Shown one piece after another: positions 1 to 64,000 of a DNA stretch of 64,000 nucleotides (positions are counted from its first letter, which is position 1; every line of letters begins with the position of its first letter). The notes under the pieces were generated by a model. That model did no database searches. It saw only the letters and a list, made by a program, of their open reading frames with translations, and had not been told where the DNA came from. The stretch is from Halorhabdus utahensis DSM 12940. GTDB lineage: Archaea; Halobacteriota; Halobacteria; Halobacteriales; Haloarculaceae. Where the stretch lies: assembly GCF_000023945.1 (NCBI RefSeq), contig NC_013158.1:496001-560000 (forward strand). The letters are read 5' to 3'. A program made the position numbers and the translations under genes.

Positions 1-1772
1 CGATGGCCCGCGAACGCCTCCGTGACGTGCTCGGGGACGCCTACGACCTCGAACGGCTCGCCAGTAAGGCTGCCTCGGGGAGCGCCGACGCCCGCGACCT
101 CCGGGCCGCGGTCGACACACTGGAGTTGTTCGAGACAGTTCGGGCCATCGTTCGCGAGACACCGACGCTGGCCGAATCGCCCCTCTCGACGTGGCTCGAC
201 GAACCCGATCCCGCCGCCGTCGCGACTCTCGCGGCCGACCTCGACGCGGCGATCGTCGATGATCCGCCGGGGACGATCACCGAAGGCGGGATCATTCGCG
301 AAGGATACGACGCGGAACTCGACGAGGTTATCGACGAGCACGAAACAGCACTTGAATGGATCGAGACGCTGCCCGAGCGCGAGCAGCGCGAGCACGGCAT
401 CACCCACCTCTCGGTCGACCGGAACAAGACGGACGGCTACTACATCCAGGTCGGCAAAAGCGAGACCGGGAAAGTCCCCGACCACTACGAGAACGTCAAG
501 ACGCTGAAAAACTCCGAGCGCTACACGATCGCGGAGTTGACCGAACGCGAACGGAAGATCTTCCGGCTCGAAGAGCGTCGCCACGACCTCGAACGCCAGT
601 GTTTCGAGGAGTTGCGCGAAGCGGTCGCCGACCACGCCGATCTCCTCCAGGGCGTCGGCCAGGCCCTCGCGGCGGTCGACGTGATGGCGGCACTCGCCAC
701 CCACGCCGTCCGCAACGACTGGACCCGCCCGACGTTGCGCGATTCGCGGGCGCTCGACGTCGAGGCCGGTCGCCACCCGGTCGTCGAGCAGACCACGGAG
801 TTCGTGCCCAACGACCTCCGGATGGACGACGACCGCCGGTTCCTGATCGTGACGGGGCCGAACATGAGCGGGAAATCGACGTACATGCGCCAGGCGGCGC
901 TGATCGTCCTGCTGGCACAGATCGGATCGTTCGTGCCGGCCAGGTCGGCGGAGGTTGGCCTCGTCGACGGGATATACACTCGCGTCGGGGCCCTGGACGA
1001 ACTCGCCCAGGGCCGCTCGACGTTCATGGTCGAAATGCAGGAACTCGCGAACATCCTCCATTCGGCGACAGAGGACTCGCTGGTCATCCTAGACGAGGTC
1101 GGTCGCGGGACGGCGACCTACGACGGCGTCTCGATCGCGTGGGCGGCGACCGAATATCTCTCTTCGGCCCAGTCGGCCTCGCCGTCACCGAAAACGCTCT
1201 TTGCGACACATTACCACGAACTCACCACGCTTGCCGATCACATCTCGGGCGTCGAAAACGTCCACGTCGCCGTCGACGAGCCCGCAGGCGGCACAGACGG
1301 CGACGATGCCGGCCCGCCCACCACCGACGGGGCCGACGACGATGTCACGTTCCTCCGGACTGTCCGGGACGGCCCGGCCGACCGCTCCTACGGCGTCCAC
1401 GTCGCCACCCTCGCAGGCGTCCCGGATCCCGTCGTCTCCCGGGCGCGGGAGGTACTCCGGAAACTCCGGGCCGACGAGGCCATCGACGTCCAGAACGGTC
1501 GAGCGAGCGAGGAGACCCGGCAGGTCGTCTTCGACCTTGATTCGGGGGAACTGCGGGAATCGGACACGGACGACAGTGGGACAGGAGACCCACCGGCGGA
1601 TCAGATGGGCGACACCGACGAGACGGTGGGTGGGGGAACGGGTCCGATCGTCGACCAGTTCGGCGAGGACGCTCCGGCGGTCCTCGAAGCCCTCGAATCC
1701 CTCGACATCGAGGAGACCCCGCCCGTCGAACTGCTGGGAGAGGTGCAGGAATGGCAGCGGCGATTGGAATGA
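1..1772 (+). CDS. mutS: DNA mismatch repair protein MutS, C-terminal part (5' end outside window)
   Basis: The reading frame is open from the window edge, so about 590 residues of the C-terminal part of MutS are present and the mismatch-recognition domain lies upstream of the window. MutS recognises base mismatches and uses ATP to signal repair. The visible part has the lever/clamp region, with the conserved HGITHLSVDRNKTDGYYIQV stretch, followed by the ABC-type ATPase: Walker A GPNMSGKST near fragment residue 285, a STFMVEM segment, Walker B LVILDEVGRGT, and the FATHYHELT switch. Two acidic, glycine-rich insertions (about residues 425-450 and 520-550 of the fragment) are typical haloarchaeal linkers. 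The ATG at position 3 is probably internal. The next gene is convergent, with only 12 bp between the stops. Confidence 0.96.
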   Translation, partial: MARERLRDVLGDAYDLERLASKAASGSADARDLRAAVDTLELFETVRAIVRETPTLAESPLSTWLDEPDPAAVATLAADLDAAIVDDPPGTITEGGIIREGYDAELDEVIDEHETALEWIETLPEREQREHGITHLSVDRNKTDGYYIQVGKSETGKVPDHYENVKTLKNSERYTIAELTERERKIFRLEERRHDLERQCFEELREAVADHADLLQGVGQALAAVDVMAALATHAVRNDWTRPTLRDSRALDVEAGRHPVVEQTTEFVPNDLRMDDDRRFLIVTGPNMSGKSTYMRQAALIVLLAQIGSFVPARSAEVGLVDGIYTRVGALDELAQGRSTFMVEMQELANILHSATEDSLVILDEVGRGTATYDGVSIAWAATEYLSSAQSASPSPKTLFATHYHELTTLADHISGVENVHVAVDEPAGGTDGDDAGPPTTDGADDDVTFLRTVRDGPADRSYGVHVATLAGVPDPVVSRAREVLRKLRADEAIDVQNGRASEETRQVVFDLDSGELRESDTDDSGTGDPPADQMGDTDETVGGGTGPIVDQFGEDAPAVLEALESLDIEETPPVELLGEVQEWQRRLE

Positions 1773-1784
1773 CCGTTCCCGTCG

Positions 1785-2366
1785 TCAGGACCCGGGCAAG
1801 ATGTCACCCAACGCGCCACCCACTGACATCGGGAGGATCGCGGCGGCGAGCTCGCCGACAGCGACCAGCGGGGTGTCCCAGGTGAGTCGACCCCACATCG
1901 TCATCAGTATCAGGGCAGTCACCGACGCGATCACCAGCACGCCGGCGAAGCGCTGGGGGATGAACCCGAAGTACGGGTCGACCACACGGACGTCCTGGAT
2001 CTCGGCGACGTAGAGGATCCCGAAGACGAGCGCGAACGTGAACCCAGCCGTCCCGACCAGAAAGTGCGGGTTGGCCGCGAGATACGCTCCGACTTCGCTG
2101 GTGCCACCTTCGACGAACATCGGGATGCCGAACAGGACGCTACCCAGCAGTGCCTCCGAGGCGTCGGCGCGGTCGAACCCCGAGATCACGCGCCCGAAGG
2201 CACCCTGTTGACTCACCGAGAGCGCGGTCTCTCTGACGACATCGACTTTCGCGCGTTCCTCGGGCGAGTCGACTGTCTCCTCCAGTTCGTCGAGTTCCGC
2301 GACCAGATCGACGACGCTGGGCTCAGACGGGGGCGCTTCGGAGTCGTGTCCGTCGAAGAGACTCAT
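1785..2366 (-). CDS. DUF2391-type integral membrane protein
   Basis: 193 residues. The first 65 or so are soluble and acidic, with a predicted helix rich in Glu (ELDELEETVDSPEER). Four hydrophobic segments follow (about residues 70-90, 103-123, 140-160 and 170-190), and the protein ends in GALGDILPGS. I recognise this as the DUF2391 family of haloarchaeal membrane proteins, for which no function is known. The start MSLFDGHD was chosen because the in-frame extension upstream is Arg-rich, unlike a haloarchaeal protein. It lies 87 bp downstream of aroA on the same strand and could be cotranscribed with it, although that interval contains a tandem duplication. Confidence 0.75.
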   Translation of the reverse strand: MSLFDGHDSEAPPSEPSVVDLVAELDELEETVDSPEERAKVDVVRETALSVSQQGAFGRVISGFDRADASEALLGSVLFGIPMFVEGGTSEVGAYLAANPHFLVGTAGFTFALVFGILYVAEIQDVRVVDPYFGFIPQRFAGVLVIASVTALILMTMWGRLTWDTPLVAVGELAAAILPMSVGGALGDILPGS

Positions 2367-2417
2367 GGGAGAAGATTCCCTCGCCCCACACATGAACGTG
2401 ACCCGCCGATCGGCTCG

Positions 2418-2486
2418 ATCACTCCCGTTGAACCGACGCGCCGATCGACTCAATCACTCCCGTTGAACCGACGCGCCGATCGACTC
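2418..2486. repeat. 35-bp tandem duplication spanning the aroA stop codon
   Basis: Two adjacent copies of a 34-bp sequence lie at 2418-2451 and 2453-2486 (period 35). The second copy encodes the last residues of AroA (ASVQRE plus stop and preceding codons). The first copy lies just beyond the stop and duplicates that end. The copies look identical over the 34 bp, which suggests a recent slippage or unequal exchange. Confidence 0.9.
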
Positions 2487-3740
2487 GATCACGTCGAAGA
2501 AGTTCGGGAACGAGACGTCGACGTGTTCGCCACCCTGGACGATCGTCTCGCCGTCGGCGACCAGGCCGGCGACGGCAAGGGACATCACGATCCGGTGATC
2601 CGCCCGGCCGTCGACGACCGCCCCCGAGAGGTCGGTGTCGTCGCCGTGGATCGTCAGGACTTCTTGCTCTTCGGTGACGCTTGCACCCATCGCCGTGAGT
2701 TCCTCGGCCATCGCCGCGACGCGGTCGGTCTCCTTGTAGCGGACGTGTTCACAGTCGACGATTCTGGTGTCACCGTCGGCGACCGCACCCAGGACGGAGA
2801 TCGTCGGCAGGAGATCGGGCGTGTCGGCGACGCTGACCTCGACGCCCGAGAGAGACGACCGGCTGACGGTGATCTCGCCGGCGTCCCGATCCCAGGAGAT
2901 GTCCGCGCCCATCCGTTCGAGAATATCGACGATCGCCGAGTCGCCCTGCGCGCTGGGTCGCGCGCCGGTGACCGTCAGGCCATCCGGCGCGGCAAGTGCG
3001 CCGGTCGCGAGCAGGTAGGATATCGACGAGAAGTCGCCGGGAACAGCGTACTCACCGCCGGCAGGGTCGTAGGTCTGTCCACCGGCAACGTCGAATCCCG
3101 CAGCCGTCGACTCGACGTCGACGCCAAACGCGTCGAGGACTTCGATCGTGATATCGACGTACGGCGCGGACTTGAGTTCGGTTTCGAGGGCGATCTCGAT
3201 CCCCTCCTCCGTGATCGCGCCGGCCATCAGCAGGGCCGTGATGTACTGTGAGGAGACGTCACCGGGGATCGAGACAGTGCCCCCGTCGACGGGGCCTTTC
3301 ACCACAAGCGGGGCCTGGCCGTTCGCCCGCGTACTCTCGGCACGTCCGTCAAGTTGCCCGATCGCGTCGAGCAGCGGTCCCTGCGGCCGCGAGCGGAGGG
3401 AATCGTCGCCGGTGAGGACGGTGATGCCGTCCGCGAGGGCGGCCGTGGCCGTCACCAGTCGCATCGTCGTCCCACTGTTCTCGCAGTTGACGATGTCCGA
3501 CGGGACGGCCGGCCGGCCGTCGAATCCGGTGACTTCGAGCGCATCGACGCCGCGTTCGACGCTGCCGCCGTAGGCTTCGACGGCACCCATCGTGGCTTCG
3601 GTATCGGCGCTTTCGAGTGGATCGCGGACGGTTGCGCCCTCGGCGTAGCCGGCGGCGAGGATCGCACGGTGCGTGTAACTCTTCGACGGCGGAGCCTGGA
3701 CCTGGCCCGTAACGGTCGACGGGGAGACGTGAACGTCCAT
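2454..3740 (-). CDS. aroA: 3-phosphoshikimate 1-carboxyvinyltransferase (EPSP synthase)
   Basis: 428 residues, the normal length for the family. EPSP synthase joins shikimate-3-phosphate and phosphoenolpyruvate in the shikimate pathway to aromatic amino acids, in the cytoplasm. The N-terminus has the substrate-binding PPSKSYTHR motif (Lys20, Ser21, Arg25). Later come NSGTTMRL, the [10 protein letters not shown] substrate loop, KETDRVAAM and the C-terminal DHRIVMS motif. The ATG at 3740 places the first strand directly before PPSKS; longer upstream reading frames are antisense to the neighbouring kinase gene and were rejected. It is divergent from that kinase gene, and its 3' end lies in the tandem duplication at 2418-2486. 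Confidence 0.96.
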
Positions 3741-3832
3741 GTGAAAGTGGTTGTGAGGGGACGATATGAGGATACCGGTGTGATCGTTACCGTCTGCTCT
3801 CGTGAGTTGAGCGTTGGTTGTGAATGCCACAC

Positions 3833-3841
3833 ATTTATTTC
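3833..3841 (+). promoter_or_regulatory. TATA-like box of the receiver-PAS kinase gene
   Basis: The A/T run CATTTATTT lies about 23-31 nt upstream of the ATG at 3864, inside the 123-bp divergent region with aroA. The spacing fits an archaeal promoter giving a nearly leaderless mRNA. This is inferred from sequence only. Confidence 0.45.
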
Positions 3842-3863
3842 TCCGTGAGAACGAGACGACAGT

Positions 3864-6554
3864 ATGGGCAAGCCGATCCGGGTGCTCCACGTCGACGACG
3901 AACCCGACTTCCTCGACCTCGTCGCGACGATGCTCGAAGACGAGGCCGATCAGTTCGTCGTCGAACGGGCGACCACCGCCAACGAGGGGCTCGGACGGCT
4001 CGACGAGACGATCGATTGCGTCGTCAGCGACTACGAGATGCCCGGGCTGGACGGGCTCGACCTGCTGGCTGCCGTCCGCGAGGAGTACCCGGATCTGCCC
4101 TTCATCCTTTATACCGCCCGTGGGTCCGAGTCCATCGCGAGCGAGGCCGTTTCCGCCGGTGTCACCGACTACCTCGAAAAGGCGGGTGGGACCGAACAGT
4201 ACACCGTCCTCGCCAACCGGATCGAGAACGCAGTGGGACAGTACCGGGCCAGCAAGCGCGTGGACACCCTCGATCGGATCAGGAGTACCGTCCGGGACGT
4301 CAACCAGGAACTCGTCCGGTCGCGAAGCCAGGCCGAACTCGAAAGCCGGATCTGTGAGATCATCACGGACGGACCGCCATACGAGTTCGCGTGGATCGGC
4401 GGGCGCGACGCGGAAGCTGGGACTGTCGTCCCGCGGGCGAGCGGTGGGGACGGTGACGGCTATCTGGCGGAGGTCTCGATCACACTCGACGAGGGTCCGA
4501 CGGGGGGCGGCCCGACTGTCAGAGCGCTCGCTGCGGACGACCTCGTCGTGACCCAGTCGATCGAGGACAGCGAGGCGTTCGAACCCTGGCGTGAGGCGGC
4601 CCTGGAGCGCGGTTTTCAGGCCAGTGCTGCCGTCCCGCTCTCCTTCGAGGATCGTCAGTACGGCGTGTTGAACGTCTACAGTGCCGAGCGGGACCCCTTC
4701 GACAAGACCGAGAAGAACCTGCTTCGCGAACTCGGCGGCGACATCGGCCACGCACTCCACCGCATCGAACAGGAGCGTCAGTACCGCCGGCTCTTCGAGG
4801 AGTCGATCAACGCGATCGCCTTCCACGAGATCGTGACCGACGAGGACGGCGACCCGGTCGATTACGTCTTCCTGGACGCCAACGACGCCTTCGAGGACGC
4901 GACCGGGCTCGATCCGGCGGAGATCATCGGCAAGCGCGTGACCGAGGTCCTGCCGGATCTCGACCGGACGTTCATCGAGACCTACGGGGAGGTCGCACTC
5001 GAGGGCGAGCCGACTGCGTTCGAATACGACGCGGAGTCTCTCGGACGGCGCTATTCGATCACCGCGTTCCCGCTGGGAGAGGGGCGGTTCGTCACGACGT
5101 TCTTCGACGTCACCGAACAGCACGAACAGGAGCGGGAGCTGACCGAGACCAACCGGTTGCTGTCAGCGCTCCTGGAGCACCTTCCCTTCGGCGTCCTCGT
5201 CGAGGGGAACGACCGCGAGATCATGGCCGCAAACCCCGCGTTCTGTGACTGCTTCGATATCGGGATGGCGTGTGACCAGCTCGTCGGGACGGACTGTGCG
5301 AAGGCAGCCGAGGACGTCGCCGAGCAGTTCGCCGACCCCCAGGGGTTCATCGAGCGGATCGAGACGCTTCTCGACCAGCGTGAACCGGTCATCGGCGAGG
5401 AACTCCAGCTGGCCGACGGACGGACCCTCTCGCGGGGCTACGTACCGTTCTCCCTGGCGGACGGCGAGGGGAACCTCTGGCTGTACCGGGACGTGACAGA
5501 CCGCAAGGATCGCGAACGGGAACTCCGGACGATGAACGAACAGCTGGCGACGGTCCGCGATCAGCTCGAGCTCGCCCTCGAAACGACGAACGCCTGCACC
5601 TTCGACTGGCGGCCGGCGGACCAGGAGATCCAGTGGTATCCGACCTTCGAGGCGGTCTTCGGCATCGACGCGTCGGCAGTCGAGCCGATCTTCGACGCCT
5701 ACTTCGAGATGGTGCCAGCCGATCACCGCGAGCGGGTCAGGACCGCCATCCAGGCGGCGATCGACGATGGAACTGGCTACGATCTCACCTACCCGGTCGA
5801 ACCCGGCGGGGAGCGGATCTGGGTCCGCGAGCAGGCCCAGGTCATGACCGACGAGGGGGAGCCGCGGGTTGTCGGGACGATCACTGACGTGACCGAGCTC
5901 ACGGAGTACGAGCGTCGGCTCGAACGCCAGAACGAACGCTTAGACGAGTTCGCCGAGGTCATCTCACACGACCTCCGGAACCCGCTGAACGTCGCCTTCG
6001 GTCGGGCGGAGCTCCTCGCCGAGGACGACGAGAGTCCACACACCGGGCCGCTGCTCGACGCGCTCGAACGGATGGAGGACATCGTCGGCAACACGCTGAC
6101 GCTGGCCCGCCAGGGCGATACGGTGGGAGAGACCGAACCGGTCCCGGTCGAACCGGTCGTCGAGGAGTGTGCGGAGATGATCGATAGCGAGAGCGCGACG
6201 GTCGATGTCGCCGAGGAGTTCCGGATCCGGGGTGATCGCGACCGGATCAGACACGTCTTCGAGAACCTGTTTTCGAACGCGGTCGAGCACTCCGCGGAAG
6301 ATGGTGGGGACGTCACCGTCCGGATCGACCGAATCGACGACCACGGCTTCTACGTCGCCGACGACGGCCAGGGCATCCCGGCCGACGAGCGCGCGGCGAT
6401 CTTCGATCCGGGCTTCACCACGACGAGGGAGGGGACGGGACTCGGCCTCACGATCGTCGAGCGGATCGCCGAGGCCCACGACTGGGACGTCTCGGTCGCG
6501 GAGAGTCGCGAGGGCGGCGCGTGCTTCGAGTTTACCGGTGTCGACATTACCTGA
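3864..6554 (+). CDS. Receiver-GAF-PAS(x3) hybrid sensor histidine kinase
   Basis: 896 residues, cytoplasmic, with no membrane segment. An N-terminal response-regulator receiver (residues 1-125) has acidic pocket D11/D12, phosphoacceptor D56 in SDYEMPG, T84 and K106. A GAF domain follows (about 150-300), then three PAS/PAC modules (about 310-430, 440-560 and 570-690; the first has [15 protein letters not shown]). The kinase core has the HisKA H-box [11 protein letters not shown] with H702, and an HATPase_c domain with [17 protein letters not shown] and GTGLGLTIV. This is the bat/HoxA-like haloarchaeal architecture, where a receiver at the N-terminus feeds a soluble kinase. The signal is unknown. 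The first 190 residues closely resemble the protein at 21201-22568, which lacks the kinase. Confidence 0.9.
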
Positions 6555-6568
6555 CAGGGAGTGGAAAG

Positions 6569-7429
6569 TTACTGCACGCTGGCACTCGACGCGCGGTTGA
6601 TCATGTAGACCGCGACCGCACCCAGGATGACGTCGAGGACGATCAGGATCGCGAGCGATGGCACGAGCGTGTTCCAGATACCGCCGAAGGCAGTAACGTC
6701 GAGCACTTCCATCACGTCTTTGTTGAGCATGATCGCCCGCGCGGCGTCGACGCCGTAGGTGATCGGGTTGTAGGTCGCGACCGTCTGGATCCAGGGTCGC
6801 ATCGAACTCACCGGGAGAAAGGCACTCGAGACGAACAGCAAGGGGAGCTGGACCATGTTGGCGGCGATGATCGTCGACTCCTGGTCGCGGGTGATGAGCG
6901 CGACCGTGTTCGAGAACGCCAGAAACCAGAGCGAAAAGAGGATCGCGATGCCGATGATGGCCACCGCCCCGGGGATGCCCGTGGCGATCTCCGCGCCGAG
7001 GACGACGCCCAGCACGAGGATGATCGTGACCTGTACCACGATGCGGATCAGTTCCGAGAGCGTCTTCCCGAGGAAGACCGCGACCCGGTTCATCGGCGTC
7101 ACGAGCGTCTTCTGGAAGACGCCACTCTCGATGTCGTCGACCAGGCCGATACCTGACGAGGAGGCAACGACGAGCGATATCTGGACGGCGATCGCCGGCA
7201 GGAGGTACGTCTCGTAGTTGATCCCGGTCTGGAGGGCACCGCCGGCGATGTTCCCGAACACCTGCGTGAACAGGACGAGGAAGATGATCGGCTGGAGCAA
7301 CGAGGAAACCACCACGAAGGGGTTGCGGATCGCGTTGATGTTCCAGCGCATGAAGTTCGTCCAGACGTCACCCAGGAACGAGTTCGACGTGCGGGCGACC
7401 TCGCGGTCCGCCCCCGCTTCAGTGCTCAT
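6569..7429 (-). CDS. ABC-2 type transporter permease (DrrB-like)
   Basis: 286 residues with six hydrophobic segments, starting at about residue 35 after a short cytosolic N-terminus. The segments NPFVVVSSLLQPIIFLVLF and the VNDVF-free, SSGIG/LVDDIESGVFQKTLVTPMNR region are typical of ABC-2 exporters that move drugs, lipids or polysaccharides outward. The start codon overlaps the stop of the upstream ATPase gene by 4 bases, so the two form one translationally coupled exporter operon. The substrate cannot be told from sequence. Expression is probably controlled by the divergent TetR gene. Confidence 0.88.
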   Translation of the reverse strand: MSTEAGADREVARTSNSFLGDVWTNFMRWNINAIRNPFVVVSSLLQPIIFLVLFTQVFGNIAGGALQTGINYETYLLPAIAVQISLVVASSSGIGLVDDIESGVFQKTLVTPMNRVAVFLGKTLSELIRIVVQVTIILVLGVVLGAEIATGIPGAVAIIGIAILFSLWFLAFSNTVALITRDQESTIIAANMVQLPLLFVSSAFLPVSSMRPWIQTVATYNPITYGVDAARAIMLNKDVMEVLDVTAFGGIWNTLVPSLAILIVLDVILGAVAVYMINRASSASVQ

Positions 7430-8508
7430 GGGTCACCTCCATCGGCAGCAGTCGTCGGACCGGCCGCCGACTCGACCGCATCGAGATCCGACTCGGCCGG
7501 ATCCCCATCGTCGAGATGCTCGCCGGTGATCGCGAGGAAGACATCGTCGAGCGTCGGTGACCGGACGTTGAAACCAGTCACCGTGATCCCGGCGTCCCGG
7601 AGGGCGACGAGCAAATCGGGACCGCGCTTGCGGGACTCCCGGGACGTGACGGTGATACCGTCGTCGGTGACGTCGACGGTCGGGTCGTCGCTGAACAGTT
7701 CCCCGTCGCGGGCGATCGCCGCCGCACGCTCGCGCGCCCCGGAGCCGTCCTCCAGTTCCACGTCGAGAACCTCGCCCCCGACCTCTCGTTTGAGCGTCTC
7801 CGGGGACCCCTCCGCAACGATCTCGCCGTCGAGGATGACCGACAGTCGATCACAGAGATGGTCGGCTTCCTCCAAGTACTGGGTCGTGAGAAAGATCGTC
7901 GTCCCGCGGTCGTTGATCTCCTCGAAGTAGTCCCAGAGTCGGTTGCGGGCCTTCGGATCGAGGCCGGTCGTCGGTTCGTCGAGAAAGACCAGCGGTGGCC
8001 GATGGACCAGTGCCATCGCCGCGTCGAGGCGCTTTTTCATCCCGCCCGAGAACCCCTCGGCCTGTTTATCAGCGACGTCGGCCAGATCCACGAGATCCAG
8101 CAACTCGTCGATCCGGTCGCTTCGATCCCCCCGAGAGACGCCGTAGGCGTCACAGGCGAACCGGAGGTTCTCGCGGGCGGTCATCTCCCGGATGACGCTC
8201 GTCTCCTGGGCCATGTACCCGATCGACTCCCGGATGGCCTGCTGGTCGGCCTCGACGTCGAACCCGTTGACGCGAACCGTCCCGGCCGTCGGGGACAGCA
8301 ACGTCGCCAGCACCTTGATTGTCGTCGTCTTCCCCGCCCCGTTCGGTCCGAGAAAGCCGAAGAATTCCCCCTCCGGGATCGTCATCGACACCCCAGAGAC
8401 GGCTTCAGTCCCATCTGCATACGTCAATTCGAGGTCGCTGGCCTCGATCGCGAAGGCGGTTTTTTCCGGCGACTGCTCGTCGGTCGGATTGCTCCGTTTT
8501 GTCCCCAT
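7426..8508 (-). CDS. ABC transporter ATP-binding protein (DrrA-like)
   Basis: 360 residues. Walker A GPNGAGKTT is at residues 54-62, the Q-loop is in MAQETSV, the signature is FSGGMKKRLD, and Walker B is LVFLDEPTTGLDP. The switch position reads LTTQYLEEAD, with Gln where many ABC proteins have His, as is common in the DrrA branch. The C-terminal third is the DrrA-type extension. It energises the permease encoded immediately downstream. Its ATG lies 25-30 nt from a TATATA box, so the message is probably leaderless. A short inverted repeat, GTCCC-N5-GGGAC, overlaps the start codon. Confidence 0.92.
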   Translation of the reverse strand: MGTKRSNPTDEQSPEKTAFAIEASDLELTYADGTEAVSGVSMTIPEGEFFGFLGPNGAGKTTTIKVLATLLSPTAGTVRVNGFDVEADQQAIRESIGYMAQETSVIREMTARENLRFACDAYGVSRGDRSDRIDELLDLVDLADVADKQAEGFSGGMKKRLDAAMALVHRPPLVFLDEPTTGLDPKARNRLWDYFEEINDRGTTIFLTTQYLEEADHLCDRLSVILDGEIVAEGSPETLKREVGGEVLDVELEDGSGARERAAAIARDGELFSDDPTVDVTDDGITVTSRESRKRGPDLLVALRDAGITVTGFNVRSPTLDDVFLAITGEHLDDGDPAESDLDAVESAAGPTTAADGGDP

Positions 8509-8532
8509 TTGGGACAGATAACGACCGTGATC

Positions 8533-8538
8533 TATATA
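8533..8538 (-). promoter_or_regulatory. TATA box of the DrrAB-like exporter operon
   Basis: On the minus strand CTTATATAGA places TATATA 25-30 nt before the exporter ATG at 8508. This is the standard archaeal spacing for transcription starting at or next to the start codon. Confidence 0.6.
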
Positions 8539-8545
8539 AGGACTC

Positions 8546-8563
8546 TGAATGAATATTCAATCA
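8546..8563. promoter_or_regulatory. 18-bp dyad, candidate TetR-family operator
   Basis: The sequence TGAATGAATATTCAATCA is an inverted repeat with 8 of 9 paired positions matching, centred between 8554 and 8555. It sits directly upstream of the TATA box of the exporter operon, where a bound protein would overlap the TFB recognition element. The divergent neighbour is a TetR-family gene, the usual owner of such a site. The assignment is inferred from position and symmetry. Confidence 0.55.
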
Positions 8564-8692
8564 CAGCCGTCACGTCAGCACGCCCACATCGGCGAGTGTT
8601 CAGACGCAAGAAGATATCGATAGAATAGCAATCTGACACGACTGCACTGAAACCGGGAAACTAATCGACCCGGCAGACAGATACCATACACA

Positions 8693-9298
8693 ATGCCACC
8701 AGGACTATTTCCGGAGGAACCATCGGAGACACGTATCGAGATTCTGAAAGCGACATATTCAGCGTTGTGCGAGCATGGGTACGCGGATCTGACGATCGAA
8801 CGGATCGGTCAGCACTTCCCGAAGAGTACCTCGCTGGTGTATCACCACTACGAAGGGAAAGACGAACTCCTGCTCGATTTTCTCTCCTATCTACTCGAGG
8901 ACGCCGAAGAGAACCTGGGCACTGACGCTGCCGCCAACGCCCACGAGCGACTCCAGATAATATTCGACCAGGTGTTCACCCAGGAGAAGAGTTCGGAGGA
9001 GATTGCCTTCCAGCAAGCGATGGCCTGGATGCGTGCGCAGGCGACGACCGACGAAGAGTACCGCCACCACTTCACCCAGCATGACCGGTTCTTCAGGGAT
9101 CAACTCGCCGATATCATCCGTGACGGGATCGAGGAGGGAGAGTTCAAGGAAGTCGACCCCGAACAGATGGGGATCGCGCTCCACACAATTCTGTCAGGCA
9201 CAATGGCCCAGCAAGTGACGTCCGACGTCGATCTGTCGACGCTCCGAGCGGAGGCAGAGGCCTACGTCGAGGCGCGCCTGCTCGCCGAGGGTCGGTAA
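8693..9298 (+). CDS. TetR/AcrR family transcriptional regulator
   Basis: 201 residues. The N-terminal HTH (about residues 10-60) shows the TetR pattern: ILKATYSALCEHGYADLTIERIG, then STSLVYHHYEGKDELL. The rest is a helical ligand-binding domain with the Met-rich stretch QQAMAWMRAQA. It is divergent from the DrrAB-like exporter with a 184-bp shared region containing an 18-bp dyad, the usual arrangement of a local repressor whose effector is also the exporter substrate. The ligand is unknown. Confidence 0.88.
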   Translation: MPPGLFPEEPSETRIEILKATYSALCEHGYADLTIERIGQHFPKSTSLVYHHYEGKDELLLDFLSYLLEDAEENLGTDAAANAHERLQIIFDQVFTQEKSSEEIAFQQAMAWMRAQATTDEEYRHHFTQHDRFFRDQLADIIRDGIEEGEFKEVDPEQMGIALHTILSGTMAQQVTSDVDLSTLRAEAEAYVEARLLAEGR

Positions 9299-9329
9299 CC
9301 CTTTGGCGAGGGCGGCCCGAACTATCCGC

Positions 9330-10508
9330 ATGGAGCCAGATCTTTCTGCAGTCGACGAACGGCTGGCCGAGTTCGAGGCCGACGGATATCTCCTTGATGC
9401 CGATGGAACCGACCCGAACCAGCAGTATCTCTCCGGGTTTGACGCCCCCGATCCGTTCGTGACGCTGTACGCTGGGGAGACGCATCTCCTGTTTGTCCGG
9501 AGTCTGGAGTTCGGCCGCGCAAAGCGGGAGGCGCGTGCCGACACCGTCGAACGGTTCGTCGACTTCGACTACGACCGACTTCGCGAGGAACACGACCGTC
9601 GTGAAGCGGCCGCCCGCGTTCGCGCCACGTTCCTTCGTGAGCACGATGTCGAGCACGTCGCCGTCCCGCCGCGGTTCCCGACGGGAACGGCCGACGCACT
9701 GCGCGAACAGAACATCGAGGTCACGGTCGATCACGACGACGCGATCGAGACCGCTCGGGCGACGAAGACCGCCGCGGAGATCGACCATATCCGGACTGCC
9801 CAGCGAGCCAACGAGGCCGCGATGGCGGCCGCCGAGGGCCTCATCAGGGGAGCCGCTGTCGACGACGAGGGGCGACTGCTCGCCGAAGGTGAGGTGTTGA
9901 CCAGCGAACTGGTCCGCGAGGAGATCGAAGTAACACTGCTCCGGAACGGCTGTGCGCTCGACGAGACGATCGTCGCCTGTGGCGCGGACGCCGCCGATCC
10001 CCACGATCGCGGAAGCGGCCCCCTCGTGGCCGACGAGCCCATCATCGTCGACATCTTCCCCCAGGACAAGGACTCAAAATACCACGCCGACATGACCAGG
10101 ACGTTCCTGGTCGGCGAACCGGACGAGACGGTCGAGGAGTGGTTCGAGCTGACCGATCAGGCTCGTAAGGCAGCCATCGACGCGGTCGAACCGGGCGTCA
10201 CGGGCGCCGAAGTTCACGATATCGTCTGTGACGTCTACGAGGACGCCGGCCTGCCGACGCTCCGGAGCGACGGGAGCGCCGAGACGGGATTCATCCACTC
10301 GACCGGCCACGGCGTCGGGCTGGCAGTCCACGAACAGCCGAGCGTGAGCCAGCGCGGCGGGGAACTCGAACCGGGCCACATCATTACGATCGAGCCCGGC
10401 CTCTACGATCCGGCGGTCGGCGGCGTCCGGATCGAGGATCTGCTGGTCGTGACCGACGACGGTGCGGAGAACCTGACCGAGTACCCGGTGGCACTCACCG
10501 GGGAGTAA
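9330..10508 (+). CDS. M24 family metallopeptidase (Xaa-Pro aminopeptidase/dipeptidase type)
   Basis: 392 residues with a creatinase-like N-terminal domain (1-145) and a C-terminal pita-bread metallopeptidase domain. The dimetal ligands are visible: Asp in VDIFPQDKD and ADMTRTF, His in STGHGVGLAVHEQP, Glu in ITIEPGLY and Glu in GGVRIEDLLVV. Enzymes of this group remove N-terminal residues preceding proline or cleave X-Pro dipeptides. The ATG at 9330 was chosen over an in-frame start nine codons earlier because the latter lies almost at the stop of the TetR gene and adds an Arg-rich leader. It is convergent with the sugar kinase gene. Confidence 0.9.
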   Translation: MEPDLSAVDERLAEFEADGYLLDADGTDPNQQYLSGFDAPDPFVTLYAGETHLLFVRSLEFGRAKREARADTVERFVDFDYDRLREEHDRREAAARVRATFLREHDVEHVAVPPRFPTGTADALREQNIEVTVDHDDAIETARATKTAAEIDHIRTAQRANEAAMAAAEGLIRGAAVDDEGRLLAEGEVLTSELVREEIEVTLLRNGCALDETIVACGADAADPHDRGSGPLVADEPIIVDIFPQDKDSKYHADMTRTFLVGEPDETVEEWFELTDQARKAAIDAVEPGVTGAEVHDIVCDVYEDAGLPTLRSDGSAETGFIHSTGHGVGLAVHEQPSVSQRGGELEPGHIITIEPGLYDPAVGGVRIEDLLVVTDDGAENLTEYPVALTGE

Positions 10509-10539
10509 CACGACGACAGCCGGGCCACCGAATCGACTG

Positions 10540-11502
10540 TTATTGTGCGGCGATCAATCGTTCCACGGCCTCACGGTCCGGTAGCGGTTCCATCGCCCCC
10601 GTCTCAGTCGTCGTCAGTGCGCCGACGGCGTTGCCAAACGTGACTGCGTCCGAAAGCGATCGCCCCGCCAGCAAGGCCGTGATCGTCCCCGCCGTGAACG
10701 CGTCACCGGCCCCTGTCGTATCGACGGCGTCGACGTCGAAAGCCGGCTGATCGGTCTCGGCCGGCCCCCACGGAGCGTCTGCGGTCGCCATCCCGTACGT
10801 CCCCTCAGCGCCGCGGGTAAGGAACACCGTGTGGGGGCCGTACGCGAGCAGTTCCTCGGCGACTGACGCGATCTCCTGGTCGATCGTCTCCAGCAGGACA
10901 GAGAGATCCTCGCGATCGGTCTTGACGACGTCGGCAAGTTCGAGCGCCCGCCGCATCGTCGGTTCGAGGTCGGCGGGATCGGCCCAGAGATCCTCGCGAG
11001 TGTTGGGATCGAACGAGACCGTACAGGCCTGGGCCTGTGCGCGCTCGGCGAGATCGAGCATCGCGGTTCGAACCGGCGCTTCACAGAGCATGACGCCACC
11101 GAAGTGGACCCACTCCAGGTTCGCGAGCGTCTCGTCAGGGACGGTTCCGGGCTCCATCGCCATCGTGGCGGTCCCCTCCTTGTAGAAGACGAACGACTGG
11201 TCGGCCGCCGGATCGTCGCCGACGAGCGTGTGGGCGGTCTTCCGGTCGGCGTCGACCTCGACAAAGCGGTCGGACACGCCCTGGGTTTCGAGGACGTCAG
11301 CGAGATGCTCGCCGAACGGATCGGCCCCGAGTCGCGTCCAGAGATACGGGGCCGTTCCGAGGCGGGTCATCGCGACCGCGAGGTTCGCCGGTGCGCCGCC
11401 GGCCCGGCGGTCGAACGTCTCGGCGTTGGCGAGTGGGCCGGTGGTCGTGGGAAACAGGTCGACGAGTGTCTCGCCCGCGATCAGCACGTCTGGATCGGTC
11501 AT
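10540..11502 (-). CDS. PfkB-family carbohydrate kinase (fructokinase-like)
   Basis: 320 residues. Both ribokinase/PfkB signatures are present: the N-terminal glycine-rich AGGAPANLAVAMTRLG and the C-terminal DTTGAGDAFTAG with the catalytic Asp. The N-terminus (VLIAGETLVDLFP) and the Asn/Gly pattern are closest to fructokinase-like members. It lies 69 bp downstream of an AGE-family epimerase/isomerase gene on the same strand, so an operon is likely in which the isomerase makes a ketose that this kinase phosphorylates. The exact sugar is an inference. Confidence 0.85.
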   Translation of the reverse strand: MTDPDVLIAGETLVDLFPTTTGPLANAETFDRRAGGAPANLAVAMTRLGTAPYLWTRLGADPFGEHLADVLETQGVSDRFVEVDADRKTAHTLVGDDPAADQSFVFYKEGTATMAMEPGTVPDETLANLEWVHFGGVMLCEAPVRTAMLDLAERAQAQACTVSFDPNTREDLWADPADLEPTMRRALELADVVKTDREDLSVLLETIDQEIASVAEELLAYGPHTVFLTRGAEGTYGMATADAPWGPAETDQPAFDVDAVDTTGAGDAFTAGTITALLAGRSLSDAVTFGNAVGALTTTETGAMEPLPDREAVERLIAAQ

Positions 11503-11571
11503 ATCGAGCGGTTCGTCACGACGGCCTATCGTTCCTTGCCTTCGAGAGCGAGGGACGGATGCAACCCGAAC

Positions 11572-12750
11572 TCACAGCGACCGGAGTCCCTCGAAGCAGG
11601 CTCCGATCGGGTGATACCCTGGCTCGACAGCGGGGCCCTCGTCGGTGTCGATCGGATCGTTCTCCCGCGTCAGCTTGAAGTAGACGTTCCCGCCGGGCGC
11701 AGTCAGGTGGTCCTGGGTATACTCCCAGAACCGATCGTACCACGACAGGTAGGTGTCGTCGCCGGTCCGCTCGGAGAGTGCGGCGGCCGCACCGATGCCC
11801 TCGGCGACCGGCCAGCCGTATTTGTCGTCGACGATCGCCTCGCCGTCGCGGTCGAACGTGTAGTACAAGCCGCCGTACTCGTCGTCCCAGCCGTGCTCGA
11901 CCGCGATCTCGAACAGTTCCTCGGCGCGGTCGATCGCCCACTCGACTTCGGCGTCGCGGTCGAGAATCGCCAGCAGTTTCGCCCACTCTATGTGATGGCC
12001 AGGCTGGTAGCCCCACGGCCGAAAGAGATCCTTCGGCTTCTCGCGGTTGTATTCCATGTCGTGGTCCCACGATTCGGTGTAGTGTTCCCACAGCAAGCCA
12101 TCGTGTTCGCCAGCCAGGTCGACGGTGAGTGCATGGGCGATCTCGCGAGCGCGGTCGAGATACCGAGCCTCGCCGGTCGCCTCGTGGGCGGCGAGCATCG
12201 CCTCGCAGGTGTGCATGTTGGCGTTCTGTCCACGGTAGGCCGACGCCTCGGCGAAGTCGCCGTCGAACTCACTCTGACAGAGGTGATGGGCCGGTTCCCA
12301 GAAGTGCTCCATCAGCAGATCGTACGTCCCTTCGATCCCCTCGCGGGCCCCATCGATGCCGGCCTCATGCGCCCGAGCATACGCGAGCAGGACGAACGCG
12401 TGCCCGTAGCAGACGCGCTTTCGATCAACAGTTTCGGCCCCTTCGAGCAGCCAGTCGTAACCGCCGGTCTCGGGATCGAAGTGCCCCTCCCGAAGGAATT
12501 CGACGCCGTGCTCGGCGGCATCGAGCCACGGCTCTTGGTCGTCGAATCGAGCCCCGAGACAGCAGTTCACGACGTAGCGCGTCGTGGCGACCAGGTGTTT
12601 CGACTCCGCGTCGTAGATCTCCCCGGTCTCCTCGTCGAGTTGGACGATGTATCCACCCTTCTCCTCGTCGATCCCGGTCGGATAGTAGAACGTGAGAACG
12701 TCCCGAAGGCGATCGACGAGCCAATCGGCCCGCCGGTACTGATCGGCCAT
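11572..12750 (-). CDS. AGE-family (N-acylglucosamine 2-epimerase-like) aldose-ketose isomerase
   Basis: 392 residues, the usual length for the (alpha/alpha)6-barrel AGE superfamily, which includes N-acylglucosamine 2-epimerase, mannose isomerase and YihS-type aldose-ketose isomerases. Visible family features are YGHAFVLLAYA, RGQNANMHTCEAMLAAHEATGE, QPGHHIEWAKLLAIL and the C-terminal WPVAEGIGAAAAL with a final EPGYHPIGACFEG. His residues in GHAF, NMH and PGHH are the expected catalytic or substrate contacts. The start at 12750 (MADQYRRAD) removes a hydrophobic-poor leader with no support. Because it precedes a fructokinase-like gene, sugar isomerisation (for example mannose to fructose) fits better than sialic-acid metabolism. 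Confidence 0.82.
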   Translation of the reverse strand: MADQYRRADWLVDRLRDVLTFYYPTGIDEEKGGYIVQLDEETGEIYDAESKHLVATTRYVVNCCLGARFDDQEPWLDAAEHGVEFLREGHFDPETGGYDWLLEGAETVDRKRVCYGHAFVLLAYARAHEAGIDGAREGIEGTYDLLMEHFWEPAHHLCQSEFDGDFAEASAYRGQNANMHTCEAMLAAHEATGEARYLDRAREIAHALTVDLAGEHDGLLWEHYTESWDHDMEYNREKPKDLFRPWGYQPGHHIEWAKLLAILDRDAEVEWAIDRAEELFEIAVEHGWDDEYGGLYYTFDRDGEAIVDDKYGWPVAEGIGAAAALSERTGDDTYLSWYDRFWEYTQDHLTAPGGNVYFKLTRENDPIDTDEGPAVEPGYHPIGACFEGLRSL

Positions 12751-12893
12751 ACTGAGAAGGTCGGACGAGGAAAGCAAATAGGCTTCGACGGGACGAGCAA
12801 GTGCGGACGAGAAGGAGGGGCGTTGACTGCCGGCCTGACCCCTCCCGCGCCGGGATGCTGGCGTTTATCACCGGCGCGGCCCCACCAACGGGT

Positions 12894-14756
12894 ATGAACA
12901 TTGTACCGGACACGAGCGTCATTATCGACGGGCGTGTGTCCGATCGCATCAGCGATGGCGAGTTCGCCGACGCGACGGTCGCGGTCCCCGAGGCTGTCGT
13001 GGGCGAGCTTGAATCCCAGGCCAACGAGGGGAGACAAACCGGCTGGGACGGGCTCGAAGAGCTTCAACGGTTGGCCGACCTGGCTGACGACGGCGAGATC
13101 GAGATTGCATACATCGGCCGTCGACCGGAATCGAGTGAGCGACGGGCCGCCGACGAAGGCGATATCGACGCGTTGATCCGCGATCTTGCGGAGGATCGGG
13201 ACGCGACGCTGGTCACCAGCGACGTCGTCCAGAGCGAGGTCGCCGGCGCGAAGGGCCTCGACGTCGTCTACATCGAACCGGTCGGCAGAGACGTCGAATC
13301 ACTCGAAATCGAACAGTTCTTCGACGAGACCACGATGAGCGTCCATCTGAAGGTCGGTGTCGCGCCGATGGCCAAACGCGGGGCGATCGGCGACATGCAC
13401 TACGAGCGGATCCGGGAGGACGTCTCGACCGAGGAACAGCTCAAGGAGTTCGCCCACGAAATCGAGGAGAGTGCCCGCGCCAGCCCGGACGGGTTCATCG
13501 AGATCGACGAACCCGGCATGTCCATCATCCAGTTCCGGGAGTACCGCATCGCGATCGCCCGCCCGCCGTTTGCCGACGGGATCGAGATCACCGCAGTCAG
13601 ACCGATCGTCAAGACCGAGCTGGCTGACTACGAGTACGCCGACGAGCTCCGGGATCGACTGGTCGAGCGCCAGCGCGGCGTCCTCATCTCCGGTGCGCCG
13701 GGGGCCGGCAAGTCCACGTTCGCCCAGGCGGTCGCCGAGTTCCTCTCCGATTCGGACTACTCGGTCAAGACCATGGAGAAACCCCGGGATCTCCAGGTCG
13801 GCCCGGAAGTCACCCAGTACACCGAACTCGCGGGCTCGATGGAGCGGACCGCGGACTCGTTGCTGATGGTCCGGCCCGATTACACCATCTACGACGAGGT
13901 CCGCAAGACCGACGACTTCGAGGTGTTCGCGGACATGCGCCTGGCGGGCGTCGGCATGATCGGCGTCGTCCACGCGACGCGGGCGATCGACGCCCTCCAG
14001 CGGCTGGTCGGGCGCGTCGAGTTGGGCATGATCCCCCAGGTGGTCGACACCGTCGTCTACATCGAGGCTGGCGAGATCGACACCGTCTACGACGTCACCA
14101 CCGAGGTCAAGGTTCCCGAGGGACTGATGGAGGAGGACCTCGCACGGCCGGTGATCGTCATCGAGGACTTCGAGACCGGCCGGCCCGAGTACGAGATCTA
14201 CACCTTCAACCGCCAGGTCGTGACGGTGCCGATCGGCGAAAGCGAGGAGAGCGAGAGCGGCGTCGATCGGATCGCCCGCCAGGAAGTCGAACGCGAGATC
14301 CGGTCGATCGCCGACGGCCACGTCGAAGTCGAGGTACGGGGCCGCGACCGCGCGATCGTCTGGGTCGAGGATCGGGACATCTCCCAGGTCATCGGCAAGG
14401 GTGGCGGCCGGATCAGCGACGTCGAGAACCGCCTCGGGATCGATATCGACGTGCGGACGTTCGACGAACGGCCGGGCGGGAAGCGTCGCGGGTCGGCATC
14501 CGGGAGTTCCGGGGGCGGTTCGAGCAGTAGCTCGGCGGGCGTCGCAGTCACGCCGGAGATCACCTCACGGCACGTCATCGTTCCGGCCGACGGTCACGCC
14601 GGTGAGACCGTCGAGGTCCAGGCCGACGGCGAATACCTCTTCACCGCGACCGTGAGTCGGGGCGGCGAGATCCAGGTCTCCCGGGGGAGTGCAATCGCCG
14701 AAGAACTCGAGCTGGCGATCGACCGGAGCCAGCAGATCGTCGTGTCGCCCTCGTAA
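12894..14756 (+). CDS. PINA: PIN-domain, hexameric ATPase and KH-domain protein
   Basis: 620 residues in three parts. A PIN domain (1-130) starts MNIVPDTSVIIDGR, with Asp6 and later acids as the metal site. A central AAA/secretion-type ATPase has Walker A GAPGAGKS at 267-274, an IYDEVRKTDDFE Walker B segment and GVVHATRAIDALQRL. A C-terminal KH domain has VIGKGGGRI at 499-507, followed by a Ser/Gly linker and a small beta-rich tail. This is the COG1855 family; in Sulfolobus, PINA is a ring ATPase that acts on Holliday junctions with Hjc. It is conserved in archaea as a single-copy gene. It is divergent from the AGE-family gene and convergent with the repeat protein. Confidence 0.9.
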   Translation: MNIVPDTSVIIDGRVSDRISDGEFADATVAVPEAVVGELESQANEGRQTGWDGLEELQRLADLADDGEIEIAYIGRRPESSERRAADEGDIDALIRDLAEDRDATLVTSDVVQSEVAGAKGLDVVYIEPVGRDVESLEIEQFFDETTMSVHLKVGVAPMAKRGAIGDMHYERIREDVSTEEQLKEFAHEIEESARASPDGFIEIDEPGMSIIQFREYRIAIARPPFADGIEITAVRPIVKTELADYEYADELRDRLVERQRGVLISGAPGAGKSTFAQAVAEFLSDSDYSVKTMEKPRDLQVGPEVTQYTELAGSMERTADSLLMVRPDYTIYDEVRKTDDFEVFADMRLAGVGMIGVVHATRAIDALQRLVGRVELGMIPQVVDTVVYIEAGEIDTVYDVTTEVKVPEGLMEEDLARPVIVIEDFETGRPEYEIYTFNRQVVTVPIGESEESESGVDRIARQEVEREIRSIADGHVEVEVRGRDRAIVWVEDRDISQVIGKGGGRISDVENRLGIDIDVRTFDERPGGKRRGSASGSSGGGSSSSSAGVAVTPEITSRHVIVPADGHAGETVEVQADGEYLFTATVSRGGEIQVSRGSAIAEELELAIDRSQQIVVSPS

Positions 14757-14778
14757 ACGGTCGATATCGGTCGTTCGC

Positions 14779-15468
14779 TCAGTTGTCGTTTGAATCCGAG
14801 CCGTCGGCCGAGTCGTCTTCGTCCGTGTCAACGACGGATTCGTCGACTTTCTCCTCGACCGTTTCTTCGACTTTCTCCTCGACCGTTTTCTCGACGGTTT
14901 CCTCGACCTTCTCCTCGACTGTCTTGCCAACCGACTCGTCGACCGCCGCTTCGACTGTCTCTTCGACAGTTTCACCGACGGTTTCTTCGACCGTCTCCTC
15001 GACGGTTTCCTCGACGGATTCACCCACTGTTTCATCGACTGCCGCTTCGACTGTTTCCTCGACCGTCTCTTCGACCGATTCACCGACCGTTTCGTCGACA
15101 GCCGCTTCGACTGTTTCCTCGACCGTCTCGTTGACTGACTCGCCGACCGTTTCGCCGATCGTTTCCTCGACAGTCTCGCCGACTTGCTGGTCGACCGTTT
15201 CCTTGACGGTGGACTCGACGGTATCACCCACTTGCTTCTCGACCGTCTCGTCGACTGTCTCTTCGACGGTCTGTTCGACGGCCGAAACCATCCAGTCCGG
15301 ATCGTACTGTGACATCTTCCAGGCGACGTGAACGAAGTACGATACCAGCACGCCGATGCCGAACGCGATCCCCACATCGTTGTCAACGACGACAATCAGC
15401 ACAACCGAGACGAAGATCAACGCCCCATAAACGAGGTCAACCAGGGCGTCTGTCTGTTGTTGATTCAT
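14779..15468 (-). CDS. Membrane-anchored V-x-x-T tetrapeptide-repeat protein
   Basis: 229 residues, function unknown. Two hydrophobic segments (about residues 8-28 and 32-52) are separated only by NDVG, so the N-terminus is a hairpin anchor. From about residue 60 a strictly uninterrupted tetrapeptide repeat (Val/Ile, two mostly acidic or small residues, then Thr/Ser/Ala/Lys) runs for at least 37 units, followed by an Asp/Ser-rich tail. Within it a five-unit block beginning VEAA VDET VGES is repeated exactly, and a third variant copy follows later. The start MNQQQTD was chosen because the two membrane segments follow at once; longer frames upstream are antisense shadows. It is convergent with PINA. 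Confidence 0.75.
   Translation of the reverse strand: MNQQQTDALVDLVYGALIFVSVVLIVVVDNDVGIAFGIGVLVSYFVHVAWKMSQYDPDWMVSAVEQTVEETVDETVEKQVGDTVESTVKETVDQQVGETVEETIGETVGESVNETVEETVEAAVDETVGESVEETVEETVEAAVDETVGESVEETVEETVEETVGETVEETVEAAVDESVGKTVEEKVEETVEKTVEEKVEETVEEKVDESVVDTDEDDSADGSDSNDN
14842..15290. repeat. 12-bp/60-bp coding tandem repeats in the tetrapeptide-repeat gene
   Basis: On the minus strand the DNA repeats with a 12-bp period (codons for V-E-E-T and variants) and in part with a 60-bp period, where two adjacent five-unit blocks encode identical peptides. Synonymous differences between units show the array is not brand new. Such arrays can change length by slippage. Confidence 0.8.
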
Positions 15469-15586
15469 ACGTACTGTTCCGCCCAGCGTGGTGAAATCCT
15501 TTGGGATGGAGGGCTCTGAGTAAACTGGCGACGCTCGATTCCCCGGGAAAGCGTTCGAGACGTAGTCGTGGTGACAGGTCGTTACC

Positions 15587-15997
15587 TCACTCCTCGATGG
15601 GTTCGGCATCGGGAACCGCCGCAAGCGCCGTTTCGAGTCGGCTGGCGACATCGGCGACGAGTGGTTCGAGGTCGTCGTTGTCGACGACGGAGAACAGCTC
15701 GGTCGGGTCGACGACACTGACGCCCGTGGCGTCGCCGTCATCGTACACGACGACGTTGCAGGGCAACAACGCACCGAGTTCGAACTCCTCGTCCAGTGCG
15801 TCGTACGCAATGCCGGGGTTGCACGCACCCAGGATGCGATACTGGCCGAACTCCGCGTCGAGTTTCTCCCGGAACGCCCCCTGGACGTCGATGTCCGAAA
15901 GAATGCCGAACCCTTCCTCACCCAGTGCCGCCGTGACGGCCTCGATCGTGTCTTCGAACGATGCGTCGACGCGATAGCGGTTCGTATACGTTGCCAT
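15587..15997 (-). CDS. DUF302 domain protein
   Basis: 136 residues forming one DUF302 domain: the N-terminal YRVDASFEDTIEAVTAALGEEGFGILSDIDVQ, the middle YRILGACNPGIAYDALDEEFELGALLPCNVVVYDDG, and a C-terminal helix. The CNP and LLPCN cysteines are conserved in the family. The biochemical function is unknown; members often occur near redox or metal-handling genes. It is 118 bp upstream of the tetrapeptide-repeat gene on the same strand and could be cotranscribed with it. Confidence 0.85.
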   Translation of the reverse strand: MATYTNRYRVDASFEDTIEAVTAALGEEGFGILSDIDVQGAFREKLDAEFGQYRILGACNPGIAYDALDEEFELGALLPCNVVVYDDGDATGVSVVDPTELFSVVDNDDLEPLVADVASRLETALAAVPDAEPIEE

Positions 15998-16147
15998 GAG
16001 ACGACAAACGAGGGCGATCGGGGTAATTCCTCCCCTCCGAACAAGTATTGCCCGTTATTGAACTTTATGAACAAGACTACGGCCCCGAAAGCCGACAGTC
16101 GGACGTTGCATCTACCGAAAGATCGGGCGATTCCGCCGGCCGACGGA

Positions 16148-17440
16148 TTACTCCCCGCGCAATTCGGCCATGTGGTCGATCCGGGACTGCACAAGGTCGG
16201 CTTTGCCAATGTCCCAGCGCACGCGCAAGCCATCGGTGCCGGCACGCTCCAAGGCCTCGGTCGTGATCGCCTCGGCGTCGGTGATCGAATCCGCGACGCC
16301 GACGACCGCAAAGGAGCGTGAGGTGGTCGTGTAGATCCCGTCCTCGCGTTCGTCGACGCTCGCGTAGAACAGTGTCGCCGCGCCGGCGCTTTCGGGGTCG
16401 ATCTGCACCTTTGCTCCGGCTTCCGGGTCCGCCGGATAGCCGTCGGGGACAGCGTACTTACAGACGGTCGCTGCCGACTGGAACTGGAGTTGCGGCAGCG
16501 CCTCGCCATCACGGGCGGCGACGAGGACATCGAGCAGGTCAGTCTCCATCACGGGCAGGGTGTTCATCGCCTCGGGATCGCCAAAGCGGGCGTTGAACTC
16601 GACGACTTTCACACCCTCGGCGGTGAGCATGAACTGGCCGTAGAGGACGCCCTTGTACCCCTCCAGCGCGTCGACCGTCGCTTCGAGGATGTCGACGGCT
16701 TCGAGGTAGTCCGCCCGATCCATGAACGGCAGTTCGAGGGTGGCGTCGCTGTAACTCCCCATTCCGCCGGTGTTGGGTCCCTCGTCGCCCTCGTAGGCCC
16801 GTTTGTGATCCTGGACGGCGGGCGTCACCCGGACGTCGCCGTTCGCGACGAGCGCCTGGACCGTGAACTCCTCGCCGACGAGTCGCTCTTCGAGAACGAG
16901 TCGGTCGTGATCGGACTCGCGGATGTATTCTTTGGCCTCCGCGGCAGTCACCTGATCGCCGATGACGCGGACGCCTTTCCCGCCGGTCAGTCCGGCCGGT
17001 TTGACGACGAGGTCGCCGTCGTACTCGTCGATGAACGCACAGGCGGCCTCGCTGTCGGTGAACTCCTCGAAATCCGGGAGGCCGGGGATGTCGTTTCGCT
17101 CCATGAACCGGCGTTGAAAGCCCTTGTCCGTCTCGATGCGCGCTTCGTTCTGTTGGGGACCGAAGGCGTAGACGCCGGCGTCGTCGAGCGCGTCGGCGAC
17201 GCCCGCTTCGAGCGGACTCTCCGGGCCGACGACCGCAAGTGTCGCGTCGATTTCCTCGGCATAGGTCCTGACTGCCGTCGGGTTGGTGGTATCCAGCGTC
17301 TCGAACCCGTCGGCGAGACTGGCAATGCCTGGATTGCGGTTGCCGGCGGCGGCGTACAGCGAACAGTCCGAATCGGCGAGCGCACGGGCGACCGCATGCT
17401 CTCGACCGCCACCCCCGACCAGTAGTACCGTCTCTGTCAT
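16148..17440 (-). CDS. purD: Phosphoribosylamine-glycine ligase
   Basis: 430 residues, the standard length. PurD joins phosphoribosylamine and glycine with ATP to give GAR, the second step of purine synthesis. The N-terminus VLLVGGGGREHAVARALA is the family fingerprint. The ATP-grasp core shows VKPAGLTGGKGV, VLEERLVGEEFTVQALV and the PVQDHKRAYEGDEGPNTGGMGSYS block (here starting TPAVQDHK), and VEFNARFGDPEAM carries the Mg ligands. The start at 17440 puts VLLVGGGG four residues from the N-terminus. It is divergent from the thioredoxin-fold gene. Confidence 0.96.
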   Translation of the reverse strand: MTETVLLVGGGGREHAVARALADSDCSLYAAAGNRNPGIASLADGFETLDTTNPTAVRTYAEEIDATLAVVGPESPLEAGVADALDDAGVYAFGPQQNEARIETDKGFQRRFMERNDIPGLPDFEEFTDSEAACAFIDEYDGDLVVKPAGLTGGKGVRVIGDQVTAAEAKEYIRESDHDRLVLEERLVGEEFTVQALVANGDVRVTPAVQDHKRAYEGDEGPNTGGMGSYSDATLELPFMDRADYLEAVDILEATVDALEGYKGVLYGQFMLTAEGVKVVEFNARFGDPEAMNTLPVMETDLLDVLVAARDGEALPQLQFQSAATVCKYAVPDGYPADPEAGAKVQIDPESAGAATLFYASVDEREDGIYTTTSRSFAVVGVADSITDAEAITTEALERAGTDGLRVRWDIGKADLVQSRIDHMAELRGE

Positions 17441-17562
17441 GGGAGAATCGCCACGCCAGGGGAGTGTAAAGGTTGCTCTTTGCCGGACAGCCCGCCGGAC
17501 GGAGATGGCGTCCATATCGCCGCCTGCACGACGGTTTTACCGCCGGGACTCCCAACCCCGGT

Positions 17563-19716
17563 ATGACCGATCCGACCGATCGTAACCGACTTGCCGCGGA
17601 GGGGAGCCCGTATCTGCAGGCACACGCCGACAATCCGGTTCACTGGCAACCCTGGGACGAGACAGCACTCTCGACCGCCGAGGACGAGGACAAGCCCATC
17701 TTCCTGTCGATCGGCTACGCCGCCTGTCACTGGTGTCACGTCATGGCCGAGGAGAGTTTCGAGGACGAGGCGACGGCAGCCGTCCTCAACGAGAACTTCG
17801 TCCCGATCAAGGTCGACCGCGAGGAGCGGCCGGACGTCGACCGGATCTACCAGACGCTGGCCCAGCTACTCGGCCAGCAGGGCGGCTGGCCCCTCTCGGT
17901 GTGGCTGACGCCCGATGGTCGCCCGTTTTACGTCGGAACGTACTTCGCGCCGGATTCCCGTGGTGGCCGGCCCGGATTCGCCGACTTGCTCGAAGACCTC
18001 AAGGAAACCTGGGAGAACGATCGCGACGGGATCGAACAGCGGGCCGATCAGTGGGCTGATGCCATCAGCGGCGAACTCGAAGGGACGCCCACGCCAGCCG
18101 ATCCCAGCGACGTTCGGAGCGACGAACTACTCCGTGCGGGCGCTGACGCGGCCGTCCGCACCGCCGATCGGGAACAGGGCGGCTTTGGCTCCGGCGGGCC
18201 GAAGTTCCCCCAGCCCGGCCGCCTGCAGCTGTTGTTGCGCGCCGACGCCCGGTTCGGCAGTGAACGCAGTGCTGACGGCGACGGCGCTGACCCCGGCGAA
18301 TACCGGGCCGTCCTCACGGAGAGCCTGGACGCGATGGTCGACGGCGGCCTCTACGATCACGTCGGCGGCGGGTTCCATCGGTACGCGACCGATCGATCCT
18401 GGACTGTGCCGCACTTCGAGAAAATGCTCTATGACAACGCCGAGATCCCGCGGGCGCTCATCGAGGGCTATCGGGTGACCGGCGACGAGCGCTACGCCCG
18501 CGTCGCCGGCGAGACGTTCGAGTTCCTCGACCGCGAACTTGGCCATCCCGAGGGCGGGTTCTATAGCACGCTCGACGCCCGCAGCGAGGGCGAGGAGGGG
18601 AAGTTCTACGTCTGGACACCCGAGGAGGTCCGGGCGGCCGTTGGGGACGAAACCGACGTCTCGCTCGTCCTCGACCGCTACGGGATCACCGAGGACGGCA
18701 ATTTCGAGGACGGTCAGACTGTCCTGACGATCGCCGCGAGCGTGGACGAACTGGCCGCCCAGTCGGGGCTCGAAGTCGATGACGTCCAGGACCGACTCGA
18801 TCGGGCACGCGAGCAGCTGTTCGACGCGCGGTCGGAACGCACCCGACCCCCCCGCGACGAGAAGATCCTCGCAGGCTGGAACGGGCTGGCCATCTCCGCG
18901 CTCGCCGAGGGATCGCTCGCGCTCGAGGACGATATCCTGGATCGCGCCGTCGATGCCCTGGAATTCGTCCGGGAGACGCTCTGGGACGAGGATAGCGGCC
19001 TCCTGAAGCGTCGATTTATCGACGGTGACGTCCGCGTTGAGGGGTACCTCGAAGATTACGCCTTCCTCGCTCGGGGCGCACTCGACTGCTATCAGGCGAG
19101 TGGCGATCCCGATCAGCTCGCGTTCGCGCTGGATCTCGCCGAAGAGATAGAGTCGCGATTCTTCGACGAGGATGCGGGAACGCTATATTTCACCGAGGAA
19201 GCTGGAAGCGACGCCGGGACGGACCTGCTTGCTCGCCCCCAGGAGCTGACGGACCGCTCGACACCCTCCAGCGCCGGCGTGGCTGTCGACGTGCTCGTCA
19301 CGCTCGACGAATTTGTCCCGCACGATCGGTTCGGAGTGGTCGCGGGTGCGGTCCTGGAAACACACCACAGTGCTATCGCCGCTGACGCGCTCCAGCACGC
19401 GTCGCTGGTGCTGGGAAGTGATCGCGACCAGCACGGCTCGACCGAACTGACGATCGCCGCCGATGAGATCCCGGCAGAATGGCGCGAACGCGTCGGAGAG
19501 GTGTACCTCCCCGCTCGCGTACTCGCTCGACGGCCGGCGACCGAAGCCGGGCTAGCGGAGTGGCTAGACCAGTTCGGGCTCGAGGACGCGCCGCCGATCT
19601 TCGCCGGGCGGGCGGCCGACGGCGGGCCGACGATCTACGCCTGCCGGGAGTTCACGTGCTCGCAGCCGCTGCAGGACATCGAGGACGCGCTGGCGTGGTT
19701 CGACAGTGGGGCCTGA
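17563..19716 (+). CDS. Thioredoxin-domain (DUF255/YyaL-type) protein
   Basis: 717 residues. The first 170 form a thioredoxin-like DUF255 domain with NRLAAEGSPYLQAHADNPVHWQPW and the CHWCHVM cysteine pair. The remainder is an (alpha/alpha) toroid resembling glycosidase or epimerase barrels, with DHVGGGFHRYATDRSWTVPHFEKMLYDNA and a final CREFTCSQP. This is the widespread YyaL/SSP411 family, whose reaction is not firmly established. The ATG at 17563 precedes the conserved TDRNRLAAEGSPYLQ. A small thioredoxin-like gene is convergent 7 bp away, which hints at a shared redox theme. Confidence 0.88.
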   Translation: MTDPTDRNRLAAEGSPYLQAHADNPVHWQPWDETALSTAEDEDKPIFLSIGYAACHWCHVMAEESFEDEATAAVLNENFVPIKVDREERPDVDRIYQTLAQLLGQQGGWPLSVWLTPDGRPFYVGTYFAPDSRGGRPGFADLLEDLKETWENDRDGIEQRADQWADAISGELEGTPTPADPSDVRSDELLRAGADAAVRTADREQGGFGSGGPKFPQPGRLQLLLRADARFGSERSADGDGADPGEYRAVLTESLDAMVDGGLYDHVGGGFHRYATDRSWTVPHFEKMLYDNAEIPRALIEGYRVTGDERYARVAGETFEFLDRELGHPEGGFYSTLDARSEGEEGKFYVWTPEEVRAAVGDETDVSLVLDRYGITEDGNFEDGQTVLTIAASVDELAAQSGLEVDDVQDRLDRAREQLFDARSERTRPPRDEKILAGWNGLAISALAEGSLALEDDILDRAVDALEFVRETLWDEDSGLLKRRFIDGDVRVEGYLEDYAFLARGALDCYQASGDPDQLAFALDLAEEIESRFFDEDAGTLYFTEEAGSDAGTDLLARPQELTDRSTPSSAGVAVDVLVTLDEFVPHDRFGVVAGAVLETHHSAIAADALQHASLVLGSDRDQHGSTELTIAADEIPAEWRERVGEVYLPARVLARRPATEAGLAEWLDQFGLEDAPPIFAGRAADGGPTIYACREFTCSQPLQDIEDALAWFDSGA

Positions 19717-19723
19717 GTGCGAT

Positions 19724-20098
19724 TCAGGCGGTCGATTCGGCCGATTCGAGCTGAGTTGCCAGATGGACGGCGATCGGTTCACGCTCCGCCTCGACGAAGC
19801 GGGCGAGTTCCTCGCCGTCGCGCTCGACGACAACAGTCGGGATGTACTCGATCCCGTATGCATCGACGCCGTCGCCCTGTTTGTCGCGGTCGACGGGATA
19901 GTGCTCGACGTGGTCATCGGGAATCTCGGCCGCATCCAGTGCGGCAGCGAAGTCAGGGAGCTGCGACCGGCAGTCGCCACACCAGTCCGCGCCCCAGATT
20001 TTGAACGTCGCGTCCGCGAAATCGCCGAGCGTCTCGACCGTGTCGGCGTGGGCGTCGGCGTTCCAGACCGGGTTGGGTTCCATCGTTTCGAGTATCAT
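19724..20098 (-). CDS. Thioredoxin-like protein
   Basis: 124 residues with a single thioredoxin fold. The active-site dithiol is WCGDC in IWGADWCGDCRSQLP, and the cis-proline loop is YGIEYIPTVVV. It probably reduces protein or peptide disulfides in the cytoplasm; there is no signal peptide. An alternative start five codons later (MEPNPVW) is equally plausible. It is convergent with the large thioredoxin-domain gene and divergent from cysK, so it may serve sulfur metabolism, but that is inferred from location only. Confidence 0.85.
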   Translation of the reverse strand: MILETMEPNPVWNADAHADTVETLGDFADATFKIWGADWCGDCRSQLPDFAAALDAAEIPDDHVEHYPVDRDKQGDGVDAYGIEYIPTVVVERDGEELARFVEAEREPIAVHLATQLESAESTA

Positions 20099-20215
20099 TG
20101 TTCGATCCAGGGGTCGAGGCTGAATAACAGCACCGCTTGGGGAGCCAGTGTCGACACCGGCACGACCTGCCGGTGACCGCCGGGTGTTTACTCCCGGGCT
20201 TCGAATCCGGACCCA

Positions 20216-21124
20216 ATGGACGATAGCATTCTCGAGACGATCGGCTCGCCGCTGGTCGAGATCGACTCGCCACCGGGCGCGACCGTCGCCGCCAAAGTCG
20301 AATCGTTCAATCCCGGGGGGTCGGCGAAGGACCGTCCCGCACTCGGGATGGTCGAGGCCGCCGAACGCGACGGTGACCTCTCTCCAGGTGACCGGATCGT
20401 CGAGCCGACCAGCGGGAACACCGGGATCGGCATCTCGCTGGTCGCGGCCGCGAAGGGGTACGACGTGACCATCGTCATGCCAGCGGACATGTCCGTCGAG
20501 CGCCGCCGGCTAATGGAAGCCTACGGGGCGGATCTGGAACTGATCGAGGGCGACATGACCGACGCCCGGGATCGGGCTGATGCACTCGAAGCCGATGAAG
20601 GGATGGTCCAGCTCCGGCAGTTCGAGAACCCAGCGAACCCCCAGGCTCATTACGAGACAACGGGGCCCGAAATTCTCGAACAGGTTGGTGATCGGGAAAT
20701 CGACGCGTTCGTCGCCGGCGTGGGCACTGGCGGGACGATCAGCGGGACGGCCCGGCGGCTTCGTGAGGCATTCCATGATGTGGACGTGATCGGCGTCGAA
20801 CCCGCCGAGAATGCGGTCCTCTCGACGGGCGAATCGGGCTCGGACGACTTCCAGGGCATGGGGCCGGGGTTCGTCAGCGACAACCTGGATCGGGACGTGA
20901 TCGACGAGGTCCGGACGATCGAACTCGCGGATGCAGAAGCGGAATGTCGGCGCCTTGCCCGTGCGGAAGGATTGCTCGTCGGCCAATCGAGCGGTGCAAT
21001 GGGTGTGATTGCCCGGGAAGTAGCCGCGGAACGGGCTGCTCCCGACGCCGAGGAACCACCGCTGATCGTGACCGTCTTCTGGGACAGTGGCGAGCGGTAT
21101 CTTTCAACCGGATTGTTCGATTGA
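20216..21124 (+). CDS. cysK: Cysteine synthase (O-acetylserine sulfhydrylase type)
   Basis: 302 residues, a PLP fold-type II enzyme that replaces an activated serine side chain with sulfide to make cysteine. The PLP lysine lies in NPGGSAKDRPAL, the substrate loop is PTSGNTGIGIS, the PLP phosphate loop is GVGTGGTISGTARRL, and the C-terminal region has GQSSGAMGVIA and TVFWDSGERYLSTGLF. The length and loops suit CysK/CysM-type enzymes rather than cystathionine beta-synthase, which carries CBS domains absent here. Whether O-acetylserine or O-phosphoserine is used cannot be read from sequence. Confidence 0.93.
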   Translation: MDDSILETIGSPLVEIDSPPGATVAAKVESFNPGGSAKDRPALGMVEAAERDGDLSPGDRIVEPTSGNTGIGISLVAAAKGYDVTIVMPADMSVERRRLMEAYGADLELIEGDMTDARDRADALEADEGMVQLRQFENPANPQAHYETTGPEILEQVGDREIDAFVAGVGTGGTISGTARRLREAFHDVDVIGVEPAENAVLSTGESGSDDFQGMGPGFVSDNLDRDVIDEVRTIELADAEAECRRLARAEGLLVGQSSGAMGVIAREVAAERAAPDAEEPPLIVTVFWDSGERYLSTGLFD

Positions 21125-21200
21125 GAAGAGGATAATCCCACCGCCTTCTGCGTTTTCTCCCCGTTTAAATTTGTACCACAGTTTATGAGAGTCCCTCACA

Positions 21201-22568
21201 ATGTTCGGGACAGGAATGGACCAAGTCACCGTTCTGTGTGTCGACGACGATCCGGACCTCGTCGCGCTGACTGCGTCGTTGCTTGAAGATTCGAACGAAC
21301 GGTTCGAAACGATCACGGAAACGAATCCGCGTGCGGCCATCAAGCGGGTACACGAGCAGTCTGTCGACTGTGTCGTCAGCGATTACGACATGCCCGAGAT
21401 GAACGGGGTTAGGCTCCTCGAATCGATCAGAGACGAGTTTCCCGATCTCCCCTTCATCTTGTTCACCGGGAAGGGCAGCGAAGAGATCGCTTCGACCGCA
21501 ATCGCTCACGGCGTGACCGACTACCTTCAGAAGGACACCGGCAACGAGCAGTACGAATTGCTCGCCAACCGGGTATCGAACGCGGTCGCCCAGCATCGCG
21601 CCAGCCAGCGGGCCGGCAACCTGGATCGGATCCGTGGACTCGTCCAGGACGTCAATCAGATGCTGGTCCGAACGACCGACCGGCAACACGTCGAACGCCG
21701 GATCTGTGAGATAATCGCCGACGCGGACCCGTATCTACTCGCAAGTATCGTCGAGATCGATTCAAACGCTACAGGGACTGGCACAGTCGAAGCAAACAGC
21801 GGAGAGGACAAACGCACGGAGACGGATGTACACGTTCGCACATCGGCAGCTGACTCACAGAAGACAACCACCATCGACAAGACGGATCTGGATTCAGTGG
21901 TCGAGTGCTGTCCGGTCGACGCCGCGATCGAATCCAGTTCGATCGAGACGGCGACTCGGGATCACACGGAATCACCAGCCACGACGTTCGATTCGGATTC
22001 GCTTTCCTGTGCGGCAGTCCCCATCCAGTACGATGGGCAACTCCGGGGAGTGCTCTGTCTCGTTGCCGACCGTGGTGACGCTTTCGACAGTCGAGAGCGA
22101 AATCTGATCGCGGAGATCAGCGAGGATCTGGGGCATGCGATCTATCGCATCGAACTCCAGGACCGACAACAGCGTTTCGAGCGGATCATCTCGAATCTGC
22201 CAGTCGGCGTCTATCGCAACGCGCCGTTGCCCGACGGAACGTTGCTGGAGGTCAATCCGGCACTCGTCGAGATGTTCGATGCAGCCGGAAAAGACGAGTT
22301 ACTGGGGCGGCCGTTTCGAGAACTCTACGCGGATCCCGCGGACCGCGAGCAGTTCGTCTCGAAGCTGAAACGCGACGGGATCGTCCATGACATGCAACTC
22401 GAATTCGAGACCCTCTCAGGTGAACAGTTCGAAGCCTCCGTGACAGGGATCACGACGGTCGAAAACGACGAACGCTACTTCGACGGCATCGTCCAGGATA
22501 TTAGTGACCGGGACACACCCGCGCCGGAGCGAACTGCGATCCCACAGCAGATCCAGCCGGACCGGTGA
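21201..22568 (+). CDS. Receiver-GAF-PAS protein without kinase domain
   Basis: 455 residues (453-450 if a start a few codons later, MDQVTVL at 21216, is used). The receiver domain has D15-D17, phosphoacceptor D61 in SDYDMPEMNG, T89 and K111. A linker IRGLVQDVNQMLVRTTDRQHVERRICEII and a GAF-like region follow, then one PAS domain (about 325-440: FERIISNLPVGVYRNAPLPDG). It ends soon after the PAS domain with no HisKA/HATPase, so it cannot autophosphorylate. It parallels the first half of the kinase at 3864-6554 and may be its paralogue or a phosphate sink. The region at about 190-250 is variable and Ser/Thr-rich. Confidence 0.82.
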   Translation: MFGTGMDQVTVLCVDDDPDLVALTASLLEDSNERFETITETNPRAAIKRVHEQSVDCVVSDYDMPEMNGVRLLESIRDEFPDLPFILFTGKGSEEIASTAIAHGVTDYLQKDTGNEQYELLANRVSNAVAQHRASQRAGNLDRIRGLVQDVNQMLVRTTDRQHVERRICEIIADADPYLLASIVEIDSNATGTGTVEANSGEDKRTETDVHVRTSAADSQKTTTIDKTDLDSVVECCPVDAAIESSSIETATRDHTESPATTFDSDSLSCAAVPIQYDGQLRGVLCLVADRGDAFDSRERNLIAEISEDLGHAIYRIELQDRQQRFERIISNLPVGVYRNAPLPDGTLLEVNPALVEMFDAAGKDELLGRPFRELYADPADREQFVSKLKRDGIVHDMQLEFETLSGEQFEASVTGITTVENDERYFDGIVQDISDRDTPAPERTAIPQQIQPDR

Positions 22569-22597
22569 TCCAGAACCCACCAGAGGGATCGGCCGAC

Positions 22598-23134
22598 TCA
22601 GCGCGTGAACTCACGTTCGGTAACCCGGACAACGACCGTCTCCGTGACGTCACGGAGATCGTACGTCGGGATCGACCCGTCCGTCCGCGTGACGTACATC
22701 GGCTCGACGAGTCGCGGTGCTTCGGTGTCGAAACGCGGCTGACCGTCGTCGCTTGCGCCCGTTTCGGGCTCGTTCGGGGTCGGCTCAGCGGCCGACTGTA
22801 GCTGCTCGACGCCATAGAGCATGAGATACTGACCGGACGTTTCTGGCGTAACCTCGCCATCTCGGATCGCGGTAGCAAGATCACGTGAAAGCCATTCAGT
22901 GTCAGTGACGCTTGGCTCTCGAATCAGTGCGGCGTCGACGTACCGGACCAGATACCAGTTGAGGTCGTTCAACAATGCGACGGCCGCGCCGAGACTCACC
23001 GTCTCCAGTTCGATCGCGTTGTGATACGGCTCAGCGAGATCGTAGGTTGTCAACGCCTCGCGAGCCGTCTCGTGGCCCAGTAACGTCTGCCGGAGTGGAA
23101 CGTCATCGCTCCCGAGGAGACAGACACGAGCCAT
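22598..23134 (-). CDS. DUF5804 family haloarchaeal protein
   Basis: 178 residues, function unknown. I recognise the haloarchaeal DUF5804 pattern: MARVCLLGSDDVPLRQTLLGHETAREAL, then VSLGAAVALLNDLNWYLVRYVDAAL and EWLSRDLATAIRDGEV. A disordered acidic insertion (about residues 115-135) precedes a beta-rich C-terminus. No membrane segment or signal peptide is seen. It lies 39 bp downstream of thiI on the same strand, so it may share the thiI transcript. Confidence 0.72.
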   Translation of the reverse strand: MARVCLLGSDDVPLRQTLLGHETAREALTTYDLAEPYHNAIELETVSLGAAVALLNDLNWYLVRYVDAALIREPSVTDTEWLSRDLATAIRDGEVTPETSGQYLMLYGVEQLQSAAEPTPNEPETGASDDGQPRFDTEAPRLVEPMYVTRTDGSIPTYDLRDVTETVVVRVTEREFTR

Positions 23135-23173
23135 TCGATCGAACCAACGACGCGCCAGCCCAAAGCGGTTTCG

Positions 23174-24397
23174 TCACCGATCGGCCGTCGGCGGCTTGCC
23201 GGAGTGTGCGGCCACGTCGACCAGTGCCGGGTCGCGAGCGGCGGATTCGGCCATCGCCAGCAAGTCGTCAGGCTCAACCGCCGTCACCGACGCCGGCGTC
23301 CCGGCCGTCTCCGGACGGGACGGGGCGACACGGTTACAGCCGGCCGGGACAGTCGCGTCGTCGTACGTCTCCAGATCCCGAGCCGCCTCGATGATGTCGG
23401 TCTTGTCCATCGTAAGCAACGGGCGGTGGATCGGCAGGTCAGTGACGCCGTCGGTCGCCGCGATGTTGGCGGTCGTCTGACTCGACTTTTGGCCGATCGC
23501 CTCGCCGGAGACGATCCCGACAGCGTCGTGCTCGCGGGCGACCGTCTCGGCGGCCCTGTACATGAACCGCCGGAGAGAGAGCATCCGTGTGTCATCGGTC
23601 TCGGCGACCAGCTCTTCGACGGCCTTGCCGCCGTCCAGCACCCGGAGCCGGAGGTCGAAGTTCGGCGCGCGCCGGGCAAGTGCCGCGACAGTGGTCTCCG
23701 CGCGGGCGCGATGGTCGACACCGCCATAATCCCCGAGGTCGACGTAAACGGGGACGACCGGTGCGCCGCGGGTCATGACTTGCCAGGCCGCGACCGGCGA
23801 GTCGATCCCGCCGCTTATCAGCGCCACCAGCGGTTTCTGGGTCCCCAGCGGCAGGCCACCCGGACCAGCCCGTTTCTCGACGAAGACGAACGCTTCGTCC
23901 GGTCGACAGTCGACGAAAGCCGTGAACGCGGGGTCGTCCAGATCAACTTCAGGCGTCTCGCCCGTGTTCTCGATCGCGTCCCAGATCGCCTGGCCGCCCT
24001 CGGATTCGAGGTCGCGACTGGAGAAGTCGTGAGTGTCCGCGTTGCCCGCCCGGCGGGCGCGGACGGCGAAGGGGCCGCCGTCGTGGCAGGCCCGCGCAGC
24101 CGCCGCAAGCGCGTCAGTGATCGCATCCATCGTCGGCTCGACCGAGACGGCTGGGCTCGCGGAGACGACACCGGGAGCGTCGACAGCGGCTGCGGTCGCG
24201 GCCTCGACGGCGGATGCCTCGGTCCGAATGTACAGCCGGTTGCGCTCACAGCCGGTGTCGCCCGGCAGGTCGCGATCCGCGAGCAGGGCGTTCAGGTTTT
24301 CCTGAAGCTGAAACTCCATTTTCATCCGAACCTGGTCGCTCTTGACGCCGACTTCGCCGTGGCGAACGACGACGACATCGGCTCCTGGCGGATGCAT
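23174..24397 (-). CDS. thiI: tRNA 4-thiouridine sulfurtransferase ThiI
   Basis: 407 residues. ThiI adenylates uridine-8 of tRNA and inserts sulfur, giving 4-thiouridine; in some organisms it also serves thiamine synthesis. An N-terminal ferredoxin-like/THUMP region (1-165) begins with VVVRHGEVGVKSDQVR. The PP-loop ATPase has SGGIDSPVA at 195-203, followed by VSGEAIGQKSSQT and the family Cys in VPAGCNR. No C-terminal rhodanese domain is present, so persulfide must come from elsewhere or via the internal Cys. The upstream gene on the same strand is the methionine adenosyltransferase. Confidence 0.93.
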   Translation of the reverse strand: MHPPGADVVVVRHGEVGVKSDQVRMKMEFQLQENLNALLADRDLPGDTGCERNRLYIRTEASAVEAATAAAVDAPGVVSASPAVSVEPTMDAITDALAAAARACHDGGPFAVRARRAGNADTHDFSSRDLESEGGQAIWDAIENTGETPEVDLDDPAFTAFVDCRPDEAFVFVEKRAGPGGLPLGTQKPLVALISGGIDSPVAAWQVMTRGAPVVPVYVDLGDYGGVDHRARAETTVAALARRAPNFDLRLRVLDGGKAVEELVAETDDTRMLSLRRFMYRAAETVAREHDAVGIVSGEAIGQKSSQTTANIAATDGVTDLPIHRPLLTMDKTDIIEAARDLETYDDATVPAGCNRVAPSRPETAGTPASVTAVEPDDLLAMAESAARDPALVDVAAHSGKPPTADR

Positions 24398-24491
24398 CTG
24401 GCTTCCGGCTACTCGACGGGGAGATAAACAGGCTTCGACACGGTCGAGCGTGACGCGTCGCCAGCGCTAACGCCCGGATCGCGGCTCCCGC

Positions 24492-25694
24492 TCAGAACGT
24501 CGAGAGGTCGCCGTCGATGACGCGCTCGGTGACGCCCGTAATGTCCGCGAGTTCCTCGTCGATGATCGCTTCGACCTCGTCCTCGACGTCGCTGATAGCC
24601 ACGCCGTCTGCCGTAATGATGGTCGCATCGGCAACGTGTGGATCGTCGATCGGCGAGCCGATCTGGCTGAGGAGTCGGACCTGCAACTGTCGGATCCCGT
24701 CGACCTCCGCGACGACCGACTCGGCGATCTCCGTACTCAGGAGGTTGTAGATCTTCCCGATGTGGTTGACAGGGTTTTTCCCGCTGGTCGCCTCCATGCT
24801 CATCGGCCGGTTCGGCGTGATGAGGCCGTTGGCGCGGTTGCCACGGCCGACCGAGCCGTCGTCGCCCTGTTCGGCGCTGGTCCCGGTCGTCGTCAGGTAG
24901 ATCGCGCCCTCCTCGTAGTCGTCGGCGGTGTTGACCTGCACCCTGACGTCCCGGTCCGTGTACTCCGTCGCGAGGTCGGCGACGAACTCCCGGACGCCCT
25001 CGACGGCGTCGCGATACTCGTGGATGTCGTTGACGTGTGCGTCGACGGTCGCGGCGGCAACGGTCACGTCGATCTCGTCGCCCTCTCGCTTGCCCATGAC
25101 TTTGATGTCCTGCCCGATCTCCGGGTTCTCGTCAGTATACTCGCCGTTGAGACGACGTTCGGTGTTCAGGACGATCTGCTCGGTTTCAGTGAGTGGGGCG
25201 TGACCCACGCCGTAGGACGTGTCGTTGGCCATCGGAACCGCGCCGTCCTCGCCGAACACCTCCTGGAGATCGCCGCTGCCCTCCCCAAGCCGGACATCGA
25301 CGATCACGTCCGACCCGACGTCGAGGTGGGGAAACGTCTCGTCGAGGTACTCGCGGGCCGCTTCGAGCGCGATCGTGTCCGTCGGGATTCGCGTCCCCTG
25401 GTACTCCTTGGTGGCGCGGCCGACGAGCAGCAGATAGATCGGTTCGATGACTTCGCCGCCGCCGAACGCTGGGGCAGATGTCCCGGCCACGAGTTGGGTC
25501 TCGTCGGTGTTGTAGTGCAGCACTTTCCCGACGCGATCGAGATAGGCCCCCGCGAGCGCCTGGGAGACAGCCTCGGCGAGGCCGTCACAGATCGAGTCCG
25601 GGTGGCCGATCCCCTTGCGCTCGACGACCTCGACGCGCTCATCTTCGACTGCCTGACCGCTTGCCTGCGTGATCCGAATGTTGCGTTCACTCAT
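24492..25694 (-). CDS. Archaeal-type methionine adenosyltransferase
   Basis: 400 residues. It makes S-adenosylmethionine from methionine and ATP. It belongs to the archaeal MAT family (COG1812), not the bacterial MetK family. Diagnostic stretches are [19 protein letters not shown] near the N-terminus, the metal/ATP region [40 protein letters not shown], and [25 protein letters not shown]. The length and motif order match full-length archaeal enzymes. Confidence 0.95.
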
Positions 25695-25757
25695 TGCCGA
25701 AACGTACTCAGCCCCGGCGTCTATAACTTACGGAAACCTTCGAACCCCAAACAATTA

Positions 25758-26303
25758 CTACGGCTCATCATCGAGCAACAGCCCGAGATACGAGGTCCGG
25801 ATCCCATCGGCCGGATCGAGGCCGAGGTCCGCAAGCAGCGCCGTCGCCGACTCACGTGCTGCTTCGACGTCGGCCTCGGTCTCGACGTCGGTCTCGACTT
25901 CGAGGAACTCGCCGAGGTCGGTCACGTCGTCGAGCGTAACGGTGAACTCCCGAAGGGAGTACCGGTGGCGTTCTTTCTCGACGGTGGCAGCCGGTTCGAA
26001 CCCGAGACCGCGGAAAATCGCGTCGGCCGTCTCACCGTCGCCGACCGTCGCCTCGTGTTCCTCACGAGTCTTGGACGCGGCATCGATCTTTGGCCCTTTG
26101 TACGTGATCTTCGCCGTCTCCTCGCCGTGGGCGTGCTCGCGGCGGACTCGTAGTGCCTCGTCGGTCGCGGCAAAGTCCCGGTATGGAGCGTTGTAATACG
26201 TGTCGACCTGCCGGATCGTCCCGAGGGGATCGGCTCCGGCCTCGAGGAGTCGCTCCCTGACGATCCCATGGTCGGCCCGGACTTTGAGTTCGACCTCGTA
26301 CAT
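25758..26303 (-). CDS. CYTH domain protein (CyaB/ThTPase-like)
   Basis: 181 residues forming one CYTH triphosphate-tunnel domain. The N-terminal YEVELKVRA contains the ExExK signature, and a barrel of alternating charged strands follows (RQVDTYYNAP, EALRVRREH, KITYKGPK, TLDDVTDLGEFLEVET). Members are class IV adenylate cyclases, thiamine triphosphatases or inorganic triphosphatases; the archaeal function is not settled. The start is the ATG at 26303 because ExExK must be close to the N-terminus. It is divergent from the FKBP gene, with a 111-bp gap. Confidence 0.85.
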   Translation of the reverse strand: MYEVELKVRADHGIVRERLLEAGADPLGTIRQVDTYYNAPYRDFAATDEALRVRREHAHGEETAKITYKGPKIDAASKTREEHEATVGDGETADAIFRGLGFEPAATVEKERHRYSLREFTVTLDDVTDLGEFLEVETDVETEADVEAARESATALLADLGLDPADGIRTSYLGLLLDDEP

Positions 26304-26414
26304 GACACGGCGGAAGACTCCATCGGGCAAAAACGGCTCGACTCGGCATGTACTGTCTCTCGGGTACGAGTCGGAAACGTTGTCCTTAAGAGCGAAACGA
26401 CTGTCGGTTGGGGT

Positions 26415-27377
26415 ATGAGCGACGATACAGCGGCCGACGAGGCCGACACCGAAGCTGAGCACGACGCCGAATCGAACGGCCTCCAGGACGGGGACTTCGT
26501 TACGGTCGCCTACACGGCCTGGACCGTCGACGGGGGCGACCTCGTCGATACGACCAGCCAGGAAGTCGCCGACGAAGAAGGCGTCGGCGAGGACCAGGAG
26601 TTCGAACCGCGGACGATCGTCCTCGGCGAGGGTCATATCTTCCCGGACGTCGAAGACGACATCACCGGCAAGGAGATCGGCGACGAGGGGTCGGTCGTCG
26701 TCCCGGCCGTCGACGCGTTCGGCGAGTACGACGACGAAGAAGTCCGGACCATCAGCGCCAACAAGATCGACGAGGACGACCGCTACCCCGGTGCGGCCGT
26801 CACCATCGACGGCGAGCAGGGCTACATCGAGACGATCATCGGCGGGCGAGCCCGCGTCGACTTCAACCACCCGCTGGCCGGCGAGGACATCGAGTACGAC
26901 TACGAGATCCTCGACACCGTCGACGACCGCGAAGAGCAGGCCGCAAGCCTGCTCGACACCATGCTCGGCATGGAGCTCGACGTCTGGTTCGAGACCGACG
27001 TCGAAGAGGAAGAGGAGATCGTCGAGGAGGCCGACGACCTCGAAGAAGCTGCGGAGGAAGGAGAAGACGAGGACGGCCCGGTCACCGAAACCGTCGAGGT
27101 CGAGAAGGATACGCTGTACATCGAGGCCACGCCGCAGCTCTCGATGAACCAGCAGTGGATGTTCCAGAAACAGCAGATCGCCCAGCAGTTCGTCGAACTG
27201 CTCGGCGTCGACCGCGTCATCGTCCAGGAGACCCTCGGCGAGGGCGGCGGCATGATGGGCGGCATGGGCGGCATGATGCCCGGCATGGGCGGCGGTGGCG
27301 GCGACCTCGAGGACGCCCTCGAAGACGCCGACGTCGACGCCGACGAACTGGCCGAAGAGCTCGACGTCGAAGAGTAA
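26415..27377 (+). CDS. FKBP-type peptidyl-prolyl isomerase (SlyD-like) with Gly/Met tail
   Basis: 320 residues. An FKBP domain is interrupted by an IF/flap insert as in SlyD: VTVAYTAWTVDGGDLVDTT and VLGEGHIFPDVEDDITGKEIGDEGSVVVPA, then the insert with AVTIDGEQGYIETIIGGRARVDFNHPLAG. A unique acidic region and a further domain follow (PQLSMNQQWMFQKQQIAQQFVELLG). Near the end is a Gly/Met-rich tail (GGGMMGGMGGMMPGMGGGGG) like the disordered tails of chaperonins, then a short acidic helix. It catalyses proline isomerisation and probably acts as a folding chaperone in the cytoplasm. The ATG at 26415 precedes the acidic N-terminus typical of haloarchaea. Confidence 0.9.
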   Translation: MSDDTAADEADTEAEHDAESNGLQDGDFVTVAYTAWTVDGGDLVDTTSQEVADEEGVGEDQEFEPRTIVLGEGHIFPDVEDDITGKEIGDEGSVVVPAVDAFGEYDDEEVRTISANKIDEDDRYPGAAVTIDGEQGYIETIIGGRARVDFNHPLAGEDIEYDYEILDTVDDREEQAASLLDTMLGMELDVWFETDVEEEEEIVEEADDLEEAAEEGEDEDGPVTETVEVEKDTLYIEATPQLSMNQQWMFQKQQIAQQFVELLGVDRVIVQETLGEGGGMMGGMGGMMPGMGGGGGDLEDALEDADVDADELAEELDVEE

Positions 27378-27455
27378 GTCGCCGACATCATTGCCCTTCC
27401 GTTCGCAACGACCGTCGTCGAGCCGGTTTCGCATGAAAAGTGCTGTCTATCCTGT

Positions 27456-27971
27456 ATGACGATCGTCGATCTCCCCGACCGAGACGACATCCGTACGACC
27501 GAGACCCGTGAGCAGATCGATGCGGACGCGTTCGCGGACGCACGCGAATCGGAACCTGTCCAATCAGGCTGGGTCGTGGTGGCGCTCACGTTCGACCCAG
27601 CGGGCAGCGTGTTGTTGATCGAAGAGCCCTGGGCCGACGGCTGGCTTGCACCGGGCGGCGCACGACAGCCCGGCGAATCACTCGAAACGGCGGTCACCAG
27701 GGAGATCGACGAGGAGACCGGCGTCGAGGCGACGCCGATCGCACCCCGCGCAGTCGACGAGTTCACCTTCGAGCATGAACGGACTGGTGAGACGGTCGGC
27801 TGGACGCTGGTCTGCTTCGAGGCCATCGCCGACGATCCCACGATCGACCGCGATCCGTCCGTCGACGACGAGGAGATTACCGACATTCGCTGGTTCGAGG
27901 GCCTGCCCGAGAACGTCTTCAACCCGGACTTGATGGTATCCGCCTACGAGGAGTGTGTGAAAGGGCCGTGA
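27456..27971 (+). CDS. NUDIX hydrolase
   Basis: 171 residues. The Nudix box reads GGARQPGESLETAVTREIDEETGV and fits the GX5EX7REUXEEXGU rule with all catalytic Glu residues, on a mixed alpha/beta Nudix fold. It should hydrolyse a nucleoside diphosphate linked to another group; the substrate is not predictable. It is downstream of the FKBP gene (78-bp gap) in the same direction. A T-rich stretch follows its stop. Confidence 0.88.
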   Translation: MTIVDLPDRDDIRTTETREQIDADAFADARESEPVQSGWVVVALTFDPAGSVLLIEEPWADGWLAPGGARQPGESLETAVTREIDEETGVEATPIAPRAVDEFTFEHERTGETVGWTLVCFEAIADDPTIDRDPSVDDEEITDIRWFEGLPENVFNPDLMVSAYEECVKGP

Positions 27972-27981
27972 TGCGGGCCGT

Positions 27982-27995
27982 TTTGGTTTTTGCTG
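27982..27995 (+). terminator. T-rich putative transcription terminator
   Basis: Two T runs (GTTTTGGTTTTTG) begin 11 nt after the NUDIX stop. Oligo-T tracts are the known terminator type in archaea. No strong hairpin precedes them. Confidence 0.35.
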
Positions 27996-28123
27996 GAGCT
28001 GCTATTGGTCCCTCCGGGGGTGGTACATCCGACGAGTTTGTCTTGAATTGGCTGATCACTGCTTCTGCCTACTGACCATGGCGATAACGGGCGATGATCG
28101 TCTCCGTTGATGCGACCATTGCT

Positions 28124-29515
28124 CTATGATTTAGGCAGTATGTGTAGCCTCCAATCGTCCGAGTGCCCCTCAACTAGTCTACTGGCGAACCACGTGACTC
28201 CCTCTAGGGCTGTCTCTACAGTTGCCCCTTCCTCTCCGGTCTCGGCAAATAGAACCTCTCGTTGCCCAGACTCGGTGTAGGCCGTTACAGCAGGAGGAAA
28301 ATCGCTCTCGTTTTGAAATGTCTGGTTCTGGGCTAGCTTGATGCGCATTCCCGGCGAGAGTCGAACGGCACCAACCACCCCGTTCCATCCTCCCCCTTCA
28401 ACGTGGACTTCGTCCGAAACTCCTTGAGCATGTACCTCTTCTCCCTCACCGAGTGAAATGGCTTCGAACCCGGTGTTCGATCGGAAAGCGGCCAGATCGA
28501 TGAGTGTCAGTTTCCATTCGGGTTCGCTTCTCACGTCGAGTTGATACGCTCCCGGGGCGGGAACAAACGCGAACTGTCCGCCGTGCTTCCAGCCGACCCC
28601 CTCTTCGGCGATCGTCTCGATGTCCGCGAGTCGCGTCTCATCCTCGTCAGAACCCACCGGTACGAGGTCAATGGTGAAGTCGGACGCGCTTTTCGTTTCG
28701 AAATAGAGTGCATGCAACCCCCCGCGTAGCTCGAAGGAATCAGTGACGGTCGACCCAGTCCCACTCCTGCGTATGGCTCCATCATACTCGTATCCCCGCC
28801 CGTCTTCGTTGTACTCATATCCCCGCTGGTGTTCGTTGAGCAAAGCTATTGACTCCAATTCGATCGGGTCATGGCGATCGTGAGCCCTTCCCTGGATATC
28901 GGCTTCGTTCCCCCACCCGTCGATAACCGTTATGTCGTATCTGGCGGAACCTCCTATGGACTGAACAAGTGCCGACGGGAACGTGGTTTCGTTCTCTCCT
29001 TCCTCTGATGTCTGTTTTACTTTCGCCGTCCCAGTAATCGTACTTTCGTGTCTGTGTTCCATCATTTCGATTTCGTCGTATCCCGTGTGGGGACCGACCG
29101 ATTCGACATATAGGAGCCCCTCACCTGGGTGTTCGGCCGCTCCCCCATAGTGAGTATTTTCGACGAAGGATTTCACATCTTCACGTCGTTCCTTGTCCAC
29201 TCGCTCGAAGTCAAGCACGTCGAGAGCACTCTGCTCCGAACGGAACAATTCGACGTATCCTGTCCTGTCCGTCCCGTCACTCCACCAGTCAGCGCTCGAT
29301 GAGACGGCAAACTGTGTTACTTCGAATCCAGAATAGTCCCATCGTTCGTCATCATGCTCCTCTTGTAGCTCGTTTTCGTCATTGCTCTCCTCCTGAGACT
29401 CGTTTTCGTCATTGCTCTCCTTCTGGGGCTCGTTTTCGTCAGAGTTATCGAGGCAACCACCCGATCCGAGAAGAAAACTCGTACTGCCCGCGACGAGGAG
29501 ATCACGTCGATTCAT
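28124..29515 (-). CDS. Predicted Tat-exported lipoprotein with acidic repeat linker
   Basis: 463 residues, function not recognised. The N-terminus MNRRDLLVAGSTSFLLGSGGC has twin arginines at 3-4, a hydrophobic core and a lipobox-like GSGGC with Cys21, as in haloarchaeal Tat lipoproteins. Residues 22-56 are a hydrophilic tether of about three imperfect 12-residue repeats built on NDENE-QEES. The rest looks like an extracellular beta-rich protein; the segment around residues 255-335 (ELRGGLHALYFETKSASDFTIDL, then FAFVPAPGAYQLDV) resembles pre-peptidase C-terminal-like beta domains, though weakly. Base composition is less GC-rich than the surroundings. It may have been acquired horizontally. Confidence 0.72.
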   Translation of the reverse strand: MNRRDLLVAGSTSFLLGSGGCLDNSDENEPQKESNDENESQEESNDENELQEEHDDERWDYSGFEVTQFAVSSSADWWSDGTDRTGYVELFRSEQSALDVLDFERVDKERREDVKSFVENTHYGGAAEHPGEGLLYVESVGPHTGYDEIEMMEHRHESTITGTAKVKQTSEEGENETTFPSALVQSIGGSARYDITVIDGWGNEADIQGRAHDRHDPIELESIALLNEHQRGYEYNEDGRGYEYDGAIRRSGTGSTVTDSFELRGGLHALYFETKSASDFTIDLVPVGSDEDETRLADIETIAEEGVGWKHGGQFAFVPAPGAYQLDVRSEPEWKLTLIDLAAFRSNTGFEAISLGEGEEVHAQGVSDEVHVEGGGWNGVVGAVRLSPGMRIKLAQNQTFQNESDFPPAVTAYTESGQREVLFAETGEEGATVETALEGVTWFASRLVEGHSDDWRLHILPKS

Positions 29516-29709
29516 AGAGGACTATATACATAAACGACATAAATAGCTACTCCAGAGGCAAAGAGCGATTTTGACTCATCACGGTTTGTTACCTCTACCG
29601 GCTGTAGTGAGCACTTTCCCTGTTCTCGTTGCGACGACCGAAATCCACCGGCTGTAGTCGGTTTCGTGACGAAATTACCGAGTCTCCCTGATGTAGTATT
29701 ACGGACAGA
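29516..29709. other. Intergenic region with a 12-bp direct repeat
   Basis: No gene is seen here. A 12-bp direct repeat, ACCGGCTGTAGT, occurs at 29597-29608 and 29647-29658, in AT-richer DNA between the two lipoprotein genes. The second copy can form a weak hairpin (CCGGCTGTAGTCGG). It may be a remnant or a regulatory site. Confidence 0.4.
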
Positions 29710-30261
29710 TCAGCAGGGTGACGGACATGCAACCGCTTCTCTAAAGATACTCGACGAGATCTGTCCATCCTCGTCGATTCCAATATACGTGGTCGAGTCA
29801 TTACAATCGAAATAGTCGCATGGAACTCGGACCGTGTGTTGCCGTTCGATCTCTGGAACGGACACGGCAACGAGATAGTCCGAATGTTCCAGGAGCGTGA
29901 TCTGCAGCTTTTTGTCCTCGGGGATCGGATGGCGCTCATCGTATACCACTGAGTCAGCCGCCAGATCGACGATACCGACGTAAATCTCCGGCACACCGAG
30001 GGGGTTCAAAATACGCACGTCATGCGGGCTATCGCCGGTGACACGATCCCCCAGCGTGACTTCCGTGTGTATGTTCTCCCCGATATCCGACGGGAGTGAT
30101 CTGTCTCCGTTGCTCACCGGGACGTCTTCGGGTGAAGCCGGGATCTCAATGGTCGTCTCGTCTGATAACGTGACGACATGCTCTCCTCGAAAAACCGCCG
30201 GACAGCCAGCAAGCGTCGAAGATACCCCTACGGCAGCAAGAACCTGACGTCGCGTTATCAT
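29710..30261 (-). CDS. Small predicted Tat-exported lipoprotein
   Basis: 183 residues, not recognised. MITRRQVLAAVGVSSTLAGC gives a twin-arginine signal with lipobox LAGC at Cys20. The mature part is a small beta-rich domain of about 160 residues with TTIEIPASPEDVPV, DVRILNPLGVPEIYVGIVDL and VYDERHPIPEDKKLQITLLEHSDYLVAV. It ends in a Cys-rich tail (CDYFDCNDSTTY, then ACPSPC), which could hold disulfides outside the cell. An in-frame ATG three codons upstream is possible. It pairs with the other lipoprotein gene downstream in a less GC-rich pocket. Confidence 0.7.
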   Translation of the reverse strand: MITRRQVLAAVGVSSTLAGCPAVFRGEHVVTLSDETTIEIPASPEDVPVSNGDRSLPSDIGENIHTEVTLGDRVTGDSPHDVRILNPLGVPEIYVGIVDLAADSVVYDERHPIPEDKKLQITLLEHSDYLVAVSVPEIERQHTVRVPCDYFDCNDSTTYIGIDEDGQISSSIFREAVACPSPC

Positions 30262-30675
30262 GTGATACATGGTAATCTCTCAAGTAAAGTGCTTTCTGGG
30301 TGGTTGCTCTTCCAGTGATAAGTGCTCATATCTGCCAGCGATGGTCCACTACCGAGAGAATATAGCAACAAGTAACTTGCTGAACGTGGGCATATACTGG
30401 CCGATTTTCGAAGAAGAATTGGTAATTTGTCTATTGAACATCCGGCCAGCGATGCGAGATCGCGTATCGATTTCGGTGAAGCGAACGTTGAAACCGTGCG
30501 CAGCGAGCGCGATTCATTCCGAGCGCGCCGCGCGGCGCGCTCGGAGGAGTTTTTGGCCGAGCTTTTTGCAAAGGGGGTCGCCGACGGCGACCCCCTGTGG
30601 TCCGAAAGAGCGCAAGCGCTCTTTCGTCATCACGAGAGAGCTTCGCTCTCTCGAACGACAGTAAAAAGGTCGTTG
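30262..30675. other. 405-bp gene-free region ending in a hairpin cluster
   Basis: No supported gene is found. The left part (30290-30470) is AT-richer and probably contains the promoter of the small lipoprotein gene (CTTTACT on the minus strand near 30285). The right part holds four back-to-back inverted repeats, annotated separately. A plus-strand reading frame through the hairpins has Arg/Ala-rich low-complexity content dictated by the palindromes and is not considered real. Confidence 0.6.
30519..30653. repeat. Cluster of four consecutive hairpin-forming inverted repeats
   Basis: Four perfect inverted repeats occur in 135 bp. One is a 26-bp fully self-complementary palindrome (30519-30544). 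One has a 10-bp stem with GAC loop, 30573-30595 (GGGGGTCGCC/GGCGACCCCC). One is 30603-30626 (CGAAAGAGCG/CGCTCTTTCG, loop CAAG). One is 30633-30653 (CGAGAGAGC/GCTCTCTCG, loop TTC). The last two, separated by a short TCATCA-type spacer and followed by GAAC, resemble the paired hairpins at the 3' end of the TnpB gene at 43566-43613. Transcribed from the right they would form the 3' UTR of the RAD55-like gene. Confidence 0.75.
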
Positions 30676-31305
30676 TTATGCGATGTCGCGGCTGGTGTCG
30701 ATGCTGACTTCCTCGACCAGGTCGAGCTTGATGACGTTCGTCGGCGCGCGGCCGCCGCGGAACTTCGGGATCGCGAGTCGGTTTTCGACCTCGTCGTTCG
30801 AGATGGTCGTGTTGAGGTCGAAGACGACGTCGGCGAAGTGTTCCGTCGTGTCACGCAGCGGCGGTACCGAGCGACCGTTCAAGCAGTGCAAGACGGCGAG
30901 GCTGCCAGTGTTGAATATGTGATTCTGCAGGTCGTTCATGAAGGAACGGAATCGAGACGGTGGTTCCTGTGCTTCGAGGACATCCAGTGGGTCGATGATG
31001 AGGTTCGACGTTTCAGGCAGAGCACTGACGAGCTTCCCCGCATTATCGAGCGGTGCTTCCCCTGAAACGTGTCTGATCGTCGGTTGGCCAGTTCTGGTCG
31101 GCGACTGCTCTAGGCTGTCACTGATCGCCTGCTCGGCGCGATCGAGCGACAGGTACAGCGTCCCCCGAGTAGCCGTCAGCTCGTAGAGGAACAGCTCCGC
31201 CTGACTGGCTGGCGTGGCGTTCAACGCGACGATGCTACCGGCCGGGATGCCCCCGTCGAGTTTCCGATCGAGTACGTCGATCCCGGTCCGGAGCCGGTCG
31301 GACAT
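30676..31305 (-). CDS. RAD55/KaiC-like (HTR-like) ATPase-fold protein with degenerate P-loop
   Basis: 209 residues with the RecA/RAD55 layout. It starts MSDRLRTGIDVLDRKLDGGIPAGSIVAL, the typical entry into a P-loop, but the Walker A position reads NATPASQAELF instead of GxxGxGKT, so nucleotide binding is doubtful. A Walker B-like strand NLIIDPLDVLE is present, followed by SLAVLHCLNG and the C-terminal strand pair. Haloarchaea carry several such HTR-like proteins, often thought to be regulatory. No signal peptide is present. It is followed by the hairpin cluster on its 3' side. Confidence 0.72.
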   Translation of the reverse strand: MSDRLRTGIDVLDRKLDGGIPAGSIVALNATPASQAELFLYELTATRGTLYLSLDRAEQAISDSLEQSPTRTGQPTIRHVSGEAPLDNAGKLVSALPETSNLIIDPLDVLEAQEPPSRFRSFMNDLQNHIFNTGSLAVLHCLNGRSVPPLRDTTEHFADVVFDLNTTISNDEVENRLAIPKFRGGRAPTNVIKLDLVEEVSIDTSRDIA

Positions 31306-31516
31306 AGATCAATAATCACTACAATCCCCACCTGATTAAAGATTCCGGATATGCCAGCCATAGCCGCTGTGGGAGGATCTGTCCACCGGAATGGGGCGAA
31401 ATCAAGTGACTTGAATACGATCGGTCGGTCAATCGCGTGCCGTCGTCGCCGTCCGGGTCCGAAATCAATCCGGTGTGTCGGGAGATTCAATAGCCCGGGG
31501 GTCAGGAGTGGAACCA

Positions 31517-32434
31517 ATGCGTCACGACCACATCATCAGTGCGAAACAGCTCTCCCGGTCCGACATCGAGGAGGTCCTGGACCGGGCGGCCGAGATCGCA
31601 CGCGATCCGACGGCGTTCCGACAACGCCATCCGGGCGCGTTGCTCGGACTGTTGTTTTTCGAGCCGAGTACGCGAACGAAGATGAGTTTCAGCGCGTCGA
31701 TCAAGCGCCTGGGCGGTGACATCGTCGATATGGGGCCGGTCGAGTATTCGAGCGTCAAGAAAGGTGAAAGTCTCGCTGACACCGTCCGAGTCGTCGAGGG
31801 ATACGCCGACGCGCTGGTCTTACGCCACCCGATGGAGGGGTCGGCGAAGATGGCCAGCGAATTCGTCGACGTGCCGCTGATCAACGGCGGGGATGGGGCC
31901 GGACAGCATCCGACGCAGACGCTGCTGGACCTCTATACGATCCGCGAGAACGCCGGGCTGGACGACCTCTCGATCGGGATCATGGGCGATCTGAAGTACG
32001 GACGAACTGTCCACTCGCTGGCGCACGCGCTGACGAACTTCGATGCCAGTCAGCATTTCATCAGTCCGGAAAGTCTCCGCCTCCCACGGAACGTCCGGTA
32101 CGATCTGCACGAGGAAGGGGCGACGATCCGCGAGCACACCGCGCTCGATACCGTCCTCGACAGCCTGGACGTGCTGTACGTGACTCGAATTCAAGAGGAG
32201 CGTTTCCCGGAGGAAAGCGAGTACCGGAAGGTCGCGGGCGAATACCGGATCGACGCCGAGACGCTGGAGTCCACCCGCGACGACCTCACGGTGTTGCACC
32301 CGCTGCCGCGGGTCGACGAGATCGATCACGACGTCGATGCGACCAGTCACGCCCAGTACTTCCAGCAGGCACATAACGGCGTCCCGGTCCGGATGGCCCT
32401 GCTGGATCTCGTCCTCGGGGGTGAGTCGGCATGA
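31517..32434 (+). CDS. pyrB: Aspartate carbamoyltransferase catalytic subunit
   Basis: 305 residues. ATCase condenses carbamoyl phosphate and aspartate in pyrimidine synthesis. The carbamoyl-phosphate site [21 protein letters not shown] is intact, and [48 protein letters not shown] and [10 protein letters not shown] follow. The ATG at 31517 has a GGAG ribosome-binding site about 8 nt upstream and gives the normal N-terminus. The next gene, pyrI, overlaps its stop by 4 bases. Confidence 0.97.
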
Positions 32435-32889
32435 GCGACGATCAAGAGCTCCGGGTCAGCAAGATCCGCAACGGAACCGTCATCGACCACGTCAACGGCG
32501 GGGCGTCGATGCACGTCCTCTCGATTCTGGGTATCGAGGGAGGCGACGGTGATACCGTCAGTATCGTGATGAACGTCCCGAGCGACCGGCTCGGCAAGAA
32601 AGACATCGTCAAGGTCGAAGACCGGGAGTTGAGCCAGGCTGAAGTCGACGTCCTCTCGCTGATCGCGCCGGCGGCAACGATCAACATCATCCGGGATTTC
32701 GAGGTCATCGAGAAACGGCGCGTCGCCCGTCCGGACGAAGTCGTCGGCGTCCTCTCGTGTCCGAACCCGCAGTGTATCACGACCGAAGACGAGCCCGTCG
32801 AGAGCCGGTTTGAAGTGCTCGAGGACGGCGTTCGGTGTTGCTACTGTGATACGATCGTCCGAGATGACGTCGCTGAGCTCATCGATTGA
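32431..32889 (+). CDS. pyrI: Aspartate carbamoyltransferase regulatory subunit
   Basis: 152 residues. PyrI binds nucleotide effectors in its N-terminal domain ([22 protein letters not shown]) and contacts PyrB through a C-terminal zinc domain. The four Zn cysteines are visible as [13 protein letters not shown] and CCYCDT. The ATGA overlap with pyrB implies translational coupling and equal supply of both subunits of the holoenzyme. Confidence 0.97.
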
Positions 32890-32938
32890 TGTGAGTCGTG
32901 TCGACCTGACCAATGGGGGCATCGGCGAACTGGCTGAG

Positions 32939-32958
32939 TTGGGAAGCCAGCTTCCCAA
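32939..32958 (+). terminator. Hairpin downstream of pyrBI
   Basis: TTGGGAAGC and GCTTCCCAA form a 9-bp stem with a 2-nt spacer, followed by AA, 50 nt after the pyrI stop. It could mark the transcript end or be a processing site; archaeal termination normally depends on T tracts, which are not prominent here. Confidence 0.35.
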
Positions 32959-32990
32959 AATGTGAGTCAAAGGTTCCGGACCCAGAACTG

Positions 32991-32996
32991 TTTTAT
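32991..32996 (+). promoter_or_regulatory. TATA-like box of the 24-residue membrane peptide
   Basis: TTTTAT lies 25-30 nt before the ATG at 33021 in a short intergenic region, the expected position for a leaderless archaeal transcript. Confidence 0.45.
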
Positions 32997-33020
32997 CACC
33001 ACGGATCGAGATTGCACGTG

Positions 33021-33095
33021 ATGTCGAAAAAGAAACTCCTGATCGCCCTGATCACCCTCGTGGTCATCGCGTACATCCTGAAGGAAAAGCGCTGA
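33021..33095 (+). CDS. 24-residue single-span membrane peptide
   Basis: The peptide is MSKKKLLIALITLVVIAYILKEKR: three lysines, a 16-residue aliphatic core, then KEKR. The distribution fits one transmembrane helix with charged caps. A TATA-like box sits at the exact leaderless distance and the reading frame is closed by TGA, which supports expression, but such a short frame could be chance. A longer in-frame start at 32913 would add a stretch of non-acidic residues and is less likely. Function unknown. It may be an accessory subunit of a membrane complex. Confidence 0.5.
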   Translation: MSKKKLLIALITLVVIAYILKEKR

Positions 33096-33172
33096 CGAAC
33101 AGCCCTGCAGTCGTCGTATGCGTTCTCAGAGGGCGGAGGATCGTTCGGTCCTCCCCCGCAAGCACGAACTCG

Positions 33173-33736
33173 TTAGTTGTCTAGCTCCCGATCCCGGAAC
33201 CGTACCAGGACATCGCGATCCCGTGTATCCTCCGGGAGCGACCTGAACCAGTCGGCGTCCGTGATTTCGCCGTCCGGGTCCGCGACCGTGAGTGACGTCT
33301 CTGTCGCGTGCCCTTCGTAGATCGGCAGGACACCCCACGTTTCGTACTCGTTGCAGTAAAACTGGACGCGCCCGAGGAGCGCGAGATCATCGAAGTCGGC
33401 CCCGATGCCGGCTTCTTCGGCGAGTTCACGGCGTGCTGCCTCTCGGAACGACTCCGCCGGGCCGACTTCGCCACCGGGGAGCACCCACTTGCCGACGGCG
33501 TCGTGGCGAACGAGCAACAGGGCCCCGTCGTCCCGGGAGACCACCATGTGTGCGCCGTACGGCAGGCCGTTGTCCTGAATCCGTTCGGTGATCGTCTCGA
33601 AACGGGGACGGGAGACGTACCGAGTGCGGGTAAACTCCATGACGTCGTCCCGATCGTCGAGGAGTCGATGATACGTCTGTTCGGCCTCCTGCTCGGCGAG
33701 GTCGGCGCGATACCAGAGGTCGTCGACGACCGTCAT
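33173..33736 (-). CDS. NUDIX hydrolase with N-terminal helical extension
   Basis: 187 residues. The Nudix box is GGEVGPAESFREAARRELAEEAGI, intact. About 60 residues of helical, charged N-terminus (AEQEAEQTYHRLLDDRDDVMEF) precede the fold, longer than the other NUDIX protein at 27456. The strand VLLVRHDAVGKWVLPGG is typical. The substrate is unknown; closely related haloarchaeal proteins are annotated simply as NUDIX hydrolases. The 234-bp upstream region contains a 15-bp direct repeat. Confidence 0.87.
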   Translation of the reverse strand: MTVVDDLWYRADLAEQEAEQTYHRLLDDRDDVMEFTRTRYVSRPRFETITERIQDNGLPYGAHMVVSRDDGALLLVRHDAVGKWVLPGGEVGPAESFREAARRELAEEAGIGADFDDLALLGRVQFYCNEYETWGVLPIYEGHATETSLTVADPDGEITDADWFRSLPEDTRDRDVLVRFRDRELDN

Positions 33737-33812
33737 CGCCTGCTGGTTCTTCCGGGTGGATTCGGTCGGTGATCCGATCGCATGGAGAGACGTGTGCGGG
33801 AAATCATACGGT

Positions 33813-33852
33813 TGTGTTCGACCGTCGATGGCTTAAGTGTGTTCGACCGTCG
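33813..33852. repeat. 15-bp direct repeat in an intergenic region
   Basis: TGTGTTCGACCGTCG occurs at 33813-33827 and again at 33838-33852, 25 bp (about 2.4 helical turns) apart, separated by ATGGCTTAAG. It lies upstream of both the NUDIX gene (minus) and the small SH3-like gene (plus), so it could be a regulator-binding site for either. Confidence 0.5.
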
Positions 33853-33970
33853 GACGGTAGCGACGAACTGGTCTCGCCCGGTCCGTCTCGAGATACCACC
33901 CAGCGTGTGTTTCTGGACACATGCAGTCGAATCAGTCCCTTTTTACTCCCTACCCGACTACCTGTCTCAC

Positions 33971-34222
33971 ATGGCATTCGAAGAGGACGAAACGGTCGTT
34001 ATGCACGACGAGCACAGCGAGTACGACGGGGAGGTCGGGACCGTCACGCGTGTGATGGAGACGATGTTCGGCGACGCAACGTACACGGTGCAGTTCGACG
34101 AGGGCCAAGAGCAAGGCGTCCCCGAAGACGCCCTCGAAGCGGCGCCTGACGAGGAAGTGTCCAGCACGGAATCGGACGATGAAGAAGACGTGGCCGAGGC
34201 CGACGACGAATCCGACAACTGA
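33971..34222 (+). CDS. Small acidic SH3/KOW-like protein (DUF1918-like)
   Basis: 83 residues. The first 52 form a small beta barrel pattern, VVMHDEHSEYDGEVGTVTRVMETMFGDATYTVQFDEGQEQGVPEDALE, reminiscent of SH3-like/KOW or DUF1918 domains that bind nucleic acid or protein. The last 30 residues are almost all Asp, Glu and Ser. A TTTTTA box about 30 nt upstream suggests a leaderless message. It lies just before two RNA-processing genes, 6 bp from the first, so a role near RNA is possible but only inferred. Confidence 0.75.
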   Translation: MAFEEDETVVMHDEHSEYDGEVGTVTRVMETMFGDATYTVQFDEGQEQGVPEDALEAAPDEEVSSTESDDEEDVAEADDESDN

Positions 34223-34228
34223 ACGCGA

Positions 34229-34660
34229 ATGTCGTCCGTCCCCTTCCATTACGTTGATCTGCGGGCGTTCTGTTACGCCACAGAGGACAGCGCGCGGGTC
34301 GAGTCAGCCCTGCGGACGCTGATGCCCGAGGACGCCGAACTGGAGCAGACTGCAAGCGAGGGACACCACGGTGATCGGATCCTCGTCCACTCGACGCGGC
34401 TGGAACGGGCGGACGAAATCAGACACGTACTCTCCCAACTGGGGGCGCTCGAACCATCCGAGCGCGAGGACCTCCTTGCCGAGCTCGAAGAGCGGGTCGA
34501 TGACAACACGTCGTTTTTCCTGACGCTCTCGAAACAGGCCGCGTTCAACGGGCGCGTCGAGCGTGGCGACGGTATCACGCTCCGGGGGAAAGTTGAGGCG
34601 TATCCGGCGACGAAGGACCGCGCGATAGAGCACGTCCGTGAGGCACTCGAAACACTGTGA
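34229..34660 (+). CDS. COG1325-type predicted RNA-binding (exosome-associated) protein
   Basis: 143 residues. Sequence pattern FHYVDLRAFCYATEDSARVESALRTLMP, then ILVHSTRLERADEIRHVLSQLG and NTSFFLTLSKQAAFNGRVERGDGITLRGKVEAYP matches the archaeal COG1325 family, classically predicted to be an RNA-binding exosome component because it clusters with exosome and RNase P genes. Here its stop overlaps the start of the Rpp30 gene (TGATG), which is the conserved arrangement. Confidence 0.85.
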   Translation: MSSVPFHYVDLRAFCYATEDSARVESALRTLMPEDAELEQTASEGHHGDRILVHSTRLERADEIRHVLSQLGALEPSEREDLLAELEERVDDNTSFFLTLSKQAAFNGRVERGDGITLRGKVEAYPATKDRAIEHVREALETL

Positions 34661-35367
34661 TGTACGAGGCGGCCCACGCCCGGCCTGACGGCGAAAGCAC
34701 CGTCGCACGACTCGCAACGACGGCCGCCGAGTCCGGCTACGACGGACTGGTCGTCCGGAACCACGGTGACGCACTCGCCGAATACGATCGAGCGACGATC
34801 GCCGAATCCTACGATATCGACATCGTCGACGGCGTCGAGGTCCGGGCCGACGATCCTTCGCGGGCGAGTGGCTTTCTCGGCAACCATCGCGATCATCGAA
34901 CGCTGGTCGCCGTCCACGGCGGCACCGTCGAGATGAACCGCTTCGCCGTCGAACAGCCGGCGGTTGACGTCCTGGCCCATCCGCTGACCGACGACGGGGA
35001 CGTCAATCACGTCATCGCCAGGACGGCTGCCGAAAACGGGGTCCACATCGAGTGGTCGCTTCGACACGTCCTCCGGAGCGACGGCGGGCAACGCGTGGGG
35101 GCGATCCGCGGACTGCGGAAGTTGCGGCAACTCATCCAGCAATACGACGCGCCCTACGTCGTGAGTGCCGACGCGACCACACACCTCCAGATGCGCGCAC
35201 CGCGGGAACTGGCTGCACTCGGCGAGGTGCTGGATTGCCCGCCGGCGTGGATCGAAACAGGGCTGAAAGCGTGGGGGAACATTGCGGAGCGCAACCGGAC
35301 GCGAACCGGCGATCGGTTCGTGGAACCTGGCGTGCGTCTGGGTCGTGACGACGAGAGTGAGCGGTGA
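34660..35367 (+). CDS. rnp3: Ribonuclease P protein component 3 (Rpp30)
   Basis: 235 residues, a PHP/TIM-barrel-like Rpp30 protein, one of the archaeal RNase P protein subunits that help the RNA process tRNA 5' ends. Family marks include YEAAHARPDGESTVARLATTAAESGYDGLVVRNH, VDGVEVRADDPSRASGFLGNHR, VDVLAHPLTDDGDVNHVIARTAAENGVHIEWSLRHVL and VSADATTHLQMRAPRELAALGEVLDC. The ATG at 34660 overlaps the preceding stop by one base, indicating coupling. It is convergent with the next gene. Confidence 0.92.
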   Translation: MYEAAHARPDGESTVARLATTAAESGYDGLVVRNHGDALAEYDRATIAESYDIDIVDGVEVRADDPSRASGFLGNHRDHRTLVAVHGGTVEMNRFAVEQPAVDVLAHPLTDDGDVNHVIARTAAENGVHIEWSLRHVLRSDGGQRVGAIRGLRKLRQLIQQYDAPYVVSADATTHLQMRAPRELAALGEVLDCPPAWIETGLKAWGNIAERNRTRTGDRFVEPGVRLGRDDESER

Positions 35368-35385
35368 GGTTCCGGATACCGCCGG

Positions 35386-36312
35386 TCAGGCGTCGCTCTC
35401 GTCCGCGCCCGATGCCGAGTCGTTCTGTCGGGACAGTTGATCGAGTACCATGCCTGCGTGGGAGGCCAGCAACTCCAGCAACTGTTCGTCCTCCGATGAG
35501 AGGCTATCCTCGATCTCGCCGACAGTCACGAGCACGCCAGTGAGCGGTTCGGTTCCGTCGAGACCGATCGACAGCGTCACCGTCGACAGTCCCGACGATG
35601 CCGATTGCCCGGAGTCCGTGGCCCCATCTGCCCGGTGGATTCGGACGACATCGTCGTGTTGAACGGCGTTTCTCGCCTGGGTTCTGAGCGCATCGTCGGG
35701 GACAGCCGCGACGGTACTGCTGACGATCCGCTCGCCGTCAGGGCCGACCTCGACGTAGGCAGTCTGGTCGTAGCCGAGGAGCGAGGACACCGCCTGGACG
35801 CAGAAGGCACCAACTTCCTCGACGGACGAGGACTGGGCGAGCGCCCGGCCGTAGTTGTTGAGGTCGGCGGCCTTGCGGGCGAACGCTTCCGTCCGGTCAC
35901 GTTCGCGCTGGAGTCGCCGACGGTCGTGTTGACTGCGCGCGTCGTAGAGGCCGACGAGCGTGCCGGCGATGGCTCCGACTGTCACGCCATCGATCGTCAT
36001 GTACGTCACCCGCTGTAAGGTGCCGGTCGCGACCCGCTGACTGAACAACATGAGGGCTGCGACGGCCCCGAACAGCAACGTCCCACCGGTCGCCCAGGCG
36101 GCGATTCGGGGGAGGTCCGGGTCGTACTCGGCCGACGTCGCAAGCCAGTATCCGGCAAACGAAAGTGAAAGTCCCAGCATGGCAAACGGTACCCCGTCGA
36201 CGACGACCGCGACAGGGACGTCAGTCTGTTCAGTCGCGTGCACTAGCTGTATTCCGGCCAGGAGCAGGCCGACAATGCCGAAGGTAGCCCCGTAAAGGTG
36301 ACGTCGCTCCAT
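35386..36312 (-). CDS. Membrane-anchored GAF-domain sensor
   Basis: 308 residues. Four hydrophobic segments occupy the first 125 residues (GATFGIVGLLLAGIQLV, GVPFAMLGLSLSFAGYWLA, WATGGTLLFGAVAALMLF, VTVGAIAGTLVGLYDA). A basic coiled-coil-like linker, QHDRRRLQRERDRTEAFARKAADLNNYGRALAQ, leads to a GAF domain (about 160-295) that ends with EDEQLLELLASHAGMVLDQL. There is no kinase, HTH or bacterio-opsin activator domain, so its output is unclear; it probably senses a signal and pairs with another protein. The first 60 upstream in-frame bases are excluded because the membrane segments start at MERRHLYG. Confidence 0.82.
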   Translation of the reverse strand: MERRHLYGATFGIVGLLLAGIQLVHATEQTDVPVAVVVDGVPFAMLGLSLSFAGYWLATSAEYDPDLPRIAAWATGGTLLFGAVAALMLFSQRVATGTLQRVTYMTIDGVTVGAIAGTLVGLYDARSQHDRRRLQRERDRTEAFARKAADLNNYGRALAQSSSVEEVGAFCVQAVSSLLGYDQTAYVEVGPDGERIVSSTVAAVPDDALRTQARNAVQHDDVVRIHRADGATDSGQSASSGLSTVTLSIGLDGTEPLTGVLVTVGEIEDSLSSEDEQLLELLASHAGMVLDQLSRQNDSASGADESDA

Positions 36313-36569
36313 ACCCCTCAGACGACCACCGGCCCATTGAGCGTTTGGGGTGAACGGTCGGGCGAGGATCATCCACTCCGATCGGGACCCGTGGCTCGAT
36401 AGCCGATCTGCCGGCCCAGTTCGTGGCGACTGATGATGGGATCCCTGGACAACGGTCCGGAAGTGACTAGGCCATGCTAATTTACCGGAAAGATTATCCT
36501 ATATCATGGTTAATTGTTGCATGTGGGCCGGCGTCGGTACAGCCGGACGCCACCGCACGGAGGACACAC

Positions 36570-36707
36570 ATGGCAACATGGTACTGCAAGGACTGCTCGG
36601 AGTACATCGACGAGCGCATGGCGTCGTGGCACGAATCGCAGGGACACGCTGTACTCGGGTACCGGGCCCCGAAGTCGATGGAGGATCGACACCTCTGGAG
36701 TTCGTGA
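36570..36707 (+). CDS. 45-residue zinc-finger-like microprotein
   Basis: MATWYCKDCSEYIDERMASWHESQGHAV begins with CxxC and then two His residues spaced five apart, forming a complete C2H2 zinc-binding set in a protein of only 45 residues. A GGAGG ribosome-binding site lies about 7 nt before the ATG at 36570, which decides the start over a longer frame. Small zinc-finger proteins are abundant in haloarchaea and several influence adhesion, biofilm or stress traits; the role of this one is unknown. Confidence 0.7.
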   Translation: MATWYCKDCSEYIDERMASWHESQGHAVLGYRAPKSMEDRHLWSS

Positions 36708-36827
36708 GACGATCGGGATCACGTGGTTGGTGAGACAGGGGGACGCACCGCTGGGACCACCGGTCGGCCGTATCGAACGCTTTTCTACCCATGAGCCCGT
36801 TGAGTAACCACACAATACCCGCTATCG

Positions 36828-37463
36828 ATGAGTACCAAACGACAGCTGGCCCAGCAACTGGGTGTCGTCGTCGGGTTCGACGAGCCAGCGGCAGCACTCG
36901 AACAGTACCGGACGCCTCCCACGGTTGCGGCGCATCTCGTCCATCTGGCGGACCTCAACGACGATGTCGCGGGACGGACTGTCGTCGATCTGGGTTGTGG
37001 AACGGGGATGCTCGCGCTCGCCGCGGCCCTTCGTGGACCGTCACAGGTACTCGGCGTCGACGTCGATCCATCACCGCTCTCGACTGCGCGGGCCAACCGG
37101 CGACGGATCGGGACTCAGACGACAGTCTCCTGGGTGCGAGCTGACGCAACCGAACCCCCCCTATGTCCGTCCGATCCAGTCACCGTGGTAATGAACCCAC
37201 CGTTCGGTGCCCAATCCGGGAACGAACACGCAGACAGGGCGTTTCTGGCGACCGCCGCCGACATCGCGTCGGTCTCGTACTCGATCCACAACGCGGGCAG
37301 CGCCGACTTCGTCGAGGCCTTCGCCGCCGACAACGGGGGCACGGTGACGGCAGCGTATGGGTCGACGATGTCGCTTCCGCGGCAGTTCTCGTTCCACGAC
37401 GCCGATTCGAAGGAGATAGACGTCGAGCTATTCCGGATCGAATGGCAGACCGAGTCATCGTGA
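36828..37463 (+). CDS. METTL5-like RNA adenine N6-methyltransferase
   Basis: 211 residues with a class I methyltransferase fold. SAM-binding motif VVDLGCGTGMLALAA, acidic GVDVDPSPL and the amino-methyltransferase catalytic motif NPPFG at 123-127 are all present, after the signature LEQYRTPPTVAAHL. This is COG2263, whose eukaryotic member METTL5 methylates a rRNA adenine at N6; archaeal members likely act on rRNA. It is convergent with the rhomboid gene, 21 bp apart. Confidence 0.88.
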   Translation: MSTKRQLAQQLGVVVGFDEPAAALEQYRTPPTVAAHLVHLADLNDDVAGRTVVDLGCGTGMLALAAALRGPSQVLGVDVDPSPLSTARANRRRIGTQTTVSWVRADATEPPLCPSDPVTVVMNPPFGAQSGNEHADRAFLATAADIASVSYSIHNAGSADFVEAFAADNGGTVTAAYGSTMSLPRQFSFHDADSKEIDVELFRIEWQTESS

Positions 37464-37484
37464 ACCGCGACGAACGCGAGAGGA

Positions 37485-39209
37485 TCACCGACGAGTCGGG
37501 GGCACCTGTCGATTGGCGATCCGGATTGACGTTCCGTCGATACTCGCATAGAGATCCCGGCCAGATCGAGTGACGGTGACACCGTCGACAGTCGTCGTGG
37601 CGCCGTCTTCCGGAATAGCTACTTTGTCGACTGTCCGGTTGTCACGTTTGATCGCCACTTCGAACGCATCGCTCGCCGGCCGGAGCTCGATCGTCCGGTT
37701 TGCCAACGTGAGATCCGCAACTGCCGGTGATGACGTGTGCACCAGGCGCTTCTCGCGGTCTTTGGGATCGAAAAACACGCGATACGTGCTGTTCCCGCCG
37801 ACGACCGACCAGCCGGATCGCGTCGCCCAGAGTGACGAGCGCCAGCCCACGCCGCCGACGAGAACGCGACCGCTGCCACGCGCTTCCAGGGCGCGCTTCG
37901 ATATCGCGACCCGCCAGAGGTGACGCTTCTCGCTCGTGACGATGACGCCGCTGGTACGGACCTGCGTCGCCTGATCGAGGTACGGCAGGTCGAACACCGC
38001 GATCTGCTGGTTGGTAACGTTCTCGGCGTAGGCGATCTCGTAATCCTTGAGTTCGACAGCGTCGTCGGGGAGCCCGCCGCCGGCAGGGGCAGCGAGGTTT
38101 ACCATCGCGCCGACCATCGACATCGTTATCAGCACCGCGAGCAGGACGCTCGCCGCTGCCAGCCGTCGCGGTGAATCCGACGAGCGATCGCCGGTGGCCA
38201 GCCGCGACACTGCTGACCGGTCCGGTCCGGCGACGGCAGCGACGATGAGTCCCGCGAGCACCAACACCAGCGCAGTCCCGACCGCCTTGAACTGGACGTA
38301 CTGTCCCCCACCCAGGAACCAATACACCCGCCAGAGCCCGTTGGCGATGCCGTAGATCACGGCTGCGAGCCATATCCGTTCGGGATGTCCAGTCCGCCGA
38401 CGCCGTCGAAGCAGGAGCGCGGCGACGAACACGCCGAGCAAGAACCCGAAGGCATGGCCCTGAATGGCTGTACTCGCCCAGCCAACAGTGTCATATCGTA
38501 CCTGTGCCTCCGCGACGGAGTACGGCGAGACGAACGCACTGTAGACGTGCCAGAGCCGACTCCAGCCCACGAGGGCGACCAGCGTCGTGATCGGGTAAAA
38601 GACAAGCGCGAACCCGGCCATCGCGTACGTAACACCCGAGAAGCCGATGATCGGGCCCCATGAGAACGCCGCCGTGACCAGCCCGGTGAGCAGTATCGTT
38701 ACGAAGACGATCCCGATCCGGACGAACGGATGCCGATGCCACGACGAAAACGACTCGCTGCCGCGTTCGGTCGGGTAATGGCTCCAGGCGAACTCGGCGA
38801 TCGAGCCGAAGACGAGCCCCGCCCAGAGGTTACCGAACAAGTGACTCCAGCCCAGGTGAGCGAACCCGGCGGTGAGGATGCCGAGCGGATACGCATAGGA
38901 TGTGGCCTGAAACGGCAAGCTGACGGGATCCCGGAGGTTCCCCCATCCACCCTGGACAAACAGATAGACGCAGACGACGAACGCGAGCCCGAGGAGGGTC
39001 CCCCAGGGCAGGCCGAGAACGAATCGCGAACGCAAGCGTTGCCCCCACCGACCCCGAGGGCGGGCGATCCGGTAAAGAATACCGACAGACAGGAGGATAC
39101 CGGCGGCCAAGACCAGCTGCCAGGCCCACAGGGGAACGGCGTCGATCGTCGCACGAATCCCACTCGTGGTCAGCGGGAGCGGGGCCAGCGCTAACACCAT
39201 GGCCGACAT
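37485..39209 (-). CDS. Rhomboid-family intramembrane serine protease with C-terminal extracytoplasmic domain
   Basis: 574 residues. Rhomboid marks are AHLGWSHLFGNLWAG, the catalytic serine motif GFSGVTYAMAG and the catalytic His in IQGHAFGFLLG on a later helix. About eight hydrophobic segments precede residue 390, then a further segment (LAAASVLLAVLITMSMVGAMV) anchors a roughly 170-residue beta-rich C-terminal domain (DDAVELKDYEIAYAENVTNQ onwards, many Arg/Thr strands). Rhomboids cleave membrane proteins within the bilayer. Start codons at 39209 and 39200 are both possible. Its location near aglJ resembles other haloarchaeal genomes. Confidence 0.88.
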   Translation of the reverse strand: MSAMVLALAPLPLTTSGIRATIDAVPLWAWQLVLAAGILLSVGILYRIARPRGRWGQRLRSRFVLGLPWGTLLGLAFVVCVYLFVQGGWGNLRDPVSLPFQATSYAYPLGILTAGFAHLGWSHLFGNLWAGLVFGSIAEFAWSHYPTERGSESFSSWHRHPFVRIGIVFVTILLTGLVTAAFSWGPIIGFSGVTYAMAGFALVFYPITTLVALVGWSRLWHVYSAFVSPYSVAEAQVRYDTVGWASTAIQGHAFGFLLGVFVAALLLRRRRRTGHPERIWLAAVIYGIANGLWRVYWFLGGGQYVQFKAVGTALVLVLAGLIVAAVAGPDRSAVSRLATGDRSSDSPRRLAAASVLLAVLITMSMVGAMVNLAAPAGGGLPDDAVELKDYEIAYAENVTNQQIAVFDLPYLDQATQVRTSGVIVTSEKRHLWRVAISKRALEARGSGRVLVGGVGWRSSLWATRSGWSVVGGNSTYRVFFDPKDREKRLVHTSSPAVADLTLANRTIELRPASDAFEVAIKRDNRTVDKVAIPEDGATTTVDGVTVTRSGRDLYASIDGTSIRIANRQVPPTRR

Positions 39210-39342
39210 ATACCGATCAACGGGACAGGCGGGTTTATCGCTGACGCCCGGTGTCGCCCCACTAGATTCAGGACTGGAGCCACTCGCGGCACCGGGCGCT
39301 CGCCCACAGGTTTTTACAGGGTCGGGAGCGTGCGAGTAAACG

Positions 39343-39666
39343 ATGGGAGTTCGCCCACCAGCCGACGATGGTCTCTCGGAGCCGGACGTCATCGAGTTCG
39401 GAATCCCGGCGCTCGACGCACGCCTCGAAGACGTCTCGTTTCCCGCGACGGCCGAGGAGTTGCGCGAAACGCATGGCGATCTCGAAGTGCCGTACAACGC
39501 CTCTGGCAACGCCGTTTCCCTGGAGGAGGTGCTCGAAGAGATCGATCAGCGGAGCTTCGAGTCCGAACAGGAACTCCTCAACGCAACCCACCCCGTGTTC
39601 GAACGGCGACGAGCGGAAAACCCGAGCGGGATTGTCGGGCAAATACGCTCGCTGATGCCGTTTTGA
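39343..39666 (+). CDS. DUF5789 family haloarchaeal protein
   Basis: 107 residues, function unknown. The pattern LDARLEDVSFPATAEELRETHGDLEVPYNASGNAVSLEEVLEEIDQ with a C-terminal IVGQIRSLMPF is the DUF5789 family, small acidic proteins found across haloarchaea. No membrane or metal site is visible. It is divergent from the rhomboid gene and convergent with aglJ. Confidence 0.75.
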   Translation: MGVRPPADDGLSEPDVIEFGIPALDARLEDVSFPATAEELRETHGDLEVPYNASGNAVSLEEVLEEIDQRSFESEQELLNATHPVFERRRAENPSGIVGQIRSLMPF

Positions 39667-39680
39667 GGGCCCGTTCTCCA

Positions 39681-40628
39681 TCAGTCCCGTGATCCGTCCT
39701 CAGTTTTGCGATCAGCGTCAAGCACCTGATCGAGGCGGTGCATCTGCTCGCGGTGGAGTTTGACGATCATGTCTGAAAGGACGCCGAAGACGAGCAATTG
39801 GACGCCGAAAATGATCCCGACGGCGGCAACGAGGGCGATCACCTCGTGGGAGATATTCCGTGTGAACCACTCGACCGCGACGTAGACCCCGAGCAGTGCG
39901 CCAACGAGGAGACTCGCCGTCCCGACGCTGCCGAAATAAAACAGCGGATTGTTCGTCTTGGCCATCCGGTACAGCGTCAGAAGGATGACCGCACCATCAC
40001 GGAACGGCCGGAGGTTTGTCTCGGTGTCTTCGGGCCGACTCTCGTAGCGGATTGGAACAACCTCGGTGGTAATATTATGCTTGACACACTCGACGGAGAG
40101 TTCGGTCTCGATGCCGAAGCCTGCCGAAGTAAGGTCAAAGCGTTCGATCGAATCGCGGGTCATTGCCCGATATCCCGAGAGGATGTCGACAAAGTTCCGA
40201 CCGTGGATTCCCGCGAACGCCCGGTTGATGAGTCGGTTGCCGACGCGGTTGAGTCGCGTCATCGCGCCCGATTCCATGTCCGCGAAACGATTGCCAATGA
40301 CGTGGTCAGCGTCGCCCGAAAGGAGTGGTTCCAGGAGGGCATCGGCGTCTGCCGGTCGGTAGGTGCCGTCGCCGTCCACCATGAGGACGTACGGTGCGTC
40401 GATGTACTCGAATGCCTCTCGGACGGCCTGGCCTTTCCCGCTGCCAGATTGTTCGACGACGCGTGCGCCGTGCTCGGCGGCGATCTCCTGAGTGTCGTCT
40501 CTGGAACCGCCATCGATGACGAGCACGTTTTCGAGGCCTTCGGCCTGGAAGCCGTCGATGACATCGCCGATGGCCGCCGCCTCGTTGTAGGTGGGGATGA
40601 GAACGCAGACATCGTCGCGAGTATGCAT
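39681..40628 (-). CDS. aglJ: Dolichol-phosphate hexosyltransferase of the AglJ type
   Basis: 315 residues. An N-terminal GT2 domain has CVLIPTYNEAAAIGDVIDG, VIDGGSRDDT, the acceptor/metal motif VDGDGTYRPADAD and NRAFAGIHGRNFVDILSGYRAM. Two C-terminal membrane helices (FGSVGTASLLVGALLGVYVAV and VIALVAAVGIIFGVQLLVFGVL) anchor it to the inner face. In Haloferax volcanii AglJ adds the first hexose of the N-glycan to dolichol phosphate. This gene starts the glycan island that runs to 51 kb and lies 47 bp downstream of the first AlkP-fold gene on the same strand. Confidence 0.85.
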   Translation of the reverse strand: MHTRDDVCVLIPTYNEAAAIGDVIDGFQAEGLENVLVIDGGSRDDTQEIAAEHGARVVEQSGSGKGQAVREAFEYIDAPYVLMVDGDGTYRPADADALLEPLLSGDADHVIGNRFADMESGAMTRLNRVGNRLINRAFAGIHGRNFVDILSGYRAMTRDSIERFDLTSAGFGIETELSVECVKHNITTEVVPIRYESRPEDTETNLRPFRDGAVILLTLYRMAKTNNPLFYFGSVGTASLLVGALLGVYVAVEWFTRNISHEVIALVAAVGIIFGVQLLVFGVLSDMIVKLHREQMHRLDQVLDADRKTEDGSRD

Positions 40629-40675
40629 TGTCGGAGTATCGCTGTGCGAATCAAAAAACCCCCTGGAAGTTCCTG

Positions 40676-42136
40676 CTACACGTAGCCCAGGTCCTCGAGG
40701 CGCTGATAGGTACCGTCGCCGATATCGTCAACGCCCCCGCCCTCGTCTCGCACACCGGCGTCGGAGATCCCCTCGAACGCGGCATCGACACCGTCTCTGC
40801 CGTCGCCATCGTTCCCGACAGGAAACGACGTTTGTGCGTTTCGAACGTGAATCGTCGCGGATCGATCGCGATCGACGCATGCCTTTCTGACCGCGCACTG
40901 GTCGCTTATCTCCTCGAAGGCCGCTCGTGACGTAGACAGCCACGGCGAAAGATCATCTACATACTCACTTGCCCGTTCCTGAAGCGGTTGGTCGAGTCCG
41001 ACAGCGGAGGCGATCACCGGTCCATCGGGGCAGAACGCGTCGGGACTCCCCTCGCTGTCGCGAACCTGCTCGACCACACGCGGGAACTCCGTGAGAGACG
41101 CGGGTGAGTCGACCGACACCCCATCGGATTGTCCAGGGAAGGAAACGAGTAGCGGGACGTGTAACAGGACGTCGTGGATCCCGACCCCATGTTCGGCAAT
41201 CCGAATACCCGGCCGGAGATCGCTCGGCTCGCCGAACCCCTCGCCGTGATCACTGGTGATTACCAGGAGTGTGTCGTCCAGCGCACCTCGGTCCCGAAGT
41301 TTGCCGATCAGTCGCCGTAGCTCGGCGTCCATCTCTCTGATCGCCCCGTCGTATAGGGCTTCGACAGCACGTTTCTGCCACCAGGGACGTCGACCGGCCG
41401 AGAAGTCCCACTTGTGATCGTCGAACGAATCGTGTAGCGTCTGCAACCGCTCACCACCCCACAGATCATGTTCTTCGTCTGGTTCGTATGGGATATGGGC
41501 GTCCATTAGATTGACGCAGGCGGCCCACGGTTCGGACTGCTCCTGGTGCCACTCCAGAAACGCATCGACATAGGTCCGCGCCGGGGTCGACGCCTTCATG
41601 AACTCCGGGACGAGTGTCGGATAATCCGTCGAAAGCTTCGTACTGAGGCCGTTTGCAAGTGATCGGAACGGCATCCCACTGGTGAGTGCGGCCCGTAGAA
41701 ACGCACCGTATTGGCCTTTCCCGTGGTGTGAGACGAACGATTCCGGATTCAATGCATCGGGAAACATCGCGTTCCGTGCACCGACGACGTGCTCGAAGCC
41801 GTCGGCCAGTCCGACATCGACGTCCGTTATCCAGTTGTTCGCCGAGAACACACCCGTCGAATAGCCCTCCCGCCGCAATCGGTCGAAGACCGAACGCGAC
41901 GGGTCCAGTCGGTACTTCGCAGCCGTCACGTTGTGCTCCTCGACGTGCAGGCCGGAGAAAATACTCGTATGGCTCGTCACGCTACGGGCACCGGGCGAGC
42001 GTGCTTGCTCGTAGCGTGTCGCTTCACGGGCAAACTCCGCAAGGAACGGAGTCGTCTCGTTGTAATGGCCGTAAACGCTGCAGTTCCGTGCCCGAACGCT
42101 ATCTAGAATAACCAGCAGAACGTTGGGATCTGCCAT
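40676..42136 (-). CDS. Alkaline-phosphatase-superfamily protein, sulfatase-like, no formylglycine Cys (A)
   Basis: 486 residues, no signal peptide or membrane segment. The sulfatase-like core starts VLLVILDSVRARNCSVYGH, with D12 as a metal ligand, and has the second metal segment VITSDHGEGFGE. The position where type I sulfatases have CxPSR reads S52-V-T-S-H-T-S-I-F-S-G, so formylglycine cannot form the usual way and Ser52 is the likely nucleophile. It ends QRLEDLGYV, a C-terminal motif shared with the neighbouring AlkP proteins. It probably transfers or hydrolyses a phospho- or sulfo-type group on a glycan intermediate. The TnpB element lies 40 bp upstream of its start. Confidence 0.8.
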   Translation of the reverse strand: MADPNVLLVILDSVRARNCSVYGHYNETTPFLAEFAREATRYEQARSPGARSVTSHTSIFSGLHVEEHNVTAAKYRLDPSRSVFDRLRREGYSTGVFSANNWITDVDVGLADGFEHVVGARNAMFPDALNPESFVSHHGKGQYGAFLRAALTSGMPFRSLANGLSTKLSTDYPTLVPEFMKASTPARTYVDAFLEWHQEQSEPWAACVNLMDAHIPYEPDEEHDLWGGERLQTLHDSFDDHKWDFSAGRRPWWQKRAVEALYDGAIREMDAELRRLIGKLRDRGALDDTLLVITSDHGEGFGEPSDLRPGIRIAEHGVGIHDVLLHVPLLVSFPGQSDGVSVDSPASLTEFPRVVEQVRDSEGSPDAFCPDGPVIASAVGLDQPLQERASEYVDDLSPWLSTSRAAFEEISDQCAVRKACVDRDRSATIHVRNAQTSFPVGNDGDGRDGVDAAFEGISDAGVRDEGGGVDDIGDGTYQRLEDLGYV

Positions 42137-42199
42137 TCGTTGGTCCAGTTATGATTGGGGTTCGACTTAACTGTAGTTATAGAAAGTGGGGGGCGAAAA

Positions 42200-42274
42200 C
42201 CCACGGCTTTAGCCGTGGGATGACAGCGCGGAACTACGTTCCGCGGGCCGTGCGAGCGGGCTTGCCCGCTCGCA
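42200..42274. repeat. Three hairpins at the left end of the TnpB element
   Basis: Hairpin 1 at 42200-42219 (CCCACGGC/GCCGTGGG). Hairpin 2 at 42227-42245 (CGCGGAAC/GTTCCGCG). Hairpin 3 at 42251-42274 (TGCGAGCGGG/CCCGCTCGCA, loop CTTG). The first is the terminal IS605-type hairpin recognised as single strand during transposition; the other two lie between it and the tnpB promoter. Confidence 0.75.
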
Positions 42275-42329
42275 GAAGCCGACAGCTGGGAATCAAACCA
42301 CGTTACAGGAGCAGGCCGACTCCCCAATC

Positions 42330-42335
42330 TTTAAG
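42330..42335 (+). promoter_or_regulatory. TATA-like box of tnpB
   Basis: TTTAAG is 25-30 nt upstream of the tnpB ATG at 42360, consistent with a leaderless transcript and with tnpB being expressed from its own promoter. Confidence 0.45.
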
Positions 42336-42359
42336 AAACACAGACCCTACATATAAGAT

Positions 42360-43672
<1,313 letters not shown>

Positions 43673-44644
43673 TCAAATATACCCTAGATCTTCCAATTGC
43701 TCCGTGACGGCATCTCCGTCCCCCTGCGTTCTCCGAAGGGCTTGCTCGTCCGGCGAATGATCGGTCCGACGGAGTTCGGCTTCGATCGCCGCTCGGACGT
43801 CGAGAACACTGTCGATGGAGTCGACCATCGTTTCGTTCGTTCCCGCGACCATCGCTTCGCTCGTATGGACGCCGTCCTGGAGACCGTGGTCGCTGACGAG
43901 CAGCAGTTCATCGTCTTCACCCAGGTCGTTCCGGAGTTCCCCGACAAACTCGTCGATCTCAGCATACGCGTCCATCTGTAGATCATGGAGGTCGTAGGTG
44001 ACGTGGCCGATGAGGTCCAGTCCACTCGTATAGGCGAAGACGAGCTCATGACGATCTCCTCGCAACGCTCGTCTGGCACGGGCAATCCTGATCATTGCCA
44101 TCTCCATACATTGCTCGTAAAACTCGTGGGGATCCGAACTCCGATGCCCACCAGTCGCTTCCGGGTCGCGTTCGAAGAGATCACCGAGACTCCGCCGGAG
44201 CGCGTGTTCCCGGTCCTCTGCGTCCGGATCGACGACGTAGTTCGGGATCCCGATCGGTTTTGCGTCCCGGCCGTCGAACACCGTCTCGATGCTTTTGTCC
44301 CCGTAGTAGGTCGCCGGTGTCCGGAACGCGTCTGCCCCCGTGTTCGTCAGCAGCCACGCGCCGATACGTGTCTGGAGCGCGTCAGGCAGCACGAACTCGG
44401 CGAGGTCACTCCCGAGACGGAGAAACGGGTTCTCCCACGCCACGCCGTCGTCGAGTTCGAGGCCGTGTTCGGACGGCGGAAGGCCGGTGATGATCGTCGG
44501 CCAGAGCTCGTGTGTGCTTGGCTCGCCGGCGTGGCTGTCGATGGTGTCGATAGCTCGATGGGAGGTGAGCGTAAGGTTCGGATGCATGTCCGGATCGACG
44601 AGATCCGGATCGAGCGCGTCGATGCCAACCACGACAAGAACCAT
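43673..44644 (-). CDS. Alkaline-phosphatase-superfamily protein (B)
   Basis: 323 residues, no signal peptide. The core begins VLVVVGIDALDPDLVDPDM with an acidic metal site. The nucleophile region reads T44-H-E-L-W-P-T-I-I-T-G, so a Thr takes the position of the sulfatase Cys, as in phosphodiesterase-type members. The second metal segment is LLLVSDHGLQDGVH. It is shorter than the three neighbours and ends EQLEDLGYI. The start at 44644 was chosen because the upstream frame is basic and unlike haloarchaeal protein. The TnpB element abuts its stop codon. It is divergent from gene C. Confidence 0.78.
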   Translation of the reverse strand: MVLVVVGIDALDPDLVDPDMHPNLTLTSHRAIDTIDSHAGEPSTHELWPTIITGLPPSEHGLELDDGVAWENPFLRLGSDLAEFVLPDALQTRIGAWLLTNTGADAFRTPATYYGDKSIETVFDGRDAKPIGIPNYVVDPDAEDREHALRRSLGDLFERDPEATGGHRSSDPHEFYEQCMEMAMIRIARARRALRGDRHELVFAYTSGLDLIGHVTYDLHDLQMDAYAEIDEFVGELRNDLGEDDELLLVSDHGLQDGVHTSEAMVAGTNETMVDSIDSVLDVRAAIEAELRRTDHSPDEQALRRTQGDGDAVTEQLEDLGYI

Positions 44645-44762
44645 CTTGGTGTCATATTCATTGCGCAGAAGGCTTAATCTCTTTCGAACCGACGAACGAT
44701 GCAACGTCGGACCGAAAACCGGAATGCAAAAGACGGTACGTGAGAATTCCGACAATACCCCC

Positions 44763-46145
44763 ATGGCCGCGCCAAACGTCATCTGGATTACGCTCGATAG
44801 CGTCCGATCCGATCACACAACGATTGGCGGCTACGAGCGCGACACGACGCCTTACCTGGCGGATCTCGCATCGGCCGGCTTCGGCTTCGATACGTGCATA
44901 AGCCATGGGAATTCCACACATCCCTCGAGTGGTACGATCCTGACCGGTCTCTCCCCCTCTCGTAATACCGTGGGGATCACCGGCGACGTTCTGCCTGATA
45001 GTGTCACGACAGTGTCCGAGCGTTTTTCGGAGGCAGGATACCACACGGCATGTCTTTCGCGTAATTCATACGTCAGCTCCGCGACAGGGCTCGACCGTGG
45101 ATTCGATCGATTCCAGTGGCTCGCCTCGGAGACGATAACGGAGCTTCCGCTATCCACGTTGATCAAGTATGTCCGGAATATTCGAACGCACTCTGCTGGC
45201 CTGACACTGGACACGGCTAAACACGCTTCACCGTACCTCATGAACGAGACGGCCAAGCGTTGGCTTGCGGACATGCGTACCGAGCAGCCGTTTTTCTTCT
45301 ATCTGCACTACAATGAGCCCCATCGTCCGTACTATCCACCGCTATCCTATATCGACAAGTACACCGACGACATCGAAATGAGTCCACGTGAAGCTGCCGA
45401 GTTCGCGCTCGATGTTCACTATAATATGGAGAAAATTGTTGCTAACGGGTGCGAGCTCGATGATCGGGAGTGGGCGGCACTCCGGGCAATGTACGACGCA
45501 GAGATCGCGTACACCGACGAGATGATCGAGCGGCTCGTCGATCACGTGCGATCGCTCCCGCTCGAGGAAACGGTAATCGTCGTGACAGCGGACCACGGTG
45601 AACTCTTCGGCGAGTACGGACTCCTTTCACACAGTTATGTCTTGACGGACGCCGTGACGCGGGTTCCACTCGTCCTCGCTGGCCTGAACGAGGAACTGAC
45701 CGTCGGTGAAGACGATCTACTCCAGCACACAGATGTCATGCGAACGCTGCTGGAGGTGGCCGGTGCCGATACCGATGGCATGCTAGGAGTCGATCTCCGA
45801 TCAGAACAACGGGAGTATGCTGTTTCACAGCGCGGTCCGGTCGAGTTCGATGAGTTCTACGAGTACAACGAGGACTTCGACGCCTCCCGATTCCATCTAC
45901 CGGCTCTGACCGCGCTTCGGACCGATACGTACCGCTATCAGGAGAGTGAATCGGGATCGGATCTGTTCGCGCTTCCGGATGAAGAATCTGACGTGACGGA
46001 GGATCGCCCGGAGATTGCCGCCGAGTTATCCGGGAGCCTCGAGAAGTGGCTCGATGAACACGGCCAGCCAGTCGGTGCCGGAGAGCGCGGCGAGTTCTCC
46101 GGAGCCGTCCAACGACAGTTGCGAGATCTCGGGTACGTGGACTGA
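44763..46145 (+). CDS. Alkaline-phosphatase-superfamily protein, sulfatase-like, Thr nucleophile (C)
   Basis: 460 residues, no signal peptide or membrane segment. The core has VIWITLDSVRSDHTTIGGY and VVTADHGELFGEYGLLSHS. The nucleophile region is T52-H-P-S-S-G-T-I-L-T-G, keeping the P-S of sulfatases but with Thr where Cys is needed for formylglycine. The C-terminus is RQLRDLGYVD. Its stop overlaps the flippase start by one base (TGATG), so the two are translationally coupled. This links the enzyme to lipid-linked glycan export. A start 14 codons upstream is possible but has no homology support visible. Confidence 0.8.
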   Translation: MAAPNVIWITLDSVRSDHTTIGGYERDTTPYLADLASAGFGFDTCISHGNSTHPSSGTILTGLSPSRNTVGITGDVLPDSVTTVSERFSEAGYHTACLSRNSYVSSATGLDRGFDRFQWLASETITELPLSTLIKYVRNIRTHSAGLTLDTAKHASPYLMNETAKRWLADMRTEQPFFFYLHYNEPHRPYYPPLSYIDKYTDDIEMSPREAAEFALDVHYNMEKIVANGCELDDREWAALRAMYDAEIAYTDEMIERLVDHVRSLPLEETVIVVTADHGELFGEYGLLSHSYVLTDAVTRVPLVLAGLNEELTVGEDDLLQHTDVMRTLLEVAGADTDGMLGVDLRSEQREYAVSQRGPVEFDEFYEYNEDFDASRFHLPALTALRTDTYRYQESESGSDLFALPDEESDVTEDRPEIAAELSGSLEKWLDEHGQPVGAGERGEFSGAVQRQLRDLGYVD

Positions 46146-47602
46146 TGCGACTCGGCAAAACAGCGCTGTATCACTTTGGGACACAAGTCGTCATTTCCGT
46201 ATCGGGATTTCTGGCGACGTTTGCTATTGGCGTATTCGGCGGATCGGCCGACCTTGGCAACTACACACTCGCCGTCGCCGTCGGCTTCTTTTGGCTCGCA
46301 ATTCCGATAAGCGGCGTCGCACAGGCTGTCAACAAGCGGATGAGCGAAGGGGCCGACCCCGGACAGTACTTCGGCGGGGGACTGGCACTCAATGGGGTGC
46401 TGGTCGTCTGTCTCACAGCAGTGGTATCCCTCACGAGTTGGCTCTTGCAGGTAGTAGAGACGCCCAATCAGACAATCGTGCGCGTGATTGTCGAATACGA
46501 TGTCGAGATCGTAATTCTCCTCGTCGGCGCAGCTGCTATCAAGACGGTACTGTTCGGATTGCAGGGTCAGAAACGTGTCGCTCGGGCAGGAGCCCTGCGG
46601 GCACTCGACCGCGTCGTTCGCTCCGGGTCCCAGGTGGCGCTCATTTTGCTGGGGTTCGGCGTCGCGGCCATTACACTGGGACATGCGGCATCGCTTTTGT
46701 TCGTCTCGATAGTGGCCATTGTCCTAGCCCCGATACGCCCCTCAGTACCGCGCCTAGAACATCTACGGGGGCTGGGCGAGTACGCCAAGTACGCCTGGGT
46801 CGGAGCACTCCGAAGTCGCGTGTACGGCTGGTTAGATACACTGGTCCTGGGGATTTTCCTGACGGGGACAACAGGAGCATCACTGATCGGGATCTATGAA
46901 GTGGCGTGGGGAATCGGATCACTGCTCGCGACAGCAAGCGCCTCGATCAGCAGTACACTGTTTCCGGAGATGAGCGATCTCAGTTCGGATGGTGACTACG
47001 ATCGAGTCGCACATTTTCTCGACGAAGCGCTCGCTTTCAGCGGGGTAATCGTGCTCCCAGGTCTCGTTGGAGCCATCACGATCGGCGAACGAATACTCCG
47101 ATTTTATAGCGGTGAGTACGTTCGCGGCTACGTCGTCCTCGTCATTCTCGTCGGTGCGTACACGGCTGACGTCTACGCGAATCAGCTTCTCAACACAGTC
47201 AATGCAGTCGACAGGCCCGACGCATCAATGCGAGTCAACGCGGTTTTCATTCTCGTCAACGTCGTCCTGAACGTCGTCCTCGTCTGGCAGTTCAGCTGGG
47301 TTGGTGCTGCGGTAGCAACGGCGGTCTCGGCGAGCGTCCGGACCGCTGGTGGCGGCATCGTGGTACACTCGATTCTCGAGGAGGCCCCGCTCCCGATTCG
47401 TCCGATCGGATCGCAGGTAGTTGCATCGATCGCAATGGGGGGTGCCATCGTGCTTCTGGCACCATCAGTGCCGGCAGGACGCCTGTGGACGATTAGCCTT
47501 GTCGGGGCCGGTGCGACGATTTACTTTACAGTCCTGATTGCACTATCGGGGAGGTTTCGGACGAAGGTCCAGTCTCTCGTTCCTGCCGTTGTCAGTGTAT
47601 GA
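46145..47602 (+). CDS. Oligosaccharide flippase (Wzx/MATE-fold)
   Basis: 485 residues with about 12-14 hydrophobic helices evenly spaced over the whole length. The N-terminus LGKTALYHFGTQVVISVSGFLATFAIGVFGGSADLGNYTLAVAV is typical of polysaccharide-biosynthesis flippases, which turn lipid-linked glycans from the inner to the outer face. AglR does this job in Haloferax N-glycosylation. It is translationally coupled to AlkP-fold gene C upstream and followed 53 bp later by gene D, suggesting one operon. Confidence 0.88.
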   Translation: MRLGKTALYHFGTQVVISVSGFLATFAIGVFGGSADLGNYTLAVAVGFFWLAIPISGVAQAVNKRMSEGADPGQYFGGGLALNGVLVVCLTAVVSLTSWLLQVVETPNQTIVRVIVEYDVEIVILLVGAAAIKTVLFGLQGQKRVARAGALRALDRVVRSGSQVALILLGFGVAAITLGHAASLLFVSIVAIVLAPIRPSVPRLEHLRGLGEYAKYAWVGALRSRVYGWLDTLVLGIFLTGTTGASLIGIYEVAWGIGSLLATASASISSTLFPEMSDLSSDGDYDRVAHFLDEALAFSGVIVLPGLVGAITIGERILRFYSGEYVRGYVVLVILVGAYTADVYANQLLNTVNAVDRPDASMRVNAVFILVNVVLNVVLVWQFSWVGAAVATAVSASVRTAGGGIVVHSILEEAPLPIRPIGSQVVASIAMGGAIVLLAPSVPAGRLWTISLVGAGATIYFTVLIALSGRFRTKVQSLVPAVVSV

Positions 47603-47655
47603 TCTCGTTACCGTGTATGAGAATCCTTAATTGACACCGCCGCCCATCCGGATCC

Positions 47656-49011
47656 ATGGACAAGGTCCTCCTCGTCACTATCGATTCTCTCAGGGCCGAT
47701 CACGTCGGCTATCACGGGTACGAACGGGATACGACACCAGTACTCGACGGGTATGCCGCCGACGGTAGTCGGTTCATGAACGCATTCGCACACGTGGGTG
47801 GCACTCGATTTTCCTTTCCGTCGATCCTGACCGGCGTGACGCCGCTGATGTACGGTGGCCACCACAGCGTTTCAGAGGAGCAAACACTGGTCTCGGAAGT
47901 GTTCGACGATGCCGGGTTTCGAACTGGCGGGTATCACTCCAATCTCTATATCTCGGCCGAATTCGGATACGATCGCGGCTGGGACGAGTTCTTCGATTCC
48001 GCGCCGGACGACTCGACGACAGCTTCGTTCCGCCGCTGGGCCAAGACCAATCTCCAGAACACTCCGATTTATGGTCTTCTACAGCAGGCGTACGACTTCA
48101 TCGAGTCCTCGGCCGGTGTCAACGTCGGTTCCTATCACGCCCCCGCGGAGGATATCACCGATAAGGGAATCGAGTTCGTAGACTCGGTAGGATCAGACGA
48201 GCCCGCCTTTCTGTGGGTTCACTATATGGATGTCCACCATCCGTTTCTCCCTCCAGCGGAGTATCAACAACAATTCCGCGACGATGTCGTCAGTGACCGA
48301 CAGTCCATCAAGTTACGCCGGAAGTTCATCGAGGAACCAGACGCTGTCACGGACGAGGAACTCCAGACGTTCATCGATCTCTACGACGCGGAGATTCGGT
48401 ACAACGACGCCGAGATCGGTCGGCTCCTCGAGCACGTCGAGTCGGAGTGGGGCGAAGACTACCTACTGGCGTTTACGGCCGACCACGGCGATCACTTCCT
48501 CGAACACGGATATTTCGGCGGCGCACGAGCGCTGGACGTCAAAACACACGTTCCGCTGTTCGTCAATGGATGGGATGACGACGCCGAATACGACGACATG
48601 GTCGGGCTCGTCGATGTCCCATCTACACTCGTCGACGCTGCTGGACTCGACATTCCCGATACCTTCCACGGACATAGCCTCCGGTCGCTCGTTTTCGACG
48701 ATGAATGGCCCCGTGAGGACGTAATCGGTGGCTGGTTCGACGGCGATGGAAACCACCTCTGTGTCCGTGAACGCGACTGGAAACTCATCGAACGACCCGG
48801 AGACAATGCCGACGAGTTGTACGATCTGGTTTCTGACCCCGGCGAACAACGGAACGTATTTGGCGACCATCCCGACCTGACCGAGCGTCTTCGGGAAAAA
48901 CTCGACCGACACAGACAGCTCGTTCGCTCGACGGAAGACGAAAGCGTCGAGCGCCCGGATATGAACGAAGACGTCAAAGAACGCCTTCGACGCCTTGGTT
49001 ACAAGGAATAA
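47656..49011 (+). CDS. Alkaline-phosphatase-superfamily protein, sulfatase-like, Thr nucleophile (D)
   Basis: 451 residues, no signal peptide. The core begins VLLVTIDSLRADHVGYHGYERDTTPVL, a classic sulfatase-fold opening, and has AFTADHGDHFLEHGYFGG. At the nucleophile it reads T50-R-F-S-F-P-S-I-L-T-G, again lacking Cys. WVHYMDVHHPFLPP carries further conserved His. The C-terminus is ERLRRLGYKE, the degenerate form of the shared tail. It follows the flippase in the same direction, so it probably belongs to the same transcript. Its stop is 5 bp from the convergent glycosyltransferase gene. Confidence 0.8.
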   Translation: MDKVLLVTIDSLRADHVGYHGYERDTTPVLDGYAADGSRFMNAFAHVGGTRFSFPSILTGVTPLMYGGHHSVSEEQTLVSEVFDDAGFRTGGYHSNLYISAEFGYDRGWDEFFDSAPDDSTTASFRRWAKTNLQNTPIYGLLQQAYDFIESSAGVNVGSYHAPAEDITDKGIEFVDSVGSDEPAFLWVHYMDVHHPFLPPAEYQQQFRDDVVSDRQSIKLRRKFIEEPDAVTDEELQTFIDLYDAEIRYNDAEIGRLLEHVESEWGEDYLLAFTADHGDHFLEHGYFGGARALDVKTHVPLFVNGWDDDAEYDDMVGLVDVPSTLVDAAGLDIPDTFHGHSLRSLVFDDEWPREDVIGGWFDGDGNHLCVRERDWKLIERPGDNADELYDLVSDPGEQRNVFGDHPDLTERLREKLDRHRQLVRSTEDESVERPDMNEDVKERLRRLGYKE

Positions 49012-49016
49012 CGAAT

Positions 49017-50150
49017 CTACACGACCGACTCCAGAAGCGCTCGATACCGCTTGCAGGCTGCCTCGAAGCGATATTCCTCCACGATCAGGTCCCGTCCACG
49101 GTCGCTGATATCCACGAGATCCTCCCGGAGCAGGATGGACTCGAGTGCACTCCGAAGCACGTCCGGATCTCGCGAATCAATGTGGAATCCGGTTTCGCCC
49201 TCGAGGACGACGTCCGGCACTCCCGAAACGGGCGAGGCGTACACGGGGGTTCCACAGGCGAGCGCTTCGAGAATCGTCGTGGGTAGTCCTTCGGTCGGTT
49301 CGGAAGGCATCACCAGCAGCTTCATCCGGTTCAACTCGGCGGGGACGTCCCCGTGATCGACCCAGCCGGCCAATTCGACGGAGCCGTCCTCGATTTCCTC
49401 TGCCAGTTCGGACGCGACCCACTCGTACAGCGGGCCATCCCCGACGAACCGGAACCTCACATCCCCGGGAAGCTGTTTCGCAACGCTGACGAGTTCGCGG
49501 ATCCCCTTCTCCTCGTCGAGACGACCCACAAACCCGACGACATCGTCGCGTTCCTCGAAGGGGACCTCCGGCTTGAACGCCGCCGTATCGACGTATCGAG
49601 CACCGTGCGGATAGACGCGGGGCGAGTCGGGATCCAACCCCAACTCGCGGGCCATGTTGGGGGTATACGTGACTACTCGATGGGCGATGGCGAATCCCGC
49701 CCGCTCGAGCAGTCGAACGCTTCCGGCCAGGATCCCTGCGAGGTGATCGGGCATGCGCTGTTCCCAGTTCAACCGAAGGGTCAAGGGAACGTCGCCGCGG
49801 GGTTCGACGAGAACCGTCTTCCCGATGAGGCGGGCGAAGGCGATTGGAATGAGATACGACGTCGCGCCGAAGAACAGCACGACATCTTCCGGACGACGAC
49901 GGATCGCCGCACACATCCGAAGCTGGTTGAGCAGAAACCGCACCGCGGCAACGAGCACACTCTCACCGGCCCCCTTCTCAGTCAGCTCGATCACCTCACG
50001 ATCGTCGCGGATCGAGGAATCCCCGGGGAGGTCGGCAGTGACGAGTGCCACCGGCCCGAGTGTGGCGAGAACGTCCAGCAACGTCCGCGTCGCGTTCTCG
50101 CCGGCGGCACTCAATGGATGCGTGACCACGCACACACCACTGTCGGACAT
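49017..50150 (-). CDS. Glycosyltransferase, GT4 family (GT-B fold)
   Basis: 377 residues. The C-terminal donor-binding half has the GT4 signature: VGFVGRLDEEKGIRELVSVAKQLPGDVRFRFVGDGPLY, then LLVMPSEPTEGLPTTILEALACGTPVYASPVSGVPDVVLEG with the EX7E Glu pair. The N-terminal half carries the acceptor domain with the FFGATSYLIPIAFARLIGKTVLVEPRGDVPL segment. It retains the sugar configuration and probably adds a later residue of the glycan made in this island. It is 39 bp downstream of the GT2 gene on the same strand. Confidence 0.88.
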   Translation of the reverse strand: MSDSGVCVVTHPLSAAGENATRTLLDVLATLGPVALVTADLPGDSSIRDDREVIELTEKGAGESVLVAAVRFLLNQLRMCAAIRRRPEDVVLFFGATSYLIPIAFARLIGKTVLVEPRGDVPLTLRLNWEQRMPDHLAGILAGSVRLLERAGFAIAHRVVTYTPNMARELGLDPDSPRVYPHGARYVDTAAFKPEVPFEERDDVVGFVGRLDEEKGIRELVSVAKQLPGDVRFRFVGDGPLYEWVASELAEEIEDGSVELAGWVDHGDVPAELNRMKLLVMPSEPTEGLPTTILEALACGTPVYASPVSGVPDVVLEGETGFHIDSRDPDVLRSALESILLREDLVDISDRGRDLIVEEYRFEAACKRYRALLESVV

Positions 50151-50189
50151 GCGCCGGAGTTCACGCGGGCCGATTATATCTCTGTCCGT

Positions 50190-51122
50190 TCAGTATCGCG
50201 TGTATCCGTAGAGGTAACCAGCCCCGACGACGCCGGTGAACAGGGCCAGTGTGAGGAGCTGGGTAACTCTCTGGACAGACGGTCTCCGGATCAGCTGACT
50301 GACTCGAGCGGGAACGAATCGTCCAAGGAGCAGTCCCAGGAAGTCACCCTCCTCGCCGCCGTCGTCCTCGACCAGCACTTCCATCGCCCGTTTCGAATAC
50401 CCCTGCCAGAACGCCCGGTCGAGCAACCACCACAGCCCGGTCCGATACGCGAACACCTTGTGATCGACCTCGGCGTCGGGGACGTACCAGACGCCCTCGC
50501 CGTACGATTCGCGAAGCCGGGCACATAGCTCTGTCTCGCCCCCTTGGAGGTTTGCGTCGCCCTGTCGCCCCCCAATCTTCGTATCGAACCCGTCGAGTTC
50601 CAGAAACACATCCCGCCGAAAGGAGATATTCGACCCAAACGTGTTCCGAACTTCACCAGCCGCATCCATATCGCCGCCGGGGCCGAACCCGCGATGGGTT
50701 ACGCCGACGAGCCAGTAGAACTCCGCCGGCAGAAAGTCAGGCTTGCCCGCCACCCACTCCGGCGTCATCTTCCCCCCGACCGCGAGCGAATCACGCTCCT
50801 CGTAGGCCTCGACAAGTCGATCGATCCAGTCGGGCGCGGCGATCGCATCGTCGTCGAGAAAGGCAACCACCTCACCCGAAGCTGCCTCGGCACCGGCGTT
50901 GCGAGCTTCGAGCAACCCCCGATTCTCCGCAAGTTTGACGAGCGTCGCGTCGTCGTCCTCGCCGAAGTCGGTCCGGAACTGTTCGAAGACCCCATCGCTA
51001 CCGTCGCTGACGAGGACGAGTTCGACGTCGTCGTACGTCTGGGCACGGACGCTCTCGACCGCTTCCGTGAAGTCGTCGTAGCGGTCGAGCGTGTGCAAAC
51101 AGATGACGACGGAGACGCGCAT
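50190..51122 (-). CDS. Glycosyltransferase, GT2 family (AglG/AglE-like)
   Basis: 310 residues. GT2 marks: VSVVICLHTLDRYDDFTEAVESVRAQTYDDVELVLVSDGS, the metal motif FLDDDAIAAPDWIDRLV, then FGSNISFRRDVFLELDGFD and GGETELCARL. One or two hydrophobic segments lie at the C-terminus (VTQLLTLALFTGVVGAGYLYGY). It is most like AglG/AglE of Haloferax, which add hexuronic acids to dolichol-linked N-glycan; the exact sugar is not readable. It likely shares a transcript with the GT4 gene. Confidence 0.82.
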   Translation of the reverse strand: MRVSVVICLHTLDRYDDFTEAVESVRAQTYDDVELVLVSDGSDGVFEQFRTDFGEDDDATLVKLAENRGLLEARNAGAEAASGEVVAFLDDDAIAAPDWIDRLVEAYEERDSLAVGGKMTPEWVAGKPDFLPAEFYWLVGVTHRGFGPGGDMDAAGEVRNTFGSNISFRRDVFLELDGFDTKIGGRQGDANLQGGETELCARLRESYGEGVWYVPDAEVDHKVFAYRTGLWWLLDRAFWQGYSKRAMEVLVEDDGGEEGDFLGLLLGRFVPARVSQLIRRPSVQRVTQLLTLALFTGVVGAGYLYGYTRY

Positions 51123-51197
51123 GTCGAGACGTGCGGGAGCGGTCAGGAAAACGGTTTCCGTTCAGCAGGGCGGCAAGAACGAAACGTGGGGCTCGGT

Positions 51198-51560
<363 letters not shown>

Positions 51561-51668
51561 TCAGCGGGCAGGCTGGGCCGGGTTTTTGGGGAATCTGAAC
51601 AGCCAAGACCGGCGTGGCCGCCCGTCTGTCCCGATAGAGGCTTAAGGCCGGTCACCGAACGGAGGGCC

Positions 51669-51962
51669 ATGGCAGCCGAAGATCTGGAGACGACGACAGT
51701 AACGCTCGAAACTGACGACGCGACCGACGAGATGGAGATTCCGGTCGAACTCATCGACTTGCTGACCGAGGGCGACGAGTCGACGCCCACCGTCGTCGCC
51801 GACATCGCGATGTTCGGGTTCGCCCAGCGCATGCACTCCGCCGTCCATCACAGCCAGGGCGAACCGGACGAGCAACTCGAAGCGGTCGAAGCCGCGACGA
51901 TGGATCGCTTCGAGGAACGCTTCGACACGCGATACGAGGATCTGATCGAACACAGCCACTGA
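51669..51962 (+). CDS. DUF7545-type small haloarchaeal protein
   Basis: 97 residues, function unknown. MAAEDLETTTVTLETDDATDEMEIPVELIDLLTEGDESTPTVVADIAMFGFAQRMHSAVHH has a beta-rich start and a helical C-terminal half; I recognise it as a haloarchaea-specific family, probably DUF7545. Starting at the ATG at 51669 gives a sensible acidic protein, while the long frame upstream is antisense to the ferredoxin and GT genes. It is convergent with the riboflavin-pathway reductase. Confidence 0.65.
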   Translation: MAAEDLETTTVTLETDDATDEMEIPVELIDLLTEGDESTPTVVADIAMFGFAQRMHSAVHHSQGEPDEQLEAVEAATMDRFEERFDTRYEDLIEHSH

Positions 51963-51997
51963 GCGACTGAGTTACCCCGAAGACACAATACAGCTTC

Positions 51998-52660
51998 TCA
52001 GGCGACGTCCCACCGCAACAGGACGCCGCCGTCCATTTGCTCGACGTCCCGTAGATCGAGGACCGGGAACCCTTCGAGGAACCCGTCGCCATCGGCGAGC
52101 GTCGGTGCATCGCGCCCGCCGATGAGCATCGGGCCGACGAACACCGAGAGTTCGTCGACGAGATCGTCCGCGAACAACGAGAAGATGAGTTCGCCACCAC
52201 CCTCGACCATGAGTCGGTCGATCCCATGGGATTCGAGCGCGTCGAGTCCCGCAGACAGGTCGACCCGATCGTGACCGGCGGCGATGACTGTCGCACCCGT
52301 GGACTCGAGCCGCTCGACCTTCTCCGTCGCCGCGCGTTCGCCAACGACCAAGTACGTCTCGGCCTCGTCGTCGAGAATCTGAGCGTCGGGTGGTGTCCGG
52401 GCGCGGGAATCAGCGACGACGCGAGCGGGCTGGGGTGGATCGCCACGATCACCCCGTTGAGCGATTCGATCGGGGTCGTCGACCGTGAGCGAGGGATCGT
52501 CAGCGAGGACGGTCCCGACGCCGACCATGACGGCATCGCTGTCGGCCCGGAGTCCGTCGACGCGGTCGAAGTCCGCCTCGCCGCTGATCGCGACCTGCTC
52601 CCGGTCGTGCGTCGAGAGTTTGCCGTCCGCGCTCATCGCGGCGTTGACGACGACGTGCAT
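51998..52660 (-). CDS. arfC: 2,5-diamino-6-(ribosylamino)pyrimidinone phosphate reductase
   Basis: 220 residues, the RibD C-terminal/Rib7-type fold. It reduces the ribosyl side chain with NADPH in archaeal and fungal riboflavin synthesis (also called ArfC). Family marks are VVVNAAMSADGKLSTHDREQVAISGEADFDRVDGLRADSDAVMVGVGTVLADDPSLTV and a C-terminal LMVEGGGELIFSLFADDLVDELSVFVGPMLIGG. The start at 52660 puts HVVVNAAMS at the N-terminus; an upstream ATG adds eight residues. An ArfB-like gene, the preceding step, lies about 5 kb away. Confidence 0.87.
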   Translation of the reverse strand: MHVVVNAAMSADGKLSTHDREQVAISGEADFDRVDGLRADSDAVMVGVGTVLADDPSLTVDDPDRIAQRGDRGDPPQPARVVADSRARTPPDAQILDDEAETYLVVGERAATEKVERLESTGATVIAAGHDRVDLSAGLDALESHGIDRLMVEGGGELIFSLFADDLVDELSVFVGPMLIGGRDAPTLADGDGFLEGFPVLDLRDVEQMDGGVLLRWDVA

Positions 52661-52768
52661 CGTGGGGGCTTCTCGCGGGAGCAAAAAGCCACTTTCGCCG
52701 GGCTAGGCTGAACGTGGTGACGGCAACCGACGGGTGTCTTTTTACCCGCTGCGGTCGAACGGACGACC

Positions 52769-54040
52769 ATGTCCGTCGAAGACAAAGCCGAGGAGCTTGC
52801 CTCCGACCTCGGTGTTGACAAAGCGGAGGTCAAAGAAGACCTACAGAACCTCGTCTCCTACAGCGTCCCGCTGGAGGAAGCAGTACAGAGCCTCCGTCGG
52901 AAGTACGGCGACACCGACGACAGCGGCGGGTCGATCCCCGAGGCAGACGTCGCCGAGGTCTCGACTGGCGACGACGCCGTCTCCGTGACCGGCGTCTTCC
53001 TGACGGTCGGGACACGCTCGATCCGGTACCAGGGGTCCGATCACGTCATCCACGAGGGCGAGTTCGCCGACGAAACGGGAAAGATCTCCTACACTGCCTG
53101 GGAGGACTTCGGCGTCGAGCCCGGTGACGTCGTCCGAATCGAGAACGCTGGCGTCCGCGAGTGGGACGGCGAGCCCGAGTTGAACCTCGGCGAGCGCACC
53201 ACGGTCCGTCTCAGCGACGACGCGATCGACGTCCCCTACGATATCGGCGGCGATCGCAGGCTCGCGGCACTCGCACCGGGAGACCGGGGCGTCAACGCCG
53301 AGGTGCAGGTCCTCGAACGCGAGCAGAAGATCATCGACGGCCGCGACGGCGAGACCGAGATCCTGAGCGGCGTGCTCGCCGATGAGACTGCCCGACTCCC
53401 CTTCACCGACTGGGATCCACACGCCGGGATCGAGGAAGGCGCGTCGATCCGGATCGAGGACGCCTTCGTCAGGGAGTTCCGCGGCGCGCCGGCGATCAAC
53501 GTCTCGGAGTTCTCGACCGTCACCGCACTCGATCGGACGGTCGAGGCGACCGACGACGCCCCCCGAATGGCCATCCGCGAGGCTGTCGAGGGCGGCGGGC
53601 TGTTCGACGTGGAAGTGACCGGGACCGCAATCGCAGTCCGGGACGGCTCGGGACTCATCGAGCGCTGCCCCGAGTGCGGTCGGGTCGTCCAGAACGGCCA
53701 GTGTCGGAGCCACGGCGCGGTCGAGGGTGAGGACGACCTCCGGACGAAGGCGATCCTCGACGACGGGACGGGAACCGTCACCGCCGTCCTCGACGAGGAA
53801 CTGACCGCCGAGGTCTACGGCGGCGGGCTCGAGGACGCTCGAGACCACGCTCGCGACGCGATGGATCGGGACGTGGTGACCGACGCGATCCGCGAGGCCA
53901 TCGTCGGGCGAGCGTTCCGCGTCCGCGGATCGCTGAGCGTTGATGACTTCGGCGCGACGCTCAACGCCACCGAGTTCGAGTCCCGCAGAGACGACCCAGC
54001 AGCGCGTGCCCGCGAGGTGCTCGCGGAGGTGGAACCATGA
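52769..54040 (+). CDS. rpa1: Replication protein A (RPA1-type single-strand DNA-binding protein)
   Basis: 423 residues. Three OB-fold segments are visible (about 65-160, 175-265 and 280-400), the last containing a zinc site CPECGRVVQNGQCRSHG. The N-terminus (AEELASDLGVDKAEVKEDLQNLVSYSVPLEEAVQSLRRKYG) is the helical RPA1 cap. It coats single-stranded DNA in replication, repair and recombination. Its stop overlaps the next gene by 4 bases (ATGA). This is the rpa-rpap-rpe operon known from Haloferax. Confidence 0.93.
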   Translation: MSVEDKAEELASDLGVDKAEVKEDLQNLVSYSVPLEEAVQSLRRKYGDTDDSGGSIPEADVAEVSTGDDAVSVTGVFLTVGTRSIRYQGSDHVIHEGEFADETGKISYTAWEDFGVEPGDVVRIENAGVREWDGEPELNLGERTTVRLSDDAIDVPYDIGGDRRLAALAPGDRGVNAEVQVLEREQKIIDGRDGETEILSGVLADETARLPFTDWDPHAGIEEGASIRIEDAFVREFRGAPAINVSEFSTVTALDRTVEATDDAPRMAIREAVEGGGLFDVEVTGTAIAVRDGSGLIERCPECGRVVQNGQCRSHGAVEGEDDLRTKAILDDGTGTVTAVLDEELTAEVYGGGLEDARDHARDAMDRDVVTDAIREAIVGRAFRVRGSLSVDDFGATLNATEFESRRDDPAARAREVLAEVEP

Positions 54041-55707
54041 GCGCCGAGAACGGAGACGGCGATGCTGACGACGGCGGGGACGACAGTCCAGGCCGTCGCG
54101 AGGTCGCCTATCGGGTGTTCGCTGCCGAGTTCGACGACAGCGACTTCGATTACTCCGAGAGCGACGCCGACCGTGCGCCCAACTACGTCGTGACGCCGAC
54201 CGGCGCGCGCGTCAATCGCCTGTTCGCCGTGGGCGTCCTGACGGAGGTCAGCCCGGCCGGTGAGGACGTCCTCCGGGCGCGGATCGCAGACCCGACCGGA
54301 ACCTTCGTCGTCTACGCCGGCCAGTACCAGCCCGACGCCCAGACGTTCCTCGAACGCGCCGAACCGCCGGCCTACGTCGCCGTGACGGGCAAGGCCCGGA
54401 CCTTCCAGCCCGACGATAGCGACGTCGTCTACACTTCGATCCGTCCGGAGAGTCTCAACGAGGTCGACGAGGTGACTCGCGACCGCTGGACGGTCGGGGC
54501 CGCCGAGGCGACGCTCGAACGCGTCGGGACGATGGCGACGGCGATGGAACTCGACGTCCGCGGCGACGAACTCCGGGCGGCACTCGACGAACGAGGTGTC
54601 GAACCAGGGCTGGCGGCCGGGATCCCGCTGGCGCTGGACCACTACGGGACGACACCGGGGTACCTGGCGGCGATGCGAACGCTGGCCACGTCGGCACTGG
54701 AAGTCGTCGCGGGCGAGCGTAGCGAGGTCGAATCCCTGTCGCTGTCTCCAGATCAGGGCGGCGACGCTGATCTGGACGCGCTTGCTGAGACCGCGTCGAT
54801 CGGCGAACCGGCGGGGGAGACTGTCGGGACGGCCGAACAGGGGGAGAGTCCGGCGACGGAGAACGAGGAGACGCCATCGACCGGGGAGACGACATCGACA
54901 GTCGATACATCGGCGTCGACAGCTGACGCGTCGCCATCGGCCGATGACACCGCTTCGACGACCGCGGACAGTGACGCAGGGGCGGCGTCTGAAGAGAGCG
55001 CGTCTGCGTCCACGGCTGACGTGTCCGGGGAGAGCGACGCGGCCGAAGGCGATGGATTCGACAGCGACGAAACCCCTGAAGCCGAATCTGCGACCGAGAC
55101 GAGTGAGGAAAGGAGCGAAACGGATACGGACACCCAAGCGGCAGAGACGGATACCCCCACCGACGATCCGAGTGAGGACACGGCCGACCTCGAAGACTTC
55201 GATGGCGAATTCGAACTCGACGAGGACGAGCGTGAGCAGATCAAAGACGAGTTCGGGACCGAGTTCACGTCCGGCGCGGAGGTCGACGAGCCGGGCGAAG
55301 CCGGTATCGAGACGCCCGACGAACCGATCGAACCGGAGACGGCTGGGGACGACGAGGGGACTCCTGCAACCGAAGAGACGGCCGACGAAGCGGCTCCTGC
55401 AGCCGAGAAAACGGATACGACGACCGAAGGCGAGCCGGAACCGGCTGCCGAGGAACCGGGATCCGAAGAGCTGGCGAGTGGAGCAGACGAATCCGCGGCT
55501 GAGCCGGAGGACATCGATCTCGAAGACGCGGCGATGGAGGCGATGGCGACGCTCGACGACGGTGACGGGGCCGACCGTGAGGCGGTCATCGAGCGCGTCC
55601 AGGACGCCCACGGCGTCGATGCGGCCGATGTCGAGGACGCGATTCAGGATGCGCTGATGAACGGCCGGTGTTACGAACCCAGCGACGGCCGGCTCAAGTC
55701 GATCTGA
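54037..55707 (+). CDS. rpap1: RPA-associated protein (Rpap, COG3390) with long acidic linker
   Basis: 556 residues. An N-terminal OB-fold region (about 15-150) has REVAYRVFAAEFDDSDFDYSESDADRAPNYVVTPTGARVNRLFAVGVLTEV. Residues 240-490 are disordered and built almost only of Asp, Glu, Ser, Thr, Ala and Pro. A final 60-residue segment (AMEAMATLDDGDGADREAVIERVQDAHGVDAADVEDAIQDALMNGRCYEPSDGRLK) looks like a winged helix, as at the C-terminus of eukaryotic RPA32. It forms a complex with the RPA1-type protein. It is coupled to both neighbours by overlapping codons. Confidence 0.9.
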   Translation: MSAENGDGDADDGGDDSPGRREVAYRVFAAEFDDSDFDYSESDADRAPNYVVTPTGARVNRLFAVGVLTEVSPAGEDVLRARIADPTGTFVVYAGQYQPDAQTFLERAEPPAYVAVTGKARTFQPDDSDVVYTSIRPESLNEVDEVTRDRWTVGAAEATLERVGTMATAMELDVRGDELRAALDERGVEPGLAAGIPLALDHYGTTPGYLAAMRTLATSALEVVAGERSEVESLSLSPDQGGDADLDALAETASIGEPAGETVGTAEQGESPATENEETPSTGETTSTVDTSASTADASPSADDTASTTADSDAGAASEESASASTADVSGESDAAEGDGFDSDETPEAESATETSEERSETDTDTQAAETDTPTDDPSEDTADLEDFDGEFELDEDEREQIKDEFGTEFTSGAEVDEPGEAGIETPDEPIEPETAGDDEGTPATEETADEAAPAAEKTDTTTEGEPEPAAEEPGSEELASGADESAAEPEDIDLEDAAMEAMATLDDGDGADREAVIERVQDAHGVDAADVEDAIQDALMNGRCYEPSDGRLKSI

Positions 55708-56462
55708 TGGCGGTCGAACCGGTCCCCGGCGCACCTGCAGCGACCGTCGAGGTTCCGGATGGACGCGCCCTGGTCGTCGCGGACGTTCATGCGGGCATCG
55801 AGGCCGGATTGCGAAAGGAAGGTGTCGAGCTCGCGTCCGGGGCCGACCAGCGGCGCGAGAACGTGCTCTCGCTGGTAGCCGAGACGGATCCGGACCGGTT
55901 GATTGTCCTGGGCGACCTGGGTCATGCCATCGGGACGCCTCAGCGAGACGAGCGCGAGGAGATTGACCGTCTCGTCTCGGAAATCACCGAGCGCGTCCCG
56001 CTCACGCTCGTGAAGGGCAACCACGACGGCGAGATCGAGTCGCTGCTTGCCGACCGCGAGGGCGTGGCGATCACTGACGGATCGGGCGTGCGCCTGGGAT
56101 CAGTCGGGTTCGCCCACGGCCACACCTGGCCCGCACCGGACGTCCTCGCCGCCGAGACGGTCTGCATCGGCCACGAACACCCCGTCGTCCGGCTGGAGGA
56201 CGAGGTCGGCGGCCGACGGAAGGAACGCGTCTGGCTCCGCGGAGCGATCGATCCCGTCCCTTTTCGGGAGCACGACGACGACACGCGTCTGCAAGTCGAC
56301 GGCGAACTCGTCGTCTTCCCGGCGTTCAACGACCTCTCGGGCGGCACCTGGATCAACGTCGCGGGGCAGTCGTTCCTCTCCCCCTTTTTACCCGAGGGGC
56401 TCGCTGACGGCACGGCCTATTTACTGGATGGGACGCGACTCGGGCCGTACGATCAGATCTAG
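55707..56462 (+). CDS. rpe: RPA-operon metallophosphoesterase (Rpe)
   Basis: 251 residues with a calcineurin-like phosphoesterase fold: VVADVHAGIEAGL, VLGDLGHAIG, VKGNHDGEIE, VGFAHGHTWP and CIGHEHPVV give the five dimetal motifs. It is the third gene of the RPA operon, and its ATG overlaps the Rpap stop by one base. In Haloferax this gene is called rpe; its substrate is unknown. Directly after its stop begins a broken MgtC-like gene in the opposite direction. Confidence 0.9.
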   Translation: MAVEPVPGAPAATVEVPDGRALVVADVHAGIEAGLRKEGVELASGADQRRENVLSLVAETDPDRLIVLGDLGHAIGTPQRDEREEIDRLVSEITERVPLTLVKGNHDGEIESLLADREGVAITDGSGVRLGSVGFAHGHTWPAPDVLAAETVCIGHEHPVVRLEDEVGGRRKERVWLRGAIDPVPFREHDDDTRLQVDGELVVFPAFNDLSGGTWINVAGQSFLSPFLPEGLADGTAYLLDGTRLGPYDQI

Positions 56463-56735
56463 ACGTACCTGTCGTCGCTGTCGAGGAGACGAACCCGACG
56501 ACGATCACGACGGTCGCACTTCGGGCGGAGTGCATCGTCATCGCGCCGAGGATGGCGACCAGCAGCGCCGCCACGAGCCTACCGTGTAGCGCGATCAGCG
56601 GGAACGTTCGACTGCCGGCGAAGGTCTCTCCGGACTCGCTTTGCCCCGCTCCAAGCCGACGAGTGCACCGACCTCGAACGCCAGCGCGAGGTGACCGATC
56701 ACCTCGACCAGCGGCGCGGTTGACGGATCGACCAT
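56463..56735 (-). pseudogene. Frameshifted and truncated MgtC/SapB-type (DUF4010-like) membrane protein
   Basis: From the ATG at 56735 the minus strand encodes MVDPSTAPLVEVIGHLALAF and EVGALVGLERG, then goes out of frame and stops. One frame over it continues QSESGETFAGSRTFPLIALH and GRLVAALLVAILGAMTMHSA plus a third hydrophobic stretch. Together these match the N-terminal part of MgtC/SapB or DUF4010 membrane proteins (LVGLER followed by G-RTF-LIAL-G). The frame break lies near 56640-56650. The C-terminal part is missing where the phosphoesterase gene ends. Proteins of this family are linked to magnesium or acid stress. The gene is inactive unless the frameshift is a sequencing error. Confidence 0.6.
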
Positions 56736-56795
56736 CGTCTGAACGTTTCGCGTGTATTGGTATCAAACCACCAGGTGCGGAAGTCGGTAAAGAAA

Positions 56796-56855
56796 TCTAT
56801 TTTTCCGAAATCTAGATTTCAGAAATGCAGATTTCCGAAAGACGAGTTTCTGCAG
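56796..56855. repeat. 15-bp tandem repeat array (three good units, a fourth weak one)
   Basis: Units at 56796-56810 (TCTATTTTTCCGAAA), 56811-56825 (TCTAGATTTCAGAAA) and 56826-56840 (TGCAGATTTCCGAAA) each match their neighbour at 12 of 15 positions. A fourth at 56841-56855 is degenerate. A 14-bp perfect palindrome, GAAATCTAGATTTC, spans 56807-56820. The A/T-rich array lies between the broken MgtC-like gene, 60-120 bp upstream of its start, and the stop of the ArfB-like gene. It looks like a regulator-binding array. Confidence 0.7.
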
Positions 56856-56923
56856 TCGATACTGGTATCTGGGGTAGCATATCGTATCAGACGGCAGCAT
56901 ACCTCGATCGAGATGGTCGCCGC

Positions 56924-57706
56924 CTACGATCTGGTCGATACGTGCTCGCGCGGCATGAGGTCCTCGAAGGGCTGTTCGTCCAGCCACTCGGCGAGTGCGA
57001 CGAGTTCGTCGCTGGCCGCGTCGAACAGCTCCGCACCGATCTCGGCGGTCGCCTCAGTTTGGTCCCCGAAAACCCCGTTCTCGCTGTTCTCGATCGAATC
57101 GTAGAACGTGCGAGCGCCGTGGACGCGGCCCACGTCCTGGCTTACCTCGACGCGACCGCCGTCACGTGCGTCTTCGAGGCGGCCCTCGTGGACGAGATCG
57201 GGGTGAAGGTGCTGGATGAGTGCGGTCTCCTTGGGGCCGCCGTGGGGGCCATTGTGGTCGAAGACATCGTTCACCTGCTCGGGAATGCTCTCGTCCCACA
57301 TCCACTCGACAGCGAAGACGGTCCCGTCCTCGCGGAGTCGCCGACCGACCTCTCTGAGATGGGTTATGTTGCCGCCGTGGGCGTTGACGTAGATCACCCG
57401 ATCGATGCCGTGGTTGGTGAGACTTCGGGTGAAGCTCTCGACGTAGTCTCGGAACGCGGGCGGATCGACGGACATCGTCCCCGGGAACTGCTGATGATGG
57501 GGACTCACGCCGATCCGGACTGGTGGCGTCCGCAGGAATCCAGTCCGGTCGGCGGCCTCCGTGGCGAACGCCTCGGCGATGAGGTGGTCAGTCCCCTCCG
57601 GCAGATGTGGGCCGTGTTGCTCGGTCGACCCCAGCGGGATCAGCGCGATCGACTCCGACTCGAAGTACGACGAAAGATCCGGCCACGCGGCGTCGGCGAG
57701 GTACAT
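56924..57706 (-). CDS. Creatininase/ArfB-like amidohydrolase
   Basis: 260 residues. IPLGSTEQHGPHLPEGTDHLIAEAFA, VNAHGGNITHLREVG and the Glu/His in PHGGPKETALIQHLHPDLV are the dimetal motifs of the creatinine amidohydrolase family. In archaea the member ArfB (formamide hydrolase) removes the formyl group in the route from GTP to riboflavin and F420. Because a reductase of the same pathway (51998-52660) is near, ArfB is the likeliest role. The start at 57706 (MYLADAAWPD) is typical of the family. It is divergent from the helicase gene. Confidence 0.82.
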   Translation of the reverse strand: MYLADAAWPDLSSYFESESIALIPLGSTEQHGPHLPEGTDHLIAEAFATEAADRTGFLRTPPVRIGVSPHHQQFPGTMSVDPPAFRDYVESFTRSLTNHGIDRVIYVNAHGGNITHLREVGRRLREDGTVFAVEWMWDESIPEQVNDVFDHNGPHGGPKETALIQHLHPDLVHEGRLEDARDGGRVEVSQDVGRVHGARTFYDSIENSENGVFGDQTEATAEIGAELFDAASDELVALAEWLDEQPFEDLMPREHVSTRS

Positions 57707-57838
57707 ACGCCCGCAAGGAGTCTCGGGGGCAAGAACGTGTCCCCGGATGGAGCGGAAAAAGCGCCGTCTCCCGAGGGACGGGGGCTGTGGACACACCTTC
57801 CAGTGCGTTTAATCGGTTCAACACCCAATACGGCGATA

Positions 57839-60670
57839 ATGAGCGAGGCGACGCGCGAGGGTGACGCCGTCTTCGCCCACCTCGGCGACGCCGTCCGGTC
57901 GGCACTGTCCGACCGCGGCTTTACGACGCCCACCGAGCCACAGCGTCGCGCGATCCCGCCGATCGCCGACGGTGAGGACGCGCTGGTGATCGCCCCGACC
58001 GGCAGCGGCAAGACCGAGACTGCGATGCTCCCGGTCTTCGACGCGATCGAAGGCGATCCACCCGACGGCATCGCCGCGCTGTACGTCACGCCGCTGCGGG
58101 CACTCAATCGCGACATGCGGGATCGCCTGGAGTGGTGGGGTGAGACACTTGACCTCGAGATCGACGTCCGCCACGGCGACACGACCCAGTATCGTCGCCA
58201 GCAACAGGCCGAGGATCCGCCGGACGTTCTGGTCACCACGCCCGAGACCGTGCAGGCGATCCTGACCGGTGAGAAGCTTCGGGAGGGACTCGCAGACGTC
58301 GCCCACGTCGTCGTCGACGAGGTCCACGAACTCGCGGCCGCAAAACGCGGCGCGCAGTTGACCGTCGGCCTCGAACGGCTCCGGGACCTCGCCGGCCCGT
58401 TCCAGCGGATCGGGCTTTCGGCGACCGTCGGCGATCCCGCGGAAGTCGGGCGGTTTCTCACGGGCGATCGGGGATGTTCGATCGTCGAGATCGACGCCGG
58501 CAGCGACATCGAGATCGACGTCGTCCGCCCTTCGATCGAAGAGCGCGACGAGAACGTCGCCGGCGAGATCGTCACCGATGCCGAGGTCGCCAGTCACGTC
58601 AGGCAGATCGACGAACTGATCGAAACCCACGAGTCGACGCTGGTGTTTGTCAACACCCGACAGACGGCCGAAGCGCTGGGCTCGCGACTCAAGGAATACG
58701 GCACGGACGTTGGCATCCACCACGGGTCGCTGGCCTCGGACACTCGCGTCGAGGTCGAGGACGCGTTCAAGGCGGGCGACCTGGACGCGTTGCTGTGTAC
58801 CTCCTCGATGGAGCTCGGGATCGACGTCGGGCGTGTCGATCACGTCGTCCAGTACAACAGCCCCCGGCAGGTCTCCCGGTTGCTCCAGCGCATCGGGCGG
58901 GCGGGCCATCGCCGGGATCGAACGTCCGCAGGGACGATCGTCACGACGAGCCCCGACGAGACCTTCGAGGCGCTCGCCATTGCGCGAATGGCCCGGGCCG
59001 GCGAGGTCGAACCGGCAGCGATCCACCACGGGAGTCGGGACACCGTGGCCAATCAGATCGCGGGCGTCGTCATGGACCTGGGAGAGGTCGACGCCCGCCG
59101 CGCCTACGAGATCGTCACGCGGGCGTACCCCTTTGGCGATATTTCCGAAGCTGTCTTCCGGGAGATCGTGCGTGAACTCGCCGACAATCGCGTCATTTGG
59201 CTCGAGGAAGACGACGACGAGCTCTCGAAACGCCGGGGGACCTGGCAATACTTCTATCACAACCTCTCGATGATCCCCGACGAGGCGACCTACGACGTCG
59301 CCGACGGCACGAGCGGCCGGCAGGTCGGGACGCTGGACGAACGCTTCGTCGTCAACTTCGCCGCGCCGGGGGAGGTGTTCATCCAGGCCGGCGAGATGTG
59401 GCGGATCACCGAGATCGACGAGGACGAGGAGACGGTCCACGTCACGCCGGTCGGCGACCCGGCCGGCGAAGTTCCCTCCTGGACCGGCCAGGAGATCCCG
59501 GTGCCCTACGACGTAGCGCAGGAAGTCGCCGAGCTCCGGGGGGTCGCGGCCGAGCAACTCCGGGCTGGGGGCGAGCCCGAAAGCGTCGCCCGGCACCTTG
59601 CTGGCAGATATGATGCCGCCGAGGCGACGATCCGCTCCGCGCTCGAACAGATCGAATATCACGAGGGACCGGTGCCCGGCCCGAATCGGATCGTCGTCGA
59701 GTTCGAGGGGCGGGACGTCGTGCTTAATGCTGCCTTCGGCCACAAGGTCAACGAGACACTCGGTCGACTCCTCTCGGCACTGCTCGGCCAGCGTACGGGC
59801 TCGTCGGTCGGCCTCGACGTCGACCCGTACCGGATTTCCCTGGAGGTGCCACGCAACGTCACCGCCGGCGACGTCGTCGACGTACTCGAATCGACCGATC
59901 CCGCTCACGTCGAGGGGTTGATCGAACTCAGTCTGAAGAACGCCGGCGCGCTGAAGTTCCGACTCGCGCAGGTCGCCACCAAGTTCGGCGCGCTCAAGAA
60001 CTGGCGTGGGCGAGGGAGCAACCGCTTCGGACGGGATCGGCTGCTCGAAGCACTCGAGGGGACGCCGATCTACGACGAAGCTCTCCGGGAGTTGATCCAC
60101 GAGAAACTCGACATCGACCGGGCGAGCGAGTTACTTCGGGAGATCCAGTCGGGCGACATCGTTGTCGAGACTGTCGGCGGCCGGACGGCGATCGGTCGCG
60201 GCGGCCGCTCGGGCAGCAAGGAACTCCTCGCCCCCGAGAACGCCGACGCGAGCGTGATCCAGACGCTGAAAGACCGGATCCAGGAGGACCGCGTCATCCT
60301 GTTCTGCGTTCACTGTGAGTCCTACAAAACCACCAAACCGGTCAAGCGAGTGCGCGACCAGCCGAAATGCCCGGAGTGTGGCTCGACCCGGATCGCGGCA
60401 TTGAACCCCTGGGACGAGGAGACCGTCACGGCAGTCAAGACCGACGAGAAAGATGACGAGCAGGAACGACGGACGAAACGCGGCTACCAGGCCGCGGATC
60501 TCGTCCAGAGCCACGGCAAACAGGCCATCATCGCGCTGGCAGGGCGCGGCGTCGGGCCGACGAACGCGGCCCGCATCATCAACAAACTCCGGGAGAACGA
60601 GGACGATTTCTACCGGGATATCCTCGCCCGGGAACGCGAGTACGCCCGGACGCGGTCGTTCTGGGAGTGA
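57839..60670 (+). CDS. lhr: Lhr-family ATP-dependent helicase
   Basis: 943 residues, superfamily 2. Walker A APTGSGKT is at 52-59, DEVH at 160-163, motif III LSATVGD, and motifs IV-VI in STLVFVNTRQTAEALG, LLCTSSMELGIDVG and LLQRIGRAGHRRD. A winged-helix and Lhr-core region and the aLhr C-terminal domain follow. Two CxxC pairs (CVHC about residue 822 and CPEC about 848) form a zinc ribbon near the end, and the tail has the YARTRSFWE ending. Lhr helicases translocate 3' to 5' and act in repair. The start at 57839 is upstream of the conserved EPQRRAIPPI; the longer frame overlaps the divergent ArfB-like gene. Confidence 0.93.
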   Translation: MSEATREGDAVFAHLGDAVRSALSDRGFTTPTEPQRRAIPPIADGEDALVIAPTGSGKTETAMLPVFDAIEGDPPDGIAALYVTPLRALNRDMRDRLEWWGETLDLEIDVRHGDTTQYRRQQQAEDPPDVLVTTPETVQAILTGEKLREGLADVAHVVVDEVHELAAAKRGAQLTVGLERLRDLAGPFQRIGLSATVGDPAEVGRFLTGDRGCSIVEIDAGSDIEIDVVRPSIEERDENVAGEIVTDAEVASHVRQIDELIETHESTLVFVNTRQTAEALGSRLKEYGTDVGIHHGSLASDTRVEVEDAFKAGDLDALLCTSSMELGIDVGRVDHVVQYNSPRQVSRLLQRIGRAGHRRDRTSAGTIVTTSPDETFEALAIARMARAGEVEPAAIHHGSRDTVANQIAGVVMDLGEVDARRAYEIVTRAYPFGDISEAVFREIVRELADNRVIWLEEDDDELSKRRGTWQYFYHNLSMIPDEATYDVADGTSGRQVGTLDERFVVNFAAPGEVFIQAGEMWRITEIDEDEETVHVTPVGDPAGEVPSWTGQEIPVPYDVAQEVAELRGVAAEQLRAGGEPESVARHLAGRYDAAEATIRSALEQIEYHEGPVPGPNRIVVEFEGRDVVLNAAFGHKVNETLGRLLSALLGQRTGSSVGLDVDPYRISLEVPRNVTAGDVVDVLESTDPAHVEGLIELSLKNAGALKFRLAQVATKFGALKNWRGRGSNRFGRDRLLEALEGTPIYDEALRELIHEKLDIDRASELLREIQSGDIVVETVGGRTAIGRGGRSGSKELLAPENADASVIQTLKDRIQEDRVILFCVHCESYKTTKPVKRVRDQPKCPECGSTRIAALNPWDEETVTAVKTDEKDDEQERRTKRGYQAADLVQSHGKQAIIALAGRGVGPTNAARIINKLRENEDDFYRDILAREREYARTRSFWE

Positions 60671-60696
60671 GAGGAGTGCCCGCTCTTGACGGGAGA

Positions 60697-61302
60697 TCAC
60701 TCGCGGCGACGAGGACTGGCGTCCTGCCAGGCGTCGCGTTTCCGGTCAGCGACCCGCGAGACGGTCATTCCGGCGATCAGAATCAATAATCCGAAGAGGA
60801 GAAACGACCCGTAGATGGCCTGGCTCCCATCGATCGGTGGGTTCGTGGCCGCGGCGCTCCCGACCAGCATCCGGCCACCGGCGACCACCAGCGGCGTCGC
60901 CGCGACAACCGCACCCAGAACCACCAGGCCTCTGCCGACGATCAGCGACGGGACAGGCGTCCGGGCCAGCACGGCAGCGGGTGCCATCCAGGAAAGCATG
61001 CCGACAAGAATGACGATGATCGGATGGGCGGGAACGAGACTCGTCAGGGCAAACGCCGACAGCGGGGCAAACGGGATGCTGATCGCGAGCGCCGATGCCA
61101 GCCTGAGTGGATATGGAAGCGTCCGGCCGGACGGTTGACGTGCCGATGCGTTCGACAGCGTTCGCTCGACGATCGCATCGGCTGCCTCCGAGGTGAGTCC
61201 GTCCTCGGCCGTCCGGATCGTGAGTCCACACTCTGGACATTCATCCGCACCCGCGAGCGGCGTTTCGCATCGTGGACAGGACCCTTCGTCGGGCGCACTC
61301 AT
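60697..61302 (-). CDS. Zinc-ribbon membrane protein
   Basis: 201 residues, not assigned to a family. The N-terminal CPRCETPLAGADECPECGL is a four-Cys zinc ribbon facing the cytoplasm. Four hydrophobic segments follow (LRLASALAISIPFAPLSAFALTSLV, IIVILVGMLSWMAPAAVLA, IVGRGLVVLGAVVAATPLVV and AIYGSFLLFGLLILIAGMTVS). A short basic tail (RVADRKRDAWQDASPRRRE) ends it. It is convergent with the helicase gene. Zinc-ribbon membrane proteins are frequent in haloarchaea; no role is known. Confidence 0.72.
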   Translation of the reverse strand: MSAPDEGSCPRCETPLAGADECPECGLTIRTAEDGLTSEAADAIVERTLSNASARQPSGRTLPYPLRLASALAISIPFAPLSAFALTSLVPAHPIIVILVGMLSWMAPAAVLARTPVPSLIVGRGLVVLGAVVAATPLVVAGGRMLVGSAAATNPPIDGSQAIYGSFLLFGLLILIAGMTVSRVADRKRDAWQDASPRRRE

Positions 61303-61405
61303 CGGCTGTGATTCTCAGGCGAGGTATTTCATCCTGCCGGCTGACCCGCGTCTGCGCACCGTCGGGAGGGTAACACCTTAAGGACACCCGGGAGAGCATG
61401 CGACC

Positions 61406-63157
61406 ATGGACGTAGAGGACTACTGGGGCGTCGGGCCGAAGACCCGTGATCTCCTCGCCGAGTCGCTGGGCATCGAAACTGCCATCGCCGCGATCGAATC
61501 CGGCGATCTTCGGGCGTTGACCGAGGCCGGATTGAGTCGCGGCCGAGCGACACGGATCCTTCGCCGGGCCCAGGGCGGGGCGATGGACGTGCTGGCGACC
61601 CGCGACGCCCGATCCGTGTACAAGTCGGTGCTGGACCTGGCGAGTGATTACGCCGTGACCCGCCACGCCGCCGACAGCATCCGACTCCTCACGCCGCTCG
61701 ATTCCCGGTCCGCCATGGAATCACGCCTCGAAACCGTCATGGACGCCGTGGCCGTCTGGAACGCACTCGACGAGTCGACTCGGGAGGGCGTCATCGAGGC
61801 GTTCGACGCCTACGACAGCGTCGAAGGCGGTGATCTCGCCGGCGTCCGGACCGCACTGGCATTGCGGGAGACCGGTGTCACCGACGGTGTGTTCGCGCCG
61901 CTCGCAGACCTCGAGGTCGAACAGCTCGACGCCGCGGCCGACGCGCTCGCCGCGCTCTCGGCGGACGGCGTCGCGGCCGGGGCTGACGACCGTCTCGACG
62001 ATCTGAGGACGCAGCTCGGGGCGATCGAGGATATGGCCGCCGACGCCGAGTCGGTGATCGCCACGATCCGCGACGCTGGCGTCCGGGGTGGCGACGAGTT
62101 CCGCGAGCGATTCGTCGACCACGTCGTCAGCGAAGCCGGCGTCGATGTCGGGGCCGTCAGGGAGGCGATGGTCACCGACGCCCCGGACGTGACCGACTTC
62201 GTTTCGGAGACGCTTCGCGGCCTCGCCGCGGATCGACGTGACGCCGTCGAGGAACGCGAGGCGGACGTCCGCGAGCGCCTCGAAACGAGCCTGGAACTCG
62301 CCCGCGAGGACGTCGACGCCGCTGTCGACGTCGTCGACGAGATTGCCCGAGACGTCTCGCTGGCCCGGTTCGCTCGTGCGTTCGATCTCACCGCGCCGAC
62401 CTATCGTGAGGGACGGGTGCTAGCCGTCGAGAACGCTCGCAACCTCGAACTGATGGGTGGAGATGTCGCCGTCCAGCCGGTCACCTACGGGATCGGCGAC
62501 CACTCGCTGTCGGTGGCCGGCGCGAACGAACCGCCACGGGGCGACCGCGTCGCCGTCCTGACAGGAGCCAACAGCGGCGGGAAGACGACGCTGCTGGAGA
62601 CGCTCGCGCAGGTGCAGTTGCTCGCCCAGATGGGGCTGCCCGTGCCAGCGGATGCCGCCGAAGTGGGGGTCGTCGACGCCGTGGTCTTCCACCGCCGACA
62701 CGCGAGTTTCAACGCGGGCGTGCTCGAATCGACACTCCGGACAGTCGTCCCGCCCCTGACTGACGAGGGACGAACCCTGATGCTTGTCGACGAGTTCGAG
62801 GCGATCACCGAACCCGGCAGCGCCGCCGATCTCCTTCACGGCCTGGTCACGCTGACGGTCGACCAGCCGGCGCTTGGCGTGTTCGTCACCCACCTGGCTG
62901 ACGACCTGGAACCGCTCCCATCGGCAGCCCGAACTGACGGCATCTTCGCCGAAGGGTTGACGACGGATCTCGAACTCGAAGTCGACTATCAGCCCCGGTT
63001 TGGCACGGTCGGGCGCTCGACACCGGAGTTCATCGTCTCGCGACTCGTGGCCGACGCCGACGATCGACGCGAACGCGGCGGGTTCCAGACGCTTGCCGCG
63101 GCCGTCGGCGAGCAAGCCGTCCAGCGGACACTGTCGGACGCCGAGTGGTCCGGTTGA
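61406..63157 (+). CDS. MutS-family protein with N-terminal helix-hairpin-helix (MutS2/MutS5-like)
   Basis: 583 residues. A helix-hairpin-helix-like start (YWGVGPKTRDLLAESLGIETAIAAIESGDLRALTEAGLSRGRA) is followed by a long coiled-coil-rich core (about 90-340), and a C-terminal MutS ATPase with Walker A GANSGGKTT at 387-395, TLRTVVPPLTDEGRTLMLVDEFEA and VFVTHLADD. It lacks mismatch-recognition and Smr nuclease domains, so it is not classical MutS. Archaeal homologues may dissolve or recognise branched DNA. The other mutS lies at the start of the window, so both paralogues are in one 64-kb stretch. Confidence 0.88.
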   Translation: MDVEDYWGVGPKTRDLLAESLGIETAIAAIESGDLRALTEAGLSRGRATRILRRAQGGAMDVLATRDARSVYKSVLDLASDYAVTRHAADSIRLLTPLDSRSAMESRLETVMDAVAVWNALDESTREGVIEAFDAYDSVEGGDLAGVRTALALRETGVTDGVFAPLADLEVEQLDAAADALAALSADGVAAGADDRLDDLRTQLGAIEDMAADAESVIATIRDAGVRGGDEFRERFVDHVVSEAGVDVGAVREAMVTDAPDVTDFVSETLRGLAADRRDAVEEREADVRERLETSLELAREDVDAAVDVVDEIARDVSLARFARAFDLTAPTYREGRVLAVENARNLELMGGDVAVQPVTYGIGDHSLSVAGANEPPRGDRVAVLTGANSGGKTTLLETLAQVQLLAQMGLPVPADAAEVGVVDAVVFHRRHASFNAGVLESTLRTVVPPLTDEGRTLMLVDEFEAITEPGSAADLLHGLVTLTVDQPALGVFVTHLADDLEPLPSAARTDGIFAEGLTTDLELEVDYQPRFGTVGRSTPEFIVSRLVADADDRRERGGFQTLAAAVGEQAVQRTLSDAEWSG

Positions 63158-63253
63158 GGCCTTCGGCCGGGGCATCCCGCCGCACTGGCTCGTCTAAAGG
63201 CCCACAATGTTGGGGCCCGGGGCGTAGGAACACGGAAGCCTAACACCAATTCG

Positions 63254-63889
63254 ATGGCAACGGGTGAGAAAGACGGCTGTCTCGACACCGAAGCCGGGAA
63301 GCAACTCCTTGAATACGCCCGAGCGGTCGTGGCGGCTGTCGTCACAGATGGGTCCCCGCCGCCGGCTCCCGATCTACCAGTCCTCTCAGAGAAACGGGGG
63401 ACGTTCGTCACCCTGAAGAGCGACGGCGAACTGCGGGGCTGTATCGGCCGTCCGCGACCCGACCAACCGCTGGAAGCGACCCTGAACGCTGCCGCGACCG
63501 AGGCGGCGACGGCGGACCCACGGTTTCCCCCGGTTTCGCCGGATGAACTCGAGACGATCACGGTCTCCGTTAGCGTGTTGACACCGCCGGAAGCGCTTCC
63601 GGACATTGATCCGGCGGACATCGTCGTCGGTCGTGACGGCTTGATCATCGCGACGGGCCGACAGCGCGGACTCCTGCTCCCGCAGGTCGCCGCCGATCGG
63701 GACTGGAGTGCAGAGAAATTCCTCCAGGAGACCGCGAGGAAGGCCGGATTGTCACCTGATGGCTGGCAACGCGAGAACACGACAGTCAAGCGATTTTCGG
63801 CGCAGGTGTTTGCCGAGGAGTCTCCGCACGGGAGCCTTAGAGTGCAGGATTACACGCAGGCCGCGGTGGACGGGCAGCCGACAGACTGA
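63254..63889 (+). CDS. AMMECR1/TIGR00296 family protein
   Basis: 211 residues. The AMMECR1 core is intact: GTFVTLKSDGELRGCIGRPRPDQPLEATLNAAATEAATADPRFPPVSPDELETITVSVSVLTPPEAL, then GLIIATGRQRGLLLPQVA and FLQETARKAGLSPDGW. The family is found from archaea to humans; the LRGCIG motif includes a possibly reactive Cys. The molecular function is unproven. It starts 96 bp after the MutS-family gene in the same direction. Confidence 0.9.
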   Translation: MATGEKDGCLDTEAGKQLLEYARAVVAAVVTDGSPPPAPDLPVLSEKRGTFVTLKSDGELRGCIGRPRPDQPLEATLNAAATEAATADPRFPPVSPDELETITVSVSVLTPPEALPDIDPADIVVGRDGLIIATGRQRGLLLPQVAADRDWSAEKFLQETARKAGLSPDGWQRENTTVKRFSAQVFAEESPHGSLRVQDYTQAAVDGQPTD

Positions 63890-63943
63890 ATCAGCGTCGA
63901 TACAGTCGACAGACTGAGGAGCCAACCCCGTGAACAGCGACCC

Positions 63944-64000
63944 ATGCCAGCCGACCTTGCCGAGAAGACCGACCGCTACGAGCGATTGCTGACCGAAGCC
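63944..64000 (+). CDS. Partial gene, possibly DUF357 protein (3' end outside window)
   Basis: Only the first 19 residues are visible: MPADLAEKTDRYERLLTEA. The KTDRYERLL start is like that of archaeal DUF357 proteins, small helical proteins, but 19 residues are too few to be sure. Confidence 0.35.
   Translation, partial: MPADLAEKTDRYERLLTEA

Follow-up and report, generated by a model that had tools for sequence, protein, structure and literature searches.

A haloarchaeal membrane-hairpin protein with a strict four-residue valine repeat, encoded beside a CysP-like permease gene in most relatives

Small-xxx-small transmembrane motifs of the glycophorin A (GASright) type read G-V-x-x-G-V-x-x-T, with a four-residue period and right-handed crossing. 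DUF47/PhoU-like proteins (PF01865) are partners of PiT permeases. Among coiled coils, the expected upper limit of periodicity is about 3.9, the most extreme known case is 3.8 (YadA), and a value of 4.0 is listed outside the accessible range (PMC4786415). The CID region of Sac3 (yeast TREX-2) is a long single helix on which hydrophobic residues recur about every four positions; they form a right-handed stripe, which Sus1 chains wrap around and grip (PMC2726291).

We analysed a stretch of 64,000 nucleotides of Halorhabdus utahensis DSM 12940 (contig NC_013158.1, positions 496,001 to 560,000; hereafter the window), in which one minus-strand gene (ATG at 15468, stop at 14781–14779; Table 1) encodes a hairpin in residues 1–59, with a C-terminal edge reading WKMSQYDPDW, followed by a four-residue repeat. 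Over 39 consecutive units (residues 60–215), position 1 is Val in 37, Ile in one and Met in one, positions 2 and 3 are mostly Glu, and position 4 is Thr in 25 units, the remainder being S, A, K or Q; the longest hydrophobic four-step run in 5000 shuffles of the same residues was far shorter (Table 1). A reading made earlier from these letters by themselves (the sequence-only reading) had proposed a two-helix hairpin anchor and a strict four-residue period, and both hold: the hairpin is conserved and predicted as two helices, and the period runs without a break. Its description of unbroken V-x-x-T units is right for the hydrophobic residue at every fourth position and too strict for threonine. 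In DNA, 35 of the 39 12-base units are distinct, and the five-unit block (VEAA VDET VGES VEET VEET) that had been called exact is identical as protein, with merely 50 of 60 bases shared between its two copies; the pattern is therefore old and kept at the protein level rather than a fresh product of DNA slippage. On the plus strand, an S/T-V-rich antisense frame of 182 aa (window 14783–15331) lies open opposite the repeat; its openness is a consequence of how the repeat's codons are arranged, and it was not taken as a gene.

Table 1 Features of the repeat-protein gene, in window positions.
Feature	Position	Strand	Basis
Whole gene, V-x-x-T hairpin-stalk protein (family 1), 229 aa	14779..15468	minus	Open frame and conserved start MNxxxxD; homologues in 206 of 292 haloarchaeal genomes
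Two-helix membrane hairpin (predicted), conserved cytoplasmic edge WKMxxxDPDWM, residues 1–60	15289..15468	minus	Alignment; AlphaFold2 helices 3–27 and 30–54; positive-inside charge pattern
39-unit four-residue repeat, residues 60–215, predicted helical rod	14824..15291	minus	Run of 39 vs shuffle maximum of 9; AlphaFold2 helix; family selection on Val positions
Five-unit block, copy 1, residues 120–139	15052..15111	minus	Protein identical to copy 2; DNA 50/60
Five-unit block, copy 2, residues 140–159	14992..15051	minus	Protein identical to copy 1; DNA 50/60
Acidic C-terminal tail, residues 216–229 (14 residues)	14782..14823	minus	Sequence; lowest AlphaFold2 confidence

Homologues were identified by a hairpin profile search across genomes of the haloarchaeal class (Table 1); in a phylum-wide sample every match lay within the same order, with none outside haloarchaea, and phage and viral collections held no relative. 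The protein belongs to a previously unnamed haloarchaeal family (family 1), annotated to date only as hypothetical protein. Pfam and NCBIfam models matched the window protein below cut-off (CdrL_M, EcsC, DUF445, citD and GvpQ), and these identities were rejected because the matches fall on the acidic repeat and reflect composition. Against the PDB, the best hairpin match was a pyrophosphatase segment (E 0.53) and the best repeat match a low-complexity ribosomal protein tail (E 0.007); Foldseek with the AlphaFold2 model gave no match better than E 3.6, and the literal string EETVEETV was not found in published papers.

Alignment of 19 relatives revealed that 18 of 68 hairpin positions are invariant. 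The repeat number, whose variation had been suggested as a check, differs strongly among relatives: 127 of them range from 97 to 361 residues, with longest unbroken hydrophobic runs of 5 to 67 units. The mean power spectrum (97 relatives) nevertheless peaks at 3.99 residues, and hydrophobic steps in the family are of four residues in 3521 cases, three in 290, two in 7 and five in 14. Unit position 1 is Val in 97% of 3080 units. In close relatives, Val codons accumulated 0.265 synonymous vs 0.042 nonsynonymous changes per site, with nonsynonymous values of 0.18–0.24 at the other three unit positions and 0.095 in the hairpin, which indicates that purifying selection is strongest at the Val positions. 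Of 580 array indels, 461 change the length by a multiple of four residues, counted over pairs that are not independent. Because unit number varies widely while the register is kept, the geometry of the stripe would matter and the exact length would not, which favours a scaffold over a ruler.

In some relatives 3-4-4-4 steps occur, or the protein closes with a heptad segment and an RPRxDE tail; both fit a helix. In one relative (locus L135, genome G143) the stalk follows a pentadecad pattern, 4+3+4+4 = 15 residues (VEKQVEGVQTQVEETV), and beside relatives with pure four-residue steps it provides a natural series for the study of helix periodicity. Short relatives (115–130 aa; L022, L023, L025, L034 and others) carry only a few units before a heptad segment that ends in RPRxDE; RPR occurs in the C-terminal tail of 49 relatives. 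The hairpin frames at L030 and L159 are truncated or stop-interrupted and are possibly decaying copies.

No function had been described for such a protein when the sequence was first read, and literally this is still so; the main clue, however, lies in gene context, where homologues share operons with a CysP-like PHO4 permease. In a context sample of 80 named loci, of which 77 had the family 1 gene called, a PHO4 permease lies within 2.5 kb in 59. Counted by gene, 32 linked permeases lie downstream in the same orientation, 24 are divergent and 6 convergent; for 20 of the 32 the gap is −7 to +8 nt, often with the hairpin gene 2 nt upstream in one operon. PHO4 genes occur in all 292 genomes at one to seven each, from which we estimate chance adjacency to be near 1%. 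Three annotated plasmids carry the same pair, as a 'hypothetical protein' adjoining an 'inorganic phosphate transporter'. The neighbour permease passes PF01384 (PHO4; 131–147 bits vs a gathering cut-off of 33.7) and scores 142–161 bits against NF053884 (CysP), compared with 18 bits or no match for PitA. The NF053884 equivalog cut-off is 400 bits, so that the score points to the CysP-like (sulfate permease) branch below its curated cut-off and does not establish the substrate. This operon linkage appears to be new and would be the first functional lead for the repeat protein. A UspA gene recurs at 25 of the loci, and an SLC13-like permease is found near the family 1 gene mainly in Natrialbaceae.

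DUF47/PhoU-like proteins resemble family 1 in that a small gene encodes them within the operon of a PHO4-superfamily permease; unlike family 1, a membrane hairpin with a repeat, they are soluble helical bundles with a Pfam profile, and the window protein has no Pfam match to PF01865. DUF47 was found in 15 of 59 haloarchaea. We considered family 1 as its replacement and took the idea no further than a remark: DUF47 is scarce in haloarchaea, yet co-occurs with family 1, for example in the window genome.

A second family has a clearly different hairpin (RGRQTQF...LRVWE[KN]MSIYER) and the same architecture, with a period of 3.99. The two hairpins align in register as distant homologues (hhalign E 3.3e-6, probability 88%). 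Of 14 second-family loci, 8 have a CysP-like permease next to the gene, in most cases upstream of it, which makes this family an independent replicate of the permease linkage. TrkA as a second-family neighbour was seen at one locus only and was dropped.

Given the conserved hairpin, the strongly selected Val repeat, the operon linkage in most relatives and its recurrence in the second family, all directly observed, we put the probability that family 1 is a membrane-anchored accessory (scaffold) of a CysP-like anion permease of the PHO4/PiT superfamily at roughly 55%. The permease superfamily occurs without the family 1 hairpin in about 30% of haloarchaea, so the hairpin is not essential to transport. 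Haloarchaeal physiology gains a possible partner protein for one group of anion permeases; the gene family is common and should be deletable in model haloarchaea.

We then consider how such an accessory might be built. AlphaFold2 with a 36-sequence alignment predicted, after the two hairpin helices, helices at residues 57–127 and 136–212, and the repeat alone without an alignment was again predicted as helix. Confidence in the repeat was modest in both runs (pLDDT about 46–80), and since the short helix breaks differ between them, these breaks were not read as real. Together with the 3/4 hydrophobic spacing, the predictions point to an alpha-helix; beta-branched Val and Thr, and Gly, which is present in 23% of units and often at position 2, are not ideal for one. 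The predicted helix and the family period agree with the right-handed valine stripe, rather than a heptad coiled coil, that the sequence-only reading had put forward. Mean K+R around the hairpin is 1.12 on the N-side, 0.15 in the loop and 1.98 on the C-side; this positive charge at both outer ends, and not in the loop, suggests an N-in/C-in topology, and the repeat is most likely cytoplasmic. The hairpin would thus sit in the membrane with both ends inside, touching the permease, and the repeat would extend as a long acidic cytoplasmic helix, about 23 nm in the window protein if fully helical, with its valines forming a right-handed spiral stripe. Such a stripe may zip rods side by side or be gripped by a partner protein, and the rod may cluster permeases or dock a cytoplasmic partner on them; whether rods coil together, are gripped or dock UspA is speculative.

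Side-by-side assembly must be set against what is described for helix packing. The T-V-x-x-T-V-x-x pattern resembles the G-V-x-x-G-V-x-x-T of glycophorin A, whose contacts, however, are short, two or three turns within the membrane, whereas the family 1 repeat is a soluble acidic segment of about 150 residues. Right-handed coiled coils (hendecad 11/3, pentadecad 15/4 and the YadA stalk, locally 19/5) share the handedness of the stripe, and some relatives have 3-4-4-4 (15/4) steps; the family mean of 3.99, however, lies outside the span of about 3.33 to 3.9 residues per turn and above the accessible limit of about 3.9 (PMC4786415). A rough two-chain model of a 4/1 right-handed coil was clash-free at about 8.0–8.4 Å spacing and a crossing of about 51 degrees, with contact through valine and one neighbouring position. 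The model uses approximate backbone offsets and serves as a plausibility check only; tilt-linked curvature would strain the helices, so it indicates merely that the arrangement is not sterically forbidden, and the modelled continuous 4/1 coil is strongly curved and probably strained. We hold it doubtful that the repeat self-assembles into a continuous right-handed coil whose period is truly four residues, beyond the accessible range, perhaps aided by small Val/Thr interfaces and molar KCl, and that this coil serves as the transporter's cytoplasmic scaffold. For the coiled-coil field, the family offers a natural, widespread and strongly selected period-4.0 sequence on which the published periodicity limit is directly testable.

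A variant of the accessory reading, in which the permease link still holds, would have a single rod gripped by a wrapping partner in the manner of Sac3/Sus1, with the stripe serving as a series of docking sites in tandem rather than for self-assembly. Sac3 is the published precedent (PMC2726291): a single long helix whose hydrophobic residues recur every four positions and form a right-handed stripe, a feature that the predicted helix of family 1 shares. The same picture is fitted by a period of 4.0, beyond what has been published for continuous coiled coils (PMC4786415), and by an array length free to vary, as expected of a tandem track. In Sac3, however, Sus1 wraps two sites of some 25 residues that carry large hydrophobics, whereas family 1 has up to 67 unbroken units, almost all valine, and is membrane-anchored and archaeal, with no known partner. 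The analogy is without sequence support, the gene's neighbourhood yielded no recognisable conserved small wrapping protein, and UspA, the recurrent neighbour, is a globular ATP-binding fold. We judge this arrangement unlikely.

The permease link itself would fall if family 1 were a scaffold of the haloarchaeal membrane or cytoplasm in general, not tied specifically to the permease, its neighbourhood reflecting co-regulation only, for example under salt, sulfate or phosphate stress. Permease genes are universal and the hairpin family is present in about 70% of genomes, and 18 of the 77 loci have no close permease. Linkage is also missing in the lineage of the window: neither the family 1 nor the second-family gene of this genome adjoins any of its five PHO4 genes, its nearest relatives have neither family next to a permease, and two close relatives (G004 and G006) share the DUF302 / PIN-ATPase / purD neighbourhood of the window gene. 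A permease of the linked type is encoded elsewhere in the genome (contig 1002806–1004002; 67% identical to an operon-linked one). The gene has moved away from the permease gene in this species, where a partnership would have to act in trans, and the functional inference for the window copy rests on homology. Against mere co-regulation stand 20 loci with translationally coupled spacing (2 nt or overlapping), the several distinct gene arrangements and the same linkage in a second family, and on balance we consider a general scaffold improbable. The second-family protein of the window genome (L162, L170; contig 726518–726739, minus strand, outside the window) has 168 aa, no Thr and a V/L/A core, and is encoded away from any permease.

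The accessory reading also presupposes a folded repeat. High charge, modest AlphaFold2 confidence, strong length variation and frequent Gly would suit a low-complexity acidic tail that is largely disordered and persists through drift and slippage, and disorder, together with absence of expression, had been named beforehand as an outcome that would overturn the proposal; disorder is disfavoured by the predicted helix, by hydrophobic spacings almost only of 4 or 3, by Val being near-universal at position 1 and the most constrained position in close pairs, by indels that mostly keep register, and by the diversity of the DNA units, so that such a tail is very unlikely. Extended beta-structure (the beta-solenoid or fibre floated in the sequence-only reading) or an external O-glycosylated Thr-rich stalk is the least credible proposal, for although Val and Thr are beta-branched and Gly often occupies position 2, AlphaFold2 gave helix only, with and without alignment, the tolerated irregularity is a helix-compatible three-residue step, some relatives carry heptad or 3-4-4-4 segments, and the charge pattern puts the repeat inside.

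Two further repeats were observed in the window. At 56791–56840, 3.3 copies of an imperfect, AT-rich palindrome (about AGAAATCTAGATTTC) stand in tandem within a GC-rich region and overlap the possible start of a long plus-strand frame (56825–60670). At 27246–27293, within a minus-strand frame (25758–27434), a 21-base repeat reads GGMMPGM in one frame, which we take to resemble the tail of group II chaperonins (putative thermosome).
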